NCBI RefSeq assembly: GCF_900100705.1
Contig: NZ_FNCH01000004.1
Location: 124,001-188,000, forward strand
DNA: 64,000 nucleotides
Direction: 5' to 3'
Source: Pedobacter terrae
GTDB taxonomy: Bacteria; Bacteroidota; Bacteroidia; Sphingobacteriales; Sphingobacteriaceae
This document shows positions 1-64,000 of this stretch, piece by piece (the first letter of the stretch is position 1; the number at the start of each line of letters is the position of its first letter). The translations under genes and the position numbers were made by a program. A model generated the notes under the pieces. The model was not told the DNA's origin. It was given only the letters and a program-made list of their open reading frames with translations, and searched no databases.

Positions 1-644
1 CGCTAACGGCTTGTAAAAAAAATGATTATAAAAGGGATGGTGGACCTAGTGATCCGAATGTAAACTTAAGTACTTACGATTACTTAAAGTCTAACCGCAA
101 CTTCGATTCTTTAGTGAAAGTGATAGACCGTGCGGGTTTAAAGGATGCGGTAAATGGAAATGTAACCTTTTTTGCAACTACAAATTATGGCATAGCGGAG
201 TATGTAAAGGCCAAGAAATATCAGAAATCTCTCCAACTTGGGAAGGAAAATTTTGATTTTGGAATCAAAGACATCCCAGCACAGGAATTAAATGATTCAT
301 TAAAGACCTATTTATTTACAGGCAAGATCAACAGAGATCAGATGACCGTTAGCGGTAAGCTTTATAATAGCATGCTGGGGTCTATTCCAAATGTTCAATA
401 TCTGATCAAATTGAGACGTTCTAACGATTATACTCAATTTGTTAATTACGTAGACTATGTAACTTATACTAAGGTGATTGGAACCAGAGATGATCAGGAA
501 GCTGATCAAAGTGCCATTCCCGATTTACAAAAAGATAAGGCTGTGGATTGTCAAACATCAGGAATTGTTACGACCAATGGTATAGTTCATGTGTTAAGTG
601 GATACCACAGGTTATTTTTTAATGCACAGTCTTTGGGCAATTAA
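1..644 (+). CDS. Fasciclin-domain (FAS1) lipoprotein, 5' end missing
   Basis: The reading frame is already open at the left edge and reads LTACKKNDYKRDGG, a lipobox with the acylated Cys, so only the first part of the signal peptide is missing. The GTG at 114 lies inside the domain and is not the start. Downstream, a YDYLKSNRNFDSLVKVIDRAG segment followed by VTFFATTNYGI matches the start of a FAS1 fold. FAS1 lipoproteins of Bacteroidota are outer-membrane anchored and probably adhesive. The next gene is another lipoprotein 13 bp downstream, so the two are likely one operon, possibly the tail of a SusC/SusD-like locus outside the window. The exact role is unknown. Confidence 0.8.
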   Translation, partial: LTACKKNDYKRDGGPSDPNVNLSTYDYLKSNRNFDSLVKVIDRAGLKDAVNGNVTFFATTNYGIAEYVKAKKYQKSLQLGKENFDFGIKDIPAQELNDSLKTYLFTGKINRDQMTVSGKLYNSMLGSIPNVQYLIKLRRSNDYTQFVNYVDYVTYTKVIGTRDDQEADQSAIPDLQKDKAVDCQTSGIVTTNGIVHVLSGYHRLFFNAQSLGN

Positions 645-657
645 TTTAATCGCAATT

Positions 658-1641
658 ATGAAAATTAAATACATTTTAGGCCTATTACTCCTGTTAAGTG
701 TAGTGGCCTGTAAAAAAATACAGAATGGCTTTCTAAGTGATTCCATTCGATATAAAGACAATAATATTTATGCAAAAAGAGGCTTGCCACTTTTTCAATC
801 AGATAGAATCAATGCGGATGGTTCTACACCACCTTTTACTTATAAATTGCTCAATCTGAGGAAAGAAGACGGTTCTCCCGCACCTGCAGAATTCTCTAAA
901 GAATATGAAATTACTGTTTTTAAAACCGGTGCCAATTTTGATCCTGAAAAAGATGTAACCCTTGAGCTTTTAAATCAGAAAAGGGAAGTGGTTAAAAAGA
1001 AACCAATGGAGTTTAATGAATTGAGTGGACAACTTACCTTTAACAGAGCATCTGGATTCCTACCTTTGGGAAGATATATATATGATGTAGAAATGACCAA
1101 TGGTACGGGTACCAAGCTATTTCCTAAACTGGCGACAATTAATGTGGTGGAGCCTACGATAGATGACCTGTTCGAGATTACTGATAATGTATCTAACGGC
1201 TTTAATGATGTTACAGGTGTAGCAACGCCAATGAAAAACCCTATTATTACTTGTACAAAAATTTCATCTGCAGGGGCAAGAGCTATTTTGAAAATGGTAG
1301 ATAAAAATGGAAAAGTATTTAATCCGAAAGCCGGGGAAATTATAGCAAGGGGAGACAGGCCAATTTTTGAAAACTATGCTAAATTCAACCCGGTTATTCA
1401 AACTGATACCGCTATGATCTGCGATTTTGAGTTAGCGCCATTTCCTTTAACAAAATATGTTACACCGACAACCGACTGGGGTTTCTTAATGTATTATAGA
1501 ATACCGAGTACCTTTATAAAATCAATAGATGGCTTTCCATCATCGCCAGGATTCTCTGTAAATCCAAGGTGGTCTTGGCAACTCAAATTGGAAGGAACTT
1601 ATATTGTAGAGGTTAAATTTCCTGATGTAACTAAAAAATAG
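658..1641 (+). CDS. Lipoprotein, DUF5007-like
   Basis: A 327-residue protein starting MKIKYILGLLLLLSVVACKK, a clear lipoprotein signal with Cys at residue 18, so it is probably anchored in the outer membrane. I chose ATG 658 over an upstream in-frame start because it begins exactly at the signal peptide and does not overlap the preceding gene. The body looks beta-rich, with no catalytic motif. It resembles the DUF5007 group that often follows fasciclin lipoproteins in Bacteroidota; that family name is from memory and not verified. A terminator-like hairpin follows at 1686. Confidence 0.7.
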   Translation: MKIKYILGLLLLLSVVACKKIQNGFLSDSIRYKDNNIYAKRGLPLFQSDRINADGSTPPFTYKLLNLRKEDGSPAPAEFSKEYEITVFKTGANFDPEKDVTLELLNQKREVVKKKPMEFNELSGQLTFNRASGFLPLGRYIYDVEMTNGTGTKLFPKLATINVVEPTIDDLFEITDNVSNGFNDVTGVATPMKNPIITCTKISSAGARAILKMVDKNGKVFNPKAGEIIARGDRPIFENYAKFNPVIQTDTAMICDFELAPFPLTKYVTPTTDWGFLMYYRIPSTFIKSIDGFPSSPGFSVNPRWSWQLKLEGTYIVEVKFPDVTKK

Positions 1642-1685
1642 AGCATGCCATCTTTAACAGGGCAATACTCTTTTTAATACAAACG

Positions 1686-1722
1686 AAAAAGGCAATTTTC
1701 ATATCGAAAATTGCCTTTTTTA
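1686..1722. terminator. Bidirectional terminator hairpin
   Basis: The arms AAAAAGGCAATTTTC (1686-1700) and GAAAATTGCCTTTTT (1706-1720) are perfectly complementary across a 5-base loop, with T-runs on both strands. It lies between convergent genes ending at 1641 and 1750, so it can serve both. Confidence 0.8.
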
Positions 1723-1749
1723 TGAAAGTTGAATATCATAATGCTCTTC

Positions 1750-2451
1750 TTATCTGATCATCACAACCTGTAAACTCAATGCGCGTTCTGTATCGTCTGC
1801 AGGTGTTATCAGACCGCCACAAATAATATCATAATGGTAACCTGCTGCAAAGCTGGTGTTCGCAGATGTAGCTTTAATTGTGCCTGATGAAGTTTCTTTC
1901 GCATCCAATGAGTAAGTTCCTGCATCTACAGCAATGAATGCGCTTGCACTTTTAAAGGCTTTATTGGTGACCAATGAAGTAGTTGTGCCGATTTTTGCCA
2001 GGTCTAGCGCAGGGGCATCAGGGGATAGGTTGATGAAACGGATGTAGGCTTTATCAGTTGATGGGATAGAAAGATCATCACTAATCGTATAAACGTCCAA
2101 TGCAGCAGGTTTATTAATTAAATAGGCTGAGTAATAGGTACTCGCATTCAAAGTAATGTTTTTGGTTAACAAACTCTCTGCACTGTTGGCTGTTGTAAAT
2201 TTTAAACTGTAGGTACCCGCGGCATATGAAAGATAATTGATAGCGCCTCCAAATGGTAAAGCCGCTGTATTAACCATGTTACCATTAAAGTAAGCATTGT
2301 AAGTGGCCAGAGCGGGTGATGCATTGATTACCCTTAAATACGATATGGTAGGATCGACAGTTTCGGTCTTTTTACATGACGTTAGAGCTGTAAAGGCAAC
2401 TAACACAATTAAAGTGATTGGTTTCAAATGAAATGACGTAAAATTCTTCAT
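1750..2451 (-). CDS. DUF4397 domain lipoprotein
   Basis: A 233-residue exported protein. I start at ATG 2451 because MKNFTSFHLKPITLIVLVAF is followed by a lipobox (TALTSCKK, Cys about residue 26); the in-frame ATG 13 codons upstream only adds a charged tail. After the signal comes YLRVINASPALATYNAYFNG and AAGTYSLKF, then a second VRFIN-like repeat (YIRFINLSPDAPALDL), typical of DUF4397, a beta-sandwich repeat domain of bacterial cell-surface proteins. It stands alone, convergent with the gene ending at 1641. Function is unknown; surface exposure is inferred. Confidence 0.8.
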   Translation of the reverse strand: MKNFTSFHLKPITLIVLVAFTALTSCKKTETVDPTISYLRVINASPALATYNAYFNGNMVNTAALPFGGAINYLSYAAGTYSLKFTTANSAESLLTKNITLNASTYYSAYLINKPAALDVYTISDDLSIPSTDKAYIRFINLSPDAPALDLAKIGTTTSLVTNKAFKSASAFIAVDAGTYSLDAKETSSGTIKATSANTSFAAGYHYDIICGGLITPADDTERALSLQVVMIR

Positions 2452-2733
2452 ACGGTTAAAATTTGATTTAAAAGATAAGGGAGTACACATAAAACGAAAA
2501 CCAAGCGGTATTCGCTACAGGCATGCAAATATTGGATTTAAACACTATCTGAAGATGTTAAATGATGTTAAGCAGATGTTAAAAATTGATGTCGTTTTTA
2601 ACAAAAATGGAATGGACCATCCAAACGATAACGTCAATGTAAATAACAGAATTTTTTTAAGTGATATAAATGCTTCTTCAGTCAGAATAATCCAATAAAA
2701 TGAGAAGCTTAACATAAAAAAAATACAATATTA

Positions 2734-2764
2734 TTGCGTAACTCAATTATTATTTAAACCTTTG
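2734..2764 (+). promoter_or_regulatory. Candidate promoter of the arginine cluster
   Basis: A TTG at 2734-2736 and AACCTTTG at 2757-2764 fit the Bacteroidota sigma-ABfr pattern (TTG, about 20 bases, TAnnTTTG) except for the first base of the -7 box. It stands 40 bp before a small ORF and about 260 bp before the first arginine gene, leaving a long leader. Not proven. Confidence 0.4.
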
Positions 2765-2802
2765 CACCTCAATAGAGTTAAAGCCGTTTTAAAACGCAAG
2801 AA

Positions 2803-2937
2803 ATGATTAAACCAATTTTACATAAACTTTCAGTTTTCACCGCACAAACCGTGTCTGGAAAAAGTTTGTTTATTAATCATTTTGAATCTGTGTTTAATTA
2901 TCCCACAAGCCGGCAAAATTTCACTCCACGTATTTAG
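2803..2937 (+). CDS. Possible 44-residue leader ORF
   Basis: ATG at 2803 reads MIKPILHKLSVFTAQTVSGK and ends at TAG 2935. It directly follows the promoter candidate and precedes the arginine cluster. It is basic (three His, two Arg, four Lys) with no arginine run, so a classic attenuation peptide is not obvious. It may be a small uncharacterised protein, a leader, or chance. The rest of the 2452-3020 gap shows no other gene. Confidence 0.3.
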   Translation: MIKPILHKLSVFTAQTVSGKSLFINHFESVFNYPTSRQNFTPRI

Positions 2938-3020
2938 TACTCAACTAAACGTAACGAGGAATTGATCCTCTCTAAAAACCCAATTAACAAGAATACTTAT
3001 AATTTTTCGTTAGAAAACGA

Positions 3021-3719
3021 ATGGATATTAACGAATTTATAGTGCAGGTTGCACTTCCTGAACATCGTGTATTTGCAGAAGAAATTGTAACCGAGATGGC
3101 CGAATCTGCGAAAGCACGTGGTACGGGCATCGCAAAACGTTCGCCAGAATACATCTCTAATAAGATGCAAGAGGGCAAATCGGTTATTGCTTTCCACAAA
3201 GATGGTTCATGGGCAGGGTTTTGCTATATCGAAACCTGGAGTCACGGGCAATTTGTAGCCAATAGTGGTTTGGTCGTAAGTCCTAAATACCGTAAAGCCG
3301 GATTGGCCAAAGCTATTAAAAATGAGATTTTCGGTTTATCGAGACGGTTGTACCCCAAAGCAAAAATATTTGGTTTAACAACAGGTTTGGCCGTAATGAA
3401 GATAAACTCAGACCTGGGCTACGAACCTGTAACCTACAGCGAACTTACCCAGGATGAGGAATTTTGGAAAGGCTGCCAGAGCTGCGTAAACTTCGAAATT
3501 TTAAAGATGAAGGAACGTAAAAACTGCATGTGTACCGCCATGCTTTACGATCCGGCCGAGAAAAAACACGAAGTAGCCAAGCAATTTGCTGAAGAACTGC
3601 AGAAAAAACCCAAATTATATGAGCGCTTTATGCGCATCAAGCAACGTTTGGTTGTTAAACAAAAGCCAAAAACAGGCTTAAAAACCCTTTTATTTTTATT
3701 TACCCTTTTATTTAAATAG
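3021..3719 (+). CDS. GNAT N-acyltransferase, first gene of arginine cluster
   Basis: A 232-residue protein. The region GLVVSPKYRKAGLAKAIKNEI (about residues 90-110) matches the acyl-CoA binding motif A of GNAT enzymes (R/Q-x-x-G-x-G/A). The C-terminal third holds cysteines in CQSC and KNCMC arrangements, unusual for simple GNATs. The stop is 1 bp from argG, so they are co-transcribed. The cluster has no ArgA or ArgJ, so this is the best candidate for the N-acylglutamate synthase that opens the pathway, using acetyl- or succinyl-CoA. That role is inferred from position; the GNAT call is from sequence. Confidence 0.75.
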   Translation: MDINEFIVQVALPEHRVFAEEIVTEMAESAKARGTGIAKRSPEYISNKMQEGKSVIAFHKDGSWAGFCYIETWSHGQFVANSGLVVSPKYRKAGLAKAIKNEIFGLSRRLYPKAKIFGLTTGLAVMKINSDLGYEPVTYSELTQDEEFWKGCQSCVNFEILKMKERKNCMCTAMLYDPAEKKHEVAKQFAEELQKKPKLYERFMRIKQRLVVKQKPKTGLKTLLFLFTLLFK

Positions 3720-3720
3720 C

Positions 3721-4917
3721 ATGAAAAAAGTTGTTTTAGCATTTAGCGGCGGATTAGATACCTCATTTTGTTGTATATACCTGGCGAAAGATCGTGGATT
3801 GGAAGTTCACTCGGTGATTGTAAATACCGGTGGTTTTTCTGAAGAGGAATTACAGGAAATTGAGAAAAGAGCTTACGCTTTAGGTGTAAAATCGCATGCT
3901 GTTGTTGATGAAACAGATGGGTACTATAATGATTGTATTAAATACCTGATTTTCGGCAACGTATTAAAAAATGCAACTTACCCACTTTCTGTTAGTGCAG
4001 AACGTGTAAGCCAGGCTACTGCAATTGCCAATTATGTAAAGAAAATCGGTGCTGATTATGTAGCGCATGGCAGTACAGGTGCGGGTAATGATCAGGTTCG
4101 TTTCGATATGATTTTTAATATTCTAATTCCAGGTGTTGAAATTATTACACCAATCAGGGATTTAAAATTATCACGTGAAGCGGAAATCGAATATTTAGCC
4201 GGCCATGGTGTTGAATATAGTGCAGAAAAAGCAAGATATTCAATCAATAAGGGTTTATGGGGTACTTCGGTAGGCGGTAAAGAAACGTTAACCTCGAACG
4301 AAACCTTACCAGAAAGTGCATGGCCAACCCAGGTTTCAGAAACCGTATCGTGTAAAATTGAACTTACTTTCGAAAAAGGTGAACTCGTAGCACTTGATGG
4401 TGAAAAGTTGGCGCCGGTAAAAGCCATCCAAAAATTACAGGCCATTGCGCAACCCTTCGGCATTGGTCGCGATATCCATGTGGGCGATACCATTATCGGT
4501 ATTAAAGGCCGTGTGGGTTTCGAAGCTGCAGGTCCGGTAATCATTATCAAAGCCCACCACACTTTAGAAAAACATACTTTAACCAAATGGCAGTTAAGCT
4601 GGAAAGAACAATTATCATCTTTCTATGGCAACTGGTTACACGAAGGCCAGTTTCATGATCCGATTATGCGGAATATTGAGGCTTTTTTAGCTGACACCCA
4701 AAAATTTGTGAGCGGTAAAGTGTTTGTTGAATTGTTGCCATACCGTTTCCAGATTATTGGTATTGAATCGAACCATGATTTAATGAGCAACAAATTTGGT
4801 AGCTATGGTGAAATGAACAATGCCTGGAGTGGTGAAGATGTAAAAGGTTTTTCAAAAATCTTCGGTAACCAGGTGATGATTTGGCATAAAGTTAACGGAG
4901 AGGAATCTAAAGACTAA
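3721..4917 (+). CDS. argG: Argininosuccinate synthase
   Basis: A 398-residue enzyme that joins citrulline and aspartate using ATP. The N-terminal PP-loop AFSGGLDTS (residues 7-15) is intact, followed by AHGSTGAGNDQVRFD (about 115-130), a conserved ATP/citrulline-binding region, and SINKGLWGTSVGG. Length is normal for the family. It starts 1 bp after the GNAT gene and is followed by a decayed cupin gene. Cytoplasmic, the penultimate step of arginine synthesis, with argH about 8 kb downstream in the same cluster. Confidence 0.96.
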   Translation: MKKVVLAFSGGLDTSFCCIYLAKDRGLEVHSVIVNTGGFSEEELQEIEKRAYALGVKSHAVVDETDGYYNDCIKYLIFGNVLKNATYPLSVSAERVSQATAIANYVKKIGADYVAHGSTGAGNDQVRFDMIFNILIPGVEIITPIRDLKLSREAEIEYLAGHGVEYSAEKARYSINKGLWGTSVGGKETLTSNETLPESAWPTQVSETVSCKIELTFEKGELVALDGEKLAPVKAIQKLQAIAQPFGIGRDIHVGDTIIGIKGRVGFEAAGPVIIIKAHHTLEKHTLTKWQLSWKEQLSSFYGNWLHEGQFHDPIMRNIEAFLADTQKFVSGKVFVELLPYRFQIIGIESNHDLMSNKFGSYGEMNNAWSGEDVKGFSKIFGNQVMIWHKVNGEESKD

Positions 4918-5016
4918 AGCTGAGAGCTTAAAGCAGGGGCGTAAAAACCTTTCAAATCTTTTGTCTTCTGTCTCAAATCTTACTTGATTCCTGATACTTA
5001 CTACTTGATACTAACA

Positions 5017-5366
5017 ATGAGCGAAATCCTTTCAAAAGAGAATTGTTTAAGTCACTATAAGTGGGGCGAAAACTGTGATGGATGGAATTTCATCAGCAAG
5101 CCAGCGGCTGTAATTAAACAAGAATTAATGCCACCCCGCACTGCTGAAAAATTACACTTTCATCATGTTGCAGAACAGTTTTTCTACGTTTTGAAAGGAG
5201 ATGCTACATTTTTAATTGAAGATAAATCTTTAACTGTTCATGCAAATAGTGGTTTACAGATTAAAGCAGGCCTAAAACATAAAATCATGAATTAGGGTGT
5301 TGATGATTTAGAATTTATACTTTTTCATATCCAAGTACAGAAAATGACAGAACAGATTGTGAATAA
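5017..5366 (+). pseudogene. Cupin-domain protein, broken by stop and frameshift
   Basis: Starting at ATG 5017 (MSEILSKENCLSHYKWG), the product has cupin motif 1 (KLHFHHVAEQFFYVLKG) and motif 2 (NSGLQIKAGLKHKIMN). TAG at 5293 ends it. Read through, the frame continues GVDDLEFILF, and after a one-base shift in the T-run 5321-5325 it gives SYPSTENDRTDCE and a stop at 5364-5366, exactly how such small cupins end. One nonsense change and one lost T therefore separate this from an intact gene of about 117 residues. The next gene starts inside the old C-terminus. Both lesions could be sequence errors. Confidence 0.75.
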
Positions 5367-5820
5367 TTTTAACATTAAACAAATTGATGCTTCTGAAGCG
5401 CATTTGGTGATTGGCTTGTTCAATCAGTATCGAATTTTCTACAATCAGTTTTCAGATTTGGGGATGGCGAAGGCTTTTATTGATGCCCGTTTAGAAAATA
5501 ATGAATCCATAATTTTTGTAGCGATGGCTAGAGATAAACCTGTAGGGTTTACACAACTTTACCCAAAATATTCTTCTGCCAGGCTTTCAAAAAACTGGAT
5601 TTTAAATGATCTGTTTGTAGATGTGGACCATCGAAAAGAGGGTATTGGTGCTGCGTTAATTAAGACAGCGATGGCCTTTGCCAAAAACCAGGGAGCTACA
5701 TTTGTGCAACTGGAAACAGCAGTAGCTAATTTCAATGCTCAAAATTTATATGAATCGATTGGGTTCATAAAACAAGAAGAAGACAAAGAATTTTTCCTTT
5801 ATAAAATTTCCTTAAACTAA
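5344..5820 (+). CDS. GNAT family N-acetyltransferase
   Basis: A 158-residue single-domain protein. The strand and helix LNDLFVDVDHRKEGIGAALIKTA (about 90-112) is the acetyl-CoA loop (R-K-E-G-I-G), and NFNAQNLYESIGFI near residue 135 is the typical GNAT C-terminal Y-x-x-x-G-F motif. ATG 5344 overlaps the decayed end of the cupin gene; argC follows after 2 bp, so it is translated within the arginine transcript. The substrate is unknown. It is a second, weaker candidate for the missing N-acylglutamate synthase. Confidence 0.82.
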   Translation: MTEQIVNNFNIKQIDASEAHLVIGLFNQYRIFYNQFSDLGMAKAFIDARLENNESIIFVAMARDKPVGFTQLYPKYSSARLSKNWILNDLFVDVDHRKEGIGAALIKTAMAFAKNQGATFVQLETAVANFNAQNLYESIGFIKQEEDKEFFLYKISLN

Positions 5821-5822
5821 TA

Positions 5823-6809
5823 ATGATGGATAAAATCAAAGCAGGAATAATTGGTGGTGCAGGTTATACTGGTGGTGAAATGCTGCGTATTTTGGTTAAC
5901 CACCCAAATGTTGAAATTGCTTTCGTGAACAGTACCAGTAACGCCGGAAATTTAATTTCAGATGTGCATACGGATTTAATCGGTGATACAGATTTGCGCT
6001 TTGTAAACGATATTCCGCAAGACATTGATGTGCTTTTTCTTTGTGTTGGTCATGGCGATGCGAAAAAGTTTTTAGCCGCCAATCCAATCAACGAAAGTAT
6101 TAAAATCATCGATTTATCTCAGGATTTCAGGTTGCATGAAAAATGTACATTCGAAAAGCGTTCATTTGTTTATGGCCTTCCTGAATTAAACCACGATAAA
6201 ATTAAATCGGCAAGTAATATTGCTAACCCAGGCTGTTTTGCCACTTGTATCCAATTGGGATTACTGCCTTTGGCTGCTAAAGGATTGATCCAAAATGAGG
6301 TTCACATTAATGCCACTACCGGATCTACAGGTGCAGGCCAGAGCTTAGCTACAACATCTCATTTTAGCTGGAGAAACAACAATCTTTCTATTTATAAGGC
6401 TTTCGAACACCAACACCTGAATGAGATTAGCGAGAGTTTATTACAGTTGCAACCCTCACTTACTGAGGCTTTAAATTTTATCCCGCAACGCGGTGCATTT
6501 ACCAGAGGGATTTTGGCCGCTATGTACCTGGAAAGCGAACTTACTTTGGAAGAAGCCTATACCATTTATGAAGATTATTACGGTGCACATCCTTTTACTC
6601 ATGTAAGCCGGAAAAATATCGATTTGAAACAGGTGGTAAATACCAATAAAGCACTGGTACACATTGAAAAACACGGTGGTAAATTGTTTATCATCAGTAT
6701 TATCGATAACCTGTTAAAAGGAGCCAGCGGACAGGCCGTTCAGAATATGAACTTGATGTTTGGACTGAAGGAAGATGCCGGCTTGAAGCTGAAAGCTGCT
6801 AATTTCTAG
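5823..6809 (+). CDS. argC: N-acyl-gamma-glutamyl-phosphate reductase
   Basis: A 328-residue NADPH-dependent enzyme reducing N-acylglutamyl phosphate to the semialdehyde. The Rossmann loop GIIGGAGYTGGE sits at residues 8-19, and the catalytic Cys138 is in the diagnostic ANPGCFATC motif. The C-terminal HGGKLFIISIIDNLLKGASGQAVQN is typical. It follows the GNAT gene by 2 bp. After its stop comes a GA-rich repeat and a four-helix-bundle gene that interrupts the path to argD. In this pathway the acyl group is probably succinyl rather than acetyl. Confidence 0.95.
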   Translation: MMDKIKAGIIGGAGYTGGEMLRILVNHPNVEIAFVNSTSNAGNLISDVHTDLIGDTDLRFVNDIPQDIDVLFLCVGHGDAKKFLAANPINESIKIIDLSQDFRLHEKCTFEKRSFVYGLPELNHDKIKSASNIANPGCFATCIQLGLLPLAAKGLIQNEVHINATTGSTGAGQSLATTSHFSWRNNNLSIYKAFEHQHLNEISESLLQLQPSLTEALNFIPQRGAFTRGILAAMYLESELTLEEAYTIYEDYYGAHPFTHVSRKNIDLKQVVNTNKALVHIEKHGGKLFIISIIDNLLKGASGQAVQNMNLMFGLKEDAGLKLKAANF

Positions 6810-6846
6810 GCGGAAGGCTGGAGGGTTGAAGGCTGGAAGGCCTGGG
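6810..6846 (+). repeat. GA-rich repeat, left flank of the four-helix-bundle gene
   Basis: Directly after the argC stop, units like GGAAGGCT, GGAGGGTTG and AAGGCTGGAAGG follow each other. The strand-inverted counterpart is at 7245-7286, so the gene at 6874 lies between imperfect inverted repeats. Confidence 0.6.
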
Positions 6847-6873
6847 TGCAGACATACAAAATATTTATAAGTT

Positions 6874-7242
6874 ATGAGAGATTATCAAAAATTAGATGTT
6901 TGGAAAAAGGCTCACTTATTTACTTTGCAGGTTTATAAGGAAATCCTACCTATCATGCCTATTGAAGAAAAATTTGCTTTAACCCAACAAATTCGGCGGG
7001 CCACCTATTCAATACCTCTAAATATTGTAGAAGGAAGTGGTAAAAACACAGATAAGGATTTTGTCCATTATCTTGATAATGCACTAGGCTCTACTAAAGA
7101 AATAGAATATGCTTTTATTCTCCTCCGCGATTTAGCTTACATCAGTTTGGAAGTTTACGCAGCTGTAAATAAAAGTGTAAATGAAATTAAGGCGATGTTA
7201 ATCGCATTTATTAAATTTTTGAGAGGCGGCGGAAAAGGTTAG
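6874..7242 (+). CDS. Four-helix-bundle protein (23S rRNA intervening-sequence type)
   Basis: A 122-residue protein starting MRDYQKLDVWKKAHLFTLQVY, with QIRRATYSIPLNIVEGSGKN (about 44-63) and DNALGSTKEIEYAFILLRDL. These are the hallmarks of the S23/IVP four-helix-bundle family, related in fold to the Avd accessory protein of diversity-generating retroelements. Its molecular role is unknown. It sits inside the arginine cluster but has no link to arginine and is flanked by inverted GA-rich repeats, which suggests insertion as a cassette. No reverse transcriptase is nearby. Confidence 0.88.
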   Translation: MRDYQKLDVWKKAHLFTLQVYKEILPIMPIEEKFALTQQIRRATYSIPLNIVEGSGKNTDKDFVHYLDNALGSTKEIEYAFILLRDLAYISLEVYAAVNKSVNEIKAMLIAFIKFLRGGGKG

Positions 7243-7244
7243 GT

Positions 7245-7286
7245 AATACAACCTTCTACCTTCTCGCCCTCGACCTTCAAACCTTA
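7245..7286 (-). repeat. CT-rich repeat, right flank of the four-helix-bundle gene
   Basis: ACCTTCTACCTTCTCGCC and the bases after it read, on the minus strand, as GAAGGT/GAGGG units like those at 6810-6846. The two flanks thus form an imperfect inverted pair. Confidence 0.55.
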
Positions 7287-7292
7287 AAAAAT

Positions 7293-8423
7293 ATGCAACT
7301 ATTCGACGTTTATCCTCTTAACGATATAGAAATTACAAAAGCATCTGGCAGCAATGTTTGGGATGCTAATGGGCAACAATATTTAGATTTATACGGCGGA
7401 CATGCTGTAATTTCCATTGGTCATACCAATCCACATTATGTGAGCCGTTTAACCGATCAGTTAAGTAAAGTTGGTTTTTACTCCAACTCGGTTAAAATTC
7501 CTTTGCAGGTACAACTAGCCGAGAAACTGGGCGAAGTATCGGGCAAAAAAGATTTCCAATTGTTTTTATGTAATTCTGGAGCAGAAGCCAATGAAAATGC
7601 ACTTAAACTTGCTTCGTTTTACAACGGCAGAAAAAAGGTAATTGCTTTTACCGGTGCTTTCCACGGACGTACCTCTTTAGCAGTTGCAGTAACTGATAAC
7701 CCTAAAATCGTAGCGCCGGTTAATCAGACCGAAAATGTTATCTTTTTGCCGCACAATAATGAGGTGGCTTTAGAAGAAACTTTTAAAGCGCAGGGCAATG
7801 AAATCTGTGCGGTAATTATCGAAGGTATTCAAGGTGTTGGCGGGATTAAAGAAGCATCGAAAAATTTTCTGCAAAAAATCCGTTCACTATGTGATGAGTA
7901 CAATGCCGTTTATATTGCCGATTCAGTACAATGTGGCTATGGCAGAACAGGTTTATTTTACTCGCATGATTGGGCAGGCGTAGAAGCCGATGTATATACC
8001 ATGGCAAAAGGTATGGGTAACGGGTTCCCGGTAGCAGGAATTGCTATTGCACCTAAATTTAAACCCTGGCATGGCGAGTTAGGTACAACTTTTGGTGGCA
8101 ACCATTTAGCTTGTGCTGCAGCATTAGCTGTTTTAGAAGTGATGGAAAAAGATAACCTGATCAAAAATGCCGAAGAAGTTGGGAATTACTTAATTACTGA
8201 ATTAAAGAAATTTGAGCAGGTTAAAGAAGTTCGTGGCCGTGGTTTAATGATTGGTATTGAATTGCCGGAAGAACTGGCGCATGTTAAAAAGGAACTTCTG
8301 TTTAAGCACTTCATCTTTACCGGCGAGGCAAAACCCAACGTAATCCGTTTACTGCCAGCACTAAACTTAACCAAAGCACATGCTGATGAGTTTTTAGGTG
8401 CGTTTAAAAAATTAGTAAAATAG
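7293..8423 (+). CDS. argD: Acylornithine aminotransferase (class III, PLP)
   Basis: A 376-residue PLP enzyme converting N-acylglutamate semialdehyde plus glutamate to N-acylornithine. Visible features are FLCNSGAEANE (91-101, phosphate binding), GAFHGRT (121-127), DSVQCGYGRTG (210-220, the PLP-ring Asp region) and the Schiff-base Lys239 in TMAKGMGNG. Length fits short ArgD forms. It is part of the arginine cluster, separated from argC by the four-helix-bundle insert and followed by a 110-bp gap with a hairpin repeat. Substrate acyl group (succinyl or acetyl) is inferred from the downstream transcarbamylase. Confidence 0.93.
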   Translation: MQLFDVYPLNDIEITKASGSNVWDANGQQYLDLYGGHAVISIGHTNPHYVSRLTDQLSKVGFYSNSVKIPLQVQLAEKLGEVSGKKDFQLFLCNSGAEANENALKLASFYNGRKKVIAFTGAFHGRTSLAVAVTDNPKIVAPVNQTENVIFLPHNNEVALEETFKAQGNEICAVIIEGIQGVGGIKEASKNFLQKIRSLCDEYNAVYIADSVQCGYGRTGLFYSHDWAGVEADVYTMAKGMGNGFPVAGIAIAPKFKPWHGELGTTFGGNHLACAAALAVLEVMEKDNLIKNAEEVGNYLITELKKFEQVKEVRGRGLMIGIELPEELAHVKKELLFKHFIFTGEAKPNVIRLLPALNLTKAHADEFLGAFKKLVK

Positions 8424-8444
8424 CTATTGTGTATCAGGTCATTC

Positions 8445-8507
8445 GTCATGCTGAATTTATTTCAGCATCTCTTGCATAAGAGACCCTGAAACAAGTTCAG
8501 GGTGACG
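8445..8507. repeat. Double-hairpin intergenic repeat, copy 1
   Basis: Two adjacent stem-loops: TGCTGAA-TTTAT-TTCAGCA and CCCTGAA-ACAAG-TTCAGGG, bounded by GTCAT and GTGACG. The same pair occurs in the opposite order at 20008-20061, so it is a dispersed palindromic element. It could also end transcripts. Confidence 0.65.
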
Positions 8508-8534
8508 GATTGGGATAATTAATTTAGATTAAAA

Positions 8535-9506
8535 ATGAAACTTTTCACTTCCGTACACGATGTTCCAAACATCAAGCAATTTGTAACTGATGCATTAGCA
8601 TTGAAGGCAAATCCTTATGCACATCAGCATTTAGGTAAAAACAAAACTTTAGGTTTGGTTTTTATGAATCCCAGCTTACGTACCCGTTTAAGCACACAGA
8701 AAGCAGCCTTAAACCTAGGGATGAATGTAATGGTGATGAACCTGGATAAAGAAGGATGGGCGTTAGAAACCCAGGATGGTGTGGTGATGAATGGTTCGAC
8801 GGTTGAACATATCCGTGAAGCGGCTGCGGTTATGGGGCAGTACTGTGATATCTTAGGCTTACGTTCTTTTCCGAAACTAAATAATCGTGAAGAAGATTAC
8901 AGTGAAGATTTTTTTAACAAGTTTGTAAAATACTGTGCCGTGCCGGTGGTGAGTTTGGAGAGTGCAACACGTCACCCTTTACAAAGTTTTGCCGATATTA
9001 TTACCATTCACGAAACCTGGACCAAGAAACCCGACGGCCGCAAACCCAAGGTAGTTTTAGCCTGGGCACCTCATGTTAAAGCATTACCCCAAGCCGTTCC
9101 GAATTCTTTTGCTGAATGGATGTGCAAAGCACAAGCGGAGGGAATGATTGATTTTACTATTGCTCAACCCGAAGGTTACGAACTTTCAGAAGATTTTACA
9201 CCAGGTGCCGATATTCAATATAATATAGAAGAAGCTTTAGCTGGCGCTGACTACGTTTATGTAAAAAACTGGAGCAGCTATAAGGAATACGGTAAAGTTT
9301 TAACCTATCCGGATGGCTGGATGATGAACAACGAAAAGCTGAGGTTCACAAATGATGCAAAGGTAATGCACTGTTTGCCAGTTCGTAGGGATTTGGAATT
9401 ATCTTCAGAAATTCTCGATGGGCCAAACTCATTGGTTATCCATGAGGCCGGTAATCGTTTGTGGGCAGCACAGGCGGTGATTAAAGCGATGTTGGAGGAA
9501 TTATAA
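8535..9506 (+). CDS. argF': N-succinylornithine (or N-acetylornithine) carbamoyltransferase
   Basis: A 323-residue transcarbamylase. The carbamoyl-phosphate motif appears as NPSLRTR (45-51) rather than STRTR of ornithine transcarbamylase, and HCLPVRRD replaces HCLP-A/G. It therefore belongs to the acyl-ornithine branch known from Xanthomonas (acetyl) and Bacteroides fragilis (succinyl). From memory, substrate choice depends on the residue before E-H in the loop after VVMNG: Glu in the acetyl enzyme, Pro (or small residues including Val) in the succinyl enzyme. Here it is Val90 in STVEH, which favours N-succinylornithine. The product is then deacylated by the M20 enzyme at 11541. Confidence 0.88.
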   Translation: MKLFTSVHDVPNIKQFVTDALALKANPYAHQHLGKNKTLGLVFMNPSLRTRLSTQKAALNLGMNVMVMNLDKEGWALETQDGVVMNGSTVEHIREAAAVMGQYCDILGLRSFPKLNNREEDYSEDFFNKFVKYCAVPVVSLESATRHPLQSFADIITIHETWTKKPDGRKPKVVLAWAPHVKALPQAVPNSFAEWMCKAQAEGMIDFTIAQPEGYELSEDFTPGADIQYNIEEALAGADYVYVKNWSSYKEYGKVLTYPDGWMMNNEKLRFTNDAKVMHCLPVRRDLELSSEILDGPNSLVIHEAGNRLWAAQAVIKAMLEEL

Positions 9507-9587
9507 ATCTGTTATCGGTTACGGGTTCTGTGTTACAGGTCTAAACGCCTAAAGGCAACCCATAACTGACAACCCATAACTCAATGT

Positions 9588-10418
9588 ATGAAACAACTTA
9601 CAATCATAAAAATAGGTGGAAACGTAATCGATAATTCAGAAAACCTGCACCGGTTTTTACTGGATTTTACGGCATTGCCGGGAGATAAAATTTTAGTGCA
9701 CGGCGGTGGTAAAATTGCAACCGAACTAGGCGAATCGCTGGGTATTGAAGCCAAAATGATTGAGGGGAGAAGAATTACTGATATTGAAACCTTACGCATT
9801 GTAACCATGGTTTATGCCGGATTAATCAATAAAAACATGGTAGCCCAGTTACAGGCCAAAGGCAGCAATGCCATTGGTTTAAGTGGTGCTGATGGTAATG
9901 TGATCAGAGCAAAAAAAAGGCCGGTGAGTACCAAAACTTATGGTACTGAAAGTGGGCCAATGGCTGGAGCCGTAATTGACTACGGTTTTGTTGGTGATTT
10001 GGATGAAAACTCAGTGTCTTCAACAACTTTAGATAGCTTGCTGAAAGCTGGTTTGGTCCCGGTTTTATGCGCCATTACACACGATGGCGATACACAGTTG
10101 TTAAACACCAATGCCGATACCATTGCTTCGTCCGTCGCGGTGGCGATGTCGGCTTTATATGAAACAAGGTTAGTATATTGCTTTGAAAAAAAAGGAGTGC
10201 TAAGAGATGTAAATGATGATGGTTCTGTGGTGAGAGAAATCAGATCTGGTGAATTTGAGGGTTTAAAGGCTGATGGAACGGTAGCAGGTGGAATGATCCC
10301 AAAATTGCACAATGCTTTTGAAGCCATTAACAAAGGGGTTTCGGCGGTGTACATTGGAAAAGCTGATGAACTGGCTGACTTGGCTGTTGGTACTTTTGGT
10401 ACTAAAATGCTGAAGTAA
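9588..10418 (+). CDS. argB: N-acylglutamate kinase
   Basis: A 276-residue amino-acid kinase that phosphorylates N-acylglutamate with ATP. KIGGN (8-12) and the glycine-rich HGGGK (38-42) bind phosphates; IEGRRITD (about 58-66) and NTNADTIA (about 175-182) are typical ArgB substrate motifs, and VAGGMIPKL near residue 230 is the conserved C-terminal lysine loop. No N-terminal extension for feedback control is evident, so arginine inhibition cannot be judged. ATG 9588 is the only sensible start. A 243-bp gap with a dispersed repeat follows before proC. Confidence 0.94.
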   Translation: MKQLTIIKIGGNVIDNSENLHRFLLDFTALPGDKILVHGGGKIATELGESLGIEAKMIEGRRITDIETLRIVTMVYAGLINKNMVAQLQAKGSNAIGLSGADGNVIRAKKRPVSTKTYGTESGPMAGAVIDYGFVGDLDENSVSSTTLDSLLKAGLVPVLCAITHDGDTQLLNTNADTIASSVAVAMSALYETRLVYCFEKKGVLRDVNDDGSVVREIRSGEFEGLKADGTVAGGMIPKLHNAFEAINKGVSAVYIGKADELADLAVGTFGTKMLK

Positions 10419-10469
10419 AGGTTGAAGGTAGCAAGGTTTGGAGGTGGAGGGTTTTTGCATTGCCTAAGG

Positions 10470-10611
10470 ATTACTGCTTTTGCAAACTAAACCTGATAGA
10501 AACGGAAATACTTTTTTAGCTGTAGCTTTAATTAGCTGACAAAGTGCTTAAAAAGATTGAAGTGGATAGCAGGACTGACATTAATAGTATTACTGAAACT
10601 GCTTTTCAAAT
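10470..10611 (+). repeat. Dispersed intergenic element, copy 1
   Basis: Shares blocks with copies at 23485-23602 and 46919-47023 (both minus): ATTACTGC, CTAAACCTGAyAGAAACGG, GCAGGACTG and a terminal ACTGCTTTTCAAAT. The middle is variable. No protein is encoded. It fills most of the gap between argB and proC. Confidence 0.7.
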
Positions 10612-10661
10612 AAACATTAATTGATTAAAATCGGTGAAATCACCAAAATCTTTGTAATCAG

Positions 10662-11474
10662 ATGAATAAAAAAATAGCCATCATTGGTAGCGGAAACATC
10701 GGTTTATCTTTAGCGAAAGGTTTGGTGAAAGCCAACTTTGCCGAAGCTGCCGACATTACCCTTACCCGTAGAAATACCGACCATTTAAAAACTTTTGCCG
10801 AAGCTGGTTTTAGCGTGAGCAGTAACAATAAGCAGGCTGTGGTTGATGCCGATGTGGTAATCCTTGCCGTTCTGCCCCAACAGTTAAACACGGTTTTAGA
10901 TGAAATTCAAACCTCAATCGTTCAGGCTAAACATTTGGTTATTTCGGTAATTTCGGGTGTGAGTTGTGCTGCTGTAAGAGAGAAATTAGGAGAGGGTGTA
11001 GAAGTGGTGCGCGTAATGCCGAATACGGCAATTGCCATTGGTCAATCTATGACCTGCATGGCCAGCGATAATGCATCAGCAGAAAATATAGCTGATGTAA
11101 CTAAAATGTTCGAAACTGTTGGTTCTGTGATAAAGATTAACGAAGATTTGATGACTTCTGCAACAGCACTTTGTGCTTGTGGTATTGCTTTCTTCTTAAG
11201 GGCCATCAGGGCTGCATCGCAAGGTGGCGTAGAAATTGGTTTCCATGCAGATGAAGCTTTAAAAATGGCCGTGCAAACCGCCAAGGGCGCGGCCGATTTG
11301 CTTTTATTACATGGAACACACCCGGAATCAGAAATAGATAAGGTAACTTCGCCAAAAGGTTGTACCATTGCCGGCTTAAATGAGATGGAACATAATGGTT
11401 TTAGTTCATCATTGATAAAAGGCATTAAACTTTCGGCTTTAAAAGCGGGGAATTTATACACGAAAGAAGGTTAA
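10662..11474 (+). CDS. proC: Pyrroline-5-carboxylate reductase
   Basis: A 270-residue NAD(P)H enzyme making proline from pyrroline-5-carboxylate. The dinucleotide fold is IIGSGNIGLSLAKGL (7-21), with VRVMPNTAIAIGQSMT (about 112-127) as the family motif and a C-terminal helix region containing VTSPKGCTIAGLNEME (about 226-241), close to the classical PROSITE pattern for P5C reductase. Its place between argB and the deacylase links proline and arginine synthesis, which share glutamate. A GA-rich repeat follows the stop directly. Confidence 0.93.
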   Translation: MNKKIAIIGSGNIGLSLAKGLVKANFAEAADITLTRRNTDHLKTFAEAGFSVSSNNKQAVVDADVVILAVLPQQLNTVLDEIQTSIVQAKHLVISVISGVSCAAVREKLGEGVEVVRVMPNTAIAIGQSMTCMASDNASAENIADVTKMFETVGSVIKINEDLMTSATALCACGIAFFLRAIRAASQGGVEIGFHADEALKMAVQTAKGAADLLLLHGTHPESEIDKVTSPKGCTIAGLNEMEHNGFSSSLIKGIKLSALKAGNLYTKEG

Positions 11475-11540
11475 AGGTGTAAGGTAGAAGGTTTAGGGTT
11501 TCAACGCTATCCTGATACTTAACACTAAATACTTGATACT

Positions 11541-12608
11541 ATGTTTTTAGAAAATATACAAAAAGAATGCTTAGACTTATTGCGTCAATTAATCCGCATA
11601 CAGTCTTTCAGTAAAGAAGAAGACCGGACCGCTAATTTAATAGCCCAGTTTTTGGAAGAAAGAGGGATTAAGACCCAGCGTAAAATGAATAATGTTTGGG
11701 CGTATAACAAGCATTTCGATGCCAGTAAGCCAACTTTATTGTTAAACTCTCACCATGATACGGTTAAGCCGAATTCGGGTTATACCCGCGATCCATACGA
11801 TGCAGCAATAGAGGGAGATAAACTTTTTGGCCTGGGGAGTAATGATGCTGGCGGTTGTCTGGTTTCTTTAATCGGTACATTTTTGTACTACTACGAGCAG
11901 GAAAATTTAAAATATAATATCTGTTTGGCCGCCACTGCCGAGGAAGAAATTTCGGGTAATAATGGCTTAGAACTGGTGTTGCCTGATTTAGGTGAGCTTG
12001 AGTTTGGCATTGTAGGGGAACCTACCGAAATGAATTTAGCTATCGCTGAGCGGGGTTTGCTGGTTTTGGATTGTGTATCGCATGGTAAAGCAGGACATGC
12101 TGCCCGCGAAGAAGGGGAGAATGCCATTTATAAAGCGTTAAACGATATTGAATGGTTTAGAAATTATCAGTTTCCTAAAGTATCGGAAGTTTTCGGTCCG
12201 CTGAAAATGACAGTAACCATCATCAACGCCGGTTCGCAGCATAATGTAGTACCAGCCAATTGTACTTTCACGGTTGATGTACGTGTAACTGATGCTTACA
12301 CCAACGAAGAAGTTCTAGAGATTATCCGGGCAAATGTTGATTGCGATGTTACCCCGCGTTCTATCCGTTTAAAACCTTCATCAATTGATAAAAATCACCC
12401 GGTTGTTCAGGCTGGTGTTGCATTGGGCAGAACCACTTATGGCTCGCCAACTACATCCGATCAGGCTTTATTGGATATTCCATCGGTAAAATGTGGTCCT
12501 GGTTTCTCAGGTCGCTCGCACATGGCTGATGAATTTTTATATGTTCGTGAGGTTGCAGAAGGGGTAGAAGGATATGTGAATATGTTGAAACCGGTGATTC
12601 AAGGTTGA
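11541..12608 (+). CDS. argE': N-acylcitrulline deacylase (M20 family)
   Basis: A 355-residue metallohydrolase. LLNSHHDTVKP (67-77) holds the first metal ligand and Asp, NDAGG (101-105) the bridging Asp102, ATAEEEISG (131-139) the catalytic Glu pair, and GHAAREEGENA the dimer-domain His. In clusters with an acyl-ornithine transcarbamylase this enzyme removes the acyl group from N-acylcitrulline to free citrulline for argG; with Val90 in the transcarbamylase the acyl group is probably succinyl. N-acetylornithine deacetylase and DapE are close relatives and cannot be separated by motif alone. Confidence 0.86.
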   Translation: MFLENIQKECLDLLRQLIRIQSFSKEEDRTANLIAQFLEERGIKTQRKMNNVWAYNKHFDASKPTLLLNSHHDTVKPNSGYTRDPYDAAIEGDKLFGLGSNDAGGCLVSLIGTFLYYYEQENLKYNICLAATAEEEISGNNGLELVLPDLGELEFGIVGEPTEMNLAIAERGLLVLDCVSHGKAGHAAREEGENAIYKALNDIEWFRNYQFPKVSEVFGPLKMTVTIINAGSQHNVVPANCTFTVDVRVTDAYTNEEVLEIIRANVDCDVTPRSIRLKPSSIDKNHPVVQAGVALGRTTYGSPTTSDQALLDIPSVKCGPGFSGRSHMADEFLYVREVAEGVEGYVNMLKPVIQG

Positions 12609-12736
12609 GGGTAGAGGGTTTTTAAGGTTTATGGTTTTTGATTCTGTGAAAGCTCAACGAATACTGAAGTAAAAAATAGTATAGCTTAGCGTGCTTTGCG
12701 AAAAACTTAGCGCTCTTTGCGGTTAAATAGATTAAA

Positions 12737-14068
12737 ATGAAAATTTGGCAAAAAAATGTTGATGTAAATCAGTTTGTAGAACATTTTACCGTGGGTAAAG
12801 ACCGCGAACTTGATCTACAAATGGCAAAATTTGATGTACTGGGCTCGCTGGCCCATACTGAAATGTTGGAAACGATAAATTTGCTTACCGCAGAAGAGTT
12901 AAAAACCATTCAGCAGGAACTGAAAAATATTTACGCTGAAATTGAGGCCGGTCACTTTACCATCGAAGATACGGTTGAAGATGTACACTCGCAGGTAGAG
13001 TGGTTGCTAACTCAGCGCATTGGCGAAGCAGGCAAAAAAATACACAGTGGACGTTCGCGCAATGATCAGGTTTTGGTTGATTTAAAACTGTTTTTCAGGG
13101 CATGTATCGAAGATATGGTTAACCAGACTTCCATGCTGTTTAATCAGTTAATCGAGCTGAGCAATACCCATAAAGATAAATTATTGCCAGGTTATACGCA
13201 TTTACAGATTGCCATGCCGTCATCATTTGGTTTGTGGTTTGGCGCTTATGCCGAAAGCCTTGCCGATGATATGGAACTGATGCTGGCCGCCTGGAAAATC
13301 ACCAATAAAAACCCATTAGGCTCTGCAGCAGGCTATGGCTCATCATTCCCATTGAACAGAACTTTAACGACCAAATTGCTGGGTTTTGAAACCTTAAACT
13401 ACAATGTGGTGTATGCACAAATGGGTCGTGGTAAAACCGAAAGAATTTTAGCTCAGGCCATGAGCGCCGTAGCAGCTACTTTAGCTAAAATGGCTATGGA
13501 TGTTTGCCTTTTCATTAACCAGAATTTTGGTTTCATTAGTTTTCCTCCCGAACTGACAACAGGTTCGAGCATTATGCCACACAAAAAGAATCCTGATGTT
13601 TTCGAGTTGATCCGTTCCCGTTGCAATAAAATTCAGGCTTTGCCAAATGAAATTGCCATGATGATTACTAATCTGCCATCTGGCTACCACCGAGATTTAC
13701 AGTTATTAAAGGAAAATCTTTTTCCAGCCATTACTTCGCTTAATGAGTGCCTGGAAATTGCCACCTTTATGTTTCAGAACATCACCATAAAGGATGATAT
13801 TTTAAAGGATAAAAAGTACGATTACCTGTTTAGCGTGGAAGTGGTTAATGAACTTGCCTTACAGGGTATTCCTTTTAGAGAAGCGTACAAAATAGTTGGC
13901 GAGCAGATCGAAAGTGGTACATTTGCACCATCGGACCAAATACATCATACCCACGAGGGGAGCATAGGCAACCTGTGTAACGAGCAGATTACGGATGCAA
14001 TGAACGCTGTACTGGCACAGTTTGGTTTCGAAAAAGTGAATAAAGCAATAGCAGATTTAATAGCATAA
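12737..14068 (+). CDS. argH: Argininosuccinate lyase
   Basis: A 443-residue fumarase-superfamily enzyme cleaving argininosuccinate to arginine and fumarate. HSGRSRNDQV (103-112), GYTHLQIAMP (152-161) and the signature GSSIMPHKKNPDVFE (276-290) with its mobile-loop Ser are intact. It ends 1 bp before the following aminotransferase gene. The 128-bp stretch before it holds a GGTTT/AGGG-rich run and a CTTAGCG..CTTTGCG..CTTAGCG..CTTTGCGG tandem (about 12684-12723) of the kind common between Sphingobacteriaceae genes. Confidence 0.95.
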   Translation: MKIWQKNVDVNQFVEHFTVGKDRELDLQMAKFDVLGSLAHTEMLETINLLTAEELKTIQQELKNIYAEIEAGHFTIEDTVEDVHSQVEWLLTQRIGEAGKKIHSGRSRNDQVLVDLKLFFRACIEDMVNQTSMLFNQLIELSNTHKDKLLPGYTHLQIAMPSSFGLWFGAYAESLADDMELMLAAWKITNKNPLGSAAGYGSSFPLNRTLTTKLLGFETLNYNVVYAQMGRGKTERILAQAMSAVAATLAKMAMDVCLFINQNFGFISFPPELTTGSSIMPHKKNPDVFELIRSRCNKIQALPNEIAMMITNLPSGYHRDLQLLKENLFPAITSLNECLEIATFMFQNITIKDDILKDKKYDYLFSVEVVNELALQGIPFREAYKIVGEQIESGTFAPSDQIHHTHEGSIGNLCNEQITDAMNAVLAQFGFEKVNKAIADLIA

Positions 14069-14069
14069 T

Positions 14070-15323
14070 ATGAAAGTTTCAGTAATAGCCAACTCATTAA
14101 TTGGCTCAGAAATTATAAAAATTGGTAACGAAGTTAACGAAATGAAGCGCAAAGGCGCATCAATTGCTAACCTGACCATTGGCGATTTCGATTCGAATAT
14201 TTACCCAATACCGGCTGAGTTAAAAGCTGGGATTGTAGAAGCCTACAATGCCAACCAAACCAATTATCCCCCTGCTGATGGTGTTTTGTCTTTACGCGAA
14301 ACCGTTTCAGAATTGTTGAAAGATAGGTTTGGGCTAGAATACAATACCAACAGTATTTTGGTTTCAGGCGGTTCGCGGCCTTTAATTTACGCTACTTTTC
14401 TGGCCCTAATTGATCCGGGTGATACTGTAGTTTTTCCTGCTCCATCATGGAATAATAACCACTATTGCCATTTAACATCGGCAAAAGCTATTGCAGTTGA
14501 AACCGATGCAGCCCATCATTTTATGCCAACTGCAGCACAGTTAAAACCGCATTTAAAAGGCGCAACTTTATTGGCCCTATGCTCACCTTTAAATCCAACA
14601 GGTACCATGTTCGATGCTGATGCTTTGGCAGAGATTTGTGATGTAGTTTTGGAGGAAAATGCAAGCCGTGGAGCCGACGAAAAGCCACTTTACCTGATGT
14701 ACGATCAGATTTATTCGCTTTTAACTTTTGATAAAGAACATGTAAATCCGGTTTCACTACGTCCGGAAATGAAACCTTTTACCATTTTTGTTGATGGTAG
14801 TTCTAAATGCCTTGCTGCAACAGGTGTACGTGTAGGCTGGGGATTTGGTCCGGAAGATATTGTAAACCGTATGAAAGCACTGGTAGGCCATATGGGTGCC
14901 TGGGCACCAAAAGCTGAGCAGGTTGCCATGTCTAACTATTTTAACAATAAGCTACAGGTTGATACCTTTTTAACCAGCTTTAAAGCACAGATCCAGGATA
15001 GCTTAAATGCACTTTACAACGGTTTTAACGATCTAAAAGCTGAAGGCTTTAATGTAGATGCAGTAGAGCCGATGGGCGCCATTTACCTGACCATTAAAAT
15101 AGATTATATTGGTAAAACTACTGAAGATGGTCAGCTTTTAAAAGATAGTGCCGACGTTAACTTCTATTTGATTAAAGAAGCAGGCGCAGCGCTTGTACCA
15201 TTCTCGGCATTTGGAAACGAACACAGTATGCCATGGTTCAGGGCTTCGGTGGGCGCATGTACGCTACAAGACATTAAAGACATGCTGCCTAGGATAAAAA
15301 TAGCCTTAAGCAAATTGAAATAG
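14070..15323 (+). CDS. PLP-dependent aminotransferase, class I/II
   Basis: A 417-residue fold-type I aminotransferase resembling aspartate aminotransferases. Motifs are SPLNPTG (172-178), YDQIYSLLTF with the PLP Asp/Tyr (211-220), and the Schiff-base Lys246 in VDGSSKCLAATGVRVGW. It directly follows argH (1 bp), so it is co-transcribed; a link to aspartate supply for argG is plausible but only inferred. The specific substrate cannot be read from sequence. Confidence 0.85.
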   Translation: MKVSVIANSLIGSEIIKIGNEVNEMKRKGASIANLTIGDFDSNIYPIPAELKAGIVEAYNANQTNYPPADGVLSLRETVSELLKDRFGLEYNTNSILVSGGSRPLIYATFLALIDPGDTVVFPAPSWNNNHYCHLTSAKAIAVETDAAHHFMPTAAQLKPHLKGATLLALCSPLNPTGTMFDADALAEICDVVLEENASRGADEKPLYLMYDQIYSLLTFDKEHVNPVSLRPEMKPFTIFVDGSSKCLAATGVRVGWGFGPEDIVNRMKALVGHMGAWAPKAEQVAMSNYFNNKLQVDTFLTSFKAQIQDSLNALYNGFNDLKAEGFNVDAVEPMGAIYLTIKIDYIGKTTEDGQLLKDSADVNFYLIKEAGAALVPFSAFGNEHSMPWFRASVGACTLQDIKDMLPRIKIALSKLK

Positions 15324-15393
15324 AGAATTTGAACACTCCATCAAACAAATTGCGTGATGGAGTGTTCAAATAAAAAATCTCATTTCACGCTTT

Positions 15394-16245
15394 ATGGAAC
15401 CCAAATATACGCCTCAAGGTTACGCCTCGCCGTCAGCCATTCTTACTACACTTGCCATTGGTATTTTGGCATCTTTTATTCTTCCACTTTTTTACATTAT
15501 CCTCGGTAGGCTAATTCCTAATATTTGGTTCATCGCTATTATCGCTCTGCTTTTAGGCCTGGGTTTAGGGTTTTTTATTGATCTCGGTGTTAAGATCGGA
15601 AAAGTCAGGAATAAAAAGATTGTTGCGATTATTGCCATCTTTTGTGGGCTATTTGCCTTTTATATTCAATGGGTTTTCTTCGATACTCTGGCCTACAGTA
15701 AAAAGGGTTTCACTTTTAACCTGAATGGCGAAGATTTAAAGTTTTTGGCTCAAGATTTCTTTTTCCTATTTACGCATCCTAATGTTTTGATTCAGGAAAT
15801 TATTAATCTGAATGAAATAGGTACATTCCGCATTGAAAGCACTGGTACCATTAGCGGCGTATTATTGTGGATGATTTGGGCGGGTGAATTTATCGTTATT
15901 CTTGGAGGTGCATTATTTGGTGTTTTAAATGGTCAGGTCATCCATCCCTACTCAGAAATTAATGATAATTGGATGAAAAGGCGAAAAATCCATAACCGTA
16001 TTCCTGTAGTTGTAAACAAAGAAGAGATTTTAGGTGAACTTGCTAAAAGAAATTTTACTGTTTTAAATGATCATCCTTCCCTGCATGGCGAAACAAATTA
16101 TGCCGAAGTAATTATTTTCGAATCTACCGAAGACCCAACAAAGTATATCAATATAATTAATGTGACCAATCTCACTGGTAAAGAAAAAGATAAAAAAGTA
16201 AAAAGTTTGATTAAATATTATCCGCTTGAGAACGCTGAAATTTAA
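15394..16245 (+). CDS. Membrane protein of unknown function, four TM helices
   Basis: A 283-residue protein with hydrophobic segments at about residues 17-42, 46-70, 75-97 and 155-180. The C-terminal 90 residues are soluble and charged and end in a lysine-rich stretch. I do not recognise the family. It starts 70 bp after the aminotransferase gene, behind a short palindrome (GAACACTCCATCA / TGATGGAGTGTTC at 15330-15368) that may terminate the arginine transcript. Confidence 0.65.
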   Translation: MEPKYTPQGYASPSAILTTLAIGILASFILPLFYIILGRLIPNIWFIAIIALLLGLGLGFFIDLGVKIGKVRNKKIVAIIAIFCGLFAFYIQWVFFDTLAYSKKGFTFNLNGEDLKFLAQDFFFLFTHPNVLIQEIINLNEIGTFRIESTGTISGVLLWMIWAGEFIVILGGALFGVLNGQVIHPYSEINDNWMKRRKIHNRIPVVVNKEEILGELAKRNFTVLNDHPSLHGETNYAEVIIFESTEDPTKYINIINVTNLTGKEKDKKVKSLIKYYPLENAEI

Positions 16246-16299
16246 CCACCTATTTGCACTCTGAGATTCGTCAAAAAATTGACAGAAATCCATAGAATT

Positions 16300-16620
16300 C
16301 TCGTCATTGCGAGGAACGAAGCAATCTTTAATGCGTTCGCTAAGTAGCAATTTTTTTAAGATTGATGTTGTATCAAAAAGATTTATGATGGCTCACTGCG
16401 CAAATTATATTTTTATACGTTGTCATTCCCAATTTAATTGGGAATCTTAATGCTATTGCGAAGCGCTTTAAGATTAGCTTCGCTGAGCACTCCGTGGTTC
16501 CCGCCTGCGCGAGAATGACGAAAAACAAAACAAAATTTTGGACTTAAATACTAGATTTTACTTTTGAGACAGCATCTTTGTCGGCTGGAAAAGCCTTCTC
16601 GCAATGACGAATTTTCGCAA
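16300..16620. repeat. Cluster of CATTGCGAGG-type intergenic repeats
   Basis: CGTCATTGCGAGGAACGAAG at 16302, a GTCATTCCCAATTTAATTGG hairpin near 16422, GCGCGAGAATGACG at about 16507, and CTTCTCGCAATGACGA near 16594. These are outward and inward copies of one palindromic repeat type. No gene is visible in 16246-16813. Confidence 0.55.
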
Positions 16621-16775
16621 CCAATTGCAGAAATATTTTATGAGGTTAACCAGATAGAATTGAAATTATTTTCTTTGGGACAGTAGGCAAGAACCAATGT
16701 TTCTAAATTTTTTAGTCGAAGCAACATAAAAAAACCTGGCAGGCTTGAAAACCAGCGAGGTTAAATTAGGTTTTA

Positions 16776-16803
16776 GACTAAAGACTAAAGACTAAAGACT
16801 AAA
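16776..16803. repeat. Four GACTAAA heptamers after rtcB
   Basis: Four perfect tandem copies of GACTAAA (TTTAGTC on the rtcB strand), 10 bp beyond the rtcB stop. Same unit length and position as the TTTAGGG array at 49408. Confidence 0.9.
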
Positions 16804-16813
16804 GGCTCCCAAA

Positions 16814-18250
16814 CTAATCCTCTCTGCTTCCATCATCAGCCATTCTTACCATTTTAGGCTCGAATTTAGCCACCACATCAACCAGTTCGGTTTGTGCCGC
16901 CATTACTTTATGGATGTCTTTATAAGCCATTGGGGCTTCGTCTAACCCTGCACCAATCAAGGTTACATGATGATCTTTCAAAATTGCTTTCATATCCGAT
17001 TTGGTAATCGATTGGATCGCTTTCGTTCTGCTCATTTGTCTACCGGCACCATGTGATGCCGAATTGATGGCGCTGGTTTCGCCCTTTCCTCTGACCAAAA
17101 ACCCTGGCGCAGTCATACTGCCGGGAATAATCCCCATCACACCCTTGCCTGCAGGCGTAGCACCTTTACGATGAACAATTACTTCCTCTCCATTGATCGA
17201 CTCTTTCCAGGCAAAGTTATGGTGATTTTCTATCTTAGCTAAAACTTTTGCACCAATGGCTTTAGTTAATCTTTTATGAATTACCTCATGACAGGCAGAG
17301 GCATAATCGCCAGCTAAGTTCATGGCAATCCAATACTCTTGCCCTTCGGCAGTATTCAAATCTAAATAAGCCAGGTTAACGGCCTCTTTAGGGAGTTTAC
17401 AAATGTCTTTTGCCAGTTTGGTATAATGACCGGCTATAGTAGCGCCTAAGCCGCGCGAACCGGAGTGGGTTAATAAAGCCACGTAACGACCTTTATCAAT
17501 ATTTAAAACCTCATCACGTTCGGCGAAATCGATAATGCCCCATTCTACGAAATGGTTACCACCGCCAGATGTACCTAATTGAGCCCAGGCTTTTCCGTGC
17601 AGATTTTTCAAAAAAGGAGTGCTGTTAAAAGCTTCATCTTCTAAAACCTCATGGTCTGCTTTTTCAGTTCCTTTAAAGTTTTGCCCGGCACCAAATTTCG
17701 TAAAAGCAATCAACTCGCGTTTGTACATGGCATCTTTACCAAAATAATGTTTTTCGGGAATGTCGAAAATGCTCAGTGCCATTCGGCAACCAATATCAAC
17801 ACCTACACCATAAGGGATAATGGCATTTCTGGTAGCCAGTACACCGCCGATAGGGAGGCCATAACCTTGATGTGCATCGGGCATTAAAGCACCCGCTACA
17901 GATACCGGCAATTTCATGGCTATATCCATTTGGTTTCTGGCACCTTCTTCAATGTAATCAGGACCAAATATTGCATATGTTTTTGCCTCATTTACGAGCG
18001 CTATAGTTTCGTCTTTTGGTACATTGGCTTCTTCAATCATGGCTGTTGCTAATATATTTAAAACCGGATCATCCAAAAAACTTTCGGGGTAATCTTTTAC
18101 TTTTTTAAACAAAGCCAGCAATTCTTTTTCTTCGATAGCTGAAAAATTTGCTTTCAAAGTATCTAAGGCCAGGCCTAGTATTTTTCCTTCGGAATAACCT
18201 ATTTCAATCAGGTCTTTTCCTGTTATGTTGTTTTTCATTTTATTCTTCAT
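16814..18250 (-). CDS. rtcB: RNA ligase RtcB
   Basis: About 478 residues. RtcB joins RNA ends with 2',3'-cyclic or 3' phosphate to 5'-OH using GTP and Mn. Visible motifs: PDAHQGYGLPIGGV and GVDIGCRM (metal Cys/Asp), GTSGGGNHFVE, LLTHSGSRGLG, MGIIPGSMTAPGFLVRG and the guanylylated His in SASHGAGRQMSR near residue 400. I use ATG 18250; ATG 18238 is equally possible, and a start further up lacks support. It lies 50 bp downstream of the slipin gene and likely shares its transcript. No archease or RtcA gene is present in the window. Confidence 0.95.
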   Translation of the reverse strand: MKNKMKNNITGKDLIEIGYSEGKILGLALDTLKANFSAIEEKELLALFKKVKDYPESFLDDPVLNILATAMIEEANVPKDETIALVNEAKTYAIFGPDYIEEGARNQMDIAMKLPVSVAGALMPDAHQGYGLPIGGVLATRNAIIPYGVGVDIGCRMALSIFDIPEKHYFGKDAMYKRELIAFTKFGAGQNFKGTEKADHEVLEDEAFNSTPFLKNLHGKAWAQLGTSGGGNHFVEWGIIDFAERDEVLNIDKGRYVALLTHSGSRGLGATIAGHYTKLAKDICKLPKEAVNLAYLDLNTAEGQEYWIAMNLAGDYASACHEVIHKRLTKAIGAKVLAKIENHHNFAWKESINGEEVIVHRKGATPAGKGVMGIIPGSMTAPGFLVRGKGETSAINSASHGAGRQMSRTKAIQSITKSDMKAILKDHHVTLIGAGLDEAPMAYKDIHKVMAAQTELVDVVAKFEPKMVRMADDGSRED

Positions 18251-18299
18251 TAATCCCCGGCAGGTAACATTCACCTAGCCGAGGGGTTTCTAAATTTAA

Positions 18300-19397
18300 T
18301 TATTTTACGAAGATTTGCTTCAATTGATCCACAATTTGGCCACTGCCAGATAAACTAATGTTATTGATTTTTTCTGCGATTTTCTCTACGTATTCCATCT
18401 CTTTCAACTTATACAGCATATTGTTATCTTCCATTAATTTAGCGGTATTTAATAAACTTCTGGTCGAAGCCGTTTCTTCTCTTCTTGTAATGATATTGGC
18501 CTGCGCTCTTTTCTCGGTAATTAAAACCTGGTTCATCATCTCTTTCACATCGCCTGGCAAAATAATATCTTTAACGCCGCAGTTAATTAATTTTACGCCC
18601 AACTCGGCTACCTTAGCCAAGGTTAAATCCCTTACTTGTGCGGCAATTCTTTCCTTACTTTCCATCAATTCATCAAAAGTCATTAAGCCAACCGATTCCC
18701 TTAAGGCCAATTGCATGGTGATGTACAATTGCTTATCAAAATCTTTGTTCTCCAATAACGCTTTGATGATGTCATCAACTTTATATTGAATACTGAAGTT
18801 TACCCTTAATTGTGCTTTGTCCTTGGTTAAGATTTCTTGACCAATAATCTCCATGTTCAATTGCCTCATATCGGTTTTTAAAACTTGAATGGCAGTCGCA
18901 TTTTTCCAGTAAATATAGTTTCCTGCTTCCATTACCCTTTCAAATTTACCATCAATAAATAACAAGGCTTTTTCGAAAGACTCCACTTTGTAAGCCCTGA
19001 TGTAATTTAATAAGGGTGCTTTTTCTAACAAATTTTTATCGATCGTTTCATCAATGTTGATGTTACTGATATCGACTTTGACAAAGTGATATGTAGATAG
19101 ACCTTTCCAGATGGCTTGCTTGCCAGCGGTTAAAACATTCTTGAAATTTCCGTTTCGGTAAACAAGTGCCAACTCATTATCGGCTACATTTACTACGTGC
19201 ACTAAACTGGTAAAACCGGTATCTGTTAGCAGTACTTCTAATTCTGCAAGGGTGAAAAAATACTCTTTTCCCATATCGAACAAAGTGATGTCTTCTCCAA
19301 AACCTAACCAGTAAGTCCCTGCGGTTAATACGTTTTTTAATTTTCCTCTTTTAAACACCAATCCAACATAATTGGTGTTAATGGTTACTCTTTTCAT
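18300..19397 (-). CDS. Slipin-type SPFH/band-7 protein with N-terminal triple repeat
   Basis: A 365-residue cytosolic protein with no TM segment. Three related units, VGLVFKRGKLKNVLTAGTYW (about 11-30), LALVYRNGNFKNVLTAG (about 76-92) and KALLFIDGKFERVMEAGNY (about 143-161), precede an SPFH core (ILTKDKAQLRVNFSIQYKV, about 190-208) and a helical tail with ITEKRAQANIITRREETAST typical of slipins. SPFH proteins form ring-like scaffolds. It is directly upstream of rtcB, so a role in RNA repair, perhaps as a platform for RtcB or the RNA at 19.7 kb, is inferred from context. Confidence 0.85.
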   Translation of the reverse strand: MKRVTINTNYVGLVFKRGKLKNVLTAGTYWLGFGEDITLFDMGKEYFFTLAELEVLLTDTGFTSLVHVVNVADNELALVYRNGNFKNVLTAGKQAIWKGLSTYHFVKVDISNINIDETIDKNLLEKAPLLNYIRAYKVESFEKALLFIDGKFERVMEAGNYIYWKNATAIQVLKTDMRQLNMEIIGQEILTKDKAQLRVNFSIQYKVDDIIKALLENKDFDKQLYITMQLALRESVGLMTFDELMESKERIAAQVRDLTLAKVAELGVKLINCGVKDIILPGDVKEMMNQVLITEKRAQANIITRREETASTRSLLNTAKLMEDNNMLYKLKEMEYVEKIAEKINNISLSGSGQIVDQLKQIFVK

Positions 19398-19708
19398 GTT
19401 TTTTGATGTTAAGATTTATAATTATTTAATTGTTTCGCTTACAAAGCCTTGTAAAAGCACATTCATCTGGTTTTTGCGGAAATAAATTGAATCCAGATTT
19501 GTTTAAAAATGAAATCAGTTTTTAGTTAGATGAAATCCGGGGATGAGTACTAACATTTAATATTTGATTTTTAAATCGATTCGTTCATCGTTTTTATTTT
19601 CAAAGCAAAAGCAAATTTGCCTGTCAGGATCAGAAATGAGCCTTTAAGCTAAATGTGGTTTTACAAGGTAGTTTTTTGAGCATTTTGAAAAGTTACTCTT
19701 CTTTTTTG

Positions 19709-19969
19709 TTTTGGATTTTGAGCCCTAAACGCTTACCAATTAGCTATTCCAACAACTTGGAAGCAGGATTCGAACCTGCATATTTGGTTGCTACTCTACC
19801 CCTGAGTTATTCCGGATTGCTCCGGAAGTGGGATTCGAACCCACGACACACAACGTGTTTAGACAATCTATTACAACTTATACCAGAATATAAAATTTAT
19901 ACTTTGGGGCTATTCCGAAACCCGCAACCATGGATATTCATTGTTTAGTATTGCCATCCCTTTCGGGAT
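19709..19969 (-). ncRNA. Y-RNA-like RNA with two permuted tRNA-like domains
   Basis: Read on the minus strand. A GAAA-capped hairpin (ATCCC/GGGAT, 19956-19969) comes first. Unit 1: T-arm GTGGG-TTCGAAT-CCCAC (19828-19844), then closed acceptor hairpin TTCCGGA-GCAA-TCCGGAA (19810-19827), then TA and D-arm ACTC-AGGGGTA-GAGT (19793-19807). Unit 2: T-arm GCAGG-TTCGAAT-CCTGC (19763-19779), acceptor hairpin TTCCAA-GTTG-TTGGAA (19747-19762), TA, D-arm GCT-AATTGGTA-AGC (19731-19744), then a CTCAAAA loop like a Leu anticodon arm (19716-19722). T-arm before D-arm with a capped acceptor is the layout of tRNA-mimic Y RNA domains. TGGTTGC (19924-19930) pairs with GCAACCA (19785-19791), closing unit 1. It is on the same strand as, and about 310 bp before, slipin-rtcB. 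Ends are approximate; no Ro60 gene is visible. Confidence 0.72.
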
Positions 19970-20007
19970 TTCTTCATATGAATTTTAGCAATAATTCCTA
20001 AGCGATC

Positions 20008-20061
20008 GTCACCCTGAATTTATTTCAGGGTCTTAGATGCTGAAATAAATTCAGCAGGACG
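20008..20061. repeat. Double-hairpin intergenic repeat, copy 2
   Basis: CCCTGAA-TTTAT-TTCAGGG followed by TGCTGAA-ATAAA-TTCAGCA, bounded by GTCA and GACG. It is the inverted counterpart of the element at 8445-8507. Confidence 0.65.
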
Positions 20062-20165
20062 ATTAATTAAAATATTACATCTGCTAAAAATCTATTTATA
20101 TTTTTCAAAGAACTGAATTATCGACTGGCGACATTACAAAGATGTCATCAACGCTACGCGGAGGA

Positions 20166-20285
20166 ATTGCGCAGTGAATAAAATCCTAATGAATTCTATT
20201 ACAATAATTGATTATCAGTATTATAAAATTTATTTTATGGTCGATTTTACATTTTTGGTGATCAATTGCGCAATTGTATTGCGCA
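20166..20285. promoter_or_regulatory. Three ATTGCGCA boxes, candidate WYL operator
   Basis: ATTGCGCA occurs at 20166-20173, 20265-20272 and 20278-20285; the second is inside the palindrome CAATTGCGCAATTG (20263-20276). They sit between the divergent tRNA-like RNA/slipin/rtcB side and the WYL gene, and the last overlaps the putative -33 box of the WYL promoter. Autoregulation is inferred. Confidence 0.4.
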
Positions 20286-20310
20286 GTTATAGGAAACTTA
20301 GTTATCTTTA
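20279..20310 (+). promoter_or_regulatory. Candidate promoter of the WYL regulator gene
   Basis: TTG (20279-20281) and TATCTTTA (20303-20310) are 21 bases apart, one mismatch from TAnnTTTG. The start codon is 50 bp downstream. Confidence 0.4.
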
Positions 20311-20359
20311 ACTGATACTGAAACACCATATTTTTAACCTCCAAGCTAAAACCTTCAAA

Positions 20360-21415
20360 ATGGCCATCAATAAATTAGCCCTTATTCGTTACAAAACCAT
20401 CGACGATTGTTTGAGAAACCGCTTCCGTAAATGGACACTCGATGATCTGATTGAAAAGGTTGCTGAAACCCTTTATGAGCTGGAAGGTATTACCAGTGGG
20501 GTAAGTAAGCGTACCATACAGGCTGATATTCAGTTGATGCGGAGTGATAAACTGGGTTATAATGCCCCAATTGTGGTAAAGGATAAGCGCTTTTATGCTT
20601 ATGAAGATCCGGGTTTTAGCATTACAAAAGCACCGATTAACCATGCCGATGTAGATAAAATGAAAGAAATTGTTGGCGTGCTAAAGCAGTTTAATGCCTT
20701 TAATTATTTCGACGAGATGAGCGATATGATTGCGCGTTTGGAGAATAACCTTTATAAATCGACCAAACAGACCGGCAACAACATCCAGCTGGAAAGTAAT
20801 AAGCTGGTAAAAGGACTGGAATGTATTCCATCGCTCTATCAGGCTGTTCTAAATAAACGATCGTTGTTGATTGAATATAAATCGTTCAAGGCCCAGCAGG
20901 CCCAGCAAAGTATTTATTATCCGTACCTTTTAAAAGAGTACAGAAACCGCTGGTTTTTGATCTGCAAGGCTAAAAAACGAGCTGGAATCTTAAATCTGGC
21001 TTTAGATCGTATTATCGAATTTCAGGAATTACCAAATGAAAATTTTGTCGCTTATGAAGGAGTAGATTTCGATCGTTATTACGATGATTTGATTGGGGTA
21101 ACCAAAAGCGAAAAAGACAGACCGCAAAAAGTAATTTTGGAATTTACGAACGATCATGCCCCTTATGTCATTACCAAGCCTTTACATACTTCGCAGGTTG
21201 TGTTGAATAAAAATGCCGGTACGACTACAATCAGGATTGATGTAGTGCTGAATTATGAACTGGAGCGCGAAATACTAGGTTTTGGAGAATGTGTTAAAGT
21301 GCGGTCGCCAAGGTTACTGATTGCTAAAATTAAGCGCCGTTTAGAACAGACCTACAAGCAATATGAGGCAATAGGTGAACAGGAGGCTGAGCGATTGAAA
21401 ATTATTAATAGTTAA
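20360..21415 (+). CDS. WYL-domain transcriptional regulator
   Basis: A 351-residue protein. The N-terminal 80 residues form a winged HTH (WTLDDLIEKVAETL then VSKRTIQADIQLMRS, the recognition helix). The central part, RSLLIEYKSFKA to YPYLLKEYRNRWFLICKAK (about 165-210), is the WYL core (with W-F-L), a fold that binds nucleic acid or nucleotide ligands; the C-terminus ends in the usual WCX-like region. It is divergent from the tRNA-like RNA, slipin and rtcB, so it is the likely regulator of that locus, perhaps sensing broken RNA. The ligand is inferred, not known. Confidence 0.85.
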   Translation: MAINKLALIRYKTIDDCLRNRFRKWTLDDLIEKVAETLYELEGITSGVSKRTIQADIQLMRSDKLGYNAPIVVKDKRFYAYEDPGFSITKAPINHADVDKMKEIVGVLKQFNAFNYFDEMSDMIARLENNLYKSTKQTGNNIQLESNKLVKGLECIPSLYQAVLNKRSLLIEYKSFKAQQAQQSIYYPYLLKEYRNRWFLICKAKKRAGILNLALDRIIEFQELPNENFVAYEGVDFDRYYDDLIGVTKSEKDRPQKVILEFTNDHAPYVITKPLHTSQVVLNKNAGTTTIRIDVVLNYELEREILGFGECVKVRSPRLLIAKIKRRLEQTYKQYEAIGEQEAERLKIINS

Positions 21416-21417
21416 AC

Positions 21418-21653
21418 GTTTTAGTAAACGAGAAGAACATCATTCAAACCGCTAAAATAAATCCAGTTAATGGCAAAGTCAAAATTCAGATTCTGATTGA
21501 CAAATCATCACTTGAAGTTTTTGGGAATGGCGGTGAAAAGGTCATTTCAACCATGATTTTTCCTGATGAAAAGGCTATCGGATTACAGCATTTTCGAAAG
21601 ATGGAAAAAGCACGTTAAGTAGTTTGAAGATCTGGGATTTGAGTAAAAGATAG
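21418..21653 (+). pseudogene. C-terminal remnant of a GH32 (levanase/sucrase) gene
   Basis: From 21424 the frame reads VNEKNIIQTAKINPVNGK, then ILIDKSSLEVFGNGGEKV and TMIFPDEKAIGLQHF, the C-terminal beta-sandwich of GH32 fructan hydrolases. A one-base loss in the T-run 21591-21594 shifts it; in the next frame it continues SKDGKSTLSSLKIWDLSKR and stops at 21651, the normal GH32 ending. No start codon or catalytic domain precedes it: the WYL stop is 3 bp upstream. It is a relic of about 78 codons, left by a deletion that joined it to the WYL gene. Confidence 0.75.
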
Positions 21654-21688
21654 TTGAAATCGTCAATGACAATAATATATTAAATATA

Positions 21689-21722
21689 AAAACCTTTTCT
21701 AAAAACTTAGAAAAGGTTTTTT
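21689..21722. terminator. Bidirectional terminator
   Basis: AAAACCTTTTCTAA (21689-21702) and TTAGAAAAGGTTTT (21707-21720) pair perfectly over a 4-base loop, with T-tracts on each strand. It lies after the GH32 relic and the end of prfC, which converge. Confidence 0.85.
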
Positions 21723-21741
21723 GCTTTATAGACTTCCGACT

Positions 21742-23325
21742 TTAAGATTTAAACTCACTTGTTTTATGGAATTCAATATCAGGGTAATCCTGTTTGGTTA
21801 AATTAATCATATACTCACTATCGGCCAGGTAAACAGGATTAGCTTCTTTATCAAAGCCGATGTGCTGTTGCTTACGTTTCACAAACTCATCCAGTTTCTT
21901 TCTATCGGTAGAAGTTACCCAGCTCGAACGGGTATAGCTTAGCGTACGGAAACGACATTTTGCCCCATATTCATGTTCCAGCCTGAAATTAATTACCTCG
22001 AACTGGAGTTCGCCAACCGCGCCGATCACTTTTCGGTTTCCAGGCTGCATGACGAATAACTGCGCAACCCCCTCATCTGTTAATTGTTCGATACCTTTTT
22101 CTAACTGCTTGGTGCGCATTGGGTCCATATTTTCTACCTCTTTAAATATAGAAGGAGAGAAACTCGGGATCCCTTTAAACTGTAGTTTTTCACCTTCAGT
22201 TAAAGTATCGCCAATTTTAAAATTCCCGCTATCGTACAAACCAACCACATCACCGGGCCAAGCCTCTTCTACAATGCTCTTCTCGTTCGCCATAAAATCC
22301 ATAGGGTTAGAGAATTTCAGCTTTTTATCCTGACGGGTATGGTAATAAAATTTATTACGTTCAAATTTACCAGAGCAAATCCTCAAAAAGGCAATCCTGT
22401 CCCGGTGTTTGGGGTCTAAATTGGCGTGAATTTTAAATACAAACCCACTGAAATTTTTCTCTTCAACCAATACATCACGTTCTTCAGCTTCACGGTGACG
22501 CGGACTTGGCGCGATATCTATAAATGTATCCAGTAGCTCTTTAATCCCGAAATTGTTAATTGCACTGCCAAAAAACACAGGTGCAACCAGGCCATCGGTA
22601 TATAAATCTTTATCAATCTTGCCATAAATACCATCAACCAGTTCAACATCATCTTTCAACGTATTGATTTCGTTTTCTTTTAGGTAATTTAATAAAGAAG
22701 GATCATTTAAATCGCTTGCCGCCACAACCGAATCGGTTACTTTGGTTTTATCAGAATTAAATAAATTTAAATGCTTGTTATATATGCTATATACACCTTT
22801 AAAAGTATGTCCCTGCCCGATAGGCCACGAAAGTGGACATAAACTGATGTTTAGTTTTTCCTCTATTTCATCCAATAAATCGTAAGCCTCTTTACCTTCG
22901 CGGTCCATTTTGTTGATGAAGATAATTACCGGCGTGTTCCGCATGCGGCAAACTGACATTAGTTTTTCTGTTTGTTCCTCCACACCCTTTACACAGTCAA
23001 CCACCAAAATCACACTATCCACAGCCGATAGTGTACGGTAGGTATCTTCAGCAAAGTCTTTGTGACCAGGTGTATCCAGGATATTAATACGTTTACCGCT
23101 GTACTCAAACCCCATTACCGAGGTGGCAACAGAGATACCACGCTGCTTTTCAATCTCCATAAAATCGGAGGTATTGCTCTGGTTTGCCTTATTTCTTTTC
23201 ACGGCACCAGCTGTATTGATGGCACCACCAAACAACAGAAACTTTTCTGTCAGTGTGGTTTTACCTGCATCGGGGTGACTAATAATGGCAAAGGTTTTAC
23301 GTTTTTCTATTTCAGGGTTAAGCAT
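21742..23325 (-). CDS. prfC: Peptide chain release factor 3
   Basis: A 527-residue translational GTPase that recycles RF1/RF2 after peptide release. G1 [15 protein letters not shown] (16-30), switch region [16 protein letters not shown]3 [18 protein letters not shown]4 INKMDREGK and the RF3-type C-terminal domain ([23 protein letters not shown]) are all present, and the length is typical. Monocistronic, ending at a strong hairpin. Start ATG 23325; the 466 bp upstream hold a dispersed repeat and a GTTAACTG-rich stretch. Confidence 0.96.
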
Positions 23326-23484
23326 AATAAAATTTTGGGTGTAAAAGATGATGAAACCTTGTTAAAGGAATTTAACAGCGATAAGATTTGAATATTGTTG
23401 TTTCATCAGGCCGCAAAGATAAGTAATTTGGTTAACTGTTTTAACTGGTTAATTGTTTAATTGAAAACTGATTGCAATTTTAAG

Positions 23485-23602
23485 ATTTGAAAAGCAGTTG
23501 TAATAGCTCTTTCGTTATTGCAGTCCTGCCATACACTATAGCTCCGATAGAAAAAATCGGAGGCTGCCGTTTCTGTCAGGTTTAGGTTACTTCTGCAGTA
23601 AT
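23485..23602 (-). repeat. Dispersed intergenic element, copy 2
   Basis: On the minus strand: ATTACTGC, CTAAACCTGACAGAAACGG, a CTCCGAT-TTTTTCT-ATCGGAG hairpin, GCAGGACTG, CAATAACGAAAGAGC and ACTGCTTTTCAAAT. Matches copies at 10470 and 46919. It lies in the 472-bp gap between prfC and the helicase gene; the remainder of that gap shows only a GTTAACTGTTTTAACTGG run (23432 on) and no gene. Confidence 0.7.
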
Positions 23603-23797
23603 TCTATTTGGGACATTAATTCGCGCTGATAATAATTATCTTGAATCATAAATCTAATAAAATCTGCTCAATTACTCTTCTTAACTAAAATTATCGATCA
23701 AAAATTAAAATTTCTCACCAATCATTCTTTAGTTTTGTGCTAAAATGTTTAGCTTTATTTATCCTCCCTGTTTTAGCAAACTAAAATTTTATTGCAG

Positions 23798-26068
23798 ATG
23801 CCTACATTAGAAGAAACTTCTATGCCCGCTGAGATCGCGGCTAAATTTGTGAATTATACCTCTAAACACGTTTTTTTAACGGGAAAAGCGGGGACGGGTA
23901 AGACTACTTTCTTGCGAAAACTGATTCAACTTACGCATAAAAAAGCGATCATTTGTGCACCAACCGGTATTGCGGCAATTAATGCTGCCGGGGTTACCAT
24001 ACATTCCCTTTTTCAGTTGCCTTTTGGCGCTTTTTTTCCTGATGCGGCAGGGAATATCATCAATCAACAAATTACCTTTAACTTTAATACACCGCGTACG
24101 CTGGTCAAGCATTTAAATATGCAGGGTAATAAAAGACGTCTGATTCAAGAGCTTGAACTTTTGGTAATTGATGAGGTGAGTATGCTGCGGGCTGATATGC
24201 TGGATGCCATTGATTTCGCGCTACGCTACATCAGGAGAAGTAAAAATGTACCTTTTGGAGGTGTACAGCTCTTGTTTATTGGCGATTTGCACCAGTTGCC
24301 GCCCGTGGTTAAAAACGACGAATGGCGGGTAATGGCTGGGTTTTATAAAAGTATTTATTTCTTTGATGCACTGGCGCTGCAAAATAACCCGCCAGTATAT
24401 ATCGAGTTGGATAAAATTTATCGTCAGGACGATTCGGTGTTTATTGATTTGCTAAACAATCTCCGGAACAACAAAATTACGCCCGCAGATACTGCTTTGC
24501 TCAAGCAACATTTTAAACAGGATTTTAAGCCTGCAGCTGATGAAAATTACATCACTTTAACCACGCATAATCATAAGGCTGATAGCATTAACCGTGAAAG
24601 ATTAACCCAACTCCAAACTAAATCGTATTTTTTTGAAGCAAAGGTAACAGGTGAATTTAATGAACACGCCTATCCCAATGATAAAAGTCTGGAATTGAAA
24701 GTTGGAGCGCAGATTATGTTTATTAAAAATGACATGACTGCCGAGAAGCGTTACTATAATGGTAAGATAGGTGTAGTGCACCATATAGAAAAAGGTGTAG
24801 TAGAAATTGAATTACCTGAAGATAAAACGGTGATCCAGATTTCGCCTTACACCTGGGAGAACGTAAAATATAAACTAAACGAGGCTACGAACGAAATTGA
24901 TGAAAATGTAGCAGGTTCTTTTGTACAATATCCAATTAAGCTGGCCTGGGCCATTACGGTGCATAAAAGTCAGGGCTTAACTTTTGATAAGGCCATTATT
25001 GACATTGGTGAAGCTTTTGCTCCCGGACAAGCTTATGTGGCGCTTTCGCGCCTTCGGTCGCTTAAAGGACTGGTTTTAACTTCACATCTGCGTGAAAGTG
25101 GTTTGCAGCAAGACCAGAACATCCATTACTTTTCTAAAACCAAACAGCCGACCGATGTGCTTGACCAACAAATCAGTTCGGAGAGTTATGATTTTATCAG
25201 AAGCTATCTGTTATCGGCTTTTGATCTGAATATGGCACGCTATTATTTTAGGGAGCACATGCAAACTTTTGATAAGAGTGAGGCTAAATCGACCAAGCAG
25301 CGCTACGATGAATGGACGATGGATCTGTATAAAGATTTTCAAAAAATTACTGCCACGGCTGATACTTTTATCAACCAGCTTAAAAATCTTTTTGCCGAAC
25401 AAACTGAGCATACCTTGTTCAATGTATCGAAGCGGGTACAGGCTGCGGTAAAATATTTCAGTCCGTTAATTAAAGAGGTCTCGGATAAATTTTTGGCACA
25501 AATTGAAGCCATTAAAGAAGAAAAGCAAATTAAAACCTACCTGACTGAACTGCTTGAACTGGAAATTGTGATTTATGAGCAGCTGAAGAAAATTCATAAA
25601 AGTAAGGCATTGCTCGAAGCCATTATTGATGGCAAAGAATTTAGTAAAGCCGATACAGATGCACTTTTAAATGTGGTGGAAAGAGAGGCGCAATTGAAAA
25701 AAGCAATTACCCTTAAAGGCATGGTGCTAAAAGTAAAAACGGCAACAGAGAAGAAAAAGAAAGAGCCGAAGCCTGATACCAAACTCTTGAGTTTTGAACT
25801 GTATAACGAGGGCAAAACTTTAAGTGAAATTGCAAAGGAGCGGGGCTTATCGCAGGGTACCATTGAGGGGCATTTGGCTTACTATGTCTCAACACAACAA
25901 CTTGATGTAACGAAGCTGGTTAAACCTAATAAAATTAAAAACATAACAGATGCTGTTGAAAGCCAGAAAACAAAATCAATGGCCACCATCAGGGAGTTTT
26001 TAGGTAAAGATTATTCTTTCGGTGAGATAAAAATGGTGCTGGCATCGTTGTTCCCTTCAGAGGAATAG
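23798..26068 (+). CDS. PIF1-like DNA helicase with C-terminal HTH
   Basis: A 756-residue SF1 helicase. Walker A LTGKAGTGKTTFLRKL lies near residue 30, CAPTGIAAINAAG follows, Walker B is LLVIDEVSMLRADML (about 120), then FIGDLHQLPPVV, and WAITVHKSQGLTFDKA with YVALSRLRSL are motifs V/VI of PIF1/RecD-type enzymes. The C-terminal 130 residues (TLSEIAKERGLSQGTIEGHLAYYV) form the HTH_40-like module also seen in RecQ-type helicases. I start at ATG 23798 instead of the TTG two codons upstream. Likely role is genome maintenance at structured DNA; single-gene unit. Confidence 0.9.
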   Translation: MPTLEETSMPAEIAAKFVNYTSKHVFLTGKAGTGKTTFLRKLIQLTHKKAIICAPTGIAAINAAGVTIHSLFQLPFGAFFPDAAGNIINQQITFNFNTPRTLVKHLNMQGNKRRLIQELELLVIDEVSMLRADMLDAIDFALRYIRRSKNVPFGGVQLLFIGDLHQLPPVVKNDEWRVMAGFYKSIYFFDALALQNNPPVYIELDKIYRQDDSVFIDLLNNLRNNKITPADTALLKQHFKQDFKPAADENYITLTTHNHKADSINRERLTQLQTKSYFFEAKVTGEFNEHAYPNDKSLELKVGAQIMFIKNDMTAEKRYYNGKIGVVHHIEKGVVEIELPEDKTVIQISPYTWENVKYKLNEATNEIDENVAGSFVQYPIKLAWAITVHKSQGLTFDKAIIDIGEAFAPGQAYVALSRLRSLKGLVLTSHLRESGLQQDQNIHYFSKTKQPTDVLDQQISSESYDFIRSYLLSAFDLNMARYYFREHMQTFDKSEAKSTKQRYDEWTMDLYKDFQKITATADTFINQLKNLFAEQTEHTLFNVSKRVQAAVKYFSPLIKEVSDKFLAQIEAIKEEKQIKTYLTELLELEIVIYEQLKKIHKSKALLEAIIDGKEFSKADTDALLNVVEREAQLKKAITLKGMVLKVKTATEKKKKEPKPDTKLLSFELYNEGKTLSEIAKERGLSQGTIEGHLAYYVSTQQLDVTKLVKPNKIKNITDAVESQKTKSMATIREFLGKDYSFGEIKMVLASLFPSEE

Positions 26069-26103
26069 ATCAGGGTTTAACCGCAAAGGCGATAATTCAT
26101 TTT

Positions 26104-26140
26104 ACCACAGAGAGTACAGAGTTAAGGCACAGAGAGCACA
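26104..26140 (+). repeat. Left inverted repeat of the GxxExxY cassette
   Basis: ACCACAGAGAGTACAGAGTT and the bases after it, built from CACAGAG units. The inverted partner is at 26531-26570. Confidence 0.6.
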
Positions 26141-26147
26141 AAGTTTT

Positions 26148-26525
26148 ATGGAAGAAGATTTATTAACAAGAACCATCATCGGATTGGCAATAGACGTTCA
26201 TACAGCTCTCGGACCTGGATTGCTTGAGAGTGCTTATAAGGAATGTTTATTTTATAAGATTGACAAGGCAGGCTTTCAAGTTGAGAAAGAAAAAATAATG
26301 CCTTTGCATTTTGAAGATGTGAGGTTGGATTGTGGTTATCGAATCGATATCCTCGTAGAAGACAGACTAGTTTTAGAATTGAAAAGTATTGAACGATTAA
26401 CTGACATTCATTTAGCACAAACCCTCACTTATATGAAATTGGGTGGCTATAGATTCGGATTGTTGATAAATTTTAATGTTTTGCTGTTAAAAGAAGGTAT
26501 TAAACGTGTTGTAAATGGCTATTAA
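26148..26525 (+). CDS. GxxExxY protein (PD-(D/E)XK-like)
   Basis: A 125-residue protein carrying the name-giving motif G-L-L-E-S-A-Y in LGPGLLESAYKECL (about 23-36). Then come LDCGYRIDILVEDRLVLELKS (about 64-84), where Asp and E-L-K resemble a PD-(D/E)XK nuclease core, and QTLTYMKLGGYRFGLLINFN. The family is common in Bacteroidota and often in multiple copies; the biochemical function is unknown. Here it lies between imperfect inverted CACAGAG repeats, like an independent cassette. Confidence 0.9.
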   Translation: MEEDLLTRTIIGLAIDVHTALGPGLLESAYKECLFYKIDKAGFQVEKEKIMPLHFEDVRLDCGYRIDILVEDRLVLELKSIERLTDIHLAQTLTYMKLGGYRFGLLINFNVLLLKEGIKRVVNGY

Positions 26526-26530
26526 AATTA

Positions 26531-26570
26531 CCTCTGTTTTCTCTGTGTAAACTCCGTGAGCTCTGTGGTT
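26531..26570 (-). repeat. Right inverted repeat of the GxxExxY cassette
   Basis: On the minus strand it reads ACCACAGAGCTCACGGAGTT then TACACAGAGA, matching the left repeat at 26104 with several differences. Confidence 0.6.
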
Positions 26571-26601
26571 AAAAAAAATAAAAATATTTATCTTAGCAAT
26601 T

Positions 26602-27210
26602 GTGGAGAAAGTTAAAGTTTTAGCGCAGTATATGCCGGAACCAGCGGCACCGCTAATTGCCAAGTGGATTGATTATTTTCAATGCGAATTTAAGATTGCT
26701 AAAACCCGTTCTACCAAACTGGGTGATTACCGCCATCCTTTCCGCGATAAAGGGCACCGCATTTCGGTTAACTTTAACCTCAATCATTATGCTTTCCTGG
26801 TAACCACAGTACACGAATTTGCACATTTGTTAACCTGGAATGATTTTAAGAATAAGGTAAAACCACATGGAGCCGAATGGAAGAAAAACTTTCAGCGGAT
26901 GATGGTGCCCTTTTTTGACATGAATATTTTTCCCGAAGATATTCATAGGGCGATAGATAACTATATGTCGAACCCTGCAGCTTCGAGTTGCTCTGATTTA
27001 CATTTATCGCGTGCCTTAAAAAAATACGATAGTAATAAAACGGAGACTTTACACTTAGAGCAATTACCCATTAATACCAACTTTAAAATTAAAGATGGTC
27101 GGCGTTTCACCAAAGGCGAACGCATCAGAAAACGTTACCGTTGTGTTTGTTTAGATGATAAACGGATTTACCTGTTTAATCCGCTGGCTGAAGTGTTTTT
27201 GTTGGAGTAA
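26602..27210 (+). CDS. SprT-like zinc metalloprotease domain protein
   Basis: A 202-residue protein with a GTG start at 26602. The zinc motif HEFAH (His71, Glu72, His75) and a likely third ligand His89 in KPHGAEWKK give the SprT-like arrangement. No C-terminal zinc ribbon CxxC pair is evident; the C-terminal RRFTKGERIRKRYRCVCLDDKRIYLFNPLAEV is a small beta domain. SprT/Spartan relatives act on DNA-protein crosslinks, but bacterial SprT-like proteins are mostly uncharacterised. Monocistronic; placed between the GxxExxY cassette and a toxin-antitoxin pair. Confidence 0.85.
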   Translation: MEKVKVLAQYMPEPAAPLIAKWIDYFQCEFKIAKTRSTKLGDYRHPFRDKGHRISVNFNLNHYAFLVTTVHEFAHLLTWNDFKNKVKPHGAEWKKNFQRMMVPFFDMNIFPEDIHRAIDNYMSNPAASSCSDLHLSRALKKYDSNKTETLHLEQLPINTNFKIKDGRRFTKGERIRKRYRCVCLDDKRIYLFNPLAEVFLLE

Positions 27211-27255
27211 CCGCCCAAATTACCAAAAGCTAAACTAATTGATTAACTTTACGTT

Positions 27256-27492
27256 ATGGAACAGATTTTCGATCGTATTTATATTGATAGTGATATTTGT
27301 AATGGAAAGCCGATTATAAGGGGAAAGAGAATTACTGTACAAACTATCATGGAATTTTTATCTGCTGGTGAAACAACTGAAGAAATTTTAAATCAATATC
27401 CTTCACTTGAACTTGAAGATATTACTGCCTGTATGCGCTATGCAACAGAATTAATGAACCATAGTTTTATTATTAAACAGGCAGTGGCTTAA
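27256..27492 (+). CDS. DUF433 antitoxin
   Basis: A 78-residue protein. FDRIYIDSDICNGKPIIRGKRITVQTIMEFL followed by GETTEEILNQYPSLELEDITACMRYA is the DUF433 pattern, an HTH-bearing antitoxin (VapB45-like). Its stop directly abuts the start of the toxin gene at 27493, as expected for a coupled pair. It probably binds and neutralises that PIN-like protein and represses the operon. Confidence 0.9.
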   Translation: MEQIFDRIYIDSDICNGKPIIRGKRITVQTIMEFLSAGETTEEILNQYPSLELEDITACMRYATELMNHSFIIKQAVA

Positions 27493-27840
27493 ATGGAGGA
27501 GTTTAGGTTTTTAATAGATGTTAACCTTCCCCGTTTTTTCTCCCTTTGGAACAATGCTCAATACATCCATCAGGCTGATTTGGGCGATGAATGGTCTGAT
27601 ACGATGATCTGGCAATATGCTAAAGCTCAAAATTTGACCATTATAACGAAAGACAGCGATTTTTCTTCCAGAATACTTTTACATACTCCGCCACCTAAAG
27701 TGATTCATATTAGGTTGGGTAATATGAAAATGTCTCAATTTCACGATGCGATTAATACTTTGTGGCCAGAGGTTATCTCTTTAAACAAAAATTACAAGTT
27801 AATTAATGTTTTTGCTGATAGGATAGAAGGTATTACGTAA
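27493..27840 (+). CDS. DUF5615 PIN-like toxin
   Basis: A 115-residue protein. FLIDVNLPRFF (6-16) supplies the first acidic residue, DEWSDTMIWQYAKAQNLTIITKDSDFSSR (about 35-63) the further acidic cluster K-D-x-D, and VIHIRLGNM a core strand. This is the DUF5615/Mut7-C-like PIN fold predicted to cut RNA. Paired with DUF433, abutting without a gap. Both genes look intact, unlike the two other TA remnants in the window. Confidence 0.9.
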   Translation: MEEFRFLIDVNLPRFFSLWNNAQYIHQADLGDEWSDTMIWQYAKAQNLTIITKDSDFSSRILLHTPPPKVIHIRLGNMKMSQFHDAINTLWPEVISLNKNYKLINVFADRIEGIT

Positions 27841-29478
27841 TTACATCAACCTAAACTCATCACCATCAAATAAACCTTTATCACTCAGTTTCAAATGCGG
27901 AATAACTAGAAGTGCCATAAAAGAAAGTGACATAAAAGGAGCGAGGAGCGTTGAACCCAGATCTTTTGCAAATTGATCTATAGCAGTATAACATGCAGCA
28001 ACCTCATAACCATTGCGGTTACTCATTAAACCCGCCACCGGCAACGGCAACACTTCTTCTTTTCCATGGCCTAAAGCTGCCACGCCACCAGTTTCTTTGA
28101 TTACCAGGTTTACTGCATCGCAGATACTTTTATCATCAACCCCCACGGCAATGATATTATGACTATCATGCGCTACACTCGAGGCAATTGCGCCCTCTTT
28201 TAAACTAAAGTTTTTAACGAAAGAAATAGCTATTGGCGCATCATGATAACGGTTAACCACCACCATTTTAAGTACGTCATTTTGTACATCACTTATGATA
28301 TTGTCATTTTCAACTTTGGGCTTTGCATATAATTTATTGGTAATCAGCTGACCATCCAGTGCTTCAATTACTGCGATTTCCTGCTGATCTGCGTATCTCA
28401 AAATGAAATCTTCTTCCTTTTTCAGGCTGCAATTAAAATGGTTAATCGATTCTTTATCAGTAATATGGTTGATCCAGTTTCCAGTCATTTTACCGTTTTC
28501 TGCTAGTAAAAGACCATCAATATAGGTTTGTTTTACCTTAAAATTAATCAGGTTTTCTATAACGATAAAATCAGCATTATCATTTACCTGTAGTGTACCA
28601 ACATTCAGCTTATAATGTAAGATCGGGTTGATACAAGCTGCGCGAAGTACCTTAAAAATATCGATTCCTTCGGCTACCGCCCTGGCACAAATTGCGTTGA
28701 TGTGGCTTTCAACTAAACTATCAGGATGTTTGTCATCACTGCAAAACATCATCATTTCGGGCCAATCGTGAAGTAAGGGAATCAGCGCGTCGAAATTTTT
28801 AGCTGCACTGCCTTCGCGGATCAGGATTTTCATGCCTCGCTGCAGTTTATCCAGCGCCTCTCCGGCAGTAAAACACTCGTGGTCAGTAGAAATACCGGCA
28901 TCAATATATGTTTGGACTGTATCGCCACGTAGGCCTGGCGCATGTCCGTCAACAGGTTTACCGAGTTGATGGGCAGCAGCAATCTTTTTTAAAACTTCTT
29001 CATCTTGATACAGCACTCCGGGGAAATTCATCATTTCGCTGAGGTATTTAATTTCAGGGCGTTCCAAAAGTGCCTTAACATCATCGTGGTTTAACACTGC
29101 TCCCGCAGTTTCGAAAGAGGTAGCTGGTACGCAGCTTGGTGCGCCGAAATTAAATTTGAAGGGTACGGTATTGCCGTTTTCGATCATGAATTCAACGCCT
29201 TCCATGCCGCATACGTTGGCAATCTCGTGTGGATCGCTAATGGTGGCCACCGTGCCGTGTACCACCGCTAGCCTGGCAAATTCGCTCGGAATTAGCATAC
29301 TGCTTTCAATGTGCACATGACTATCAATAAAACCTGGAGTAATGAAGGCGCTGTTTGGGCGTTCCTCAGAAATCTTGGTAACCGATTTTATTTTTCCGGC
29401 TTCAACAGTTATTTCGCCAAAATAAATATGCTGTTCTATGATATTGACTATGTTTCCGCTGACTTTGAAAGTACCCAT
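27841..29478 (-). CDS. ade: Adenine deaminase
   Basis: A 545-residue amidohydrolase converting adenine to hypoxanthine and ammonia. [16 protein letters not shown] (about 45-60) holds the first metal histidines, then [29 protein letters not shown] and [12 protein letters not shown] with the catalytic Asp. The C-terminal [14 protein letters not shown] and [17 protein letters not shown] belong to the adenine-deaminase-specific domain. Length is as expected. Upstream lies a short AAATCGGTTAACTG inverted repeat; the E1 gene precedes it on the same strand 97 bp away. Confidence 0.95.
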
Positions 29479-29575
29479 TCATTTTTATGTTTAATTGTAT
29501 AAATCGGTTAACTGTTTAACTGTAGCTTTGACTTGGTAATTAACCGATTTAAACAGTTTATAAGATTAACCGCTC

Positions 29576-31552
29576 TTAGTATTTTAATAATTTATCAATT
29601 GTTTCTGCTAATCTGGCTTTAGCCAAAAAATCATCTTCCAGCACCTTGCTCATCGGAATAGCAGTATCTAAACTTGCACAACGCATTACAGGTGCATCCA
29701 GGTAATGGAAAAGGTGCTCTCCAATCCATGCGGAAATTTCGGCGCCGAAACCATTAGTCAAGGTATCTTCATGTAAAAGCAGCACTCTTCCGGTAGCCTT
29801 TACAGCTTCTTTTACCGTTTCCTGATCCCATGGCTGGAGCGTTCGTAGATCAACCAAAGTTGCTTTCTGTTCAAAATGATTGTTTAAATGTTCCAAAGCC
29901 CAATGTACGCCTAAACCATAAGTGATAATTGTAAATTGATTACCCTTTGTTATGGTAACGGCTTTCCCTATTTCGGCAGTATAATAACCATCGGGTACTT
30001 GGGCAGTTAAGCTTCGGTACAAATATTTGTGTTCAAAATAAATAACCGGATTGGGATCGGCTATAGCGGCCAAAAGCAAGCCTTTTGCATCTTCAGGAAA
30101 TGCGGGGTAAACGATTTTTAAGCCCGGTGTCTTGGTAAACCATGCCTCGTTGCTTTGTGAATGGAAGGGGCCTGCACCTGTTCCAGCGCCGGTAGGCATA
30201 CGCACCACTACATCGGCTTTTTCGCCCCAGCGATAATGCGTTTTGGCTAAATTGTTTACAATCTGGTTAAAGCCAACGCTTACAAAATCAGCAAACTGCA
30301 TTTCTACCACAGCCTTATAACCATTTATGGATAGGCCTAAACCAGCACCTACAATGGCCGATTCGCAAATGGGCGTATTGCGCACCCGATTTTTGCCGAA
30401 TTTAACCATAAGGCCATCTGTAATTTTAAATGCCCCACCATAATCAGCAATATCCTGTCCCATTAAAACCAGGTTAGGGTATTTTTCCATAGCGAGATCT
30501 AGTGCATCGCTAATCGCATCGAGATATCGTTTTTCAGTAAAAGATTTACCAGGTTGAATGACTTCGGGCTGGTAAGGAAAATACATATCAGTTTCTTCCT
30601 GAATAGCATCTGCAATTGGCTCTGGCTCTTCAAAAGCTTCTTCAACAGCTACTTCAATATCTTTTTTAAACTGGATTTTGATATCCGTAATGGTATCGGT
30701 AGTTAAAATACCCTGTTCAATTAAATAAGCTTCATAATTGTTTAGGGGATCTTTCTTTTCCCATTCATCAAAAAGTTCTTGCGGAACATATTTGGTGCCT
30801 GATGCCTCTTCGTGACCGCGCATCCTGAAAGTCATACATTCAACCAAAACAGGTCTTGGATCTTTTCTAATTTCCATGGCCAGCTGGTTAATGGTATCGT
30901 ACACTTCAAGAATGTTATTGCCATCAATTTGTCGGCCTTCAATGCCATAACCAACAGCTTTATCAACCAGGTTTTTGCATCTGTATTGCTCTGCTTTTGG
31001 GGTTGAAAGCCCATAACCATTATTCTCGATTAAAAATATCACTGGCAGACTCCAAACAGCTGCTACATTGATGGCTTCATGAAAATCGCCTTCGCTGGTG
31101 GCACCTTCTCCTGTATAAACGAGGGTAGCGTGTTGTCTGTTAGCCAGCAAATCTGCTAAAGCAATGCCATCAGCAAGCGCCATTTGCGGGCCCAGATGGG
31201 AAATCATTCCTATAATTCTATAGTCTTGTGTGCCAAAATGAAAGGAGCGGTCGCGGCCTTTGGTAAAGCCGGTTAACTTTCCCTGCCATTGGGCCATTAA
31301 TTTCTTAAGCGGAATATTACGTGAAGTAAAAACACCTAAATTGCGGTGCATGGGTAAAATATATTCTTCAGGCTGCATAGCCATTGTACTGCCTACGGCA
31401 ATGGCTTCCTGCCCAATACCCGAAAACCATTTACCTATGCGGCCCTGGCGTAATAATTTGAGCATTTTATCCTCTACCATCCGGGGATAAAGCAGTTTTT
31501 TATATAAATTCAGCAAGAATTCGTCTTCTTTATCTCTTCGGTTAAAATGCAT
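29576..31552 (-). CDS. 2-oxo acid dehydrogenase E1, fused alpha and beta subunits
   Basis: A 658-residue thiamine-diphosphate enzyme. The alpha part (about 1-330) carries the ThDP motif GEGATSEGDFHEAINVAAVW to IENNGYGLST and the RMRGHEEASGTKYV region; the beta part (about 340-658) starts EKRYLDAISDALDLAM and holds LMGQDIADYGGAFKIT and FADFVSVGFNQIVNN. Natural fusion of the two subunits is common in Bacteroidota and usually annotated as branched-chain (2-oxoisovalerate) E1; pyruvate cannot be excluded. No E2/E3 gene is adjacent. Confidence 0.9.
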   Translation of the reverse strand: MHFNRRDKEDEFLLNLYKKLLYPRMVEDKMLKLLRQGRIGKWFSGIGQEAIAVGSTMAMQPEEYILPMHRNLGVFTSRNIPLKKLMAQWQGKLTGFTKGRDRSFHFGTQDYRIIGMISHLGPQMALADGIALADLLANRQHATLVYTGEGATSEGDFHEAINVAAVWSLPVIFLIENNGYGLSTPKAEQYRCKNLVDKAVGYGIEGRQIDGNNILEVYDTINQLAMEIRKDPRPVLVECMTFRMRGHEEASGTKYVPQELFDEWEKKDPLNNYEAYLIEQGILTTDTITDIKIQFKKDIEVAVEEAFEEPEPIADAIQEETDMYFPYQPEVIQPGKSFTEKRYLDAISDALDLAMEKYPNLVLMGQDIADYGGAFKITDGLMVKFGKNRVRNTPICESAIVGAGLGLSINGYKAVVEMQFADFVSVGFNQIVNNLAKTHYRWGEKADVVVRMPTGAGTGAGPFHSQSNEAWFTKTPGLKIVYPAFPEDAKGLLLAAIADPNPVIYFEHKYLYRSLTAQVPDGYYTAEIGKAVTITKGNQFTIITYGLGVHWALEHLNNHFEQKATLVDLRTLQPWDQETVKEAVKATGRVLLLHEDTLTNGFGAEISAWIGEHLFHYLDAPVMRCASLDTAIPMSKVLEDDFLAKARLAETIDKLLKY

Positions 31553-31582
31553 ATCTGGATGGTTTGATTAATTACCCTAGAA

Positions 31583-32968
31583 TCAGGACTCCCGACTCTT
31601 CTTTAATTCTTCCCACTGTTTTGCAAAAGATCTATCGGCAACGTTTGGCATTTCGCGGTATTTGCCCCAACTTTTTTTGAAGAAGGTTTTAAGCATAAAG
31701 TTCTTAAAATTTCCCCCAAAGAAGTCCATCCACTTGCGTTTTTGCATCATTTTGCTGAACATACTCCAGCCTATTTCTTCCTTCTTGCCGTTCTCATGGG
31801 CAGCTGCCGCATCCCGGCGATTGAGCAACAACATTTTATGGATATCGATTTTTACCGGGCAAACCTCCGAACATTTTCCGCACAGACTGGAAGCATAACT
31901 TAAATGCTTAAACTCTTCCATGCCTTTTAGGTGCGGCGTAATTACAGAACCAATCGGGCCGCTATAAGTGGTGTTGTAGGTATGTCCGCCAATATTTTTG
32001 TATACAGGGCAGGCATTTAAACAGGCACCACAACGAATGCAATATAAACCTTGTCGCTGATCTTTTTGAGCCAGCAAATTGGTGCGGCCATTATCCAGCA
32101 GGATGACATACATTTCTTCAGGCCCATCTGTTTCATTTGGCTGACGCGGACCACTGAGGATACTATTGTAAACCGTTAGGTTTTGTCCGGTACCATGTGA
32201 AGCCAGTAAAGGCCAGAATAAAGCCAAATCGGCCATGGAAGGAATTATCTTTTCTATACCAACAATGGCAATATGTATTTTAGGGAAAGTAGTGCTTAAC
32301 CTGGCATTTCCTTCGTTTTCGGTAATGGCGATGCTTCCGGTATCAGCAATCAGGAAGTTACCGCCACTAATGCCAATATCAGCATTTAAATATTTATCTC
32401 TGAGTAGCTCCCTTGCTTTTTGTACCAGTTGCGGCGGCGTGGCATCAATCGGGGTACCAAATTTATCGTGAAATAACTGTGCAATATCAGTTGCACTTAA
32501 GTGCATGGCGGGGGTAACAATGTGGTAGGGCGCCTGGCCCAATAACTGAACAATGTATTCGCCCAGATCGCTTTCTAACGATTCGATATTGTTTTGCTCC
32601 AAAAAGTCGTTCAGGTGAATTTCTTCGGTGGTCATTGATTTAGATTTGATGACCTTTTTTCCGTTGTTTCTTTTAATAATATTGAGGATTTCCTGCTGAG
32701 CTTCTGCAGCATCGTTTGCCCAAATTACTTTACCACCTCTGCGCTGAAAATTCGATTCGAACTCTGGTAAGAACTTGTCGAGGTTTTCCATTACCCGCCA
32801 TTTAATCACATGGGCTTTTTTCTTGGAAGCCTCGAGGTTTTCGAATTTAGATAAGCCACGTTCAACCGCTGTATTGTATTTACCAATATTATAATTTATG
32901 GTTTTACGATGCGGTAAATCGAAAGCTTTCTCATCAGACTTCTCTAAAAATTCCTCGGCAGTTTTCAT
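31583..32968 (-). CDS. LutB/LldF-like iron-sulfur protein (lactate utilisation type)
   Basis: About 461 residues from ATG 32968 (MKTAEEFLEKSDEKAFDLPH). The N-terminal LUD domain contains VIKSKSMTTEEIHLNDFLE and GGNFLIADTGSIAITENEGN; the C-terminal part has two clusters, CIRCGACLNACPVY and CGKCSEVCPVKI, for [4Fe-4S] centres. LutB acts with LutA and LutC in L-lactate oxidation, but neither partner lies next to it here, so the partner genes must be elsewhere. Followed by the E1 gene after 30 bp, possibly one transcript. Confidence 0.88.
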   Translation of the reverse strand: MKTAEEFLEKSDEKAFDLPHRKTINYNIGKYNTAVERGLSKFENLEASKKKAHVIKWRVMENLDKFLPEFESNFQRRGGKVIWANDAAEAQQEILNIIKRNNGKKVIKSKSMTTEEIHLNDFLEQNNIESLESDLGEYIVQLLGQAPYHIVTPAMHLSATDIAQLFHDKFGTPIDATPPQLVQKARELLRDKYLNADIGISGGNFLIADTGSIAITENEGNARLSTTFPKIHIAIVGIEKIIPSMADLALFWPLLASHGTGQNLTVYNSILSGPRQPNETDGPEEMYVILLDNGRTNLLAQKDQRQGLYCIRCGACLNACPVYKNIGGHTYNTTYSGPIGSVITPHLKGMEEFKHLSYASSLCGKCSEVCPVKIDIHKMLLLNRRDAAAAHENGKKEEIGWSMFSKMMQKRKWMDFFGGNFKNFMLKTFFKKSWGKYREMPNVADRSFAKQWEELKKSRES

Positions 32969-33107
32969 CAATGGCAATTTATTATAGGGGTAACGAAGAA
33001 TAACCACTTTTAGTTTGGTGCTTCTTCGCTAAAAACCAAAGATAGGAAACCCATTGAGTTTATTTTTTGAAAGTTGAAACAAAAGAAATTATTATAATGA
33101 AATGATT

Positions 33108-33496
33108 TTACCAGATTACCTCTGGTATATATTTTTTACCTATTTCATCGCTTGAAATAAAATCCAAGCCTAATTCTATACTTGTTGCAATAATAATTCT
33201 ATCGAAAGGATCGCGATGTAGAAATGGTAAAGATTTAAGTGTTTTTAATGTTCCTATCTCTATTAGAAGAATCGAAATATTAGTTTCATTGCATGAGTCA
33301 ATGAGTTCATCTAATGAATACTCTAATGAAGTTTACCTATTGATTGTTTTATTGTAATTTCCCACAAACTGGCAATGCTCAGATATAGGTTAAGGGTTGG
33401 GTCTTCTAAAATTTTTCTTGCTCTGTTAGATAATGCAATGTTGTCGTCCTGCATCCAAAGTAAAACGTGCGTATCAAGCAAGTATTTTTTTACTAC
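33108..33496 (-). pseudogene. VapC-type PIN toxin, frameshifted
   Basis: On the minus strand from 33490, KKYLLDTHVLLWMQDD, then LSIASLWEITIKQSIGKL, the N-terminal PIN signature; it then meets a TAG. One base earlier, the frame continues SLEYSLDELIDSCNET, FLHRDPFDRIIIATS and ISSDEIGKKYI up to the stop at 33108. A single missing base near GGTAAACTTCATTAG breaks it. The expected start next to the antitoxin stop reads GTAGTAAAA, so no ATG/GTG is available (TTG at 33481 is possible). Acidic residues of both halves remain. Confidence 0.8.
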
Positions 33497-33702
33497 ATGT
33501 AATCTTTGAAATCTTCTAATGGAGCATTAAAGTCATCACTCATTTTCATTTTTCCCTTAAGTAAGCCAAGTTTTCTACTACTTTTTTTCTCGCTTCTTTT
33601 AAGGTCTTTTTTTTGCAAAATAAAATCAATGAAGTCTTCTACCTCTTGCTGATAGGCAACAGGGATCATTTTGATTTTTTCTAAAATATGCAATTGATCC
33701 AT
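33493..33702 (-). CDS. DUF2281 antitoxin (VapB-like)
   Basis: A 69-residue protein: LHILEKIKMIPVAYQQEVEDFIDFIL, a basic KKDLKRSEKKSSRKLG linker, then LLKGKMKMSDDFNAPLEDFKDYM, the C-terminal toxin-binding tail of DUF2281 antitoxins. It overlaps the start of the frameshifted PIN toxin by a few bases. It appears intact although its toxin is broken. Confidence 0.85.
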   Translation of the reverse strand: MDQLHILEKIKMIPVAYQQEVEDFIDFILQKKDLKRSEKKSSRKLGLLKGKMKMSDDFNAPLEDFKDYM

Positions 33703-33808
33703 AAATGTGCTTTTACCAAAAATAACATTTTAATCCTGAAATATAAAATTACGGTTATCACATTCATAAAAAAGCCCCAACATTTCGTTGAGGCTGAGTA
33801 TTTTGAAA

Positions 33809-35443
33809 TTATTTCTTCGGATTTCCTTTTCCATCCATGTCTACTACCGGACGTTTAGCCCTGTTGGCAAGCTCCCATGCCGTAAAATAGGTGAGTTTTG
33901 CTCTTTTAGTAAGTAGGGGGAAGTTAATTTTACTTACTTCGTCGCCTGGTTTGTGGTAATCCTGTTGTAACATCCCATCATAATAAAAAATAATTGGAAT
34001 GCCTAATTTGGCGAAATTGTAATGGTCTGAGCGGTAATAAATCTGCTCAGGATCTTTTGGATCATCATATTTATAATCCAGTTTCATTTTAGTATAAGTA
34101 GCATTTACCTGCTCGCTTAAATTAGCCAGATCGCTACTTAACATCCTGGAACCTACCGAATAAATGTAGTTTGCCGAATCGGGTTTGCCTAAATATGCTT
34201 CACCTGTACGGCCAATCATATCAGTATTTAAATCGGCAATGGTATTGGCAACAGGGAAAACAGGATGCTCAGAATACCATTCAGAACCCCAAAGGCCTTT
34301 TTCTTCTCCAACAACAGTCATAAATAAGATGCTGCGTTTAGGACCTTTACCTGCTTTTTTGGCATCGGTAAAAGCTTTTGCCATTAATAAAACACCTGTA
34401 GTACCGGATCCATCGTCATCAGCACCGTTGTTTACTTTATCTTTTGCGTTAGGATCAGTTTCCAAACCAATATGATCGTAGTGACCGGTTAAGATTAATA
34501 CTTCTTTTTTAAGTACAGGATCAGACCCCTCTAAGAAACCCAAAACATTTTCGCACCTAACCGCTGCTTCGTTTTTAGCAGCACTTGCTGAGAAAGGAAC
34601 ATTTAACACTTGCGAAGCAGGCGTAAGGCTTTCAGTAATTTTCTTTTGTAAATCGGCTGCTGTAGTATTGGCAGATTTTAACAAATCGTTTGCAAGGGCT
34701 ACAGAGATGGAAATACGCGGCGTTTCATTTTGTTTCTGCGCCTCAATAGCGGCATTTGTTTTGACCATCACACGGCCGTTATTTTGAGCCTGTTTCGTGT
34801 TTTCGGTAATTCTATCCACACTTGGATCGATTAGGATAATGGCTTTAACATTATTCTCCGCAAAATATTTTGCCCTGCTCTCTAACATGGCCCGGTAAGC
34901 AGCCCTGTCAACACGGGTACCTGGCTTAATGGTTGGATCTCCGCCGTTAAACATCATCACTACTTTACCTTTAATATCTGTTCCGGCAAAATCGTTATAG
35001 CTGTCTTTCTTGATCCCGTAACCAATAAATACAATCTGATCAGTAGAAAAAGTAAAACCGTTATCGCTGATTAAGCTTGGTGATACAATATAATCTTTCT
35101 GATATTCTTTCGGCTGACCGTTAACGGTTACATGACTTTCTTTTAAAGTAACATTTACCAGGTTAATTTTCTGGAAATAACTGCCATTAACCGGACCTTT
35201 TAAGCCAATCGATTTAAAATAATCGCGGATGTAATCTGCTGCCATCCAGGCACCTTTGGTTCCTGTTTCGCGGCCTTCATATTCGTCAGATGCCAAAACA
35301 GAAAGGTGTTTATAGGCATTATCAGGATTAATGGCCTTGCTAAATTTAATAGCGTCTTTATTGGCAGGGAGGGGTTTGATCTGGCCAAAACAACTTGCTG
35401 TAACAAGTGTGGCTAAACCAAGGGTTAAAAATTTTTTGTTCAT
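33809..35443 (-). CDS. Secreted M28 family metallopeptidase
   Basis: About 544 residues from ATG 35443 (MNKKFLTLGLATLVTASCFG, signal peptide, possibly lipidated at Cys18). A PA-like insert contains VVMMFNGGDPTIKPG. The two-zinc peptidase core is intact: TGHYDHIGLE (His, Asp), NGADDDGSGTTGVLLMA (bridging Asp), GEEKGLWGSEWY (catalytic Glu pair), LNTDMIGR and YRSDHYNFAKLGIPIIFYYDG. Probably an aminopeptidase in the periplasm or outer membrane. ATG 35443 is preferred over an upstream start inside rpiB because it begins the signal peptide. Confidence 0.92.
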   Translation of the reverse strand: MNKKFLTLGLATLVTASCFGQIKPLPANKDAIKFSKAINPDNAYKHLSVLASDEYEGRETGTKGAWMAADYIRDYFKSIGLKGPVNGSYFQKINLVNVTLKESHVTVNGQPKEYQKDYIVSPSLISDNGFTFSTDQIVFIGYGIKKDSYNDFAGTDIKGKVVMMFNGGDPTIKPGTRVDRAAYRAMLESRAKYFAENNVKAIILIDPSVDRITENTKQAQNNGRVMVKTNAAIEAQKQNETPRISISVALANDLLKSANTTAADLQKKITESLTPASQVLNVPFSASAAKNEAAVRCENVLGFLEGSDPVLKKEVLILTGHYDHIGLETDPNAKDKVNNGADDDGSGTTGVLLMAKAFTDAKKAGKGPKRSILFMTVVGEEKGLWGSEWYSEHPVFPVANTIADLNTDMIGRTGEAYLGKPDSANYIYSVGSRMLSSDLANLSEQVNATYTKMKLDYKYDDPKDPEQIYYRSDHYNFAKLGIPIIFYYDGMLQQDYHKPGDEVSKINFPLLTKRAKLTYFTAWELANRAKRPVVDMDGKGNPKK

Positions 35444-35468
35444 GATGATAATTTTAGGTGAGGTCTGG

Positions 35469-35906
35469 TTAGCACGAAATTTTGTCAACCCGGTTTTGGT
35501 GTCGGCCGCCTTCAAATGCTGTAGTTAAAAAGGTTTCGGTAATTTGTTTAGCTTCGTCTATAGAAACAAAACGGGCCGGGATACAAAGAACATTAGCATT
35601 GTTATGCAGGCGGACCAGTGAAGCCACTTCGTTTTCCCAGCATAAACCTGCTCTAATGCCCTGATGTTTGTTGGCTGTTATGGCCACACCGTTGGCAGAG
35701 CCGCAAAGTAAAATACCATAGGTAAATTCTCCATTTTCGACAGCACTGGCAACAGGATGGGCAAAATCAGGATAGTCAACAGAATCTGCAGTATGCGGGC
35801 CAAAATCTTTTACTTCGTAATCTTGTAAAAAATCTTTTAATAATTCTTTGTATTCGAATCCGGCATGATCCGCGCCAATGGCGATTTTAATTTTTGTACC
35901 AGACAT
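35469..35906 (-). CDS. rpiB: Ribose-5-phosphate isomerase B
   Basis: A 145-residue LacAB/RpiB enzyme interconverting ribose 5-phosphate and ribulose 5-phosphate. IAIGADHAGFEYKE at the N-terminus, ILLCGSANGVAITANKHQGIRAG with the catalytic Cys, RLHNNANVLCIPAR, and the terminal FEGGRHQNRVDKI are all standard. I use ATG 35906; the triplet two codons upstream is TTG. It is followed closely by the M28 gene and preceded by tatC, all on the minus strand. Confidence 0.94.
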   Translation of the reverse strand: MSGTKIKIAIGADHAGFEYKELLKDFLQDYEVKDFGPHTADSVDYPDFAHPVASAVENGEFTYGILLCGSANGVAITANKHQGIRAGLCWENEVASLVRLHNNANVLCIPARFVSIDEAKQITETFLTTAFEGGRHQNRVDKISC

Positions 35907-35951
35907 TGTCAAATGTATAGAGAATTGTGAATTCTATTCGTAATGTTTTTG

Positions 35952-36833
35952 TTAGTTAGCATAGAATGCAGCTTCAGCTTTTTTCTTCTTTTTTTCAATG
36001 TAAGCTGAAACGAAAATACTCAGCTCATAAAGCAGGAATAACGGCGTAGCTACAATCAGCATAGTCATAATATCAGGTGTTGGCGTAACAATGGCCGCAA
36101 TGATTAAGATAATCACCGCTGCATACCTTCTGCTTGATCTCATCAACTTTGGTGTCATCAAACCAAGTTTAGACAGGATGAAAATAATCACCGGAAGTTC
36201 AAAGATAATCCCCGTACCTAAAGTAAGGGTTGCTACAGAAGAAAGGTAGGAATCGACTGTAAAAGTATTTTTGATTTCGGCACTTACCGTATAACCAGTT
36301 AAAAAGTTAACCGATAACGGGCATACTATAAAGTAGCCGAAAAAGATACCAATAATGAAAAGTACAGAGGCGAAGAATACAAAACCACTGGCTGATTTAC
36401 GTTCATTTTCATGTAATGCCGGTTTAATAAAACGCCAGATTTCCCACAACAGATATGGGAAACCAACCACAATACCACACATTACGCAAACATTTAACTG
36501 CAGATTAAACTGACCGGCCATCTCGGTATTGATAATTTCACCATTAATTTTGGTGATACACATATCTTTACCCAGTGATGGAAAATGTTCTACCAGTTTA
36601 CACATCATCCGGTAAGTCCAAAAATCAGGTTTTTTAGGTCCGAAGATTATTTTATCCAGAATCTCTTCATTGAAGTAAAAAGCGATACCCGTAAAAACGG
36701 CAATGGCAATTACGGCTCTGATTAAATGTTTACGGAGAACATCCAGGTGATCGAAAAAAGACATTTCTGCCTCTAAATTGGTGCTCTTTTGACCGATAGC
36801 TTTTGTAAGTAAAGTTTTTTTAGTGTCGCTCAT
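35952..36833 (-). CDS. tatC: Sec-independent protein translocase TatC
   Basis: A 293-residue inner-membrane protein with about six TM helices. The N-terminal EAEMSFFDHLDVLRKHLIRAV contains the conserved twin-arginine-recognition region, and FGYFIVCPLSVNFLTGYTV, GIIFELPVIIFILSKLGLMTP and YAAVIILIIAAIVTPTPDIMTM follow. A large loop after TM1 (residues 50-95) is usual in Bacteroidota. TatA/B is not in the window. A hairpin ends 12 bp before the start codon. Confidence 0.95.
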   Translation of the reverse strand: MSDTKKTLLTKAIGQKSTNLEAEMSFFDHLDVLRKHLIRAVIAIAVFTGIAFYFNEEILDKIIFGPKKPDFWTYRMMCKLVEHFPSLGKDMCITKINGEIINTEMAGQFNLQLNVCVMCGIVVGFPYLLWEIWRFIKPALHENERKSASGFVFFASVLFIIGIFFGYFIVCPLSVNFLTGYTVSAEIKNTFTVDSYLSSVATLTLGTGIIFELPVIIFILSKLGLMTPKLMRSSRRYAAVIILIIAAIVTPTPDIMTMLIVATPLFLLYELSIFVSAYIEKKKKKAEAAFYAN

Positions 36834-36844
36834 GTTGAAAACAA

Positions 36845-36876
36845 AAATACCATTCTATTTGAATAGAATGGTATTT
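36845..36876 (-). terminator. Hairpin with T-tract just before tatC
   Basis: AAATACCATTCTATT and AATAGAATGGTATTT pair perfectly over a 2-base loop; on the minus strand the stem is followed by TTGTTTT. It resembles a terminator or attenuator and its 3' arm overlaps a TATTTTTG -7-like box (36842-36849). Confidence 0.65.
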
Positions 36877-36960
36877 ACGTGTTAAATATAGAAATAGTTT
36901 ATATTATTATGAGAAATCCGTTGTAAAAATGAAGAGCCCTGGTAGGGCTTAGTCCCACAA

Positions 36961-37078
36961 TTGGTTTTTAATCATACTCATTTGGCTTAAATTTGCAGCA
37001 TTGTTATAATTAAATTGATATACGCCATCTTCTCCTGTAACAATTAAAGATTTTGGTCCGGCAATAATATCAAAACTT
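36961..37078 (-). pseudogene. Fragment resembling the end of a beta-propeller-like protein
   Basis: On the minus strand the frame reads IKSFDIIAGPKSLIVTGEDG and VYQFNYNNAANLSQMSMIKN, like the last blade of LVIVD-type repeat lipoproteins of Bacteroidota. No start of such a gene is present; it is fused behind the truncated toxin at 37079. Family match is by eye and weak. Confidence 0.4.
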
Positions 37079-37123
37079 TTAATATTGTTCAGATGCTGCA
37101 ATCTCATTAAAAGCTATTTCCAT
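37079..37123 (-). pseudogene. Truncated YoeB/Txe-type toxin start
   Basis: ATG at 37123 overlaps the antitoxin stop (the ATGGAAATAG arrangement) and reads MEIAFNEIAASEQY before TAA at 37079-37081. The start matches RelE/YoeB-family toxins (MEIxFxEIAxxD). The remaining 70-80 codons are gone. Confidence 0.55.
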
Positions 37124-37308
37124 AAATCCTCTATCGCTATCTTAGTGAATTTTCCCTCTTTAAAACTTTGTTCCGATTTCTTTATTTAGCAATGAATTCG
37201 GTATTGAAGGTTTTTCCTTTTTTCAAAAGAAACCGTCATGGCTTTTAGTACCTGCTTTACCGCATTTAGTTGCGCCTTGTTTTCCGGATGTACAATTAAT
37301 GTTTCCAT
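37114..37308 (-). pseudogene. Antitoxin of a YoeB-type module, two compensating frameshifts
   Basis: METLIVHPENKAQLNAVKQV and LKAMTVSFEK are in frame 1; the next part, GKTFNTEFIAK, is one base out; then IKKSEQSFKEGKFTKIAIED and LWK return to frame 1 up to the stop at 37114. This order is that of small antitoxins upstream of Txe/YoeB toxins. The lesions lie in A-runs (one extra A, one missing A), so the unshifted frame meets TAA after 40 codons. Confidence 0.65.
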
Positions 37309-37351
37309 AAATCGAATTTACTGAAATAAATTTAAAATTTTTAATAAAGAA

Positions 37352-37383
37352 AAATCCCATTTTGTTTGAGCAAAATGGGATTT
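37352..37383 (-). terminator. Terminator after accC
   Basis: AAATCCCATTTTG (37352-37364) pairs with CAAAATGGGATTT (37371-37383), and on the minus strand T-rich sequence follows. It sits about 20 bp beyond the accC stop and likely ends the yceD-accC transcript. Confidence 0.8.
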
Positions 37384-37403
37384 GAATTTTATGGTAATTT
37401 CTA

Positions 37404-38744
37404 TTATTCCGAAAACTCGAAGGTTTCCATAAATTTTGTAGTGAAATTTCCTGCTCTGAAATTAGGGTCTTTCATCAATTGTAAATGGAATGGGATAGTC
37501 GTTTTTATACCTTCAATTACGAATTCGCTTAATGCACGCTCCATGGTACAAATGGCTTCTTCGCGGGTTTGAGCCACGCAGATTAATTTAGCAATCATTG
37601 AATCGTAATTAGAAGGAATTGAATAACCTGCATAAACATGCGTATCAACACGAACACCGTGACCACCTGGAGAATGGAAGTTAGTAATTCTACCTGGTGA
37701 AGGACGGAAATTGTTTGCCGGATCTTCAGCATTGATACGGCACTCAATAGCGTGCATCTCCGGGGTATAGTTTTTACCTGAAATCGGAATTCCCGCAGCG
37801 ACTTTAATCTGTTCTTTAATTAAATCGAAGTTGATTACCTCTTCGGTAACCGGGTGCTCTACCTGGATACGGGTATTCATCTCCATAAAGTAGAAGTTAC
37901 GGTGTTTATCAACCAAAAATTCGATTGTACCAGCTCCTTCATAATTTACAGCCGTTGCTCCTTTAATTGCTGCTTCACCCATTCTCTGGCGAAGCTCATC
38001 AGTCATGAAAGGAGAAGGAGATTCTTCTACCAATTTCTGGTGACGGCGCTGGATTGAACAATCGCGTTCTGATAAGTGACAGGCTTTGCCAAACTGATCA
38101 CCAATCACCTGGATTTCAATGTGGCGTGGATCTTCGATATATTTTTCTAAATATAAACCATCATTACCAAATGCTGCACCAGATTCCTGGCGTGCACTAT
38201 CCCAGGCATTTTCGAAGTCTTCATCTTTCCAAACTACGCGCATACCACGGCCACCACCACCAGCGGTAGCTTTAAGGATTACCGGATAGCCCATTTCGTT
38301 GGCAATTGCAATACCTTCTTTAACACTGGTAAGCAAACCTTCCGATCCTGGAATGGTTGGAACACCGGCATTTTTCATGGTTTCTTTTGCTGAGGCTTTA
38401 TCGCCCATACCATTAATCTGCTCTGGAGTTGCACCAATAAATTTGATGTTATATTCGCGGCAGATGTTAGAAAACTTAGCATTTTCTGACAAGAAACCGT
38501 AACCAGGGTGTATAGCGTCGGCGTTAGTTAATTCTGCAGCCGAGATAATATTTGGGATATTTAAATAAGAATCTTTACTGGGCGGCGGGCCAATACAAAC
38601 AGCCTCATCAGCAAAACGTACGTGTAAACTCTCGCGATCTGCGGTAGAGTAAACAGCAACCGTTTTAATGCCCATTTCCTTACAGGTACGGATAATACGC
38701 AAAGCGATTTCACCCCTGTTGGCAATTAGAATTTTTTTAAACAT
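37404..38744 (-). CDS. accC: Acetyl-CoA carboxylase, biotin carboxylase subunit
   Basis: A 446-residue ATP-grasp enzyme that carboxylates biotin on Acc[20 protein letters not shown] at the start, [13 protein letters not shown], the glycine-rich ATP loop [14 protein letters not shown] (about 160-173), [20 protein letters not shown] and [15 protein letters not shown] are all conserved. Last gene of the lipid operon, separated from accB by 116 bp that contain an ATTACACCGAT inverted repeat. Confidence 0.96.
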
Positions 38745-38860
38745 AATTTTACCTTTTCTGATTACACCGATGTTAATGATTACACCGATTTATTCGGAAA
38801 ATAACCATCATGCTAATCAATTGTAATCGGTGTTATCTAATTAATCTGTGTAATCAATAA

Positions 38861-39337
38861 CTAAATAGGTTCTACTAAAAATAATGGTTGATCGTATTCT
38901 ACAGGTGATGCATTATCAACCAATATTTTAACGATACGGCCTGAAACTTCACTTTCAATTTCGTTGAAAAGTTTCATTGCCTCGATAATACAAACTACCT
39001 TACCTGCGCTAATTTCATCGCCAACATTAACAAACATTGGTTTTTCTGGGCTAGCTGAACGGTAAAAAGTACCGATCATTGGCGATTTAATGGTAATGTA
39101 CTTTGAAGTGTCTTCTGCAACAGGTACAGCAGGTGTTGCAGCACTTGGGGCAGTAGGAGCTGTAGCAACAGGAGCAGCAGCCTGTACAAGCGGAGCCTGT
39201 GGTACGGTAGCATGCACAACTGTTGGTGCTTGGTTTGTTTTGATCGTGATTTTGAAGTTTTCCTGCTCAATAGCAACTTCATTTACTCCAGAACGAGAAA
39301 CAAATTTAATCAGTTCCTGTATTTGTTTGATATCCAT
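38861..39337 (-). CDS. accB: Acetyl-CoA carboxylase, biotin carboxyl carrier protein
   Basis: A 158-residue protein: an N-terminal helix (MDIKQIQELIKFVSRSGVNE), an Ala/Pro/Val-rich flexible linker (about 35-75), then the biotinyl domain with the biotin attachment Lys in CIIEAMKLFNEIES (about 118-131). Carries CO2 from AccC to the AccAD transferase, whose genes are not in the window. The low-complexity linker makes the opposite strands look like open frames. Confidence 0.95.
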   Translation of the reverse strand: MDIKQIQELIKFVSRSGVNEVAIEQENFKITIKTNQAPTVVHATVPQAPLVQAAAPVATAPTAPSAATPAVPVAEDTSKYITIKSPMIGTFYRSASPEKPMFVNVGDEISAGKVVCIIEAMKLFNEIESEVSGRIVKILVDNASPVEYDQPLFLVEPI

Positions 39338-39456
39338 TTTTTAGGCTAGTTATGTAAAAAATAGTGTTTATTGAATTAACTAAGTTATACTTTTTTTTGT
39401 TTTATTTTTTATCCGGGCAGTACCTTTACTTCGGACTCCGGACTAAAGACTTCCGA

Positions 39457-40455
39457 CTATTTTGTGTCGTAAGCCCATTTAAGGTATACAGAACCCCAGG
39501 TAAAGCCACCACCGAATGCAGCTAAGACGATGTTATCGCCTTTTTTCAATCTGCTTTCCCATTCCCATAAACATAAAGGAATTGTTCCGTTGGTTGTATT
39601 TCCATAACGTTCGATGTTAATCATCACCTTATCGGTTGTAACCCCCATGCGGTTCGCTGTGGCATCAATAATGCGTTTGTTAGCTTGGTGAGGTACTAAC
39701 CAGGCCACATCATCAGCAGTTAAGCTGTTGCGCTCCATAATTTCGGCAGCAACATCGGCCATATTGGTTACCGCAAATTTAAATACTGTTGGCCCTTCCT
39801 GATGCGCAAAATGCTCTCTGGCATCAATAGTTTCGTGGGTAGCTGGTTTTACCGATCCACCCGCTTTCATGCCTAGGAAATCTCTTCCAGATCCATCTGT
39901 TCTCAAAATAGAATCCTGAATACCTAAACCTTCTTCATTTGGTTCTAGTAAAGCACAACCGCAACCATCACCAAAAATGATGCAGGTGGTGCGGTCTTCA
40001 TAATTGATGATTGATGACATTTTATCGCCACCAACCACTAAAATTTTTTTATGTCTGCCTGATTCTATAAATGATGCACCAGTAGAAAGACCAAATAAAA
40101 AGCCAGAACAAGCGGCCTGTAAATCATAACCCCATGCATTGGTAGCGCCAACTTTATCCGCTAAAACGTTTGCTGTTGCAGGGAAAGTAAAATCCGGAGT
40201 AGTGGTGCAAAAGATAATCAATTCAATTTCTTTTGCATCAATTCCTCTCTTTTTAAGCAAACCGTTTACAGCATGAACAGCCATATCTGAAGTGCCTAAA
40301 CCTTCTCCTTTTAAAATTCTACGTTCTTTAATTCCCGTTCTGCTGGTAATCCATTCATCCGAAGTGTCAACAATGGTTTCTAACTCTGCGTTTGTAAGCA
40401 CATAGTCGGGGACATAACCATTTACTGCAGTAATAGCAGCGTGAATTTTACTCAT
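39457..40455 (-). CDS. fabH: 3-oxoacyl-ACP synthase III
   Basis: A 332-residue thiolase-fold enzyme starting fatty-acid synthesis by condensing acyl-CoA with malonyl-ACP. Catalytic Cys116 is in [12 protein letters not shown], His in [11 protein letters not shown] and Asn in [10 protein letters not shown]-terminal [16 protein letters not shown] is family-typical. It is 9 bp after plsX. A second, divergent KAS III gene lies at 48360; this operon copy is the likely housekeeping one. Confidence 0.95.
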
Positions 40456-40464
40456 TTTAATAAA

Positions 40465-41403
40465 TTATTTAAATGCCATTCTAATTTTTTCTACCAATCC
40501 GGTAGTAATCATCTCTCTGGATTGTAGAACCATATTTTTAACAGCCAGCGGACTAGAAATTCCATGTCCGATAACAACTGGAGCATTCACACCTAGAACC
40601 GGGCTTCCGCCGTATTGTTCATAATTAAAACGATCGAAAAACTCATCTTTTAGGCCCTTTTTGATGGTAAGCACATAAAACGATTCTGCTAATTTTAGCA
40701 TTACATTTCCAGTAAAACCATCGCACACAATTACATCGGCCTTATCGTTAAATAAATCTCTTCCCTCCACATTTCCAACGAAGTTGAAAAGGTTGGTTTC
40801 TTTCATTAACGGAAAAGTAGCCATGCTTAGCATATTCCCTTTCTCATCCTCTTCACCAATATTCATCAGGGCAACTTTTGGCTCATTGATCTGCAAAAGA
40901 TTTTCTGCATATAAACTGCCTAAAACACCAAATTGTAATAAAATATCAGGTTTACAGTCGGCATTTGCACCTACATCTAACAATAGGCCTGTGCCGCCTT
41001 TAATTTTTGGAAGAATTGTACATAAACAAGGGCGGATAATGCCCGGAATGGTTTTGACGCTAAAAACTGCGCCAACCAACATGGCTCCAGAATTACCGGC
41101 ACTTGCGAAAGAATCGATTTTACCCTCTTTTAAAAGGTTAAAACCAACAGCTATGCTCGAGTTTGGTTTCTGAACGATTGCTTTGGTGGGATGTTCGCCC
41201 ATACCAATAACTTCATCAGTATGAACGTATTCAAAATGATCTGGATTGAAACCCTCTTCTGCGAGAATGGGTTTAATCTGTTCGGTATCGCCAATAAGAA
41301 CTAAATGCTCTCCAGCGTTAAGCGATTGATGAGCAGCTATTGCTCCCAAAACAATTGCTTTGGGAGCATAGTCTCCGCCCATTATGTCGAGGCCTATTTT
41401 CAT
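40465..41403 (-). CDS. plsX: Phosphate acyltransferase PlsX
   Basis: A 312-residue enzyme making acyl-phosphate from acyl-ACP for phospholipid synthesis. MKIGLDIMGGDYAP, ASAGNSGAMLVGAVF, LLDVGANADCKPD, NIGEEDEKGN and DGFTGNVMLKLAE are PlsX signatures. It lies between rpmF and fabH in the conserved lipid operon. Peripheral membrane association is known for the family. Confidence 0.95.
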   Translation of the reverse strand: MKIGLDIMGGDYAPKAIVLGAIAAHQSLNAGEHLVLIGDTEQIKPILAEEGFNPDHFEYVHTDEVIGMGEHPTKAIVQKPNSSIAVGFNLLKEGKIDSFASAGNSGAMLVGAVFSVKTIPGIIRPCLCTILPKIKGGTGLLLDVGANADCKPDILLQFGVLGSLYAENLLQINEPKVALMNIGEEDEKGNMLSMATFPLMKETNLFNFVGNVEGRDLFNDKADVIVCDGFTGNVMLKLAESFYVLTIKKGLKDEFFDRFNYEQYGGSPVLGVNAPVVIGHGISSPLAVKNMVLQSREMITTGLVEKIRMAFK

Positions 41404-41502
41404 AGAAAAAATCTGTTTGTGTTAGTCAGGTGTAATCCTGAATTTTCAGTTGACTAAGGTATGACTAAAGCCGCTGAAAACACAAACAATTTTTTAAGAA
41501 AA

Positions 41503-41694
41503 TTACCCTATCTGAGTATTTTCGATAACCAGTTTGCCGTTGTAGTATAAGTTACCATCAACGTTGTAAGCACGGTGAGGTACGTGGATAGCACCTGTTG
41601 CCGAGCATGTTGCTAAAGAAGGAGTAACCGCTTTATAGTGTGTTCTTCTTTTATTTTTTCTCTGTTTCGAGATTTTCCGTTTTGGATGTGCCAT
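41503..41694 (-). CDS. rpmF: 50S ribosomal protein L32
   Basis: A 63-residue basic protein: MAHPKRKISKQRKNKRRTHY then LATCSATGAIHVPHRAYN. The N-terminal KRKxSKxRxxxRR pattern is diagnostic. The zinc-type CxxC pairs seen in some L32 forms are absent (one Cys only), so this is the zinc-free version. It follows the yceD gene by 15 bp, as in most bacteria. Confidence 0.96.
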   Translation of the reverse strand: MAHPKRKISKQRKNKRRTHYKAVTPSLATCSATGAIHVPHRAYNVDGNLYYNGKLVIENTQIG

Positions 41695-41709
41695 TGGTGT
41701 ATAATCTAA

Positions 41710-42240
41710 TTATTTTTTTAACTTATTAAGGGCTTCCCAACGTGGGTCGCTTGTTTGTTCATTTTCTTCAGCCTGGTTCTCGATTGATAATTGATTTAAA
41801 CGGTCAATCATCTCCTGATCACAATCTTTACCTGCCTGTTCGCAGTTTTTGATATAAGGTACCGCAACGTTAATCATTTCGTATAAAGGACCGGATATAT
41901 CAATCTCGGTTTCTTTACGGCTTAGCGAAATAATTTCTTCATCGTCACTCTCCAGTTCATCTTCAGCAAACTTTACAATCTGCCTTTCATAAAGATTTAT
42001 CGGTAGTGGAAACTCAGATAAACATTTATCGCAATCTAAATTAACTGTACCAATAACTTTAAATTTTAACAGCAACATGGTCTCTTGTTTATCAAGTTCC
42101 AGGTTTACTTTTAAATTTCCACTTTTAATTAACGAATACTCAAATGCATTAAAAAAGTGATCATCAAGCTCATAATCAAACTGATGAGTTCCCAATTTTA
42201 AGCCGGTAAACGGTAATGAAAATTGTTTTAATGGGTTCAA
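41710..42240 (-). CDS. YceD family protein (DUF177)
   Basis: A 176-residue acidic protein linked to 23S rRNA accumulation in other organisms. LLLKFKVIGTVNLDCDKCLSEFPLPI (about 55-80) is the family core, and the C-terminus ends TSDPRWEALNKLKK, the typical tail. First gene of the yceD-rpmF-plsX-fabH-accB-accC transcript. The additional cysteines (CEQAGKDC) resemble a potential metal site. Confidence 0.9.
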   Translation of the reverse strand: MNPLKQFSLPFTGLKLGTHQFDYELDDHFFNAFEYSLIKSGNLKVNLELDKQETMLLLKFKVIGTVNLDCDKCLSEFPLPINLYERQIVKFAEDELESDDEEIISLSRKETEIDISGPLYEMINVAVPYIKNCEQAGKDCDQEMIDRLNQLSIENQAEENEQTSDPRWEALNKLKK

Positions 42241-42372
42241 AGTACTGTAAAATTTTAGCCTGCAAATGTAGGGATAAAATATTAGATTTAAAATGTTTTT
42301 TAAAAAATTGTTAATGTTAACTCTTGATTTTTAGGCCATATCCATTTTAAAAGCCGGATGGTCTTATGGCCA

Positions 42373-43212
42373 TTAGCTAGCCAATATCATTTCCTTATTA
42401 TTTCTGCTCCATTCACTCCAAGAGCCTACATAAAGTTTTGGGATAGGTAAACCTGCATAATCCATAGCCAAAAGGGTATGGCAAGCGGTAATGCCTGAGC
42501 CACAATGTACAATCACATTTTCGGGCTTTACATGCGCCAGGGCTTCTTCGTATTTTTCTTTTAATATTTCGGGGGCAAGGAAAGCGCCTGATGCATCTAA
42601 ATTTTCGGTAAAAGGAATGTTAGCTGCACCCGGAATATGTCCGGCAATTAAATCGATAGGCTCGGTGAGGCCTGCAAAACGATTGGCATCACGTACATCA
42701 ATTATGATGTAATCATCTGTTTTGGCTACTTTTTCAACTTCGTTAATGTCAGACAGCGGTAGATCCCATGTTTTTACTGCGTAAGGCGAAACAGATTTTG
42801 GAATTTCTATTTTATCTGTCGTCGGGAAACCTGCTTTAACAGCCGCCTGAAAGCCTCCATCAATTACCTGCACTTTCGTGTGACCAATAGCCTTTAACAT
42901 CCACCATAACCTTGCTGCTGCGTTACCGCCATTTTTATCATCGTAAACAATAACATGGCTGTGTTCCGTAATCCCGAGTTTTTGCAACACAGTTGAAAAC
43001 TGTTCGGGAGTGGGTAACGGATGTCGTCCGCCAATAGCAAAATCGCCGATGTTGGCTAAATCTTCATTTACATCGGCAAAAAGTGCGCCAGCCAAATGTT
43101 GTTCATCATATCTGGCTTTTGATCCTGCACTGGCCTCGATCATGACGATTTCATCATCCTGGTTTAACCAGGTTAATTCTTCGGGTTTTATAATTGGGGA
43201 TAGTGATTTCAT
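42373..43212 (-). CDS. Thiosulfate/3-mercaptopyruvate sulfurtransferase
   Basis: About 279 residues from ATG 43212 (MKSLSPIIKPEELTWL). Two rhodanese domains: the inactive one has IVMIEASAGSKARYDEQHLAGALFADV, the active one IIDVRDANRFAGLTEPI and the catalytic Cys loop VHCGSGITACH (about 238-248). The CGSGxT loop favours 3-mercaptopyruvate or generic sulfurtransferase use. The upstream in-frame start adds 24 residues without conservation and was rejected. Cytoplasmic, as there is no signal peptide. Confidence 0.9.
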   Translation of the reverse strand: MKSLSPIIKPEELTWLNQDDEIVMIEASAGSKARYDEQHLAGALFADVNEDLANIGDFAIGGRHPLPTPEQFSTVLQKLGITEHSHVIVYDDKNGGNAAARLWWMLKAIGHTKVQVIDGGFQAAVKAGFPTTDKIEIPKSVSPYAVKTWDLPLSDINEVEKVAKTDDYIIIDVRDANRFAGLTEPIDLIAGHIPGAANIPFTENLDASGAFLAPEILKEKYEEALAHVKPENVIVHCGSGITACHTLLAMDYAGLPIPKLYVGSWSEWSRNNKEMILAS

Positions 43213-43409
43213 TTTATTTTTTTTATTATTCTTGCAATTATAGTAAGGATGGTTCCAATAATCAAAACGGTATTCACAAAACAATTGAGCATTCTCCGAG
43301 ATCTTTTAAAATGAAGCTTAAGACTCCCCTGAAGTTAAATATGAGATGCCGTATATAAACATTATAAATGCCAATTATAATTAAGGATATTCCAAATTTT
43401 AAAAGCATG

Positions 43410-44582
43410 TTATTTTATTTTTAATGCCCACAATCCCAAAACTGGGCCAACAGCTAAAACCATATAAAGATAATGCGAATTCATCTCTTTAGCCAAAAGA
43501 TTAATCACCTGAATGCTAATAATCGTAATGGCAAAGCCGATACAATTTACCAGTGTTAAAGAAGTCCCTCTCAGGCTTTCGGGTGCGTGTTTGGCAATTA
43601 AAGAAGAAAACAAGGGCGAATCTGCGGTTCCGGACAAGCCCCAGCAAAACAAAAAGATAAGAAAAGGATAAACAGAGCCGCTGGATAGAAAAAGCGGCGA
43701 GAGCAGACAGCATAACCCCGAAATGGAAAGGGCAATGGTGGCAACTCGTTTTGCACCAAATTTTTGTGAGAGCAAACCGCCAATCATGCAAGATAAACCT
43801 CCCGATGCGATAATTAAGAACGAAAACAGCGGTATATTTAAAGTTGTATGTACATGTTTAGTGTTGTAAAGCAGCAGCATGCCGGGTAAAAAAGCCCAAA
43901 AGGTATAAAGTTCCCACATGTGGCCGAAATAGCCGAAAGCAGCAGATCGAAAATCAGGATCTTTAAATCCGTTAAAACAAGAACGGAAATTGAATTTTTG
44001 TCCGACAGTTCTAAATGGGCCGTTTGGTACAAACCATAAAATAGCAATTGCTCCAGTCAGAGATAAACCCGAAGTAACAAAGATTACATATTGCCAGGTA
44101 AAATTTGCGGTGAATGTTTTCAATAAATGAGGGAAAGCAGTACCCAAAACCAAAGCGCCAACTAAAAAACCTAAGGATTTTCCTAGTCCGTATTTAAAAT
44201 AATCGGATGCTATTTTCATGCCAACGGGGTAAATCCCAGCCAGCATAAAACCAGTTAAAAAGCGAAAAAACAGTAATAAATGGACATCGGGTAGTTCTAA
44301 ACAGATGCCAAGATTAAACAAGGCAGCTGCAATTCCACAGATAAAGAAAACTTTTGAGGGTGAAAAAATATCAGAAATGGCAAAAAAGGCAAATACTAAA
44401 GTTCCGCTAATAAAACCAAACTGCACCATACTGGTTAGACTGGCTAAAAGGTTGGTTTCAGTTGGGAAGTTTTTAACAATATCAGGTAATACCGCATTGC
44501 CAGCAAACCACAAAGATGTACAGAGAAACTGCGCAATAACAATTATAGGGAGAATGGAATTGGTTTTTTTAGTACCGCTCAT
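43410..44582 (-). CDS. MFS transporter
   Basis: About 390 residues from ATG 44582 (MSGTKKTNSILPIIVIAQFL) with roughly 12 hydrophobic segments. RFLTGFMLAGIYPVGMKIASDYF (about 105-127) is the MFS motif between TM4 and TM5, and LVGALVLGTAFPHLL follows. The repeat in the C-terminal half (GGLLSQKFGAKRVATIALSISG) is the loop-2/3-type GxxxD/QRxGxKR motif. It resembles the nitrate/cyanate-like branch, but the substrate is not identifiable. It is on the strand of the sulfurtransferase gene, 198 bp before it. Confidence 0.85.
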   Translation of the reverse strand: MSGTKKTNSILPIIVIAQFLCTSLWFAGNAVLPDIVKNFPTETNLLASLTSMVQFGFISGTLVFAFFAISDIFSPSKVFFICGIAAALFNLGICLELPDVHLLLFFRFLTGFMLAGIYPVGMKIASDYFKYGLGKSLGFLVGALVLGTAFPHLLKTFTANFTWQYVIFVTSGLSLTGAIAILWFVPNGPFRTVGQKFNFRSCFNGFKDPDFRSAAFGYFGHMWELYTFWAFLPGMLLLYNTKHVHTTLNIPLFSFLIIASGGLSCMIGGLLSQKFGAKRVATIALSISGLCCLLSPLFLSSGSVYPFLIFLFCWGLSGTADSPLFSSLIAKHAPESLRGTSLTLVNCIGFAITIISIQVINLLAKEMNSHYLYMVLAVGPVLGLWALKIK

Positions 44583-44823
44583 TTTTAATTTGATGCACAA
44601 TTTTAACTAAAATAAACCTGATTGGACGAAAAGCCCCAATTCTTCATTGGGCTTGTAGGAAAAGCAGGACTTTCGGAACCGATGGAACACAAGGCCTTGC
44701 TTTGCAAAAAAAAAAATGTAACCACCTAAGCCACCTTAGTGCATCTGAGTTTAATGCATCTTTGGTCTTTCAGCTCTTTAAAATTAAAAACCTACGCCCT
44801 TTCTACCCTCAATTTTCTACCTT

Positions 44824-45903
44824 TTAAGAAGCATCATCCTTAATATCAAACTGCGTTTCAACTACTTTTCCTCCTGTGCGTAATTGGTTGCTCAGCATTT
44901 CTTCCTGCTCTCGACGGTTTTTAACAATGTGAATGGCAGAAAACAAAGCTTCGGTAAATGAAGTCGAATCTGCTAAATTTTTACCTGCAATATCGTAACC
45001 TGTTCCATGATCGGGAGAGGTACGGACAAAGTTTAAACCAGCGGTGTAGTTTACGCCATTATGGAAAGCCAATGTTTTAAAAGGAATTAATCCCTGATCA
45101 TGGTACATGGCCAAAACGGCATCAAACTGTTTGTAGCTGCCATTACCGAAAAAGCCATCAGCAGGGTATGGGCCAAAACAAACAATACCTTTATCGTAAG
45201 CTTCCTGGATAGCTGGCGTAATTATTTCAGCTTCCTCGGCGCCTAATAAACCGTTATCGCTGGCGTGTGGGTTTAAGCCCAAAACAGCAATTTTTGGTTT
45301 TTCGATCCAGAAGTCTTTTTTTAAACTTTCGTTAATCAGTTTTAACTTATTTACAATTTTATCTTTTGTAATGGCAGCCGGAACATCTTTCACCGGAATG
45401 TGACCGGTTACCACGCCAACACGTAAATTTTCGCTGATCAGAAACATCAGCACATCTTTACTGCCACTCTTTTCCTGCAGATATTCGGTATGGCCCGGAA
45501 AAGCAAAAGTTTCGGATTGAATATTATGTTTATTAATTGGAGCGGTAACCAAAGCATCTATATCGCCGTTTACCAGGTCGGCTGTTGCACGTTCTAATGA
45601 TAAAAGCGCGTATTTGCCGCCTGTCGCCGTAACCTGACCCAATTCAATTTTTACATCTTCTTCCCAGCAATTGATCATGTTGGCCTTTTTTGGCATGGCC
45701 TGGCTGGCATTGTTGACCACATTAAAACTAAAATCGCCAAGGTTATTTGCTTTTCTATGAAAAGATGAAACTTTGGTATGTCCATAAACGATTGGAGTAC
45801 AATAATTTAAAATGGCAGGATTGGATAATGTTTTAATGATTACCTCTAAACCTATGCCGTTTACGTCGCCTATACTGATGCCAATTTTAAGTTTATTGCT
45901 CAT
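44824..45903 (-). CDS. pdxA: 4-hydroxythreonine-4-phosphate dehydrogenase
   Basis: A 359-residue NAD-dependent enzyme of the DXP-dependent vitamin B6 pathway. KIGISIGDVNGIGLEVIIK (substrate loop) is at the N-terminus; GHTEYLQEKSG, LGLNPHASDNGLLGAEE and AMYHDQGLIPFK carry the metal ligands His and Asp, and VRTSPDHGTGYDIAG is the C-terminal signature. A slightly longer than usual insert follows residue 45. Divergent from rsmA; pdxA-rsmA neighbourhood is conserved in many bacteria. Confidence 0.95.
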   Translation of the reverse strand: MSNKLKIGISIGDVNGIGLEVIIKTLSNPAILNYCTPIVYGHTKVSSFHRKANNLGDFSFNVVNNASQAMPKKANMINCWEEDVKIELGQVTATGGKYALLSLERATADLVNGDIDALVTAPINKHNIQSETFAFPGHTEYLQEKSGSKDVLMFLISENLRVGVVTGHIPVKDVPAAITKDKIVNKLKLINESLKKDFWIEKPKIAVLGLNPHASDNGLLGAEEAEIITPAIQEAYDKGIVCFGPYPADGFFGNGSYKQFDAVLAMYHDQGLIPFKTLAFHNGVNYTAGLNFVRTSPDHGTGYDIAGKNLADSTSFTEALFSAIHIVKNRREQEEMLSNQLRTGGKVVETQFDIKDDAS

Positions 45904-45982
45904 AATTACTGGAAAATTTTAGCGCAAATTACTGATTTTCGATTAAACCCTTTAAAAAAAATGAAACCGTAATAAGCGCAGA

Positions 45983-46015
45983 TTGATCTGCAAAGAAATA
46001 ATAAGCATATCTTTG
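45983..46015 (+). promoter_or_regulatory. Candidate promoter of rsmA
   Basis: TTG at 45983-45985 and a perfect TATCTTTG -7 box at 46008-46015 (22-base spacer), 44 bp before the rsmA start. Confidence 0.5.
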
Positions 46016-46058
46016 CTGACAATTTTAATTTTTAAAATCCCCTTCAGGGGCACGGGGT

Positions 46059-46844
46059 ATGAGTTTAGTAAAAGCAAAAAAACACTTAGGACAACATTTT
46101 TTAACTGATAAAGGCATTGCTAGCCGCATAGTTGAGGCTTTGGTAAATACCGATAAATATAATCAGGTTTTAGAGGTTGGACCAGGAATGGGAATCTTAT
46201 CTGATTTTTTGCTGCAACGTAAAGATTTAACAACTTATCTGATTGATATTGATACTGAATCTTTCCATTTTTTGAATGAAAAATACCCGCAGCTTGGCGA
46301 TCGATTGATAAATGGCGATTTTTTAAAGCTTGATTTTGAGGCCATTTTCCCCGGACAGTTTGCGATTATCGGTAACTTTCCATACAATATCTCATCACAG
46401 ATTTTATTTAAGATTTTAGATAACCGCCATAAAGTAGTAGAAATGGTGGGGATGTTCCAAAAAGAGGTGGCACAGCGTTGCGCAGCACCTGCAGGTAATA
46501 AGGAATACGGTATTTTAAGTGTGTTTTTGCAGGCTTATTATAAAATTGAGTATCTGTTTACGGTTAAGCCAGGTACATTTAATCCACCGCCGAAGGTACA
46601 CTCGGCTGTAATCCGTTTAACCAGAAATGAGGTGGAGAATTTAGACTGCGATGAAAAATTATTCTGGCGGGTGGTTAAGGCTGGTTTTAACCAGCGGAGA
46701 AAAACCTTACGTAATGCCGTTTCTGCAGTAATGCCTAAAGATAAAATGGACGATCATATCTACTTCGAGAAACGTGCCGAGCAGTTAACCGTTGCTGATT
46801 TTGTAGCTTTAACACAGCATGTAAGCGAGTTGATGAAGGCTTAG
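46059..46844 (+). CDS. rsmA: 16S rRNA dimethyladenosine transferase
   Basis: A 261-residue SAM methyltransferase that dimethylates two adjacent adenines near the 3' end of 16S rRNA. KKHLGQHFLTD (7-17), the SAM loop EVGPGMGILSDFLL (about 40-53) and the catalytic IGNFPYNISSQILFK (about 105-119, N-F-P-Y rather than the more common N-L-P-Y) are visible, and FNPPPKVHSAVIRL is the family motif. ATG 46059 directly precedes the conserved N-terminus. Confidence 0.96.
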   Translation: MSLVKAKKHLGQHFLTDKGIASRIVEALVNTDKYNQVLEVGPGMGILSDFLLQRKDLTTYLIDIDTESFHFLNEKYPQLGDRLINGDFLKLDFEAIFPGQFAIIGNFPYNISSQILFKILDNRHKVVEMVGMFQKEVAQRCAAPAGNKEYGILSVFLQAYYKIEYLFTVKPGTFNPPPKVHSAVIRLTRNEVENLDCDEKLFWRVVKAGFNQRRKTLRNAVSAVMPKDKMDDHIYFEKRAEQLTVADFVALTQHVSELMKA

Positions 46845-46918
46845 CAATACAATCGTCATTCTGATCCGATTGCTATCGGATTTATTTCAGGATATTTTTT
46901 GAAGCGCAAATTTTATAG

Positions 46919-47023
46919 ATATGGAAAGCAGGTTTCTGTTGTCTTCGGTTACTGTATTCCCGCTTTTTATTCCAAGTCCGCACTCGTACCTCGTTTACGG
47001 GCTTTTCATTCCAATCGGGTTTA
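46919..47023 (-). repeat. Dispersed intergenic element, copy 3
   Basis: On the minus strand: TAAACCCGATTGGAATGAAA, AGCCCG, a second TTGGAATAAAAAGCGGG, AATACAGTAACCGAAGAC and a CTGCTTTCCATAT end. The TAAACCyGA start, GCrGGA-x-T-x-CArTAACgAAGA middle and CTGCTTTyCA end match copies at 10470 and 23485. A partial GTCATTCTGATCC hairpin sits just left (46857). The rest of 46845-47198 shows no credible gene. Confidence 0.6.
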
Positions 47024-47198
47024 CTTAACAGAAAATACTGCGGGTTTTGTAGGGGAGATTGGTGAAATTGCCAAGCTGTTATTTCGCTAAAGCTGCGTAA
47101 CCCGAAAGTCTGTGCAATAAACCGCCTGCTTTTTCTTGCAAAATCATGATTATTTTCAACTGATTTCTCCTTTCCTTTGCTGCATAATTTTAAGCATC

Positions 47199-47798
47199 AT
47201 GGTTAATTATAGCGAAATTTTCAGCGAACAAGGAATGGATTATCAAACCTATCGTGCATTGGTTGATCAGCTCCTGTTAGAAGGGAAGGCTACTGGTGAT
47301 GTAGCTTACGATTTGCACTATACTAAAATGAATGTGCAGCGGATGAACCGCGTAGATAAAACGGTTAGCTTAAATGATGAGCTGACAGCAGCTATTGATC
47401 ATCTTCAGGAAAACTATAAGTTTTTAGTGATTACCGAAGGCTGGTGTGGCGATGCTGCCCAGATTGTTCCGCTTTTCAATAAAATCGCAACTGCATCGTT
47501 AGGTAAAATTGAGCTAAAATTTGTACTCAGAGATAAAAACCTGCCATTAATTGACGCACATTTAACCAATGGTGGAAGAGCTATTCCGGTTTTGATTGTG
47601 CTGAATCAATCTGCTGATCAGGTTTTAGCAACCTGGGGACCAAGACCGCAAGTTTTACAGGAACTTTTAAAAGAATGGAGAAAGGAAACTTCCGAAATGC
47701 CGATTTTGGCAGAAAAACTTCATGGTTGGTATGCTAAAGACAAAACGCAAACCACACAGGCTGAGTTAACTGCGCTTTTGAAAGGATTGGAGGGGTGA
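47199..47798 (+). CDS. Thioredoxin-family protein with single active-site Cys
   Basis: A 199-residue protein from ATG 47199 (MVNYSEIFSEQGMDYQTYRA). The thioredoxin fold core ITEGWCGDAAQIVPLFNKIA has W-C-G-D-A, so the second Cys of CxxC is absent, as in the thioredoxin-like group of PF14595. LKFVLRDKNLPLIDAHLTNGGRAIPVLIVLN holds the cis-Pro loop. Disulfide reduction is therefore unlikely by the usual mechanism. No signal peptide. Single gene, upstream of a palindromic repeat. Confidence 0.85.
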   Translation: MVNYSEIFSEQGMDYQTYRALVDQLLLEGKATGDVAYDLHYTKMNVQRMNRVDKTVSLNDELTAAIDHLQENYKFLVITEGWCGDAAQIVPLFNKIATASLGKIELKFVLRDKNLPLIDAHLTNGGRAIPVLIVLNQSADQVLATWGPRPQVLQELLKEWRKETSEMPILAEKLHGWYAKDKTQTTQAELTALLKGLEG

Positions 47799-47813
47799 TT
47801 TTTGTGGAATAGT

Positions 47814-47897
47814 CGTCATCTCGACTGAAACGCAGTGAAATGGAGAGATCTGCCTACATAGATTTCTCGACTGCGTTGCACTCCGCTCGAAATGACG
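47814..47897. repeat. CGTCAT..ATGACG palindromic repeat, copy 1
   Basis: CGTCATCTCGACTG and CGCTCGAAATGACG form the ends, with GCAGTGAAATGGAGAGATCT and AGATTTCTCGACTGCGTTGC nearly complementary inside. Same layout as 63354-63447. Confidence 0.65.
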
Positions 47898-47928
47898 ATA
47901 TTGCGAGATAATTCTCGAAAGTAATCTC

Positions 47929-48210
47929 TTAATCAACAGAAGCCGTCAAACCTTCTTGCTGCAAAATCTTCCGGTATACTTCCATTTCCGTAAACGACCC
48001 TTCTAAAACAGGGCATTTACCTTCATTATGCACTTTCCATGCAATTTTTTCGGCCTGCGATTCGTTATAATCCAGGTATTTCATCATGCAGTAGATCACA
48101 TGGTCGAAAGTATTGATCTCATCATTCCACAAAATAAGGCGATGTACGGTTTTTAAGGAAGTTAAAATTTCTTCGAGCGTAAAGGTCTCTTCTTTGGTTT
48201 CTGTAGACAT
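47929..48210 (-). CDS. clpS: ATP-dependent Clp protease adaptor ClpS
   Basis: A 93-residue protein. HRLILWNDEINTFDHVIYCM (about 22-41) is the N-D-x-x-N/T-F-x-x-V motif that reads N-degrons; KIAWKVHNEGKCPVLEGSFTEMEVYRKIL contains the conserved V-H-x-x-G loop. It delivers N-end-rule substrates to ClpA/ClpC. No clpA/C gene is adjacent. Convergent with the thioredoxin-like gene, separated by the palindromic repeat. Confidence 0.95.
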   Translation of the reverse strand: MSTETKEETFTLEEILTSLKTVHRLILWNDEINTFDHVIYCMMKYLDYNESQAEKIAWKVHNEGKCPVLEGSFTEMEVYRKILQQEGLTASVD

Positions 48211-48329
48211 GGTGCAAAAATAAACAATAATTTAGAAGATTTGAGATATTAGATCTGAGATATTAGATTTTAGGATGTTGCAATGATATCTCACTTCTCA
48301 AATCGCACCTCATATCTTTTTTAATTAAC

Positions 48330-48337
48330 TAACTTTG
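48330..48337 (+). promoter_or_regulatory. TAACTTTG -7 box before the second KAS III gene
   Basis: Perfect TAnnTTTG match 22 bp before ATG 48360. No good TTG at -33, so it may be weak. Confidence 0.35.
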
Positions 48338-48359
48338 TTTAACCAAATAATATACGAGT

Positions 48360-49406
48360 ATGCACCAGTCGAAAATTGCAGGAATAGGCTATTACGTTCC
48401 TAAAAATGTTTATACAAATGATGATTTGAGCCGTTTTATGGATACTAACGATGCTTGGATCCAGGAACGTACCGGTATAAAAGAACGCCGTTTTGCCGAT
48501 CGTAATGAGGAAACTACGACTACCATGGGTATCGAAGCGGCTAAAATTGCAATCGAAAGAGCTGGGATTACGGCTAAAGATGTGGATTTTATTGTTTTTG
48601 CCACACTTAGTCCTGATTATTATTTCCCGGGATGTGGTGTATTATTACAGCGGGAAATGGGCATGGGCGAAATCGGCGCTTTAGATATCAGGAACCAATG
48701 TTCTGGCTTTGTTTATGCACTTTCGGTGGCTGATCAGTTTGTAAAAACCGGCATGTATAAAAATGTACTGGTGGTAGGAAGCGAGAAACATTCGTTTGCC
48801 ATGGATTTTGAAACCCGTAGCCGCAATGTCTCTGTAATTTTTGGGGATGGTGCCGGTGCTGTTGTATTACAGCCTACGGATGAAGCCGGAACAGGGATTT
48901 TAAGTACACATTTGCATAGTGATGGTGCAGACGCCGAAATTCTGGCCATGTATTATCCTGGTTCTCATGCCAATAAATGGTTAAATGATAAACCAGCCTA
49001 TCCGGAACAGGAACTGGGTGGATTGTTTATGACCCAGGAAATTTTAGAGAGTGGTGCTGCTTTACCCTATATGGATGGCCCTGCTGTTTTCAAAAAAGCG
49101 GTAGTGAAATTTCCAGAAGTAATTAAAGAGGCTTTAGCAGCAAATAAACTAACGGAAAAAGATATTGATCTATTGGTGCCGCACCAGGCAAACCTGCGTA
49201 TCAGCCAGTATGTACAGCAATTGTTAGGCTTAAACGACGATCAGGTGTTTAATAATATTCAAAAATATGGGAATACTACAGCCGCTTCTGTGCCTATTGC
49301 CTTATGTGAAGCTTGGGAAGCCGGTAAAATCAAAGATGGCGATTTGGTATGCCTCGCTGCGTTTGGATCTGGCTTTACCTGGGCCAGTGCGTTGATTAGG
49401 TGGTAG
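48360..49406 (+). CDS. Second 3-oxoacyl-ACP synthase III-like protein
   Basis: A 348-residue KAS III fold protein. Catalytic Cys114 in IRNQCSGFVYAL, His in LVPHQANLRI and Asn in KYGNTTAAS are all present, so it should be active. It has an insertion around residues 200-235 (HANKWLNDKPAYPEQELGGL) not found in the fabH of the lipid operon. It may prime with another acyl-CoA (branched-chain fatty acids are usual in this group) or act in secondary lipid synthesis. Followed immediately by a telomere-like heptamer array. Confidence 0.88.
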   Translation: MHQSKIAGIGYYVPKNVYTNDDLSRFMDTNDAWIQERTGIKERRFADRNEETTTTMGIEAAKIAIERAGITAKDVDFIVFATLSPDYYFPGCGVLLQREMGMGEIGALDIRNQCSGFVYALSVADQFVKTGMYKNVLVVGSEKHSFAMDFETRSRNVSVIFGDGAGAVVLQPTDEAGTGILSTHLHSDGADAEILAMYYPGSHANKWLNDKPAYPEQELGGLFMTQEILESGAALPYMDGPAVFKKAVVKFPEVIKEALAANKLTEKDIDLLVPHQANLRISQYVQQLLGLNDDQVFNNIQKYGNTTAASVPIALCEAWEAGKIKDGDLVCLAAFGSGFTWASALIRW

Positions 49407-49407
49407 G

Positions 49408-49456
49408 TTTAGGGTTTAGGGTTTAGGGTTTAGGGTTTAGGGTTTAGGGTTTAGGG
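49408..49456 (+). repeat. Seven perfect TTTAGGG heptamers
   Basis: Seven uninterrupted 7-base units beginning one base after the KAS III stop. TTTAGGG is the plant-type telomere unit, but here it is a simple tandem repeat. The 49457-49690 remainder has a GC-rich patch (about 49570-49635) and no gene. Confidence 0.95.
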
Positions 49457-49690
49457 AAAATGCCAAGCAAGTTAGGATAAATAGTTAAGTCAATATTATA
49501 ACTACGTAATTTTAAGCGATTACAAAGAATTCGAGAATCACGAAGTGCTAAACACAGCTAAATCTGTCTCATAGATCTCGCCCTGCCTGTACGGGCCAGG
49601 CACTGCGCGTTGCTTCGATCGATAGGACGGCCGCATTTTCTTAACTACCTTAATTTCTTAATGGTCAACATAATTTAATGCTAAAACAAA

Positions 49691-52144
49691 TTAGTTTTGC
49701 GCTTTAGCGGTTATAAAATCTCCTAAATAACTACATTCACTTGAGGCTACAGCATAAAAAGGAGTTTTACTGTAATTAAATCTTAACTCTTTTAGATAAG
49801 GGTTATTATAATTCGCCTTGATGAAGTTTCTCCATTTTATATCCTTTTTATCATAATAATAAAATGAAAGCGGGTTTGCATTCATGATGATTTGTTTTTG
49901 CAAACATTTTGCCAGCATAAAGGTGCATTTTGCTTTAAAATCGGCATTGGTACTTAGTGCCCTGGCCTTTAAATACCATGCTTTTGCCGTCTGTGCTTTT
50001 TTGTAATCCCCGTCGTATACATATTTCGCGGGATTGCTGTTATCATAAGATGACCAATCGTAACTGATCAGAAACCAGCTGTTACCAAAGTAACCTGTTT
50101 GGTAAACCGCATTCGCCATTTTATAATAATAGAGCGCGGCATTCTTTTTATCACTAACAAGTAGTTTTTGCAAACGAAGCATTTCTGCAGCGAAAGTTTT
50201 TTTTGTGACGGATGCTTTAGCCGTTACATATTTTTTAGGAAAATCGTTAATGGTTTCGATAAATGGATTAGCATAAAGTTTAGTATTCTCCCCGTCTCCG
50301 TACCAGTTTTCGGGAGCAAAATATTTATAACCTGCCGAAACCTTTGCAAACATTTGCACAGCTTTATCGTATTGATGTGTACGTAGGTAAGTGGTACCAT
50401 AAAGCTCATAAAAATCGTCATTTTTCAGTTGGTTTAAAGCCGAAGCGAGTAAACCGATAACATCGTTTGCAGCTGCCTTGGTTTTGTAAAGCGCTAGGCC
50501 CTGCATACTTTTCGGACTCAGATTTTTCTGCCAGAAATTAATGCTCTGGTAACTCATATTCTGGAAAAGAGAGTTTTCTTTCAGCGTTTGGTGGTTCAGA
50601 TCGCCTTTAACCATGGCAAGCGCTGCTTTAGCCGTGTCGCCCAGGTTCAAATAAGCAGGGGCTAATATTTGCTGATAAAAATTCCTCGTCGTTCTGCTGA
50701 AACGTTTATCGGCCTGATCATCATAATCATATTGCCCGTTTGGTTGGTTTTTGTTTTCTGCAAAACGTTTTTCATCCAGCCATTTTAATGTTGGTAATAA
50801 GTCGTTTTCATTAAATGCATTACCTTTTTTGATGTTTTTTGCTTTGATCAGCAAATCGATAATTCGGTATTGGTCGCGCAATCTTTCAGGCAGTTTATCA
50901 GGTTTTAGACTGGCCAGGTAATTTGATGCCACAATATCTTTGTTCTCCATCCAGGATAAATAAGCTGCCGTTAAAGTACCCAGTTCAGGCTGTGGATACT
51001 TCTTTTCCGTAGCCAGCTTTACAGCAAAACTCCTGATTTCGTTTAGGTGTTTTAGATTAACATTTTTTAAACTGTCTTTATATTTTGGATTGCCGTTATC
51101 TGAAAAGTAATAATTATAACCAATTTTGGCAATGTCATTCGCCTCAATAAGATCTTGCTCCAATTTATTTACTTCGCGTACCAGTAAGGTGCCATTCAAC
51201 TGGCTTTTTGGTTCGTAGCTGTAAACCTTGTTGATGCTTTCTATGCCCGAATCGGCATTGCCGAATCCATTTATGGCCCATATATTGGCTTTTTCGTTAT
51301 TGGTTTTGGCATATTTTAAAGCGCCTTGAACTGGTGAACTGGTGTAAAAATAGTTTTTGTAGGCTTGTATCCTCCGCTCCGGATTGCTGGCAAAAACTTT
51401 TGAGAATAAAAAAGCAGCTTCATCCGGGTTGCCCAATCTGCGGATGGATCCGGCATATAAAGCTAATGCCCAACCTTTAACGGCGCTGTTAACTTTACTG
51501 GTTTTAATATACGTTTCATAAGTTGACTTACTCTCTGTATGCATTCCTGCAAAGTGAAACATCCGTTCCGTTTGGTAAGCATAACGTAATTTCAGAAAAT
51601 CATCTTTTTCAGCTGCTGTTAATTTTAATCCTTCCTGGGCTTTGGTAGCCATTGCTGTGGTATCGCGAGGTGTTGCATCCCAAAGGTTAAATGTCACATT
51701 GGCCAACGGCTCGCAGCTTTTGGCAAACTGATAATATTTTAAAGGCGCTTTTTGTTTGCCCAATGCCCGGATAAAACTATTTTGTTGCAGGCTATCAGGT
51801 AATTGTGAGATATTGCCATCAAAATTCACCAACTTCACATCGGTGGCACTGTCTGTTTTATACATCACCTTTAATACATCCTCTTTTTTAATGTCGAGGA
51901 ATTTAGCCCATTCACGGCTATTGATCTCCGGCTCGCTTTCTACATCCGTTTCGCTGTTAAGATAAACCATTTGGTTATAGGCAAAAGGCGAATATTCATC
52001 TCCTTCAATATTGTTATGGAAATAAGAAATATAATAATCGTAAGGGTCTATCTCGCCGCCACAGGCCAGATTTACAGCAATTTCGCCGAAAAAAGTAATC
52101 AGGAATATACTAAAAATCAGTGATAACTTTTTGAAGGTCTTCAT
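49691..52144 (-). CDS. Large exported protein of unknown function
   Basis: An 817-residue protein with an N-terminal hydrophobic signal (LSLIFSIFLITFFGEIAVNLA), then CGGEIDPYDYYISYFHNNI. The body is mostly helical and resembles irregular TPR/SEL1-type repeats (for example GWALALYAGSIRRLGNPDEAAFLFSKVF, about 235-262, and YDKAVQMFAKVSAGYKYF). No catalytic motif is seen. Its ATG lies inside the end of the 341-residue lipoprotein gene (35-bp overlap), so translation is coupled and the two probably act together in the periplasm. I do not recognise the family. Confidence 0.7.
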   Translation of the reverse strand: MKTFKKLSLIFSIFLITFFGEIAVNLACGGEIDPYDYYISYFHNNIEGDEYSPFAYNQMVYLNSETDVESEPEINSREWAKFLDIKKEDVLKVMYKTDSATDVKLVNFDGNISQLPDSLQQNSFIRALGKQKAPLKYYQFAKSCEPLANVTFNLWDATPRDTTAMATKAQEGLKLTAAEKDDFLKLRYAYQTERMFHFAGMHTESKSTYETYIKTSKVNSAVKGWALALYAGSIRRLGNPDEAAFLFSKVFASNPERRIQAYKNYFYTSSPVQGALKYAKTNNEKANIWAINGFGNADSGIESINKVYSYEPKSQLNGTLLVREVNKLEQDLIEANDIAKIGYNYYFSDNGNPKYKDSLKNVNLKHLNEIRSFAVKLATEKKYPQPELGTLTAAYLSWMENKDIVASNYLASLKPDKLPERLRDQYRIIDLLIKAKNIKKGNAFNENDLLPTLKWLDEKRFAENKNQPNGQYDYDDQADKRFSRTTRNFYQQILAPAYLNLGDTAKAALAMVKGDLNHQTLKENSLFQNMSYQSINFWQKNLSPKSMQGLALYKTKAAANDVIGLLASALNQLKNDDFYELYGTTYLRTHQYDKAVQMFAKVSAGYKYFAPENWYGDGENTKLYANPFIETINDFPKKYVTAKASVTKKTFAAEMLRLQKLLVSDKKNAALYYYKMANAVYQTGYFGNSWFLISYDWSSYDNSNPAKYVYDGDYKKAQTAKAWYLKARALSTNADFKAKCTFMLAKCLQKQIIMNANPLSFYYYDKKDIKWRNFIKANYNNPYLKELRFNYSKTPFYAVASSECSYLGDFITAKAQN

Positions 52145-53135
52145 TCTTAAAATGTTTTAAAAGGTCGATGTCTAAATGGTAGAAAACGAGGTTACGTTCT
52201 CTGGGGGCCAAATATCGGGATAAAAATTTAGAGGTTAACAGTAAATCTTTAGCAGAAACCTGTTCCCATCTGATTACATCTCCTTTTTTTAAACCAGCAG
52301 CAGGATAATCAGTGAGCAAATCGTAGAGAATGGAATTTTCGCGCTGTTTAAAAAGCTTTTTGTCGCCTAGCTGGGTTTTGCCAATCCGTTTGGAAATACC
52401 TGCGTATTGTTTGTTTCTGAATACCACTGCCCATTCAAAAAGAGGTAACGCAACATCAAGTGGTAAGGGGTATTGTTCGAGGTAATCTTTGAGGTATTGA
52501 TCCATTTCATGCTGATCCAATATCGAGTTTTGATCGCCATACTTACGTAAATTGCCCATGTTATAACACATCAGGATCCCTTTATCTACCGGTGGAATCC
52601 CACTCGACACTACATTCTTAATCTGATGCAGGCGTAGGGTTACTGAAATGGTTTTTCCCTTTAGTAATGGAAGGTTACTCAACTGCTCCAAAAATTTAAA
52701 ATACCTGTTTCTGGTACCTTTGGTCCAATCACAATCAATTTGTAGTTCAGTATAGGTCGTCTTTCCGACCTGTTTTACCTTTTCGGCCACAAATTTGGCA
52801 ATGCGATTGGCCATCACCGCGGTCTGTATGGTATCAACCTTATTAAAAACCTGGTTAACGATAAACACTACCGGTACAATATTAACCTGCTTAGGTAGGG
52901 GATCAGAAAATTTAATCGGCGATATGGGTACAGGCAATTGCAGATCTGGATTAAAATCTACATCCATAATCCGCACATACAAAGATTTTGATCCAAATTG
53001 ATCAAGATAATTGGTTTCTGCTTTTTTGTTCTGGTAATCCGTTCTCCAATAATAAAAAGTAGGGTGAACAACCGGTTTTTGCTTACACCCGAAGAAGAGA
53101 ATTACAGAAATAACTAAAATACTTATCTTGCGCAT
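52110..53135 (-). CDS. Lipoprotein, possibly glycosidase-like TIM barrel
   Basis: A 341-residue lipoprotein (MRKISILVISVILFFGCKQK, Cys17). TTYTELQIDCDWTKGTRNRYF (about 145-165) and VDKGILMCYNMGNL (about 205-218) recall the barrel strands of DUF3142/chitinase-like proteins, where acidic residues follow the QID and MxYN strands. Catalytic competence is unclear. It overlaps the next gene by 35 bp and carries a promoter inside the dtd start region (53150-53157). The DUF3142 resemblance is by eye. Confidence 0.65.
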   Translation of the reverse strand: MRKISILVISVILFFGCKQKPVVHPTFYYWRTDYQNKKAETNYLDQFGSKSLYVRIMDVDFNPDLQLPVPISPIKFSDPLPKQVNIVPVVFIVNQVFNKVDTIQTAVMANRIAKFVAEKVKQVGKTTYTELQIDCDWTKGTRNRYFKFLEQLSNLPLLKGKTISVTLRLHQIKNVVSSGIPPVDKGILMCYNMGNLRKYGDQNSILDQHEMDQYLKDYLEQYPLPLDVALPLFEWAVVFRNKQYAGISKRIGKTQLGDKKLFKQRENSILYDLLTDYPAAGLKKGDVIRWEQVSAKDLLLTSKFLSRYLAPRERNLVFYHLDIDLLKHFKNEDLQKVITDF

Positions 53136-53149
53136 ACAATTGATTTAAG

Positions 53150-53182
53150 CAAAAATAGTATAAAATGCGGGCAGTTTTACAA
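53150..53182 (-). promoter_or_regulatory. Candidate promoter of the 52110/49691 pair
   Basis: On the minus strand TTG (53180-53182), a 22-base spacer, then TATTTTTG (53150-53157), 15 bp before ATG 53135. It overlaps the start of the divergent dtd gene. Confidence 0.45.
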
Positions 53183-53617
53183 AGAGTTACTCAGGCCAGT
53201 TGCACGGTTGATGGTGAGGTAACAGGAGCCATAGAAAACGGATTTCTGGTGTTGTTAGGTATTGAAAATGCAGATACTTTAGAAGATTTAGCGTGGTTGG
53301 CCCAGAAAATTATTGGCATGCGTGTTATTAGTGATGAAAACGGGATGATGAATAAAGCACTTGCCGATGTGGGAGGTGATATTTTACTGATTAGTCAGTT
53401 TACTTTATTTGCATCTACCAGGAAAGGAAACCGTCCGGGTTTTACAAGGGCAGCGCGACCAGATGTAGCAATTCCACTGTATGAGAAAATGATCGATGAA
53501 CTTTCGTTTTTATTAGGGAAGAGGGTAAAGACGGGAATTTTTGGTGCAGATATGAAAATTGCTTTATTAAACGATGGACCGGTTACAATTATAATAGATA
53601 CCAAAAACAAGGAGTAA
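53165..53617 (+). CDS. dtd: D-aminoacyl-tRNA deacylase
   Basis: A 150-residue enzyme hydrolysing D-aminoacyl-tRNA. MRAVLQRVTQASCTVDGEVTG at the N-terminus, LLISQFTLFAST (about 77-88) and the C-terminal LLNDGPVTIIIDT with the cross-subunit G-P-V-T motif are all conserved. Length is typical. Divergent from the 52110 lipoprotein gene, 29 bp apart. Confidence 0.95.
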   Translation: MRAVLQRVTQASCTVDGEVTGAIENGFLVLLGIENADTLEDLAWLAQKIIGMRVISDENGMMNKALADVGGDILLISQFTLFASTRKGNRPGFTRAARPDVAIPLYEKMIDELSFLLGKRVKTGIFGADMKIALLNDGPVTIIIDTKNKE

Positions 53618-53706
53618 CAAATTTAATCGTACTGAACGTAACTAATTAGCTGATGAGCAGTCAAAACCGTAAGTCATTCTATTTCAATAAACAAACTTAA
53701 TCTAAT

Positions 53707-55248
53707 ATGAAGGATAAAAATCCGAACCGACCAGCGGAATATGGTTGTCTGGTATTTTTTCTGATGTTAAAATTAACGTTATCTTTTGTATTGGTTAATT
53801 CCGTTTATGAATTACACCGCGATGAATTCCTGCATTTAGATCAGGCCAATCATCTTGCGGCAGGTTTTACTTCCGTTCCACCGTTAACTTCGCTATTTTC
53901 CTGGCTGATTAAAGCTTTTGGCAATGGTGTTTTTATGGTAAAGTTTGTTCCTGCCTTAATAGGTGTTTTAACTCTACTTTACTGCTGGAAAATCGTTGAT
54001 TTTTTAAAAGGAAACTTACTGGCCAAATGCCTGGTTGCGGTAGCCTTTTTATGTTCTTCTCTACTTAGATTAAATACCCTTTATCAACCTAATTCTTTTG
54101 ATGTTTTGGCATGGACGGCAGTCTTCTATTATTTGCTAAAATATTTCAATAAAAATGAGGCTAAATACCTTTATTCTTTTGCCATTTTTGTGGCTTTAGG
54201 CTTTTTGAATAAGTATAATATCCTTTTTTTGATTATTGGCTTGTTGCCTGCTATTATTATTACGTCAAACCGGAAAATATTTGCGGATAAACATCTTTAT
54301 CTATCAGTTTTACTGATACTTGTAATTATTTCGCCTAATTTAATCTGGCAGATTAATCACCATTTCCCTGTGCTCACCCACATGAAACTTTTGCAGGCTA
54401 CACAATTGGTACATGTAAAACGTATAGATTTTTTGATCACACAGTTTCTCTTTTTTATCAGTTCGATATTTGTGCTTCTGGCTGGGATTGGTAGTCTGAT
54501 TTTTTATAAAGATTTCAGGAAACATGGCTGGATCATCCTTACTTATTTTATTACCCTGGCCGTATTTAGTTATTTTAAAGCAAAAGATTATTATGCCCTC
54601 GGCTTATACCCAGTTTTACTGGCTTTTGGTGCGGTTTATTTAAGTCGGTTTTTAGCAAAGAAATATATATTAACGGGGTGTCTGTTTGCTTTTAATATTG
54701 GCTCATTTATTTATTTGTTACCGCTCTTAATGCCGGTTTACAGTCCTGATGAAATTATTGCCCACCATAAAAGGTTTGAGCGGGTTGGGGCATTGCGTTG
54801 GGAAGATGGCAAGAACCATGAGCTGCCACAAGATTATGCGGATATGCAGGGCTGGAAGGAACTGGCCGCACTTGTTGATATTGCTTACGGTAAGGTTAAA
54901 GATAAATCTACCTTATTGATACGTGCTGATAATTATGGACAAGCAGGTGCAATCAATTATTATTCAAAATATAAAAACATCAATGCGGTATCCTACAATG
55001 CCGATTATCTGTATTGGTTTAAAATGGATAAACCAATCAAAAACTTCATTATGATCACCGAATCAAAAGATGAAGACCCCCTGCGTAAGAGAGAGCAGCC
55101 CTATTTTGGCAAGATTACCAAAATCGGGGAAATAAAAACACCTTATGCAAGAGAAAGGGGAGCTAGTGTGTTTTTGCTTGAAGATGCAAAGCCCGAAGTG
55201 AGTAATATTATAAAATCAGAAATAGAAGAAGAAAAAAATGACCATTAA
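53707..55248 (+). CDS. Glycosyltransferase family 39-like membrane protein
   Basis: A 513-residue protein with about ten TM segments. ELHRDEFLHLDQANHLAAGFTSVPPLTSLFSWL (about 37-69) is the first periplasmic loop with the catalytic D-E pair and the P-P-L feature of PMT/ArnT-like enzymes. The C-terminal soluble part (from about 360) starts VGALRWEDGKNHELPQDYADM. Such enzymes move sugars from polyprenyl-phosphate donors to lipid or protein. The acceptor is unknown. It overlaps the MazG-like gene by 11 bp. Confidence 0.85.
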   Translation: MKDKNPNRPAEYGCLVFFLMLKLTLSFVLVNSVYELHRDEFLHLDQANHLAAGFTSVPPLTSLFSWLIKAFGNGVFMVKFVPALIGVLTLLYCWKIVDFLKGNLLAKCLVAVAFLCSSLLRLNTLYQPNSFDVLAWTAVFYYLLKYFNKNEAKYLYSFAIFVALGFLNKYNILFLIIGLLPAIIITSNRKIFADKHLYLSVLLILVIISPNLIWQINHHFPVLTHMKLLQATQLVHVKRIDFLITQFLFFISSIFVLLAGIGSLIFYKDFRKHGWIILTYFITLAVFSYFKAKDYYALGLYPVLLAFGAVYLSRFLAKKYILTGCLFAFNIGSFIYLLPLLMPVYSPDEIIAHHKRFERVGALRWEDGKNHELPQDYADMQGWKELAALVDIAYGKVKDKSTLLIRADNYGQAGAINYYSKYKNINAVSYNADYLYWFKMDKPIKNFIMITESKDEDPLRKREQPYFGKITKIGEIKTPYARERGASVFLLEDAKPEVSNIIKSEIEEEKNDH

Positions 55249-55567
55249 CGAAGCACAGGAAACAGTAGACCGCTGGATTAATACTACGGGTATCCGTTAT
55301 TTTAATGAATTAACCAATACGGCCATTTTAATGGAAGAGGTAGGGGAGGTAGCCCGTATTATGGCCCGCAAATATGGCGAACAGTCTTTTAAAAAGAGTG
55401 ATGAAGCCGTTAATCTGGCCGATGAAATGGCTGACGTGATGTTTGTTTTAATCTGTTTAGCTAATCAAACTGGTATAAATTTAACCGAAGCTTTAGAAAA
55501 GAACCTCGAGAAAAAAAGTATCCGGGATGCCAATAGGCATAAGAATAACGAGAAGCTTAACCCCTAA
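55238..55567 (+). CDS. MazG-like nucleotide pyrophosphohydrolase
   Basis: A 109-residue all-alpha NTP-PPase. NTAILMEEVGEVARIMARKYGE (E-E-x-x-E motif, about 26-47) and NLADEMADVMFVLICLANQTGI (E-x-x-D, about 60-82) supply the metal-binding residues. Probable house-cleaning of aberrant dNTPs. The start overlaps the GT39 gene by 11 bp, so co-translated. Its last codons lie in a GGGG/CCCC inverted repeat. Confidence 0.88.
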   Translation: MTINEAQETVDRWINTTGIRYFNELTNTAILMEEVGEVARIMARKYGEQSFKKSDEAVNLADEMADVMFVLICLANQTGINLTEALEKNLEKKSIRDANRHKNNEKLNP

Positions 55568-55624
55568 TCCCCTAAAGGGGAATTATATTTTGCTTGGGGC
55601 AAGCCCCCTTTAGGGGGTTGGGGG
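55561..55624. repeat. CCCC/GGGG inverted repeat between convergent genes
   Basis: CCCCTAATCCCCTAAAGGGG (55561-55580) and CCCCCTTTAGGGGGTTGGGG (55604-55623) are near reverse complements, and each also folds on its own. It supplies the last codons of both convergent genes and may serve as a terminator. A related short AAATCCCCTTCAGGGGC occurs at 46038. Confidence 0.7.
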
Positions 55625-55921
55625 TATAAATTCCATCAAACTTCTATAGGCAACAAAACGGTTTTTGTATTTTTCGTTTAGCTCCGCCTGTAAAGCTGGT
55701 GCAAATGTTTCCTGGTATTGATTGTAGTGGTCTAATGATTCTACAACGTATTGTGAACAGTAAGTTACCCCTTCATTAGGTGAATCAACAACTTTCAATA
55801 AACGGTTTGAAATAAACATACCTGTAGCCATAACTTGTGGAATATGAACATTCTGCATCCACTGTAACCATTCTTCAGCTGCTGCATCTTCGAGGATGAG
55901 CGTAACATTATATAAAAACAT
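55610..55921 (-). CDS. DUF4286 family protein
   Basis: About 103 residues from ATG 55921; the triplet two codons upstream is TTG. MFLYNVTLILEDAAAEEWLQWMQNVHIPQVMATGMF and VTYCSQYVVESLDHYNQYQE match the DUF4286 pattern, a ferredoxin-like alpha/beta domain of unknown function widespread in Bacteroidota. It ends inside the inverted repeat at 55604, which codes the last residues FIPPTP. Single gene, convergent with the MazG-like gene. Confidence 0.85.
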   Translation of the reverse strand: MFLYNVTLILEDAAAEEWLQWMQNVHIPQVMATGMFISNRLLKVVDSPNEGVTYCSQYVVESLDHYNQYQETFAPALQAELNEKYKNRFVAYRSLMEFIPPTP

Positions 55922-55998
55922 ATACAAAGGTAGATAAATATGTAAATGTTAAAAATTGATGAATATAGATTTTATTCTTTAAAGTGGTGTTAATCATT

Positions 55999-56006
55999 TA
56001 AATTTG
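55999..56006 (+). promoter_or_regulatory. TAAATTTG -7 box
   Basis: Perfect TAnnTTTG match 23 bp before ATG 56029; no clear TTG at -33. Confidence 0.35.
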
Positions 56007-56028
56007 GCGATTCTTATTGTTTTTACGC

Positions 56029-56292
56029 ATGATACGAACCAACGCTTCTCAAAAAATAGATCATTCGACACGCAACTACATTTATACTGGTTACCTCACT
56101 GCCATTTTTGGCGGCATTTTAGGCTTGGTTATCGGCTGGGATTTAATGAAAAAAAAGCGGACATTAAGTACCGGGGAAAAAGTTTTTTCCTATTCCTTAA
56201 TGGATAGACAGCATGGTGCCAGGATTTTAATTTTAGCAGTAATTTGCTTCATTTTATTGTTAACCTTAACAATTATTGCATTAGATTCATAA
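56029..56292 (+). CDS. Small membrane protein, two TM helices
   Basis: An 87-residue protein starting MIRTNASQKIDHSTRNYIYT. TM1 is GYLTAIFGGILGLVIGWDLM (about 20-39) and TM2 ARILILAVICFILLLTLTIIAL (about 63-84), with a basic loop (KKKRTLSTGEK). Similar small proteins are common in Sphingobacteriaceae; function is unknown. Its stop abuts the next ATG at 56293, so the two are translationally coupled. Confidence 0.7.
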   Translation: MIRTNASQKIDHSTRNYIYTGYLTAIFGGILGLVIGWDLMKKKRTLSTGEKVFSYSLMDRQHGARILILAVICFILLLTLTIIALDS

Positions 56293-56856
56293 ATGTCTGC
56301 ACTAATGATTATCATCACTACCTCTTCCACCAAAGATCTTAAAGGAATTCTTGAACTTCAAAGGCAAAACCTAAAACAGGATTTAACGCCAGAACAAATT
56401 AAAACGCAAGGGTTTGTTACTGTTTCGCACTCGCTAGATGATCTGGAAAAGCTGCATGGATACGAACCTAATATTGTTGCAAAGGATGGCGATGTTATTG
56501 CAGCCTATGTATTAGCAATGACCGACCAATCTAAAAGCGATATTCCGAGATTGGTTGAAATGTACGAAAGTTTTGACCACATTATATATCAGGGGAAACC
56601 CATTTCTGATTATCATTATGTTGTAGTTGGGCAGGTGTGCGTAGGCTATGATTATCGGGGAAAAGGCTTGTTTGATAAATGTTATCATGCCTACAAAGAT
56701 TATTTTAAAGGTAGGTATGACTTCGCAATCACGGAGATCGCCAGTATTAATTTAAGATCAATGAATGCGCATAAGCGTATTGGCTTCGAGGTAATTTACA
56801 CTTATACGGATAGTAGCGATGTAGAATGGAATGTAGTGGTTTGGAATTGGGAATAA
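56293..56856 (+). CDS. GNAT family N-acetyltransferase
   Basis: A 187-residue protein. VVGQVCVGYDYRGKGLFDKCYHAYKDYF (about 112-139) contains the acetyl-CoA loop R-G-K-G and INLRSMNAHKRIGFEVI (about 155-171) the C-terminal motif. Starts directly at the stop of the small membrane protein. Substrate unknown. A GGGAGTTTGG-type repeat and GTTAACCGATT sequence follow the stop. Confidence 0.82.
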   Translation: MSALMIIITTSSTKDLKGILELQRQNLKQDLTPEQIKTQGFVTVSHSLDDLEKLHGYEPNIVAKDGDVIAAYVLAMTDQSKSDIPRLVEMYESFDHIIYQGKPISDYHYVVVGQVCVGYDYRGKGLFDKCYHAYKDYFKGRYDFAITEIASINLRSMNAHKRIGFEVIYTYTDSSDVEWNVVVWNWE

Positions 56857-56949
56857 TAGTTGGGAGTTTGGTGTTCTGGGTTTGGAGTCGGTTAACCGAT
56901 TTATAATTAACCAAACAAATCAACCAATGACTAATGAACCACTGATAAA

Positions 56950-58773
56950 CTAAACCCCATCTCCCCGCAAATTCCTAAATCTTTTTCTTGCCTCAGCGCT
57001 GAACATACTTCCAGGATAATCCGTAATCAGTTTTTGAAAATATATTTTTGCTTGCACAATATCGTTCAGTTTCTTCTCGTACAGATCGCTTAACGTAAAT
57101 AGGGCATCATCCGTCCAGATTCCATCTTTAAATTCTTCCGTTACTTTTTTAAGAATATCAACAGCTTTTTGAAAATCGTTTGCTTTAATAAAAATCCGTG
57201 CTTTACTCATCATTATCGCATCCGTTAAGCTATTTTGAGGATAGGCAATCGCAATGCTATCCATTTTTTTTATAGCCTTTTCAGGCAGGTTTCTAAATAA
57301 AAGCATTTCTGCATCAGCATACATTTTTAAGGCATTGCTATCGGCTGGTGTCTGGATGTTATCACTAATCAATAAACTTAGGTTTAGTGCATCATTGGCA
57401 ATTAGTTGTGAGGTAGCGGCTTTTAGCACTAAACATTGGCTATTGCTGTATTCGAAATTGCCCTGATAAAAAGAAAGTTTAGCGCTCCTGAAGCGGGCCT
57501 CATTTCCTATCGGTTGTCCTTCAAACCGTTTGCTCACCTGCTCGTACACTAAAAAAGCTTCCCAGGGTTGGTTAGTTAAAATATAAATATCACCTAAATC
57601 GAGTTTTAGCTGGCCTAAGTCTTGATCGTTAATACCAGGCATTTTTATCGCTTCTTCCAGTTCTTTTTCAGCATTGGCTGGCTGATTTAGATAATAAGCC
57701 TGCAGGTTCGCTAGTTTTTTTATAGCAAAAAGTGTGTTCCTGTTCTTGCCGTTTTCATTTAATAATGCCTGATAATCTTTCGCCAGGAGATCAATGTCGG
57801 CAATGGTATATTTTCCACTGGTACGTAGGTTGTACCTGGTATTCAGCATTTCTATTTTTGAGGGAAGATAATATTGGTTGTCTTTTCCTTTGGTCAGTAT
57901 ATAGTCATACGCTTTAATCGCTGTTTCGTAAGCGCCGTTGTCTACAAAAGTGTAAATAGCATTAAATAAGGAGCCCCCATCTGCTTTGGTTCGTTTATCG
58001 TACGCAATAAGCTGGCGCAATGCCATGTCAAATTCCTGTTGTTGAATGTAATTCCAGGTAAGTAACTGAACGTAAACTTCGGCATCAGGCGCTTTTTGTA
58101 CTTTTTTTAAAATGGCTGCCTGAAACGTTTGATAATCATTTTTATCTTCAAAAATAGAAGAGAGTACAATTTCGGCCTGCGGTAAAAGTTGTGGCATTGT
58201 TGCAAGGGCATCCAAATACTCTTGCATCAGCATGGGCTTATCTTTTTTAAAACGGTAAATGTTTAATAATTCGAAGACAAACATTTGATCGTCTCCAAAT
58301 AGTTTTCTGCCTTGTTTAAAAGTTTGTACCGCATAGTCGTAATTTTCAAACCGATAAAAGCTATTGGCCAGATTTCTGATCCTAAATTCCTCTTTTGGTA
58401 GTTTTGCTATGACCTCATTAAAGATTTTATTGGCCGCCTGTACATCGCCTTTCTCCTGATAAAGCTTGCCCAAGGCGATTGGATAAATATCGTTCTGTGG
58501 ATTTTTTTTGATTTCCTTTTTAACCACTTTCTCCGCCACATCATAGCGTTTCAATTTTAGCAACGCATTAAAGTAAATGTCGAAATAGGCTTCGTTATTT
58601 GGGGTGGCATAGAGTTTTTCCAGTAGCACAGCCGCTTTGTCGTATTCGCCATCCTGATAATATTGGATAGCCAGGCTACTTTCATCAGGAGCAATTTGCT
58701 GATTGGGGCGGGAAATTTGCGCACTTGCCCCAAATGATAGCAATAAGAATATGATGAAAAGAAAACGGTTCAT
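56950..58773 (-). CDS. Exported TPR-repeat protein
   Basis: A 607-residue protein with a signal peptide (MNRFLFIIFLLLSFGASAQ, cleaved after SAQ). About a dozen TPR-like helical pairs follow, for example YYQDGEYDKAAVLLEKLYATPNNEAYFDIYF and IALGKLYQEKGDVQAANKIFNEVI, and the last repeats (ALFTLSDLYEKKLNDIVQAKIYFQKLITDYPGS) look like those of outer-membrane assembly TPR proteins. Likely a periplasmic scaffold. No enzyme domain is visible. Single gene. Confidence 0.85.
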   Translation of the reverse strand: MNRFLFIIFLLLSFGASAQISRPNQQIAPDESSLAIQYYQDGEYDKAAVLLEKLYATPNNEAYFDIYFNALLKLKRYDVAEKVVKKEIKKNPQNDIYPIALGKLYQEKGDVQAANKIFNEVIAKLPKEEFRIRNLANSFYRFENYDYAVQTFKQGRKLFGDDQMFVFELLNIYRFKKDKPMLMQEYLDALATMPQLLPQAEIVLSSIFEDKNDYQTFQAAILKKVQKAPDAEVYVQLLTWNYIQQQEFDMALRQLIAYDKRTKADGGSLFNAIYTFVDNGAYETAIKAYDYILTKGKDNQYYLPSKIEMLNTRYNLRTSGKYTIADIDLLAKDYQALLNENGKNRNTLFAIKKLANLQAYYLNQPANAEKELEEAIKMPGINDQDLGQLKLDLGDIYILTNQPWEAFLVYEQVSKRFEGQPIGNEARFRSAKLSFYQGNFEYSNSQCLVLKAATSQLIANDALNLSLLISDNIQTPADSNALKMYADAEMLLFRNLPEKAIKKMDSIAIAYPQNSLTDAIMMSKARIFIKANDFQKAVDILKKVTEEFKDGIWTDDALFTLSDLYEKKLNDIVQAKIYFQKLITDYPGSMFSAEARKRFRNLRGDGV

Positions 58774-58972
58774 AAACCCTAAATTATAAGTTTTAAATGT
58801 AATATTTTAATACATCTTTAGCTAAACGGCCAATGGATATTAAACGTATTTTAAATGTTACCTGTATTTTATTTTGTAGGTATTTTATAAATACTAAATT
58901 GAACCACTACTTATTATTAGATCGCATGAGTAACTTTGTTGGTGTAAATCGCTGTTAAATTAATGTGATGTT

Positions 58973-58980
58973 TATTTTTG
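58973..58980 (+). promoter_or_regulatory. TATTTTTG -7 box before the S9-like operon
   Basis: Canonical TAnnTTTG, 22 bp before ATG 59003. A second box, TAACTTTG, lies at 58931-58938. The -33 TTG is not convincing for either. Confidence 0.4.
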
Positions 58981-59002
58981 TCATCCCGTAAAGGATTTAT
59001 TT

Positions 59003-60886
59003 ATGCTTAAAAGGATTTTCCTATTGTTAATGGTTGCATTGATCTGGGCTTGCAAAGGCACAAACCATGATACTATTCCTGTAGACGAATTTTTTAAAAC
59101 GCAGGATAAAGCCTACTATCGCATTTCGCCTGATGGGAAAAGTCTTTCGTATTTGAAACTTCATGATAAAAAACTTGATCTTTTTGCTGAAGATCTTGCC
59201 ACCGGAAATAGTGTTCAGTTAACCCATTTGAATGGAAAGAATATCAGTTTCCACTTCTGGACCAGCAATAATGAGCTGATTTATTATACCGAAGATGGAT
59301 CTAAAGAACGCAGGTCTGATATTTTTGTGATCAATAAAGATGGAAGCAAGCAGGTGCAATTGAGTGCCAACGAGAAGAACAGGTTAAGGGTAATAGAAGA
59401 TCAGCTAATTAATGATAAATACATTATTGTAGCCTCCAATAAACGCGATTCGACTGTTTTTGATGTATACCGCTTAAACGTGCGGGATGGAAAAATGGAG
59501 ATTGCGGCAAAAAACCCAGGCAATATTACCAAATGGATGACAGACAGTAAAGGTGTACTTAAAATTGCCGTTGCCAGTGACGGAGTGAATGAAACCCTAA
59601 TGTACCGCGAAAAGGAAAACGAGGCTTTTGTACCTGTAATTACCAATAATTTTGAAACAACTTTGCAGCCGATTGCATTTTCGGAAGATCAACCCAACGT
59701 GCTTTATGCTATCTCTAGTGTTAACCGGGATAAAAATGCACTGGTAGCAATTGATTTAAAAAGTGGCAAAGAAAAACAGGTACTTTTCGCAAATGATACC
59801 TTAAATGTAGTGGATGCAACCTACTCCCGTTTCCGTAAAAAAATGCTTTTTGCAACCTGCGAAACATGGAAAAGGGAAAAGTTTTATCTGGATGACAGTA
59901 CAAAAGTGGCTTACTCTGGCATTGATAAGCTTTTACCCGGTACTGAGTGGATTATTATGGATAGGGATAAAACCGATAAAGTATTTGTGATACGCACATT
60001 TACCGATAAAAATCCAGGTTCTTATTATTTATATACGGCTGTAGATCAAAAGCTTAAAAAGCTTACTGACGTGAGTCCTTACATTAAACCGGAAGAGATG
60101 AATGCCATGGCACCCATCAGCTTCAAAAGCCGGGATGGTTTAATAATTAATGGTTATTTAACCTTGCCAAAAAATAAAAAGGCAGCTAACCTGCCTGTGG
60201 TTGTACTGCCACATAATGGCCCTAAATCTAGAAACAGCTGGGGTTACAATGCAGAGGTACAGTTTTTGGCCAACCGGGGTTATGCCGTTTTGCAGGTAAA
60301 TTACCGTGGTTCTACCGGTTATGGGAAATCGTTTTATGCTGCAGGTTTTAAACAATGGAGCGATAAAATACAGAATGATGTTAACGATGGTGTTAAATGG
60401 CTGATTGAGGAAAAAATTGCCAACCCTAAAAAAATTGCCATTTATGGCAATGGGTTTGGCGGTTACATTGCTTTAAATTGTTTATATAAAAATCCTGATC
60501 TTTATAAGTGCGGCGGATCAAATTCTGGGGTAATTAACCTGTTCAGTTATCTGAAAACCTTTCCTCCATTTTTAAAGGCTAAATTGCAGATGTATTACGA
60601 AATTATTGGCAATCCTGTAACCGATACCGATTATATGCGGTTTGCTTCACCCGTGTTTCATGCAGAACGGTTCAGATCTCCTGTCTTTATTGCCCAAAAT
60701 CCAAAAGACCCGACGGTTAACGTAGCAGAAGGGGTGCAGTTCATCAAAGAACTTAAAAAAAGGAACGTTCAGGTTACCTATATCGAAAAAGAGGAAGGTC
60801 CTGACCCAATCGTTCGCCAACAGAGTAGAACAGCACTATACAAAGCTTTAGAAGCATTTTTAAAAGAAAATCTAGGTAAGAAATAG
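59003..60886 (+). CDS. S9-family-like lipoprotein lacking catalytic Ser and His
   Basis: A 627-residue lipoprotein (LLLMVALIWACKGTN, Cys17) with an N-terminal beta-propeller region (about 30-380) and a C-terminal alpha/beta hydrolase domain (about 385-627). The domain has the S9 hallmark VLPHNGPKSRNSWGYNAEVQFLANRGYAVLQVNYRGSTGYGK, but the nucleophile elbow is YGNGFGGYIAL, with Gly where Ser should be (G-x-S-x-G), and the His loop is EEGPDPIVRQ rather than G-H-x-F. The Asp position (AQNPKDPTVNV) persists. Peptidase activity is therefore unlikely. It precedes a histidine kinase by 2 bp, so a sensory or scaffolding role for that two-component system is plausible. Confidence 0.85.
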   Translation: MLKRIFLLLMVALIWACKGTNHDTIPVDEFFKTQDKAYYRISPDGKSLSYLKLHDKKLDLFAEDLATGNSVQLTHLNGKNISFHFWTSNNELIYYTEDGSKERRSDIFVINKDGSKQVQLSANEKNRLRVIEDQLINDKYIIVASNKRDSTVFDVYRLNVRDGKMEIAAKNPGNITKWMTDSKGVLKIAVASDGVNETLMYREKENEAFVPVITNNFETTLQPIAFSEDQPNVLYAISSVNRDKNALVAIDLKSGKEKQVLFANDTLNVVDATYSRFRKKMLFATCETWKREKFYLDDSTKVAYSGIDKLLPGTEWIIMDRDKTDKVFVIRTFTDKNPGSYYLYTAVDQKLKKLTDVSPYIKPEEMNAMAPISFKSRDGLIINGYLTLPKNKKAANLPVVVLPHNGPKSRNSWGYNAEVQFLANRGYAVLQVNYRGSTGYGKSFYAAGFKQWSDKIQNDVNDGVKWLIEEKIANPKKIAIYGNGFGGYIALNCLYKNPDLYKCGGSNSGVINLFSYLKTFPPFLKAKLQMYYEIIGNPVTDTDYMRFASPVFHAERFRSPVFIAQNPKDPTVNVAEGVQFIKELKKRNVQVTYIEKEEGPDPIVRQQSRTALYKALEAFLKENLGKK

Positions 60887-60888
60887 GT

Positions 60889-62562
60889 ATGGCCTTAGAT
60901 AAAAAAAGCAGTTACCGTAAAAATTTCTCCCTGGGTATAACTTTTATTGTACTCATTTCCATTCTTTTTATCCTATCGCTTTTCCTTGCATTTAACTATA
61001 GCAAAAAAACGATAGAGAACGACTTTGTTTCTGAGAAGGTAAATGTACTTGAACAGAGTATTAAGCCATACAATGATTTTTTTCAGAATAAAATGCCTGA
61101 GATTTCATATTACAATGGCTATTTAGATTCTTCTACTGCTGCAAAGTTTGTAGATACGGTGATGTTAAAGTATCCCTTCATTTCAAAGGTTACTTTTTAC
61201 GATACAGAAGTAAAGAATGTTCCTGTTAAGGATGGAATCAATGCAAACCACCTGGGTATTGGTCCAAAATCTATTTTTCAGTTCGGGAAAGGGATAAAGC
61301 CTGATTCTGTAAAGTTGTATTCAGCAGATGATACCAAATCTTTTACCTTAGGGAGTGATTTTAATGCAATTGCCATTAAACTTGCCACTTTTGTTGAGGA
61401 TCTCGATACCGCATCAGTACCTACACAAGAAGAGTTGTTCACCAATTTTTCTATCGTTAATTCTAATGAAAATAAAATTACTTACCTGAATATTCCCCGC
61501 CGGGAAGATTTAAGGGTATATAAAGATATGATCAGGCGGAAGTTAAATCCGGCTCCCGTATATCAACAGGATGTAATGGTTTTTAATCTTGATGCACATA
61601 AAATCAAGATCATTAATACCAGGCCCTTATTGTACCAAACGATCAGGATTGAACCGCTAACTTACGATCCGATTGATACCCCAGACGAAAATATCAATAC
61701 CGAAATTGCACTGCCAGGCGCATTTTCCGATTTTAAATTATACCTAATTTCATCAAAATCCTACATTAAGAAAGAAATTTTTATTTACTTCATGCCGATC
61801 GCTTTAGTGCTCTTGCTGGTATATGGCGTGCTTTTATTGGTTGCATTTCTGATTTATCGTAACCTGAACATTAATAGTAAAATGTTTAAGTTACAGTACG
61901 ATTTCGTAAATAACCTTACACATGAGTTTAAAACGCCCGTGAGTGTAATCAAAATTGCTGGGAACAATATTAAAAGTGCAGCCGCTTTGAGTCAGAAAGA
62001 GCAACAGCTTTATGGCAAGATACTGGATGAAGAAGCCGACAAGCTGAACGGTCTAATGAACAAATTACTGGCCTTTACACAAATCGAAAATAAGGCGATA
62101 AAACTCAACCAGGAAGAAGTTAATATTGTTGATTTTATTGAAAGTACAATCGAATCACATACGCTAAAACATCCTGATTTTAAGATTACCTACGAAGTGG
62201 TAGGCTTTAAAACCTTTATTACTGACCCGGTGTTGTTAGGAAGTCTGTTCGATAATCTGGCAGAGAACGCTTACAAGTATTCTAAACCAGAACAGAAAAA
62301 ATTACACATTAGTGCAAAGCTGATAAAAGGGGTGCTGGTTTTTCGCTTTGCCGATAAAGGGATAGGCATCGCGTCATCTGAATTAAACAATATATTTAAA
62401 AAGTTTTTCAGGATCCAGAATGAATATAACCAAATGGGCAGTGTTGGCCTGGGTTTGGCATTCTGCAAAGAACTGGTTAACTTTATGGAAGGAGAAATCT
62501 CCGTAAAAAGTAAAGTAGGAAGTGGTACGGAGTTTAAAATCGTGCTACCTTATAATAGTTAA
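60889..62562 (+). CDS. Sensor histidine kinase
   Basis: A 557-residue membrane kinase with TM1 (about 14-37), a periplasmic domain of roughly 260 residues, TM2 (about 298-325), then HisKA with the phospho-His in NNLTHEFKTPVSVIK (about 345-359), N-box DNLAENAYKYSKPE, G1 FADKGIGIASSEL and G2 MGSVGLGLAFCKELV. Starts 2 bp after the S9-like gene and is followed 94 bp later by its response regulator. The signal is unknown; the large sensor domain may contact the S9-like lipoprotein. Confidence 0.92.
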   Translation: MALDKKSSYRKNFSLGITFIVLISILFILSLFLAFNYSKKTIENDFVSEKVNVLEQSIKPYNDFFQNKMPEISYYNGYLDSSTAAKFVDTVMLKYPFISKVTFYDTEVKNVPVKDGINANHLGIGPKSIFQFGKGIKPDSVKLYSADDTKSFTLGSDFNAIAIKLATFVEDLDTASVPTQEELFTNFSIVNSNENKITYLNIPRREDLRVYKDMIRRKLNPAPVYQQDVMVFNLDAHKIKIINTRPLLYQTIRIEPLTYDPIDTPDENINTEIALPGAFSDFKLYLISSKSYIKKEIFIYFMPIALVLLLVYGVLLLVAFLIYRNLNINSKMFKLQYDFVNNLTHEFKTPVSVIKIAGNNIKSAAALSQKEQQLYGKILDEEADKLNGLMNKLLAFTQIENKAIKLNQEEVNIVDFIESTIESHTLKHPDFKITYEVVGFKTFITDPVLLGSLFDNLAENAYKYSKPEQKKLHISAKLIKGVLVFRFADKGIGIASSELNNIFKKFFRIQNEYNQMGSVGLGLAFCKELVNFMEGEISVKSKVGSGTEFKIVLPYNS

Positions 62563-62656
62563 AAATTGGAAAGTTAAAGGTTGGAAGGTTAAAGTTAGAC
62601 TTAACCTTCAAACATGACAACGTTTCAACCTTACAACCGTATTAAAACACACATAA

Positions 62657-63346
62657 ATGTCTAAAGAAGTAAAAATATTAATAGTAGAAGATGATGAGAA
62701 TCTTCGTTTTTTGGTAGCACACCGATTAAAGGCTGAAGGTTACACGGTGATGGAAGCAAATGATGGTGAAGCGGGAGAAAGAATGATTTTGGCTGATCAG
62801 CCTGATATTGTTTTGTTAGATTGGATGATGCCCGGCAAACAAGGTGCTGAGGTTTGCGAAAATATACGTAAACAGGGTTTCGAAAACCTGGTGATTATGA
62901 TGACTGCTAAGGCACAGGATGTAGATAAAATTGATGCCTATAATTTTGGTGCATCTGATTATATCACCAAACCATTTAATATGGATGTTTTGGTGGCCAT
63001 GTTGGAGAATAAGGTGAAATTTATCGTCAATAAAGATTCGGCCGAAATACACCGTTTTGGCAATATGGAGCACCATCCAAACATTCATACTTTATTCAGA
63101 GATGGAAAGAAAATCGAATTAACGATATTGGAAAACCGTATCCTCCTTTATTTTCTGCGTAACCCTGGCAAGGTAATTAATCGTGATGAATTGATGCTCG
63201 TGGTTTGGGGCTACAACTCTGATGTAAATACCAGAACACTTGATATGCATATTGTACGCTTACGTAAGAAGATAGAATTGAATCCTGATAACCCACAGTT
63301 GCTACAAACCGTTAGAGGGGTAGGTTATCGATTTAATGCGGGATAA
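62657..63346 (+). CDS. OmpR/PhoB-type response regulator
   Basis: A 229-residue protein. Receiver: acidic pocket VEDDEN (10-15), phospho-acceptor Asp in VLLDWMMPGKQG (about 53-64), MTAKAQD and the Lys of DYITKPFN. DNA-binding winged helix: LTILENRILLYFLRNPGKVINRDELM then RTLDMHIVRLRKKIELNPDNPQLLQTVRGVGYRF. Partner of the kinase upstream. The gap between them holds GA/CT hairpin repeats (GAAGGTTAA / TTAACCTTC near 62586-62610). Confidence 0.93.
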   Translation: MSKEVKILIVEDDENLRFLVAHRLKAEGYTVMEANDGEAGERMILADQPDIVLLDWMMPGKQGAEVCENIRKQGFENLVIMMTAKAQDVDKIDAYNFGASDYITKPFNMDVLVAMLENKVKFIVNKDSAEIHRFGNMEHHPNIHTLFRDGKKIELTILENRILLYFLRNPGKVINRDELMLVVWGYNSDVNTRTLDMHIVRLRKKIELNPDNPQLLQTVRGVGYRFNAG

Positions 63347-63353
63347 ATAACAG

Positions 63354-63447
63354 TCGTCATTTCGACCGTAGTGGAGAAATCTATCATAGATTATCTAAGC
63401 TTTCTTTATAGATTTCTCCATTCCGTTGCACTCCAGTCGAAATGACG
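63354..63447. repeat. CGTCAT..ATGACG palindromic repeat, copy 2
   Basis: CGTCATTTCGACCGTAGTGG at the left and CACTCCAGTCGAAATGACG at the right, with TGGAGAAATCTATCATAGAT and TATAGATTTCTCCATTCCG inside: a long imperfect hairpin like the one at 47814-47897. Confidence 0.75.
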
Positions 63448-63456
63448 AATGATTTA

Positions 63457-64000
63457 TTATGCCCTTTTAAGCGTAAATATCGTTATCTCTGGTAAAATAC
63501 CAACCCTGCCCGGATAACCTAAAAAGCCGTAGCCCACATTAACATAAAGCTGCTGTTTTTGCTCCTGATACAAGCCAGCCCATTCTTTGTAAATGTATTG
63601 CACCGGGCTCCATTGCATTTCTTTTAAACGCACACCAAGCTGCATGCCATGGGTATGGCCGCTAAACATGGCATCTATTTGGGGGTATTTCTTTAAAACC
63701 TCTCCACGCCAGTGTGAAGGATCGTGACTCAACAAAAGTTTAACTGGTAAATCATCCGTATTTTGAACTGCGAGTTCCATCTTCCCATATTTTGGAAAAC
63801 GCCCCATTCCCCAGTTTTCAATGCCTAAAATCCCGATTTCTTCTCCATCTACCTTTAATCTCCTGTTTTCGTTCATTAAAAGATCGTAGCCCATTATTTT
63901 ATGCACATCAACCATATCCTTCAGGTTTTTTACTTTGGCAGGAGATGATTCTTTGCCGAAATAATAATCACCGTAATCGTGGTTGCCTAATGAAGAATAT
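63457..64000 (-). CDS. Metallophosphoesterase, N-terminus beyond the window
   Basis: The frame is open through the right edge; the last bases read SLGNHDYGDYYFGKESSPAK, so the G-N-H-D motif of calcineurin-like phosphoesterases is present and the ATG at 63915 is internal. Further ligands are LLLSHDPSHWRGEVL and FSGHTHGMQLGV (G-H-x-H). The YVNVGYGFLGYPGRVGILPEITIFTL end is typical of membrane-anchored YkuE/LpxH-like phosphoesterases of Bacteroidota. At least 181 residues visible; substrate unknown. Confidence 0.85.
   Translation of the reverse strand, partial: YSSLGNHDYGDYYFGKESSPAKVKNLKDMVDVHKIMGYDLLMNENRRLKVDGEEIGILGIENWGMGRFPKYGKMELAVQNTDDLPVKLLLSHDPSHWRGEVLKKYPQIDAMFSGHTHGMQLGVRLKEMQWSPVQYIYKEWAGLYQEQKQQLYVNVGYGFLGYPGRVGILPEITIFTLKRA

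Follow-up and report, generated by a model that had tools for sequence, protein, structure and literature searches.

An S9 pseudo-peptidase lipoprotein encoded with a histidine kinase in the Sphingobacteriaceae and the repeated loss of its catalytic serine

What does a protein with the fold of a peptidase do beside a two-component system once its catalytic residues are gone? The question is raised by a locus of Pedobacter terrae that lies in a stretch of 64,000 nucleotides (contig NZ_FNCH01000004.1, positions 124,001 to 188,000), called the window in the following, whose first letter is position 1. The genome containing the window has a size of 5.76 Mb. A sequence-only reading had described a dead S9 hydrolase next to a histidine kinase and had proposed that it binds peptides and signals to this kinase. 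We infer, likewise, that the S9 protein binds a peptide and signals to the kinase, and the explanation as a whole, in which the protein serves as an accessory input subunit, is given a probability of about one half.

The S9 gene (59003..60886, + strand, as are all features below unless stated otherwise) encodes a lipoprotein of 627 aa. Pfam places a PF00326 (Peptidase_S9) match over residues 413-626 (1e-35, above the curated cut-off), and among solved structures the acylaminoacyl peptidase 5l8s is nearest in sequence (E 2e-32). The AlphaFold model (pLDDT 90.4, pTM 0.89) finds its best structural match in the same cold-adapted acylaminoacyl peptidase (5l8s_A, E 5e-38, TM 0.77/0.80) and aligns with S9 structures across almost its full length, which comprises a propeller and a C-terminal alpha/beta-hydrolase fold. 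The S9 prolyl oligopeptidase-like fold read from the letters is thus borne out. The nucleophile elbow has the form YG-N-G-F-GG with Gly484 (60452..60454, codon GGG) aligned to the catalytic Ser. In the His loop, which reads EEGPDP, it is Asp601 (60803..60805) and not Pro600 that aligns with the catalytic His of EGH, while the catalytic Asp is retained as Asp569 (60707..60709). The window protein therefore has neither the Ser of GxSxGG nor the catalytic His, both as first described, and with Gly484 and Asp601 in these places it is predicted to be a non-peptidase homologue of family S9.

The stop codon of the S9 gene is followed after 2 nt, the distance given in the sequence-only reading, by the ATG (60889) of a sensor histidine kinase of 557 aa with HisKA and HATPase_c domains (60889..62562). 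An OmpR/PhoB-type response regulator (62657..63346) comes after the kinase, and a TPR protein is encoded divergently upstream of the S9 gene (56950..58773, - strand). A permissive lipobox pattern marks Cys17 of the S9 protein (59051..59053) as the candidate lipidation site, and this Cys is invariant in 22 of 22 aligned sequences. The periplasmic domain of the kinase (about residues 34-300, 60988..61788) has no significant match in Pfam (best DUF2737, E 0.07-0.09, under the cut-off). Its model (pLDDT 82.7, pTM 0.69) is most similar to Mlp37 (5ave, Z 9.9, 209 residues at 4.8 Å), with KinD (4jgq) at Z 8.9. Ligand-binding domains of chemoreceptors and kinases top the structural comparison, and some of them are labelled dCACHE; we take most of the top matches to be of this class. 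Foldseek matches for the dCACHE fold are weak (best E 7e-3). The periplasmic domain may resemble sensor domains of the dCACHE class, in which a long N-terminal helix is combined with two stacked PAS-like lobes.

The S9 gene is nearly universal in the family. At a threshold of E 1e-60 or better, it is present in 388 of 399 genomes of the Sphingobacteriaceae, mostly in single copy, in 374 of the 380 more complete ones and in 22 of 25 genera. An order-level draw of 300 genomes gave 298, and all genomes listed belong to the same family. Of 295 genomes sampled across the class, 10 have the kinase at E 1e-50, and every one of these belongs to the family. One kinase-coupled locus is labelled Flavobacteriaceae (L149), and its S9 sequence falls inside the own-genus clade; several other kinase-coupled loci are MAGs named to phylum level only. 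Among the genomes where the S9 gene is missing, three are 71-76% complete (G008, G009, G043), and a fourth (G262) probably has an assembly gap, because its kinase lies at the start of a contig. One genome of 100% completeness (G067) has neither the S9 nor the kinase gene at the thresholds used.

For a comparison of the catalytic positions, 259 loci with an S9 match were collected, 215 of which have the kinase alongside. From these, 225 distinct sequences were kept and 4 broken or partial ones dropped, so that the final set holds 177 kinase-coupled and 44 kinase-free sequences. The latter (44 of the loci L105-L176) come from Bacteroidota, Ignavibacteria, Chlorobi and other MAGs and share the architecture of the S9 proteins in the operon. 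They were chosen by similarity to a live member, from the best 80 of 565 matches, and within this sample they are the nearest relatives outside the clade, with 44-50% identity to the operon member L039. A homologous kinase was found beside none of the 44, two of which (L109, L176) have less than 210 nt of downstream sequence, too little to tell.

All 177 kinase-coupled S9 genes directly precede a homologous kinase, with a gap between the open reading frames of -151 to 193 nt. The distance from the S9 stop to the kinase Met, which was chosen by rule, has a median of 6 nt and is at most 60 nt in 153 of 154 measurable cases. The lowest kinase score is 163 bits across the 177 loci, compared to about 127 bits for unrelated kinases of the same genomes. 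Of the three-gene operon, the kinase stands beside the S9 gene in 177/177 loci, and the regulator is seen in the window and in three loci of a genus without the S9 gene. By the permissive pattern, 170 of the 177 operon members have a lipobox-like Cys, as opposed to 16 of the 44 kinase-free homologues. Acidic residues after this Cys can direct lipoproteins to the cell surface. In 156 of the 170 operon members only 0-1 such residues follow, which gives no clear sign of an acidic export signal.

The triad has a different fate on the two sides of this division. While Ser, Asp and His are present in all 44 kinase-free homologues, the full triad is intact in 26 of the 177 operon members. The remaining members have Ser without His (2), have lost Ser and kept His (8; 6 with Gly, 2 with Arg) or have lost both (141). 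Ser is replaced in 149 cases, by Gly in 142, Arg in 6 and Asn in 1, and 175 members retain the catalytic Asp. The Arg variants (codons CGT or AGA) occur in L118, L120, L274, L278, L087 and L269, two of which keep His. In all 28 Ser-bearing operon members the Ser codon is AGC or AGT, one base away from Gly codons. Gly may in addition be favoured at the nucleophile elbow, as the backbone is strained there. The sequence-only reading had asked whether orthologues next to orthologous kinases also lack Ser and His, which holds for most of them, and had named intact triads in the same operon as the finding that would speak against it. By its own criterion, the idea would be refuted by the 26 intact orthologues. 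What stands of it are the loss of the catalytic residues, the genetic coupling throughout the family and purifying selection on the protein; the intact triads reflect repeated decay from an intact ancestor rather than a disproof of the pseudo-enzyme.

Within the clade of the window protein (63 members), Gly484 is fixed in 63/63, together with His404, Arg410, Asn433, Arg435, Gly486 and Gly487. A sequence error at the Ser codon is ruled out by the Gly in all of these members. The same clade bears on a further explanation, according to which the dead proteins are still enzymes that use other chemistry or a displaced nucleophile. Such an activity would fit with the retention of the catalytic Asp in 175/177 members and with the Asn, Ser or Thr that often stands directly before the Gly. 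The His loop of the clade, though, has no consensus (the commonest residue at position 601 is Asn, 37%) while the elbow Gly is invariant, and residues 483-488 of the window protein contain no Ser, Cys or Thr, which leaves this explanation highly unlikely.

The order of events can be read from two trees. In a FastTree of 221 rows, from which the three catalytic columns were removed, the 177 kinase-coupled sequences are monophyletic (support 1.0), as they are in an IQ-TREE mixture-model tree of 87 rows with 77 representatives and 10 outgroups (support 100). In both trees the catalytic columns were left out, and the root is reconstructed with Ser and an intact triad. On the 221-row tree, at least 12 changes are needed for Ser and 9 for His; with re-gain forbidden, there are 19 and 9 losses. 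The 87-row tree gives 13 and 9 changes, 18 and 9 without re-gain, and still 13 changes at Ser when branches with support below 95 are collapsed. In two Mucilaginibacter-type sequences (L127, L277) Ser is back inside a Gly group while His is lost, which looks like a re-gain by chance. Since one of the 12-13 Ser changes is thus probably a re-gain, the losses number at least about 11-12. Ser was usually lost before His, as seen from the 8 members without Ser that keep His versus the 2 with Ser that lack it. All 44 kinase-free homologues have the Trp of HGGPW and the last Gly of GHGF, neither of which is kept in the live operon members. The surroundings of the triad being lost in live members already, selection for catalysis seems to weaken ahead of the loss of Ser. 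All 12-13 Ser changes fall in the kinase-coupled clade, which accounts for 40.8 out of 54.5 units in total tree length. The probability that the kinase-free branches would have none of them by chance is 0.02-0.03, a modest excess of losses on the coupled side. As kinase coupling arose once, the link between coupling and loss offers no independent events for testing, and the kinase-free sequences were themselves selected for their similarity to a live member.

Purifying selection still maintains the dead protein. By the Nei-Gojobori method, with 17 of 60 sampled dead pairs and 3 of 46 live pairs usable, the median dN/dS of the S9 gene is 0.040 in dead and 0.047 in live pairs. The values for the same dead pairs are 0.028 in the sensor domain and 0.015 in the kinase core. 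The ratio of hydrolase to propeller divergence rises from 0.54 in kinase-free homologues to 0.68 in live operon members and 0.85 in the dead clade of the window protein. Two further clades whose members are all or mostly dead have ratios of 0.63 and 0.56, so the hydrolase domain is not generally loosened after the loss. Pseudogene decay was considered and ruled out by the dN/dS of about 0.04 and the near-universal retention.

Gaps in the distribution of the S9 gene deserve attention at this point. In one genus (g11), the kinase is present in 5 of 6 genomes and the S9 gene in none of 6. Three of its loci (among L211, L212, L216, L214, L215) have the order TPR protein, kinase, regulator with no S9 gene in between. 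A kinase tree and a kinase plus TPR tree, both unrooted, put g11 with L053, inside the S9-bearing lineages given the root of the S9 tree; with this position, loss of the S9 gene is a simpler reading than primary absence. Frame-broken S9 genes stand beside full-length kinases in three one-contig assemblies (G142, L066/L205; G187, L067/L206; G284, L207/L252), and these are either real pseudogenes or assembly errors. The kinase of g11 without an S9 gene and the three frame-broken copies beside whole kinases argue against a tight partnership between the two proteins. They would also suit a relaxed gene that decays while it is carried along with the kinase. This possibility is very remote, as it is contradicted by the dN/dS of about 0.04 in dead pairs; moreover, among the matches listed, which are the stronger part of the table, all S9 genes read without stops and all except that of G284 span the protein.

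The main rival places the S9 protein at the output and not at the input of the two-component system. It would be an envelope effector, such as a scaffold, a chaperone or a binder of peptides or peptidoglycan, that is autoregulated together with the system and makes no contact with the kinase. This role is possible, if somewhat doubtful, and several observations are in line with it. The S9 gene is the first of the operon and lies behind a conserved upstream element, as a regulated target could, and the kinase of g11 persists without it. The intergenic region between the TPR and S9 genes (58774-59002) is strongly conserved in Pedobacter and contains several GTAACATT-like copies. The conserved element of the window (TTTTAAATGTTAC, 58849..58861) is a candidate operator. 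The upstream 8-mer AAATGTTA occurs in 25 of 61 representatives across genera, compared to 1.8 expected from base-shuffled sequences, and the stricter form TGTAACA/TGTTACA in 6 of 61 upstream regions only. The upstream element (AAATGTTAC) is a candidate binding site of the regulator. In the window genome, TTTTAAATGTWAC has 3 matches versus 5 for a reversed-pattern control; since it is no commoner than the control, no regulon can be read from the motif.

A direct partnership would find some support in the invariable position of the S9 gene, which adjoins one kinase in 177/177 loci with a gap of a few nt, and in the enrichment of the lipobox-like Cys in operon members (170/177 versus 16/44). Both are compatible with an output role even so, and adjacency and near-universal presence fit such a role as well. 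Coevolution was analyzed in two ways. The rate covariation between S9 protein and sensor domain does not exceed the background across 52 genomes (partial correlation 0.24, or 0.27 on end branches), with values of 0.35 (0.24) for the kinase core and 0.51 (0.45) for the TPR neighbor. Mutual information between S9 and kinase columns in 172 paired sequences places 27 of the top 50 pairs in the sensor, where 28.2 are expected. That the coevolution of S9 protein and sensor is nothing special would suit an output role. As phylogeny dominates both tests, these null results neither prove nor exclude a contact between S9 protein and kinase.

Since the S9 branch lengths correlate more with those of the TPR neighbor (partial correlation 0.51) than with those of the sensor (0.24), the TPR protein could be an additional partner. 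It is a frequent but not universal neighbor that was found upstream in 91 of the 177 operon loci. It is absent in 39 loci with more than 900 nt of upstream sequence, and the other 47 had less sequence. In one genus (g16; L178-L203, 26 loci), no TPR homologue lies within 1.3-1.5 kb upstream of the S9 gene, so the neighborhood differs there although the S9-kinase pair is kept.

The accessory-input explanation connects these observations as follows. In the best reading of the tree, an S9 lipoprotein gene with an intact triad would have entered the operon of kinase and regulator as its first gene, in an ancestor of the Sphingobacteriaceae. The ancestral protein was presumably an active peptidase, judging by its intact triad. 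Inside the operon, the S9 protein would have gained a further function for which its shape is required and its chemistry is not. Catalysis was then dispensable and disappeared many times, usually with Ser first, while the protein as such stayed strongly constrained. The lasting job would be that of an accessory input subunit, in which the cavity of a membrane-anchored propeller-hydrolase may bind a peptide or an envelope fragment. The lipoprotein would modulate the dCACHE-like domain of the neighboring kinase, much as in LuxP-LuxQ or LpqB-MtrB. Since the catalytic residues were lost repeatedly and the protein was kept, its lasting job is probably binding and signaling, not cutting.

The 26 intact members leave room for a role of catalysis in some lineages, in which the S9 protein may edit the signal: live forms would make or destroy the peptide that is sensed by the kinase, and dead forms would bind the same peptide uncut. 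In addition to these members (26/177 with Ser, Asp and His), the Ser at the reconstructed root would fit with such an editing function. There is a precedent in DPP10, an S9 ancillary subunit that carries Gly at the catalytic Ser in mammals, where it is a subunit of Kv4 and does not cut, and that is both subunit and still a cutting peptidase in the fly, according to PMC4873792. On the other hand, the 26 members no longer hold strictly to those residues around the triad that never vary in kinase-free homologues, and the repeated loss itself indicates that cutting is dispensable. Signal editing is accordingly regarded as improbable. A more specific version of the receptor idea holds that a dCACHE-like kinase acquired a peptidase as its ligand-binding subunit in the ancestor of one family and that about a dozen lineages switched its catalysis off independently, mostly by a Ser-to-Gly change, because cutting the ligand blunts the signal. 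This proposal is tentative, and we hold it to be rather doubtful.

Known systems share individual traits with this locus. Several plant receptors, GID1 among them, are derived from hydrolases and show how an alpha/beta-hydrolase fold can turn into a receptor; they are soluble, have no propeller and are not known to be coupled to a kinase. A propeller also occurs in LpqB, which is not known to be an S9 hydrolase. For LuxP, a periplasmic binding protein, neither a hydrolase fold nor a lipid anchor is known, and the tandem PDC domains of LuxQ belong to the dCACHE class. A sensor role like that of LuxP or LpqB is the likeliest one for the S9 protein. According to PMC8534201, LuxQ has tandem PDC domains and senses AI-2 through LuxP, so that a separate periplasmic protein carries the ligand of the kinase, a likeness of working only. 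The MtrAB-LpqB operon of Actinobacteria has three genes, one of which encodes the lipoprotein LpqB, a modulator of the kinase MtrB (PMC5487470). LpqB is likewise an accessory lipoprotein encoded with a kinase and a regulator but comes from another phylum, its gene follows the kinase gene whereas the S9 gene precedes it, and the two are likened by their working only.

A parallel in fold is given by DPP10/DPP6, which in mammals are inactive and serve Kv4 channels as ancillary subunits; they have the S9 propeller-hydrolase architecture, with Gly at the catalytic Ser in mammalian DPP10. The 'Inactive dipeptidyl peptidase 10' (4wjl, E 3.1e-6) is among the PDB matches of the window protein. The differences lie in the partner, which is an ion channel and not a histidine kinase, in the membrane helix that takes the place of the lipid anchor, and in the 12-13 Ser changes that occurred here inside one bacterial family. 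The kinase-free S9 homologues differ from the operon members by a triad that is complete in 44/44. Prokaryotic prolyl oligopeptidases were surveyed in PMC4522959, which describes the triad as highly conserved in its subtypes; a term search of its full text returned no histidine kinases, inactive forms or Pedobacter. In the titles and abstract starts searched, with subscription journals mostly outside the search, no paper turned up on an inactive S9 protein tied to a histidine kinase. Separately, inactive S9 subunits and accessory kinase lipoproteins both have precedents, but neither their combination nor the serial loss was found in the literature searched.

Pseudo-enzymes are usually studied singly, after one ancient loss. 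In the Sphingobacteriaceae, one operon of one family harbors forms that are live, half-dead (without Ser but with His) or dead, and because these forms stand side by side, the passage from an enzyme to a signaling subunit is directly testable. If the serial decay from peptidase to receptor is true, the live and dead operons would be a natural series that leads from the one to the other. If the sensor reading is true, an S9 pseudo-peptidase would join the accessory inputs of histidine kinases, and a function would be given to a protein that 388 of the 399 family genomes sampled encode.
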